From an uncultured Gemella sp. (lineage in GTDB: Bacteria; Bacillota; Bacilli; Staphylococcales; Gemellaceae): a stretch of DNA of 13,152 nucleotides. The stretch covers positions 1 to 13,152 of the forward strand of contig CAMEOL010000010.1 in the NCBI GenBank assembly GCA_945929765.1. Direction: 5' to 3'. The notes beneath the pieces are model-generated. The model ran no database searches, was not told the origin of the DNA, and saw only the letters and a list, made by a program, of their open reading frames with translations. The position numbers and the translations under genes were made by a program. Shown here piece after piece: positions 1 to 13,152 of this stretch (the first letter of the stretch is position 1; the number at the start of each line of letters is the position of its first letter).

Positions 1-225
1 ACCAAGACCACGACCTACCGGTATTTTACTTTCTATAATAATTTCAACATTGTCTGCAATATGACATTGTTTAGCGATAAAATCAATAATATCATCTCTT
101 TTTTGTGGTTTATTTCGTTCTATTAATTTAGCTGTTACTGTCATTTCAGTAAGTGGAATAGTAATACCTTTTTTTCCATAAACTACTGCATGTTCACCAA
201 AGAAAATTGCTTTTGCGCGTGTCAT
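1..225 (-). CDS. mvk: Mevalonate kinase, N-terminal part (runs off the window)
   Basis: This is a GHMP-family kinase that would phosphorylate mevalonate in the isoprenoid pathway of Gram-positive cocci. Only the first 75 codons are present; the gene continues beyond base 1. The protein begins MTRAKAIFFGEHAVVYGKKG, and the FGEHAVVYG stretch is the N-terminal substrate/nucleotide signature of mevalonate kinases. The visible part ends in IPVGRGLG, the start of the glycine-rich ATP-binding motif normally continued as SSAA. The ATG at 225-223 is preceded by an AGAGG ribosome binding site about six bases upstream. A well-formed promoter lies just upstream, so this gene probably starts its own transcript, with further mevalonate genes likely beyond the window edge. 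Family assignment is firm; the catalytic C-terminal half cannot be checked. Confidence 0.9.
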   Translation of the reverse strand, partial: MTRAKAIFFGEHAVVYGKKGITIPLTEMTVTAKLIERNKPQKRDDIIDFIAKQCHIADNVEIIIESKIPVGRGLG

Positions 226-261
226 AAAAACCTCTTGTAAATTGTTTATATATTAATAAAT

Positions 262-290
262 ATTATAATCTAAAAAATATAATGTGTAAA
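262..290 (-). promoter_or_regulatory. Promoter of the mevalonate kinase gene
   Basis: On the minus strand, TTTACA (290-285) and a perfect TATAAT (267-262) are separated by exactly 17 bases. Transcription would start near 255, giving a leader of about 30 bases with the ribosome binding site at 232-236. No operator-like symmetry is evident. Confidence 0.7.
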
Positions 291-343
291 GAATCGGAAG
301 TTGATAGTTAAATAAATTATGAACACAGAGTAAAGTTAAGTTG

Positions 344-1177
344 TTATTTTTTATTTTGTTCTTTTTTGTAAATATTAATACTAAGAATAATACATAATAA
401 GATTGAGAGTATCAATGATAGCGAAAAAATTAATATACCATTTTTTGTATACAAAGATAATAAATTAAATCTATTGAGTATAATTACTAAATATACCGAA
501 AAAATAGGTATTAATAAAGTTAAGATTGTTTTAGTTTTTTTAAAATATGAGATGAAAGAAACGAAACAAACAAAAAATATGAACGAAAAAATTATTAAAT
601 TATTAGTTATTGGAATTATTATAGAATTATTTAAATTTAATTTATCGTCAATAAATGATGAGGTGTATATCAACAATATAAATGTTGTAAGTATAGTAAC
701 AAAAAGATAAAGAATATTTATTCTATATAGTAATTTTGCGGAGAGAGATATTAAAGTAGCAGTTCCTATAAATTGGAACAGAAAGGTGTTTACAAATGCA
801 CCTATATGTAAATTTTCTTTAAATGCAATAGAAATAATAAATATAGGGAATAGAAAAAGTATTAATACTGAGAGGAATGTAGTAAGAATACGTTTTTTCT
901 TCATTAAAGGTAGTTCGTTAACAATGTTACGAGAAAGTGAATCTATGTTATTACCAAATATATCTTCAAAGCTTTTGTTTTTAGATTCTTCATGAAGTAG
1001 TTTTTTTAAAATATGTAGTAAATATTCTTCTCTTTTTATAGAATCTTTGAATATGCTCATAAGTCTAACTTTTTTTAAAAGTTTGTCATAAAATATTTTA
1101 TTTTTTGTATTTAAGTGGCCTTGAAGTTTTAGATTCTCATTAATTAGATAAGTTAATTTGTAATCTGTTTTAAGCAT
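344..1177 (-). CDS. Six-span membrane protein with N-terminal cytosolic helical domain, function unknown
   Basis: I do not recognise a specific function. The first ~90 residues are charged and helical, ending in a DIFGNNIDSLSRNIVNELP stretch. This resembles the small helical domain found before membrane spans in DUF1129/HAAS-type proteins. About six hydrophobic spans follow, ending in a short lysine-rich tail (YKKEQNKK). I place the start at the ATG at 1177 (277 residues) because AAAGGATGA sits 7-8 bases upstream of it; the in-frame ATG at 1186 overlaps that ribosome binding site. A terminator upstream separates it from the cation transporter gene, so it is probably transcribed alone from a weak promoter near 1217-1245. 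No clear terminator follows its stop before the mevalonate kinase promoter. Family resemblance is by architecture only. Confidence 0.7.
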   Translation of the reverse strand: MLKTDYKLTYLINENLKLQGHLNTKNKIFYDKLLKKVRLMSIFKDSIKREEYLLHILKKLLHEESKNKSFEDIFGNNIDSLSRNIVNELPLMKKKRILTTFLSVLILFLFPIFIISIAFKENLHIGAFVNTFLFQFIGTATLISLSAKLLYRINILYLFVTILTTFILLIYTSSFIDDKLNLNNSIIIPITNNLIIFSFIFFVCFVSFISYFKKTKTILTLLIPIFSVYLVIILNRFNLLSLYTKNGILIFSLSLILSILLCIILSINIYKKEQNKK

Positions 1178-1216
1178 ATTTATCATCCTTTATTTAAATA
1201 AGTCGTTTACAACACT

Positions 1217-1245
1217 ATTATATCAAATATTTTATAAAAGTACTA
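1217..1245 (-). promoter_or_regulatory. Possible promoter of the six-span membrane protein gene
   Basis: On the minus strand a perfect TATAAT (1222-1217) lies about 40 bases upstream of the chosen start codon. The hexamer 17 bases further upstream, TAGTAC (1245-1240), is a poor -35 match. The -10 box is therefore the main support. Confidence 0.35.
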
Positions 1246-1285
1246 TTATTAAGAGAAAAGGTAAGAATTGGTTATATGTATAAAT

Positions 1286-1322
1286 AAAAAAGGGACTGAT
1301 TTCATTTTTGGTCAGCCCTTTA
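1286..1322 (-). terminator. Intrinsic terminator of the cation diffusion facilitator gene
   Basis: AAAGGG-A-CTGA (1289-1299) pairs with TCAG-CCCTTT (1312-1321) with one bulged A and a ~12-base loop. On the minus strand the stem is followed by a T-rich tract (CCCTTTTTTATTT). It lies about 65 bases past the transporter stop codon. Its GGGCTGACC core is shared with the terminator after valS. Confidence 0.7.
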
Positions 1323-1386
1323 TATATATTTATTAGGAGGTTGGTTATATTTATAACTTATTTTTAATTTTAAGAGTAATAAATTA

Positions 1387-2271
1387 TTAAGTTATTATTT
1401 CTGCAGGTTCTAGATGTACTAAGGTTTCACAAGCAAAAAATTTATTTTGAAGTGCTTTTTCAATTTTTACAGTTATATCATGACTTTGAGTAACGTTTAG
1501 TTCAGGGTTAACTGTAACAGTAACATCTATAAAATGAATTAAGCCGTGTGATCTCCCTCGAATTTCTTTTATTTCTATAACACCATCAATGTTAGCGACT
1601 ATTTTTGTTATTTCTTCTATTGTTTCTGTTTTTATACCATCGGTAAGTATGTGTGTAGCTTCGGTGAATATTTTAATTGCAGTAAAGATAATAATTATTC
1701 CTACGATTACTGCAACCAAGCCATCACCCTGTTTAAATCCTAGTATCGAAGATACTATCCCGATGACAGTACCTATAGAAACAAAAGCATCGCTAAGATT
1801 ATCAAAAGCTGCAGCTTTCAAAGAACTACTATTAATTTTTTTTGATAAATTATAGTTATAAGTAAAGACAATCAGCATAATTATAGAAGATATTGCAGCA
1901 ACTACAGCTGATAGCATGGAGGGTTCAGTTAAATTGTTGTTAATTAGTTTTTTTATCGCATAGAGTACTACCTGTAAACCGGCATACATCATAATAAAAG
2001 ATGCAATTAGACTAGATATTAACTCAGCTCTAAAATGTCCGTATAGGTGATCATCATCAGCAGGTTTTCGAGAAATTTTTAGCCCAATTAATACAGCTAT
2101 AGATGCAATAACATCTGTACTATTATTAATTCCGTCAGCTGATAAAGAACTAGAATTGTATAAATAACCTGCGATTAATTTAATTGAAGCTAGTATCAAA
2201 TAAGCTACAATACTAATTCTAGCTCCAGCTTCTGCTTTTTTTATATTATCAAACAAACTTTTATTATACAT
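1387..2271 (-). CDS. Cation diffusion facilitator, probable Mn2+ efflux transporter
   Basis: This is a cytoplasmic-membrane metal/proton antiporter of the CDF family, 294 residues, the usual length. Six hydrophobic spans are followed by a C-terminal cytosolic domain (about residues 205-290, with the IDGVIEIKEIRGRSHG stretch typical of the family). The family motif DHLYGHFRAE is at residues 74-83. The transport-site residues read NxxxD in span 2 (N49, D53 within ADGINNSTDV) and DxxxD in span 5 (D157, D161 within FDNLSDA). Zn2+ exporters usually carry His or Asp at the first and third positions. The N-D/D-D set is the one described for Mn2+ CDF proteins such as MntE and MneP, so Mn2+ is inferred. 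The ATG at 2271 has AGGAG six bases upstream. It has its own promoter and terminator, so it is monocistronic, and is divergent from the RNA/chrA region. Confidence 0.88.
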   Translation of the reverse strand: MYNKSLFDNIKKAEAGARISIVAYLILASIKLIAGYLYNSSSLSADGINNSTDVIASIAVLIGLKISRKPADDDHLYGHFRAELISSLIASFIMMYAGLQVVLYAIKKLINNNLTEPSMLSAVVAAISSIIMLIVFTYNYNLSKKINSSSLKAAAFDNLSDAFVSIGTVIGIVSSILGFKQGDGLVAVIVGIIIIFTAIKIFTEATHILTDGIKTETIEEITKIVANIDGVIEIKEIRGRSHGLIHFIDVTVTVNPELNVTQSHDITVKIEKALQNKFFACETLVHLEPAEIIT

Positions 2272-2303
2272 GAATTACTCCTAAAAAATTTTTAAGGTAA
2301 ATC

Positions 2304-2332
2304 ATTATAACATTATAGTAATTAAATATCAA
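2304..2332 (-). promoter_or_regulatory. Promoter of the cation diffusion facilitator gene
   Basis: On the minus strand TTGATA (2332-2327) and TATAAT (2309-2304) are 17 bases apart. A second TATAAT lies 8 bases upstream, within the spacer. The predicted start site is near 2297, giving a ~25-base leader carrying AGGAG; there is no room for a metal-sensing riboswitch. Confidence 0.7.
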
Positions 2333-2371
2333 ATCATATCAGATAAAAATAATAAAAAATAAATGTTTTGG

Positions 2372-2406
2372 TTTTGTCTATGATACAAATGTTTGCATTC
2401 TCTAGA
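2372..2406. repeat. 35-bp dispersed repeat, copy 1
   Basis: This stretch matches 12988-13022 over 35 bases with three differences, all transitions; the last 22 bases (from ACAAATG to TCTAGA) are identical. It lies between the divergent promoters of the cation transporter and the putative RNA, ending 29 bases before the -35 box of the latter. It contains AATG-tttg-CATT and TTCT-ctaga-AGAA inverted repeats. It could be an operator or a small dispersed element. Confidence 0.65.
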
Positions 2407-2435
2407 AGAAAAATAAAAAAAATTTAAAATCCCTA

Positions 2436-2464
2436 TTGACAGCACTTTCATTTAGTGGTAATAT
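2436..2464 (+). promoter_or_regulatory. Promoter driving the putative structured RNA
   Basis: TTGACA (2436-2441) is followed after 17 bases by TAATAT (2459-2464), preceded by GTGG. The block from the base before TTGACA matches the promoter at 8301 in 26 of 31 positions. Transcription would start near 2471. Confidence 0.65.
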
Positions 2465-2470
2465 AATAAA

Positions 2471-2681
2471 TGTAAATAATAAATGAGCTGAACAACTGAG
2501 AAGTGTTAATGTAATATTATAGGGGATTTTGTATTGACTTAGAATCTGTTGTAACATTTATTATTGTTAATAATAAAAATAATAAGTTATATCTTTAAGA
2601 GGGAGTACTAGGGAAAAAGGGAGTATTTATAAGTTATAACTTTACTATAAAAAGTTGCTGATCTAGTCAGTGACTTTTTTT
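2471..2681 (+). ncRNA. Putative structured RNA of ~210 nt, stand-alone or chrA leader
   Basis: A promoter at 2436-2464 and a strong terminator at 2649-2681 bracket a stretch with no credible ORF: every ATG, GTG or TTG after a purine-rich stretch stops within a few codons. The segment CATTTATTATT (2555-2565) can pair perfectly with AATAATAAATG (2475-2485). Its last eight bases can instead form a tight hairpin with AATAATAA (2569-2576), so two exclusive folds are possible. AGGGAGTA occurs twice (2600-2607 and 2618-2625), flanked by GTTATA...TATAAC that could close a helix. I do not recognise 6S RNA, tmRNA, SRP RNA, yybP-ykoY, SAM, lysine or T-box signatures. It may be a free small RNA, or an attenuating leader for chrA, which starts 186 bases past the terminator. 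Confidence 0.5.
2649..2681 (+). terminator. Intrinsic terminator of the putative RNA
   Basis: A 13-bp stem (2649-2661 with 2667-2679, including two G-U pairs) has a 5-base loop TCTAG and runs into seven T residues (2675-2681). It points along the plus strand and lies 186 bases before the chrA start. Confidence 0.85.
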
Positions 2682-2807
2682 GTGTTTTTATTTTGTCATA
2701 AACATGCCGTAAAAAGTTTTTTATTTTGAAGATTTCGTTCATATTATTTTGATAGATTTAGTTTAATTACAAAAATTAAAATGATTATGAGAATTAACCC
2801 GTTTTTC

Positions 2808-2836
2808 TAGGAAATTTAAATTTTTTCAGTTATAAT
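2808..2836 (+). promoter_or_regulatory. Possible own promoter of chrA
   Basis: A perfect TATAAT at 2831-2836 sits 30 bases before the chrA start codon. The hexamer 17 bases upstream (TAGGAA) is a poor -35 box. The rest of 2682-2807 is AT-rich and shows me nothing further. Confidence 0.3.
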
Positions 2837-2866
2837 ATTTATTAATGTGAAATTAAGGAGAATATA

Positions 2867-4024
2867 GTGGCTGGAAATATTAAATTTTTAAAAGATGTTT
2901 TCCATTGTGCTCTAGGTGCATATGGTGGACCAGAGGCTCATTATGGAGTTTTTATAGATATATTAGTAAAAAAGAGAAAATACATTACAGAAGAAGAATT
3001 AGTAGAATTTATGGCATTAACTAATTTTCTTCCGGGTCCAAGTAGTACGCAAACTATAGTTGCTGTAGGATATAAAATAGGAGGGTTTAAATTATCGCTA
3101 TTAACGTTTCTTGTTTGGGCTTTACCTGCTATATTGTTAATGATATTACTATCTTTCTCCTCGTTAATACTATATAAATTAGGTATAAGTAAAGATACTT
3201 TTAGATATTTTGTTCCTATGGCATTGGGATTTATTTTTTTTGCTACTTACGCAATAGGAAAAAAAGTTATCGTTGATAGATTTACATTTTTATTATCATT
3301 AGGAGCTGCGATAACAATTTTATTATTTCCGAAAGCATATATGTATCCAGTGTTATTACTAGTAGGAGCAATGATTTCAATAATTCACAAAAAAGTATCA
3401 TTCAAAAAAATTAAAATAGCTATTAATTATTACTTATTATTTGCTTTCGTAAGTATATCTATAATTATACCTTTGGCTTCTAATATTATTAATAATAGAA
3501 TTTTTGATCTATTTTCAACATTTTATAAGTATGGGTATTTAGTAATTGGTGGTGGTAACGTAGTAATACCTATGATGTATACTGAGTTTGTCGACAACAA
3601 AAATTACATATCGGCAGAACAATTTTTAAGTGGATTTGGACTTGTTCAAGGAATACCAGGACCAATGTTTAGTTTTAGTTCATATATTGGAACATTATCA
3701 ATAGAAGGAAATTTATTACTTAAACTGTTCTCAGGTATTTTATCAGGGATAGCAATTTTTCTTCCAGGTTTAATTTTACTGTATATTATTTTACCTATTT
3801 GGACAAAAATGAAAGAAAATATTTTTATAAAAACTGGTTTGGCAGGTATGGTTTCGGTAAGTAGTGGCTTTATATTTATTACACCATTTTTAATAATTCA
3901 AAAACAAAATGTAGATTTATTAGGGATAATTATAAGTGTAGCAGTGTTTTTATCATTACTTACTAAAAGAATATCAGCTCCCATTATAGTATTAATTGTA
4001 TTTATAATTGGATTTTACTTTTAA
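2867..4024 (+). CDS. chrA: ChrA family (CHR) transporter, two-domain form
   Basis: This is an integral membrane transporter of the chromate ion transporter family, 385 residues, the normal length for the fused two-domain type. The N-terminal half carries the family motif GAYGGPEAHYG (residues 17-27) and NFLPGPSSTQTIVAVGY. The second half repeats the pattern with GGGNVVIPMM and LVQGIPGPMFSFSSYIGT. Each half has about five to six hydrophobic spans. The start is a GTG with AAGGAG six bases upstream (2855-2860); no competing ATG lies nearby. Characterised members export chromate, but many homologues in host-associated bacteria have no tested substrate, so the substrate here is uncertain. It is followed by the T-box leader of valS, with no obvious terminator between. 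The transcript may start at the weak -10 near 2831 or read through from the RNA promoter. Confidence 0.85.
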   Translation: MAGNIKFLKDVFHCALGAYGGPEAHYGVFIDILVKKRKYITEEELVEFMALTNFLPGPSSTQTIVAVGYKIGGFKLSLLTFLVWALPAILLMILLSFSSLILYKLGISKDTFRYFVPMALGFIFFATYAIGKKVIVDRFTFLLSLGAAITILLFPKAYMYPVLLLVGAMISIIHKKVSFKKIKIAINYYLLFAFVSISIIIPLASNIINNRIFDLFSTFYKYGYLVIGGGNVVIPMMYTEFVDNKNYISAEQFLSGFGLVQGIPGPMFSFSSYIGTLSIEGNLLLKLFSGILSGIAIFLPGLILLYIILPIWTKMKENIFIKTGLAGMVSVSSGFIFITPFLIIQKQNVDLLGIIISVAVFLSLLTKRISAPIIVLIVFIIGFYF

Positions 4025-4041
4025 AATTATTTATTAATCAG

Positions 4042-4070
4042 TTGCAAAAAGGAAAAAACTGTGTTATCAT
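4042..4070 (+). promoter_or_regulatory. Promoter of the valS T-box transcript
   Basis: TTGCAA (4042-4047) and TATCAT (4065-4070) are 17 bases apart. Predicted transcription start is near 4077, about 25 bases before the base of T-box stem I. Confidence 0.55.
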
Positions 4071-4076
4071 ATTAAA

Positions 4077-4394
4077 CATATTTTAGTAAAAATATAAATG
4101 CGATGAGCCGACAAGTAGAAGTACTTGCGTACCGAGGATACAGAAAAGAAATCAGTGGTTGAGAGATTTCTCCTTGGCATATACTTTGAAGTAGACGGTG
4201 AGCATCTAAAGTGAAATTAGTAGTTTTAGACGTGAAAGAGCGATAATCTTAATTAAGTGCTAATTTTTATTAGAATAAAGGTGGTACCGCGGAATAATTT
4301 CGTCCTTATTTTGAAATTAAGGGTACTATTATAATTTTAACTAGATATTAATATAACTCTTCAGAGAATTTCTTTGAGGAGTTTTTTATTTTAT
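4077..4394 (+). promoter_or_regulatory. T-box leader of valS (tRNA-Val sensing), specifier GUA
   Basis: This untranslated leader senses uncharged tRNA and allows read-through into valS when valine charging is low. The T-box sequence AAGGTGGTACCGCGG is at 4278-4292, and its antiterminator helix closes with CCTTATT near 4304-4310. Stem I begins with GATG (4102-4105) pairing with CATC (4203-4206), and CCG (4108-4110) with CGG (4196-4198). On the 3' side of the specifier loop, the sequence GAA-GTA-GAC places the specifier codon at 4191-4193, GTA (valine), agreeing with the gene downstream. A small hairpin CTAAT-TTTT-ATTAG at about 4259-4272 fits stem III. The terminator hairpin lies unusually far downstream. 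Confidence 0.92.
4355..4387 (+). terminator. Terminator hairpin in the valS leader
   Basis: A 12-bp stem (4355-4366 with 4372-4383, two G-U pairs) has loop AATTT and ends in a T tract (4382-4387). It precedes the valS ribosome binding site by 15 bases and is presumably the regulated terminator of the T-box leader. Confidence 0.8.
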
Positions 4395-4414
4395 TACACA
4401 TTAGGAGGAATATT

Positions 4415-7054
4415 ATGTCAGAAATGTCAACAAAATATAACCCTCAAGAAATCGAAAAAAATCGTTATTCTTGGTGGTTAGAAAAAGAAGTTTTTAAAGC
4501 AGATAACAAAAGTAAAAAAAATCCATATACTATAGTAATTCCACCTCCAAACGTAACAGGGAAATTACATATAGGTCATGCTTGGGATACAACTTTACAA
4601 GATATGCTAACACGTTATAAGCGTCTAAAAGGATTCGATGTACTATACTTACCAGGAATGGATCACGCAGGAATTTCTACTCAAGCAAAAGTAGAAGCAA
4701 AATTACGTGAAGAAGGAATTTTACGTCATGACTTAGGGCGTGAGAAGTTTTTAGAAAAAGCGTGGGAATGGAAAGATGAATATGCAGGATATATTCGTGA
4801 ACAGTGGGCAAAATTAGGTCTTGGTTTAGATTATTCAAGAGAAAGATTCACATTAGATAAAGGACTTAATGAGGCTGTTACAAAAATTTTCGTTGACCAC
4901 TACAATAAAGGGATAATTTATCGTGGAGAAAGAATAATAAATTGGGATCCAGTTCAAAGAACAGCATTATCAAACATAGAAGTAATTTATAACGATGTAG
5001 AAGGAGCATTCTATCACCTTAAATACTTTTTAGCAGACGGAAGCGGTGATTATCTAGAAGTGGCAACTACACGTCCAGAAACGTTATTTGGAGATACAGC
5101 AGTAGCAGTTAACCCTAAAGATGAAAGATACGCAAAGTATATCGGAAAAACTGTTTTGTTACCTGTAACAAATAAAGAAATACCCGTAATTGCAGACGAA
5201 TATGTAGAGATGGATTTTGGAAGTGGTGTCGTAAAAATTACCCCTGCCCACGATCCAAACGATTTTGAAGTAGGTAATCGTCATAATTTAGAACGTATTA
5301 TTGTAATGGACGAAAGTGCAGTAATGAATGAATACGCAGATAAATATGTAGGGCAAGATAGATTTACTTGTCGTAAAAATTTAATAGCAGATTTGCAAGA
5401 AAGTGGAGTATGTTTTAAAATAGAAAAACATATCCATTCTGTAGGACATTCAGAAAGAAGTGGAGCTGTAGTAGAACCGTATTTATCAAAACAATGGTTC
5501 GTAAATATGCAACCACTAGCTGATAAATCTCTAGAAAATCAAAAAGATGCTTCAACAAAAGTAAATTTCCATCCTCAACGCTTTGAAGGAACATTTAGTG
5601 GATGGATGGAAAATATCCAAGATTGGTGTATATCTCGTCAATTATGGTGGGGACACAGAATCCCGGCTTGGTATCATAATGAAACAGGTGAGGTTTATGT
5701 TGGGGTTACGCCACCAAAAGATGTTGAAAATTATACGCAAGATGAAGACGTACTTGATACTTGGTATTCATCAGCATTGTGGCCATTTTCGACACTAGAT
5801 TGGCCTAATATAGAAAGTGAGGACTTTAAACGATACTATCCTACTGACTGTTTAGTAACGGGGTATGACATTATTTTCTTCTGGGTAGCACGTATGATTT
5901 TCCAAGGATTAGAGTTTACAGGGCAACGACCATTTAAGGATACATTAATTCACGGATTAGTTCGTGATGAACAAGGGCGCAAAATGAGTAAATCTCTAGG
6001 TAATGGAGTTGATCCTATGGAAGTTATCGAGCAATACGGTGCAGACAGTTTACGTTATTTCCTTGCAACAAATTCAACACCTGGACAAGATTTACGCTAT
6101 TCAACAGAAAAAATAGAGGCAAGTTGGAACTTTATAAACAAAATTTGGAATGCTTCACGTTTTGTAATAATGAATTTAGAAGATTTTAAATATGAAGATA
6201 TAGATTTAACTGGCGAAAAAACACATGCAGATAAATATATATTAACAAAACTAGCAAAAACTATAGAAGATTACGAAAGACTATTTGAAAAATATGAATT
6301 TGGAGAAGCATCGAGAGTACTTTATAACTTTATTTGGGAAGAATATTGTTCGTGGTACATAGAGATTGCCAAAATATCATTAAACGGAGAAGATGAGCAA
6401 GCGAAGAAAACTGCGAAATCAGTATTAGTTTATGTATTAGATGCGTCATTAAAAATGTTACATCCATTCATGCCTTTTGTTACAGAAGAAATTTGGCAAA
6501 ACTTACCACACGTTGGAGAAAGTATCGTAACTTCAGAATTCGCTAAAATTCAAGAAGAACTAATTTTTGAAGAAGAGACAGCAGCTATGGAATTAGTACA
6601 GGAAGTAATTGTTGCTGTTCGTAATATAAGAAGCGAAGTTAATGCTCCTATGTCTCGTGAGATCCCACTAAAAATAAAATATAGTACAGAAAATGTTAAA
6701 GATATATTAACTACATGTGTTACATATATTGAAAAATTCGCTAAACCTAGTGAATTAATAATAGAAAAAGACATAGAAGCAGCAGAAACGGACATTAGTA
6801 GAGTATTGCCAGGTTTAGAAATATACGTATCGTTAGCAGATCTAATTGATATAGACAAAGAGAAAGAACGTCTTACAAAAGAATTAGAGAAATTACAACA
6901 AGAAGTAGATAGAGTAAATAAAAAATTAGCTAACGAAAAATTCGTGGCATCAGCACCGAAAGAAGTAGTAGAAAAAGAAAAAGAGAAAAAAGCAATTTAC
7001 GAAGAACAATACAATACTGTCAAAGAAAGAATAAACGCAATTTCTAATTTATAA
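4415..7054 (+). CDS. valS: Valyl-tRNA synthetase
   Basis: This class I aminoacyl-tRNA synthetase attaches valine to tRNA-Val in the cytosol. At 879 residues it is the usual bacterial length. The N-terminal [16 protein letters not shown] holds the HIGH motif at 52-55 and KMSKS is at 523-527, with the editing (CP1) domain between them. [10 protein letters not shown] and the anticodon-binding region around SWYIEIAK are also typical. The C-terminal ~65 residues are rich in Lys and Glu ([19 protein letters not shown]) and fit the coiled-coil arm that contacts tRNA. The ATG at 4415 has AGGAGG (4403-4408) six bases upstream. Transcription is controlled by the T-box leader, and a strong terminator follows. 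Nothing is missing or unusual in the protein. Confidence 0.98.
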
Positions 7055-7056
7055 AA

Positions 7057-7095
7057 AAAATGGGGCTGACCCAAAAGAGGGTCAGCCCCATTTTT
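7057..7095. terminator. Strong terminator after valS, probably bidirectional
   Basis: TGGGGCTGACCC (7061-7072) pairs perfectly with GGGTCAGCCCCA (7079-7090) around the loop AAAAGA. It is flanked by A and T tracts on both sides, so it can stop valS transcription and also that of the convergent regulator/peptide genes. Confidence 0.93.
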
Positions 7096-7112
7096 ATACC
7101 TAAAAGAGTTAA

Positions 7113-7249
7113 TTAAATATTATTTTGTGTATTTAGTGGCGGAATAAGTTTAATAGGAGGTTTTCCATCTGAAAATATTCCAACCCCAGAAGAACCGAAT
7201 ATTATTCCAATAATAGATACGGCTAAATAAATTTACTTAGTTTCTTCAT
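7113..7249 (-). pseudogene. PapR-like secreted peptide precursor ORF, broken by one missing base
   Basis: From the ATG at 7249 the frame reads MKKLSKFI and stops at TAG (7225-7223). The next frame then continues LAVSIIGIIFGSSGVG followed by IFSDGKPPIKLIPPLNTQNNI up to a TAA at 7115-7113. One extra T in the TTT run at 7227-7225 would join them into a 45-residue protein. That protein would have a lysine-containing N-terminus, a hydrophobic core, a small-residue GSSG stretch and a short hydrophilic tail, i.e. a typical exported pro-peptide. The ATG lies inside the end of the regulator gene, with AAGGA about 11 bases upstream. A short exported ORF directly after a 288-residue XRE/helical-repeat regulator is the PlcR-PapR arrangement. 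It may be a real mutation or a sequencing error; the mature peptide is unknown. Confidence 0.5.
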
Positions 7250-8099
7250 TTTTATGCAATTCCTTAATAATTGATAATAAATTAAGAGCGAAATTTTTCA
7301 TAACTTCATTTTTTTCAATATCAAAAATAAACAACGCTTTATTAACATTTTCTAATGCTGGAGAGTATAATTTTTGTTCTTTATATATGTATGCTTGTAG
7401 GCAATAAGCATCACCTAAACAATAAAAAGATTTATTTTCTAAAAGTTCTTTAATAAGTTCAGAGTTATAATATGATGCTTTTTCGTAATTTTTTAAACCA
7501 GAGTAAACTCTACTTATAGAATATAAAAAATTACGTTTGAGATTTTTATCTAAAGATGTAATAAAAGGTAAAACTTTTTCAAAATACTTTATTGAATCTT
7601 CACATTTTTCATTGTCATCTAAAATTGAACCTATAGCAGTTAATGTTTTTAAATACAAATATGAATTTTCCTCTGTTTTTTCTAATAATGTATTAAGTTT
7701 TGAAAGAGAAGTTTCTAAATCTTTATTAATAGAATATGTTAAAATTGCAACTACATATTCGTAAAAAAGTTTATCTTCTCCATATAATGTTGCAGAGTTT
7801 GTATTATTTATTATTATACTTAGTGTAGCATAATCACGATTATACAATAAATTTTTTATTTCTTCATTAAAAAATGAACTATTGTTTTCAGCTGTAATGT
7901 CGTAAATTTTTGCTAACTCTTCTATCGGTATGTTTAGTTTTTTTATAATTTTAATTACGACATCAAAAGATGGGCTAACTTCTGAATTTTCTATTCTGCA
8001 GACAACAGCTTGGTTAGAAATTCCTTTAGCTAACTCCTTCTGTGAAAAACCTAGCTCTTTTCTTTTTTGTTTAATTAAATTTGCTAATTTTTTATTCAT
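7233..8099 (-). CDS. PlcR-like transcriptional regulator (XRE HTH plus TPR-like domain), RNPP type
   Basis: This is a cytosolic DNA-binding regulator, probably controlled by an imported peptide. Residues ~7-62 form an XRE helix-turn-helix (LIKQKRKELGFSQKELAKGI, then VCRIENSEVSPSFDVV). From ~75 to the end the protein is all helical with repeated pairs typical of TPRs (for example YASYYNSELIKELL-like and YCLQAYIYKEQKLYSPALENV segments). The length of 288 residues matches PlcR, and the N-terminal HTH plus TPR order is that of the RNPP group (Rgg, NprR, PlcR, PrgX). The ATG at 8099 has AAAGGA about seven bases upstream. The stop overlaps the small exported-peptide ORF. Its reading frame stays open for 39 codons past the TAA, so that peptide tail lies in the same frame. 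Divergent small membrane-protein genes are plausible targets, by inference. Confidence 0.82.
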   Translation of the reverse strand: MNKKLANLIKQKRKELGFSQKELAKGISNQAVVCRIENSEVSPSFDVVIKIIKKLNIPIEELAKIYDITAENNSSFFNEEIKNLLYNRDYATLSIIINNTNSATLYGEDKLFYEYVVAILTYSINKDLETSLSKLNTLLEKTEENSYLYLKTLTAIGSILDDNEKCEDSIKYFEKVLPFITSLDKNLKRNFLYSISRVYSGLKNYEKASYYNSELIKELLENKSFYCLGDAYCLQAYIYKEQKLYSPALENVNKALFIFDIEKNEVMKNFALNLLSIIKELHKNEETK

Positions 8100-8121
8100 T
8101 TTAAAGTCCTTTCATAAAATT

Positions 8122-8150
8122 ATTATATAATAAAAAATTATAAAATGCAA
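8122..8150 (-). promoter_or_regulatory. Promoter of the PlcR-like regulator gene
   Basis: On the minus strand TTGCAT (8150-8145) and TATAAT (8127-8122) are 17 bases apart, with a ~16-base leader containing AAAGGA. The inverted repeat at 8160-8182 lies just upstream of the -35 box. Confidence 0.6.
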
Positions 8151-8159
8151 TAATGAATT

Positions 8160-8182
8160 ATATGAGAATATTATAATCATAT
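8160..8182. promoter_or_regulatory. Possible operator: ATATGA-N11-TCATAT inverted repeat
   Basis: Six-base arms ATATGA (8160-8165) and TCATAT (8177-8182) flank 11 bases. The flanks AATT...ATAATT extend the symmetry imperfectly. It sits 10 bases upstream of the regulator -35 box. The half-site resembles the TATG/CATA ends of the PlcR box, but the spacing differs. In such AT-rich DNA it could be chance. Confidence 0.35.
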
Positions 8183-8270
8183 TATATAATTAAAAATTAA
8201 AATAAAACTCTAAATATAGAAAACACAATTATAACATATAGAATAATTGAAAAAATGAATAAAAAACACA

Positions 8271-8296
8271 AAAAAGAATTTTTTAAAATTCTTTTT
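8271..8296. promoter_or_regulatory. 26-bp perfect palindrome just upstream of a promoter, possible operator
   Basis: AAAAAGAATTTT (8271-8282) and AAAATTCTTTTT (8285-8296) are perfect 12-base inverted arms around TT. The right arm ends four bases before the -35 box at 8301, an activator-like position. It is nearly all A/T, so it is a poor terminator stem. A regulator binding site for the divergent small-gene transcript is the simplest reading. Confidence 0.45.
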
Positions 8297-8300
8297 AACA

Positions 8301-8329
8301 TTGACAGCGTTTTTATTTTGTGGTATTAT
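8301..8329 (+). promoter_or_regulatory. Promoter of the small membrane protein genes
   Basis: TTGACA (8301-8306) and TATTAT (8324-8329) are 17 bases apart, with TGTGG before the -10 acting as an extended -10. The block matches the promoter at 2436 in 26 of 31 positions. Predicted start near 8336. Confidence 0.7.
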
Positions 8330-8372
8330 ATACGTGAGAAGAAGTAGAATAAAAAAGAGGTATTAATATAAA

Positions 8373-8549
8373 ATGAAAAAATATATTTTACCTTTATTAT
8401 GATTGTTAGTAGCATTAGTGCCTTCTATAATAGCTGCTACATATGTAGTTATAACACCTGTTGATTATATGTCTATTGTTGTATAATGTTTATTTGTATA
8501 TTTAGGGATAAAATTGTATATAGATAACACAGCTAAGAAAGATGATTGA
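8373..8549 (+). pseudogene. Small two-span membrane protein gene with two in-frame stops
   Basis: From the ATG at 8373 (AGAGG 12 bases upstream, strong promoter at 8301) the frame reads MKKYILPLL, then TGA (8400-8402), LLVALVPSIIAATYVVITPV and onward to ...SIVV, then TAA (8484-8486), CLFVYLGIKLYIDNTAKKDD and a final TGA at 8547-8549. Read through the stops it would be a 58-residue protein with two hydrophobic spans and a charged tail. The second stop falls where the next small ORF has Leu in the shared pattern VV-L-C, consistent with TTA changing to TAA. The first could likewise come from TTA, within a Leu-rich run. I do not recognise the family. Clean promoter signals with a broken coding frame indicate recent inactivation, unless these are sequence errors. 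Confidence 0.5.
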
Positions 8550-8582
8550 TTCTTTAGGTTTACTATATAGTAATAAAAACAT

Positions 8583-8620
8583 TAAAATACGAAATTTACC
8601 ATTATAATTATCGTATTTTA
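8583..8620. repeat. Inverted repeat between the two small broken genes
   Basis: TAAAATACGA (8583-8592) pairs perfectly with TCGTATTTTA (8611-8620) around 18 bases that can pair further through AATT segments. It could be a weak terminator after the first small gene or an operator for the second; there is no clear T tract. Confidence 0.35.
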
Positions 8621-8675
8621 TGCAAATATTGAAACATTAGTACTATAGTCTATATTCAAAAAGGAGATGAACGTT

Positions 8676-8869
8676 ATGTATAAGAATGTTAATATTGTAA
8701 GTATCATTTTCTGTACGTTAGTTTGTGCTGTAAATAGCAATATTAATATTACCGCTGAAAAAATGGATTTGAAAGATATGTTCTATCTGTAGTACTGTGT
8801 TATGCATTTCACTATATCAGTGGAAGAATAATGAAAAATAGAAAAAATAAAAATGACAATGAAGTATAG
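8676..8869 (+). pseudogene. Small two-span membrane protein gene, frameshifted in an A-run
   Basis: The ATG at 8676 has an excellent AAGGAG nine bases upstream. The frame reads MYKNVNIVSIIFCTLVCAVN and on to TAEK, but ends at TAG (8790-8792) after 38 codons. If the run of six A residues (8758-8763) had seven, the frame would continue NGFERYVLSVVLCYAFHY and on to a lysine/asparagine-rich tail ending NKNDNEV, with a stop at 8867-8869. That gives about 65 residues with two hydrophobic spans and a basic tail. Its second span (YVLSVVLC) resembles that of the preceding broken ORF (YMSIVV-stop-C), suggesting tandem paralogues. Possible explanations are a real deletion, a homopolymer sequencing error, or transcriptional slippage at the A-run. 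Function unknown. Confidence 0.5.
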
Positions 8870-8905
8870 TTTTGCCTTTATTAAGGTAATATAAGAAAAG
8901 TTAAT

Positions 8906-8941
8906 TTTAATTATATAAAAATATTTAATTATATAAAAATA
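8906..8941 (+). repeat. Tandem duplication of an 18-bp AT-rich unit
   Basis: The unit TTTAATTATATAAAAATA occurs twice in a row (8906-8923, 8924-8941), ending on the first base of the AGGAG of the next gene. It duplicates TATAAA-like boxes, so it may affect transcription initiation of the 105-residue ORF. Confidence 0.8.
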
Positions 8942-8954
8942 GGAGTTGATTTAT

Positions 8955-9272
8955 ATGGATATTTTAGCGCAAATATTAGAGTATAGTGTAAAAATAATTA
9001 TGATTTCGGCATTGATTTATGGAGTACTATATCCAAAAAATATATATTTATTGTTTATGCCTTTTACCATTCTAGTTCCATCTTGTTTTATCGGATATTT
9101 ATATTTTAGAATAGCTTACGGATATACAATGATTGATATAATAAATAATTACAATTTTTTAGGGTACTTAGTAGTTATTTACCACATTTTAATAATAATT
9201 TTCGTAGGTAAATTTCATTATAAAAGATATGAAAAAACAAATTTATTAAAGTCATTAAGTAAGAAACACTAG
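8955..9272 (+). CDS. Small hypothetical membrane protein
   Basis: I do not recognise this 105-residue protein. It has about three hydrophobic spans: residues ~8-25, ~30-52 (LLFMPFTILVPSCFIGYLYF) and ~68-88 (FLGYLVVIYHILIIIFVGKF). A basic tail ends KSLSKKH, so the C-terminus is probably cytosolic by the positive-inside rule. The ATG at 8955 is chosen because AGGAG (8941-8945) lies nine bases upstream; the in-frame TTG at 8946 abuts that site. It is the only intact member of the three small membrane ORFs here, and the general layout (hydrophobic span followed by a Lys-rich tail) is shared with the two broken ones. It may be co-transcribed with them from 8301 or use its own AT-rich promoter. A bidirectional terminator follows. 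Confidence 0.7.
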   Translation: MDILAQILEYSVKIIMISALIYGVLYPKNIYLLFMPFTILVPSCFIGYLYFRIAYGYTMIDIINNYNFLGYLVVIYHILIIIFVGKFHYKRYEKTNLLKSLSKKH

Positions 9273-9304
9273 GAATAGCTATTTATTAACGTTAAATGAA
9301 ACGC

Positions 9305-9333
9305 CCCTCATTACTTTAGAGAAGTAATGAGGG
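9305..9333. terminator. Bidirectional terminator between the small membrane gene and metQ
   Basis: CCCTCATTACTT (9305-9316) pairs perfectly with AAGTAATGAGGG (9322-9333) around TAGAG. T-rich sequence follows on the plus strand (CTTCTTTGTTG) and more weakly on the minus strand (GTTTCATTT), so it can end both the 105-residue gene and the met operon. Confidence 0.88.
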
Positions 9334-9436
9334 TGCTTCTTTGTTGTTTATCAATGTTTTAGTAACTCTCTTAAAATTTAACTACAGAAAATATTTCTGT
9401 GTATAATTTTAATGAAAAGTTTATTTATGAAATTTG

Positions 9437-10252
9437 TTAGAACGCAACCTTAGCTACGTTAGCAAGTTTTGTATTTACAAAGTCTTTAATTTTATCGCTA
9501 GTTAATGCTTTTTTCACAGCTTTAACAGCTTCACTATCTTTGTTGTCTTCACGAGCTACTAAAGATACTGCGAAAGTTAAATCTCCAGTTTTTTCAACTA
9601 ATAAACCATCTTTTTCAGGACTTAAACCTATTTTAGTTATATAAGCAGGGTAGTTGAACACTAGATCTTTTTCGTTGTATGCTTCGTTTAAGTTTAGTAG
9701 AGCTATAGGGCTGAATTTCAAGTTTTTAGGATTTTCAGCTATATCTTCTACTTTAACACTAAAGCTATTAGGATCTTTTAGTGTAATAACTTTGTGTTCT
9801 GCTAATAGACGTAAAGCACGAGTCATATTAGTAGGATCTGATGGTATAGCAACGTCAGCTCCGTCTTTTAAATCTTTAATATCTTTAATGTCTTTAGAGT
9901 AGAATGCAACTACAGCATCGTAAATAGGTTGAATTTGAGTTAAATTAGCTTGATTTCCTTCGTTAAACATTTGCATGAATAATTTGTGTTGGAAGAAATT
10001 AGCATCAACTTCTTTGTTTTTTAGAGCAACGTTAGCTTGAACATTATCAGAAACTTTTACAATTTCAAGAGTGTATCCTTCTTTTGCAAGATCTTCTTTA
10101 ACTAACTCTAACATATCTGTCATAGGTGCAGTGTGAGAAGCGACTTTCACAACTGTATTTTCTTTTTTTGTTTCTTGGTTTGTAGATGAGCATGCAGTTA
10201 AAACTAATGCTACAGCAATTAAAGTTGAGATAATTGAAAATAATTTTTTCAT
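9437..10252 (-). CDS. metQ: Methionine ABC transporter substrate-binding lipoprotein
   Basis: This is the membrane-anchored binding protein of the NlpA/MetQ family, which delivers methionine (and often D-methionine or methionine peptides) to MetNI. It has 271 residues. The signal peptide is followed by the lipobox LTAC with the acylated Cys at 21. Family segments include SHTAPMTDMLELVKEDL near residue 40, VDANFFQHKLFM, AIPSDPTNMTRALRLL, and the C-terminal DKIKDFVNTKL. AGGAG seven bases before the ATG overlaps the metI stop codon (TAGGAG), so translation is probably coupled across the 9-base gap. It is the last gene of the metN-metI-metQ operon. Methionine is inferred from family and operon order; some NlpA proteins bind other amino acids. 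Confidence 0.93.
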   Translation of the reverse strand: MKKLFSIISTLIAVALVLTACSSTNQETKKENTVVKVASHTAPMTDMLELVKEDLAKEGYTLEIVKVSDNVQANVALKNKEVDANFFQHKLFMQMFNEGNQANLTQIQPIYDAVVAFYSKDIKDIKDLKDGADVAIPSDPTNMTRALRLLAEHKVITLKDPNSFSVKVEDIAENPKNLKFSPIALLNLNEAYNEKDLVFNYPAYITKIGLSPEKDGLLVEKTGDLTFAVSLVAREDNKDSEAVKAVKKALTSDKIKDFVNTKLANVAKVAF

Positions 10253-10261
10253 TTGTAACTC

Positions 10262-10924
10262 CTATTTTTTTGATAATTTATTGGCTAAAAAATAACCTAT
10301 ATTTTGGATGATATAGACGTAAATTATAAATATTACGACCACTAGATACATTAAAGGATAGTCGTATTCTTGGTAACCGTATCTATAAGCAAATTCTCCC
10401 AGTCCGCCTGCGCCAATTACCCCCATAACTGTAGAATAAGAAAGGATACTAATCGTTACAGATGTAAAAGATAATATTAAGTCAATTTTAATAGATGGCA
10501 AAAAGAAATATCTAATCATTTGGAATTTTGTTGCGCCCATACTTATAGCTCTGTCGACAATTCTATCAGATAAATTTAATAACGCTTGTTCTACAAATCG
10601 AGTATATAAACTAATTGAGACTAAAGTTAGAGGTAGAGTAGCAGCTAAATTCCCAAAAGATGTTTTGAATAGAAATCTACTCACAGGTATTAGAATAAAT
10701 ATAAATATTAAAAAAGGAACACTTCTTAACATATTAAGTAATATACTTAAAATTTGATAAGGGATAGGTTTATTTAGTAAATATTCTTTCCTTAGCGAAA
10801 AGAGCAGTATACCTAAAGGTATTGAAAATAAAAAACAAAAAGTCATTGAGACTCCTAACATAAAGTTAGTTTCCCAAAAAGCTTCAACTATAGCATCGAA
10901 GTTTTTTTCTATTAATTTAATCAT
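10262..10924 (-). CDS. metI: Methionine ABC transporter permease
   Basis: This is the membrane-spanning subunit of the methionine uptake transporter, 220 residues, the normal MetI length, with about five hydrophobic spans. The cytoplasmic coupling motif that docks onto the ATPase is seen as VDRAISMGATKFQMIRYFFL (about residues 122-141), an EAA-loop variant. GVIGAGGLGEFAYRYGYQ (about 165-182) is typical of MetI. Its ATG overlaps the end of metN by eight bases (ATGATTAA), the usual sign of translational coupling. No separate ribosome binding site stands out. It follows metN and precedes metQ in one transcript. Confidence 0.93.
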   Translation of the reverse strand: MIKLIEKNFDAIVEAFWETNFMLGVSMTFCFLFSIPLGILLFSLRKEYLLNKPIPYQILSILLNMLRSVPFLIFIFILIPVSRFLFKTSFGNLAATLPLTLVSISLYTRFVEQALLNLSDRIVDRAISMGATKFQMIRYFFLPSIKIDLILSFTSVTISILSYSTVMGVIGAGGLGEFAYRYGYQEYDYPLMYLVVVIFIIYVYIIQNIGYFLANKLSKK

Positions 10925-11651
10925 TTAGCAAAAACTCCTTTACGTGATTGAAATAATCTTTGTCGTAGTCTATATTGTTACTTTTATTCGGGGTGATAAC
11001 TTCTTTAATAGTCGAATCTTCTATAACTATGACCTTGTCGCAGAAATTTTTTAGAATTGATAAATTGTGAGAAATTAATACTATTGCAATGTTTGTTGTT
11101 TCTTTTAGTTGCGTTAGTAAACTGAAAATTTCTTTTTCGCTATTTATATCTAGTGCAGAGCTAATTTCATCGCATAGAATGACTTCCGGATTTTGCAGAA
11201 TAGACATTGCGATAGCGACCTTTTGTTGTTGTCCGCCACTAAGATTGCGACAAGTTGTGTTTTTTAATTGTTCAATATTCATAAACTTTAAAATTTTATT
11301 AATAGCATTATCGTCTATTTTTATTTTATTAAGTTTATACACCATTGATAAGTGATAATAAACAGTCTCTCCTTCTAGTAAGTTATAATTTTGAAAAATG
11401 TACGAAACATTTTTTCTCATTGTTCTAATTTCGCTATCGGACAAGTCTTTTAAACTTTTACCTTTGTAGTAAATATCTCCACTATCATAAGGTATAAGAC
11501 CATTTATCATTTTTAAAATAGTGCTTTTTCCGGTTCCGTTTCTACCTATAATTCCAATTATATCTTTTTGCTTACTATTAAAACTAATATTTTCTAAAGA
11601 AAAGTTAGAATCACTATATTTTTTCGATACGTTTTCTAGTGAAATAATCAT
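10917..11651 (-). CDS. metN: Methionine ABC transporter ATPase, short form without the C-terminal regulatory domain
   Basis: This is the nucleotide-binding subunit that powers MetI. Walker A GRNGTGKST is at 36-44, the Q-loop at Q87, the signature LSGGQ at 137-141, Walker B VILCDE at 157-162 and the switch His at H195. I start it at the ATG at 11651 (244 residues) because GGAGG lies six bases upstream; the in-frame start at 11669 (MLWRLI) lies upstream of that site and overlaps the promoter. Typical MetN proteins are about 340 residues and end in a NIL/ACT-like domain that binds methionine and inhibits transport. Here only ~25 residues follow the ABC core, so that domain is absent. There is no sign of frameshift: metI overlaps the stop. 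The MetN assignment rests mainly on the operon partners. Confidence 0.85.
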   Translation of the reverse strand: MIISLENVSKKYSDSNFSLENISFNSKQKDIIGIIGRNGTGKSTILKMINGLIPYDSGDIYYKGKSLKDLSDSEIRTMRKNVSYIFQNYNLLEGETVYYHLSMVYKLNKIKIDDNAINKILKFMNIEQLKNTTCRNLSGGQQQKVAIAMSILQNPEVILCDEISSALDINSEKEIFSLLTQLKETTNIAIVLISHNLSILKNFCDKVIVIEDSTIKEVITPNKSNNIDYDKDYFNHVKEFLLND

Positions 11652-11669
11652 AATTAACCTCCATAACAA

Positions 11670-11698
11670 AATATAGCATTTTTTTTAAGAAATTTCAA
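11670..11698 (-). promoter_or_regulatory. Promoter of the metNIQ operon
   Basis: On the minus strand TTGAAA (11698-11693) and TATATT (11675-11670) are 17 bases apart. The predicted start near 11663 leaves a leader of only ~12 bases containing GGAGG, so no SAM riboswitch or T-box can fit. The remaining intergenic DNA up to the lacI-type gene is AT-rich; it holds a CTTATATAAG palindrome at 11760-11769 but no recognised riboswitch. Confidence 0.7.
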
Positions 11699-11895
11699 GT
11701 ATTATTTTTTATTGTTATAACTTTTAAAAACAATCTGTTTCAAGTGTCTTATCACTCTGCTTATATAAGTTTGTTCGTCGTTTACAAAAACTGTATCATT
11801 ATTTTTGAATAAACTGTATTATATTTTTATTGCGAGTTAGTGCAAAAAAATAAGTTAATTTGTTATAAAATTATGTTATTAATTTTATTGTATGA

Positions 11896-11907
11896 TGTAA
11901 ATTTACA
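11896..11907. promoter_or_regulatory. Possible operator: 12-bp palindrome over the -35 box of the LacI-type gene
   Basis: TGTAAATTTACA is a perfect palindrome whose right half is the -35 hexamer (11902-11907). Binding there would block the polymerase, so autoregulation is plausible. The half-site TGTAAAT recurs at 13052-13058, ahead of the next promoter. It lacks the central CG common in LacI-family operators, so the owner is unsure. Confidence 0.4.
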
Positions 11908-11930
11908 TTTTCAGAATAATACGTTATAAT
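11902..11930 (+). promoter_or_regulatory. Promoter of the LacI-type regulator gene
   Basis: TTTACA (11902-11907) and a perfect TATAAT (11925-11930) are 17 bases apart. Transcription would start near 11937, giving a ~33-base leader. Confidence 0.7.
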
Positions 11931-11969
11931 AATTATTAAATATAATATTAAATTATTTGTGGTGAGAAA

Positions 11970-12971
11970 ATGAAAAAATTAACTATAGTTGAAATTGCCA
12001 AAATGGCTGGAGTAGGGACAACTACGGTTTCACGTTATTTTAATGGTGGAACGCTAAAAGATGAAACTAGAAAAAAAATAAAAAAAATTGTAGAAAAATA
12101 TGATTATACACCTAATACATTTGCTAAAGCGTTAAAAAGTACGGATAGTAGAATAATAGGTATCATCGTACCAACGTTAACGTCTTATATTAGTAGTAGA
12201 ACATTGATGTATGTAGATAAAAAGTTAAAACAAAATAATTACGAGACATTAATTATGAATGCTAATTTTAGCGTTGATCTTCAGTTGGAGTATTTGAAAA
12301 AGTTATCTAGGTTAAATGTAGATGGTATAATATTACTTCCAACGACAATGAATAAAGATTTTGAAAAAACGATAAAAGGGATTGATGTGCCTGTAGTTAT
12401 TTTGGGACAAGAAGGAGAATACACATACAGTATTGAGTATAATGACTTCAATGCAGGAAGAGATATGGCTAATTTTGTATTTGCTAGCGGTCATAAAGAG
12501 ATCGCATATTTAGGTGTTGGAGAAGAGGATGTTGCCGTAGGTGTATATAGAAAACTAGGAGTTTTTCAAACATTAGAGAAGTATAATGTTTTTCCTAAAG
12601 AGATTATTACAACATTTTCGCAACAAGATAGTTACAGAAAAGTACAGGAGAATATAGATTTACTAAAAAATACTACTTGTTTGATCTGTGCTACAGATAA
12701 TATTGCTTACGGAGCGATTAAAGCGTTAGAAGAAAATGGTTTGATTGTTGGAGAAAATTATTCAGTAGCAGGATTTGGGAATTATGAATCTTCTACTTTA
12801 TTAAGATCACCTTTGACAACTATAGATTTTGATGTAGAAGAAGCGGCAGACAAAACCGTAAATATATTGTTAAGTATACTAAAAAAAGAAGAAGCCGATA
12901 TAAAAACATTAATAGGTTATGAGTTAAAAACTAGAGAGAGTGTTATTGATTTAGGATTTAATAAAAACTAA
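11970..12971 (+). CDS. LacI/GalR family transcriptional repressor
   Basis: This is a sugar-responsive DNA-binding regulator, 333 residues, full length. The N-terminal helix-turn-helix LTIVEIAKMAGVGTTTVSRY (residues 4-23) is followed by the hinge helix region PNTFAKALKS. A periplasmic-binding-like effector domain follows from about residue 60 (RIIGIIVPTLTSYISSRTL) to the C-terminal TTIDFDVEEAADKTVNILLS. CATDNIAYGAIKALEENGL and SVAGFGNYE are standard landmarks of the effector domain. The ribosome binding site (GGTGAG, close to the ATG) is modest. It has its own promoter with an overlapping palindrome. The sugar cannot be told from sequence alone. The likely target is the gene starting just beyond the window, whose promoter lies ~115 bases downstream of this stop. 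It is unlikely to regulate the divergent methionine operon. Confidence 0.93.
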   Translation: MKKLTIVEIAKMAGVGTTTVSRYFNGGTLKDETRKKIKKIVEKYDYTPNTFAKALKSTDSRIIGIIVPTLTSYISSRTLMYVDKKLKQNNYETLIMNANFSVDLQLEYLKKLSRLNVDGIILLPTTMNKDFEKTIKGIDVPVVILGQEGEYTYSIEYNDFNAGRDMANFVFASGHKEIAYLGVGEEDVAVGVYRKLGVFQTLEKYNVFPKEIITTFSQQDSYRKVQENIDLLKNTTCLICATDNIAYGAIKALEENGLIVGENYSVAGFGNYESSTLLRSPLTTIDFDVEEAADKTVNILLSILKKEEADIKTLIGYELKTRESVIDLGFNKN

Positions 12972-12987
12972 AAAATATATGACCTGT

Positions 12988-13022
12988 TTTTGTTTGTGAC
13001 ACAAATGTTTGCATTCTCTAGA
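12988..13022. repeat. 35-bp dispersed repeat, copy 2
   Basis: This matches 2372-2406 with three transitions, identical in the last 22 bases. This copy adds perfect symmetry: TTTGTG-A-CACAAA (12993-13005) and TTCTCTAGAGAA (13014-13025). It lies 65 bases upstream of the -35 box at 13088. Confidence 0.65.
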
Positions 13023-13047
13023 GAAGTGAAAAAAAACAGAAAATGTA

Positions 13048-13059
13048 CATTTGTAAATG
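13048..13059. promoter_or_regulatory. Possible operator upstream of the final promoter
   Basis: CATTT-GT-AAATG is an inverted repeat 28 bases before the -35 box and shares the TGTAAAT half-site with the palindrome over the regulator promoter. Weak evidence: short and AT-rich. Confidence 0.3.
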
Positions 13060-13087
13060 ATGTGAGACAAAAAAACAGAAAAATAAA

Positions 13088-13116
13088 TTGACATGTTATA
13101 GAAAATTTGTTATACT
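13088..13116 (+). promoter_or_regulatory. Near-consensus promoter for a gene beginning beyond the window
   Basis: TTGACA (13088-13093) and TATACT (13111-13116) are 17 bases apart. A ~30-base leader follows, ending with an AAGGAG ribosome binding site (13143-13148) four bases from the window edge, so a coding region should start within the next few bases. It is the likely target of the LacI-type repressor. Confidence 0.75.
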
Positions 13117-13152
13117 TGTCTGCAAGAAATATTAATTTTTATAAGGAGCAAG

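What the first reader, a model, noticed from the sequence alone, without database searches (positions are those of the whole stretch)
7113..8150. PlcR/PapR-like peptide-signalling pair with a frame-broken pro-peptide
A 288-residue HTH plus helical-repeat regulator is overlapped at its 3' end by a short ORF. After one base insertion that ORF encodes a 45-residue exported-looking precursor ending SDGKPPIKLIPPLNTQNNI. The hydrophobic core and tail stay open and peptide-like despite the broken frame, which suggests recent loss or a sequencing error. If intact in relatives, this would be a cell-cell signalling system with a proline-rich pheromone I do not recognise. The tail also lies in the regulator's own frame after its stop, so read-through would fuse the two.
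Basis: partly seen in the sequence, partly recalled or inferred. Interest (0 to 1): 0.72.

Follow-up and report, generated by a model that had tools for sequence, protein, structure and literature searches.

The report
Broken pheromone beside intact PlcR-like receptor
A bacterium of the Gemella family carries an intact intracellular receptor for a signalling peptide, but the small overlapping gene for its own peptide is frame-broken; relatives in Gemella and Streptococcus keep that gene intact with a shared Pro-Pro-Ile/Val motif, which points to a little-described peptide language whose signal is often lost while the receptor stays.

Summary
The 288-aa protein at 7233-8099(-) is a PlcR-type regulator. 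A leader ATG (7249) overlaps its 3' end and stops after 8 codons; the tail (7113-7232), open for 39 codons in another frame, has coding-like composition and contains PPIK. So this is a decayed, or mis-sequenced, member of a PlcR-type system with its own pheromone class; an MFS or ABC transporter gene is next to 17 of 21 loci examined. Signal loss with receptor retention recurs. Export, processing, binding and regulon are inferred, not shown. The open papers searched did not describe the PP[IV] class, but a published catalogue mentions an unnamed Gemella haemolysans cluster whose sequences I could not read. A sequencing error is not excluded.

The parts
7233..8099 (-). PlcR-type regulator, 288 aa: HTH (residues 9-62) plus TPR domain (about 70-288)
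7223..7249 (-). start and first 8 codons (MKKLSKFI, then stop) of the overlapping pro-peptide ORF, in the same frame relative to the regulator as the intact ORF of L159 and L151
   Evidence: relatives
7113..7232 (-). 39 open codons of the displaced remainder of the pro-peptide (hydrophobic core and tail), lying in the regulator's frame after its stop
7149..7160 (-). PPIK core, matching the PP[IV] near the C terminus of intact relatives' pro-peptides
7056..7095 (.). 17-bp hairpin, terminator-like, between the ends of valS (+) and the regulator/peptide region (-)
8301..8329 (+). promoter-like site, divergent from the regulator (11 of 12 consensus bases, TG before second hexamer; the region as a whole has no excess over shuffles, 10 found, 11.1 expected)
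8373..8549 (+). divergent small membrane-protein-like frame with two in-frame stops (TGA 8400, TAA 8484), probably a decayed neighbour; function unknown

Best explanation
This is a PlcR-type receptor whose own pheromone gene has recently been broken. In intact relatives a 19-39 aa precursor (basic N terminus, hydrophobic stretch, PP[IV] near the C terminus) is encoded by an ORF overlapping or abutting the regulator's 3' end. It is presumably exported and trimmed, and the PP[IV] end presumably re-enters by the oligopeptide permease, binds the TPR groove and changes DNA binding, so that the operon (often with an MFS or ABC exporter) responds to cell density. In the window's cell the leader and the PPIK tail are in different frames, so no pheromone is made by ordinary translation. 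The receptor is intact, so the cell is mute and at most listens to neighbours. Shown: receptor family and predicted fold, intact ORFs in relatives, broken frame here, recurrent loss. Inferred: export, processing, import, binding, regulon, listening.
Against: No binding, export or expression data. Only one sequence of this species was seen, so the break could be an assembly error; P0001's cluster counts 5 member sequences but only the window's contig was visible. Apart from the PP[IV] core the window tail is only weakly like the intact peptides: 5 of 10 alignments score above 95% of shuffles, none above 99%. A second Gemella MAG is broken at the matching place with the same frame offset (L161), which simple independent decay does not explain well; the two tails are not significantly alike (14.6% of 5000 shuffles score as high). 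The genome shows no oligopeptide-binding protein (SBP_bac_5, 0 matches), though it is only 66% complete; 14 of 15 family genomes match, 13 of 15 over the cut-off. The exporter seen beside 17 of 21 loci is absent here.
Confidence: 0.66

Rival explanations
1. The break is a sequencing or assembly error; the living organism has an intact PP[IV] pheromone and a working pair.
For: The tail is open, keeps codon-position bias and the PPIK core, as expected of a gene still under selection. The assembly is fragmentary (185 contigs, 66% complete). No reads were available.
Against: Nine long ORFs of the window are open throughout (their lengths sum to 9627 bases), so errors are not frequent here; the matching break in L161 lies in another assembly, in a contig whose record title gives about 2015x coverage.
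Confidence: 0.22
2. The displaced frame is expressed in an unusual way (frame-shifting or unusual initiation), and the parallel break in L161 is a conserved device.
For: Same site and same frame offset in two diverged Gemella-family genomes (regulators 38% identical), with open tails of low third-position G+C in both.
Against: I saw no classical slippery heptamer or long homopolymer at either site (read by eye, no dedicated scan). L161 has no ATG, GTG or TTG start in the tail frame (one search lists none). L159, in the same subclade, is simply intact. The tails are not significantly similar.
Confidence: 0.05
3. The regulator never had a peptide here; the tail is a chance open frame and the protein is an orphan HTH-TPR regulator.
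For: 7 of 23 clade loci have no such ORF at the site.
Against: Shuffles give the open frame plus PP[IV] in 0.01%; the leader starts with MKK at the same place and frame as in relatives such as L159.
Confidence: 0.04
4. Stop-codon read-through fuses the tail to the regulator and tethers the ligand in its own groove.
For: The tail lies in the regulator's frame.
Against: In the read-through model the hydrophobic part only extends the last helix and residues 303-328 have pLDDT under 50. In the intact relatives that overlap the regulator the peptide is in a different frame from it, so no such fusion is conserved.
Confidence: 0.02

Closest known systems
PlcR/PapR (Bacillus cereus group)
   Same: Full-length sequence and fold match of the receptor; pro-peptide gene directly 3' on the same strand in intact relatives, as in PlcR/PapR (systems of Bacillales encode the pheromone immediately downstream: PMC9765709, passages).
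   Different: Peptide class: PP[IV] instead of PapR7 ADLPFEF (PMC6568020, abstract in the listing). Precursors are 19-39 aa. Neighbours are often exporters. In the window the peptide gene is broken.
TprA/PhrA and TprA-like/PapR (Streptococcus)
   Same: PlcR-family receptors in streptococci, short secreted peptides.
   Different: tprA and phrA are oriented in opposite directions (PMC7595303, passages). TprA-like peptides of the salivarius group contain IDPGPA (PMC12445099, passages). Three TprA-like outgroup receptors are split off in our tree at 100/100.
Rgg/SHP and ComR/ComS
   Same: Similar small hydrophobic precursors (my comparison); [quoted passage not shown]
   Different: Receptor is PlcR-type by sequence; ComR and Rgg appear as weaker fold matches.
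RRNPP_detector candidate cluster in Gemella haemolysans
   Same: Same species as L042/L043; the paper names G. haemolysans as an example when explaining why small clusters were kept (PMC10075063, passages; section 7).
   Different: Cannot tell: member sequences were not in the text I could read.

Membership tests
PlcR family (RRNPP) | N-terminal HTH of the HTH_3 type | tested here: met
   PF01381, 44.7 bits, above cut-off, residues 9-62
PlcR family (RRNPP) | Full-length sequence similarity to PlcR | tested here: met
   2qfc: residues 3-282, E 4.3e-11; family profile E 3.5e-26
PlcR family (RRNPP) | C-terminal TPR domain with PlcR fold | tested here: met
PlcR family (RRNPP) | Adjacent intact gene for a short exported pro-peptide | tested here: not met
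   In the window the frame is broken; intact at 12 of 23 clade loci. The claim made is therefore 'PlcR-family receptor of a broken pair', not 'working PlcR/PapR pair'.
PlcR family (RRNPP) | Mature peptide binds the TPR domain and alters DNA binding | not testable with these tools
   No binding assay; the read-through model gives the tail no confident place
PlcR family (RRNPP) | Peptide import by an oligopeptide permease | tested here: inconclusive
   0 SBP_bac_5 matches in the 66%-complete genome; 14 of 15 family genomes match, 13 over the cut-off
PlcR/PapR proper | PapR-type peptide (LPFE core) | tested here: not met
   Peptides of the clade are PP[IV] types; none of the 10 shows LPFE
TprA/PhrA | Opposed orientation of receptor and peptide genes, IDPG-type peptide, TprA-like receptor clade | tested here: not met
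   Same strand and overlapping or abutting, PP[IV] peptides; separate from three TprA-like outgroups, 100/100

The most novel reading that the evidence does not exclude
The window belongs to a so far undescribed peptide language: PlcR-type receptors with short PP[IV] pheromones and an exporter in one module, shared across Gemella and Streptococcus. Receptors outlive their signal genes again and again, so mute receivers listening to other species (for example oral Gemella hearing streptococci) are a regular state rather than an accident.
Probability: 0.33. Interest if true: 0.7.

Novelty: new variant of a known kind. Interest (0 to 1): 0.5.

Why it matters
It gives a concrete candidate pheromone code (PP[IV] near the C terminus) for a clade of PlcR-type receptors in two genera of commensals and pathogens, with precise candidate peptides to synthesise. 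It also offers a natural series of intact, start-less, broken and lost signal genes beside intact receptors, which makes the question of why receptors persist without their own signal testable across related strains.

Tried and rejected
Searches without result: the search for related loci with the single protein in genome contigs (52 stretches, no relative) and with alignment A1 in viral contigs (579 stretches, none). Phage and plasmid records gave only distant PlcR-like hits (2 and 16 records, all under 60% identity). Decayed exporter beside the window's regulator: exporter proteins of nine relatives' loci against 8100-9440, best E 0.76. Second PP[IV] pro-peptide in the same genome: 54 sites of a PP[IVM][IVM] codon pattern, 14 within 14 codons of a stop in that frame, none with an ATG and a hydrophobic leader; the tool's reversed-pattern control gave 48 against 54, so no excess; a PPIK variant would have been missed. 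A shared operator: perfect inverted repeats in 19 upstream regions, no common motif seen by eye. RiPP precursor beside the exporters: only scattered ATG ORFs with RBS-like sequence, none seen in common. Read-through docking: no confident placement. Homologues of the 108-aa neighbour 8946-9272: one protein, 99% identical.

Paper searches bearing on the PP[IV] class: (open-licence PMC only). One search looked for six peptide strings and found three papers, none on bacterial signalling by title. One search asked about orphan receptors and cheating. No supplement was read.

Counts and rows dropped: the clade was cut at 199 bits, where the next match scored 151; weaker TprA-like matches were left out of the tally. 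Searches scored only the best 6-8 candidates of many genomes, and 44 and 45 used E up to 1e-50, so carriers can have been missed. P0002 has no readable flank and is not in the 23; P0004 and P0009 appear to be the proteins of L045 and L183; P0005-P0008 and P0010 are not counted. L155 and L162 have the same regulator sequence, and L153 has the same peptide, so the 12 intact loci are not 12 independent cases. L149 was read from an internal ATG of the ORF listed. The output was cut in the middle; L151 and L152 are taken.

Full report
Observation. Its family includes genomes whose contigs match Gemella haemolysans records. On the minus strand an intact 288-aa ORF (7233-8099) ends in a TAA. An ATG at 7249 starts a second frame inside its last codons and stops after MKKLSKFI. 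The regulator's frame, past its stop, is open for 39 codons and reads IYLAVSIIGIIFGSSGVGIFSDGKPPIKLIPPLNTQNNI. Shuffling gives such an open frame in 5.0% and an open frame with PP[IV] in 0.01% of 20,000 trials, and the tail's third codon positions are 10% G+C against 41% and 38% in the first two. A 17-bp hairpin begins 17 bases after the tail's stop.

Relatives. In the family 4 of 15 genomes have the regulator at E up to 1e-3. In Streptococcus 107 of 284 genomes match the profile at 1e-25, but there is a gap between 199 and 151 bits; 17 loci in 15 genomes lie above it. Two more loci came from 395 genomes of that order at 1e-50; 398 genomes of the class gave only re-found ones. Named carriers are Gemella haemolysans DP3_5B 119 and DNF01167, a Gemella sp. 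MAG, Streptococcus sinensis HKU4 and S. caballi DSM 19004; L183 appears to be the protein that NCBI names for a Carnobacteriaceae bacterium. A tree of 26 rows separates the clade from three TprA-like outgroups at 100/100; five rows, the window, L161, the two G. haemolysans regulators and P0002 (source unnamed), group at 86/93.

The peptide gene in relatives. I read the 3' flank of 23 loci (the window, 20 regions, L183, L184). Twelve have an ATG-started ORF overlapping or abutting the regulator's end: MKKFYKFLLIFTIFLSFFGGGWPPIIW (G. haemolysans), MKKSKLMFFLAVLFISAIVVIDISQITIYDFPPIIHLQ (S. sinensis), MKVLSIMMTLLVVVPPIIF (S. caballi), MKLLKVAKIVTTLCLLIPPIIF, MKRLHLLSLVALFLLMIPPIIF, MKTEWKKLFLGIIVGVILFTLIGDLPPIKW, MKKLILVVKILLICLSSFSLFLQPILNNKEKPPIIEFIK, MKKKLIKFSLLLFTYVILFGDKIPPVILS, MKFSVLLLTYVILFGDKIPPVILS (three loci) and MKRLRYWFIAGLLCTSSLLFAVLLIPPVVGK. 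Two have the PPVILS tail but no ATG, seven have no such ORF, and two are broken: the window and L161. The motif is not a by-product of composition: among 3711 short ORFs of the window and the 20 regions 25 have PP[IV] in the last 14 residues, and 14 of the 25 are these. Beyond the motif, the window tail aligns to the ten intact peptides only weakly: 5 of 10 score above 95% of shuffles, none above 99%.

Neighbourhood. Of 21 loci laid out (with L151 and L152), 17 have a transporter gene next to the regulator. In five streptococcal loci it is a 398-aa MFS protein just upstream on the same strand; in eight (L150-L156, L162) an ABC exporter of 533-562 aa; in L149 an ABC ATPase with membrane proteins. 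Gemella loci L159 and L161 have a divergent MFS protein (54% identical to each other), L160 a divergent ABC exporter, and L161 also an ABC exporter about 40% identical to those of L150, L151 and L153. Without one are the window, L143, L157 and L158; L183 and L184 were not examined. The best NCBIfam model for four of the five fused ABC exporters tested (L150, L152, L153, L161) is the streptosactin exporter GggC, well below its cut-off; for L160 it is CydD. Divergent from the window's regulator lies a small frame with two in-frame stops (8373-8549). The valS 3' flank shows no regulator within about 1.5 kb in 12 of 14 family relatives, one of them partly masked; two contigs end too early. So the cassette is patchily distributed.

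Mechanism. By analogy with PlcR/PapR (established for Bacillus) I infer: precursor export, trimming to a PP[IV]-containing end, import by the oligopeptide permease, binding in the TPR groove, altered DNA binding, control of the operon and its exporter. Shown here are only the homology, predicted fold, gene order and conserved sequence. In the window ordinary translation cannot join leader and tail, so the cell should be mute. The tail's codon bias and PPIK core argue that the break is recent or an error. Nine long open ORFs (sum 9627 bases) argue mildly against error. Receptor retention after signal loss recurs elsewhere: the L145 and L147 regulator genes are 98.6% identical over the 290 bases matched near their 3' ends, the match ending about 11 bases before the L147 stop codon, yet only L147 has the peptide.

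What does not fit. L161 is broken at the matching place with the same frame offset although its regulator is only 38% identical. Its tail also has low third-position G+C (18%), but lacks PP[IV] and is not significantly similar to the window's tail. Two independent breaks, one old shared break, or an unusual way of expression are all possible; I give the last 5%. No oligopeptide-binding protein was found in the genome, most likely because a third of it is missing (14 of 15 family genomes match, 13 over the cut-off).

Known or new. The receptor is a PlcR-family member. The peptide class differs from PapR (ADLPFEF, PMC6568020, abstract in a listing) and from TprA-like IDPGPA peptides (PMC12445099, passages), and the gene order differs from TprA/PhrA (PMC7595303, passages). 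PMC10075063 (passages and section 7) names Gemella haemolysans when explaining which small clusters it kept; that cluster may be this clade, but its sequences were not readable. Eight paper searches brought up no description of PP[IV] pheromones in the listings and passages I saw, in an open-licence library only. I rate it a new variant of a known kind, with the window itself a broken copy.

Noticed in passing
L161 (G004:C28), just after the regulator stop: Second Gemella MAG with the pro-peptide frame broken at the matching place and with the same offset; tail FSNDVPVQPTEV lacks PP[IV]. Unexplained parallel.
   Followed up: partly
window 8373-8549 (+): Small membrane-protein-like frame with an RBS-like sequence and a promoter-like site upstream but in-frame TGA and TAA; looks like a decayed divergent neighbour of the regulator.
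   Followed up: partly
window 8946-9272 (+): 108-aa membrane-protein-like ORF (TTG start) with no Pfam match at E 0.001 and one homologue, 99% identical.
   Followed up: partly
L003-L009 (G004): The same Gemella MAG has seven further PlcR-like paralogues; at least two (L003, L005) have a short ORF downstream containing GVDPG, as in TprA-like systems.
   Followed up: no
L145 versus L147 (G204, G205): Regulator genes 98.6% identical over 290 bases, then the sequence diverges abruptly about 11 bases before the L147 stop codon, with the pheromone ORF only in L147.
   Followed up: partly
P0008: A protein cluster with 47 member sequences ends like the peptide-less L145 regulator, so the signal-less form may be common.
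   Followed up: no
L150, L152, L153, L161: ABC exporters beside the PP[IV]-clade regulators resemble the streptosactin exporter GggC, below its cut-off; no precursor peptide gene was recognised next to them.
   Followed up: partly
G000 (own genome): No SBP_bac_5 oligopeptide-binding protein found, unlike 14 of 15 family genomes; probably incompleteness, otherwise the strain would be deaf as well as mute.
   Followed up: partly
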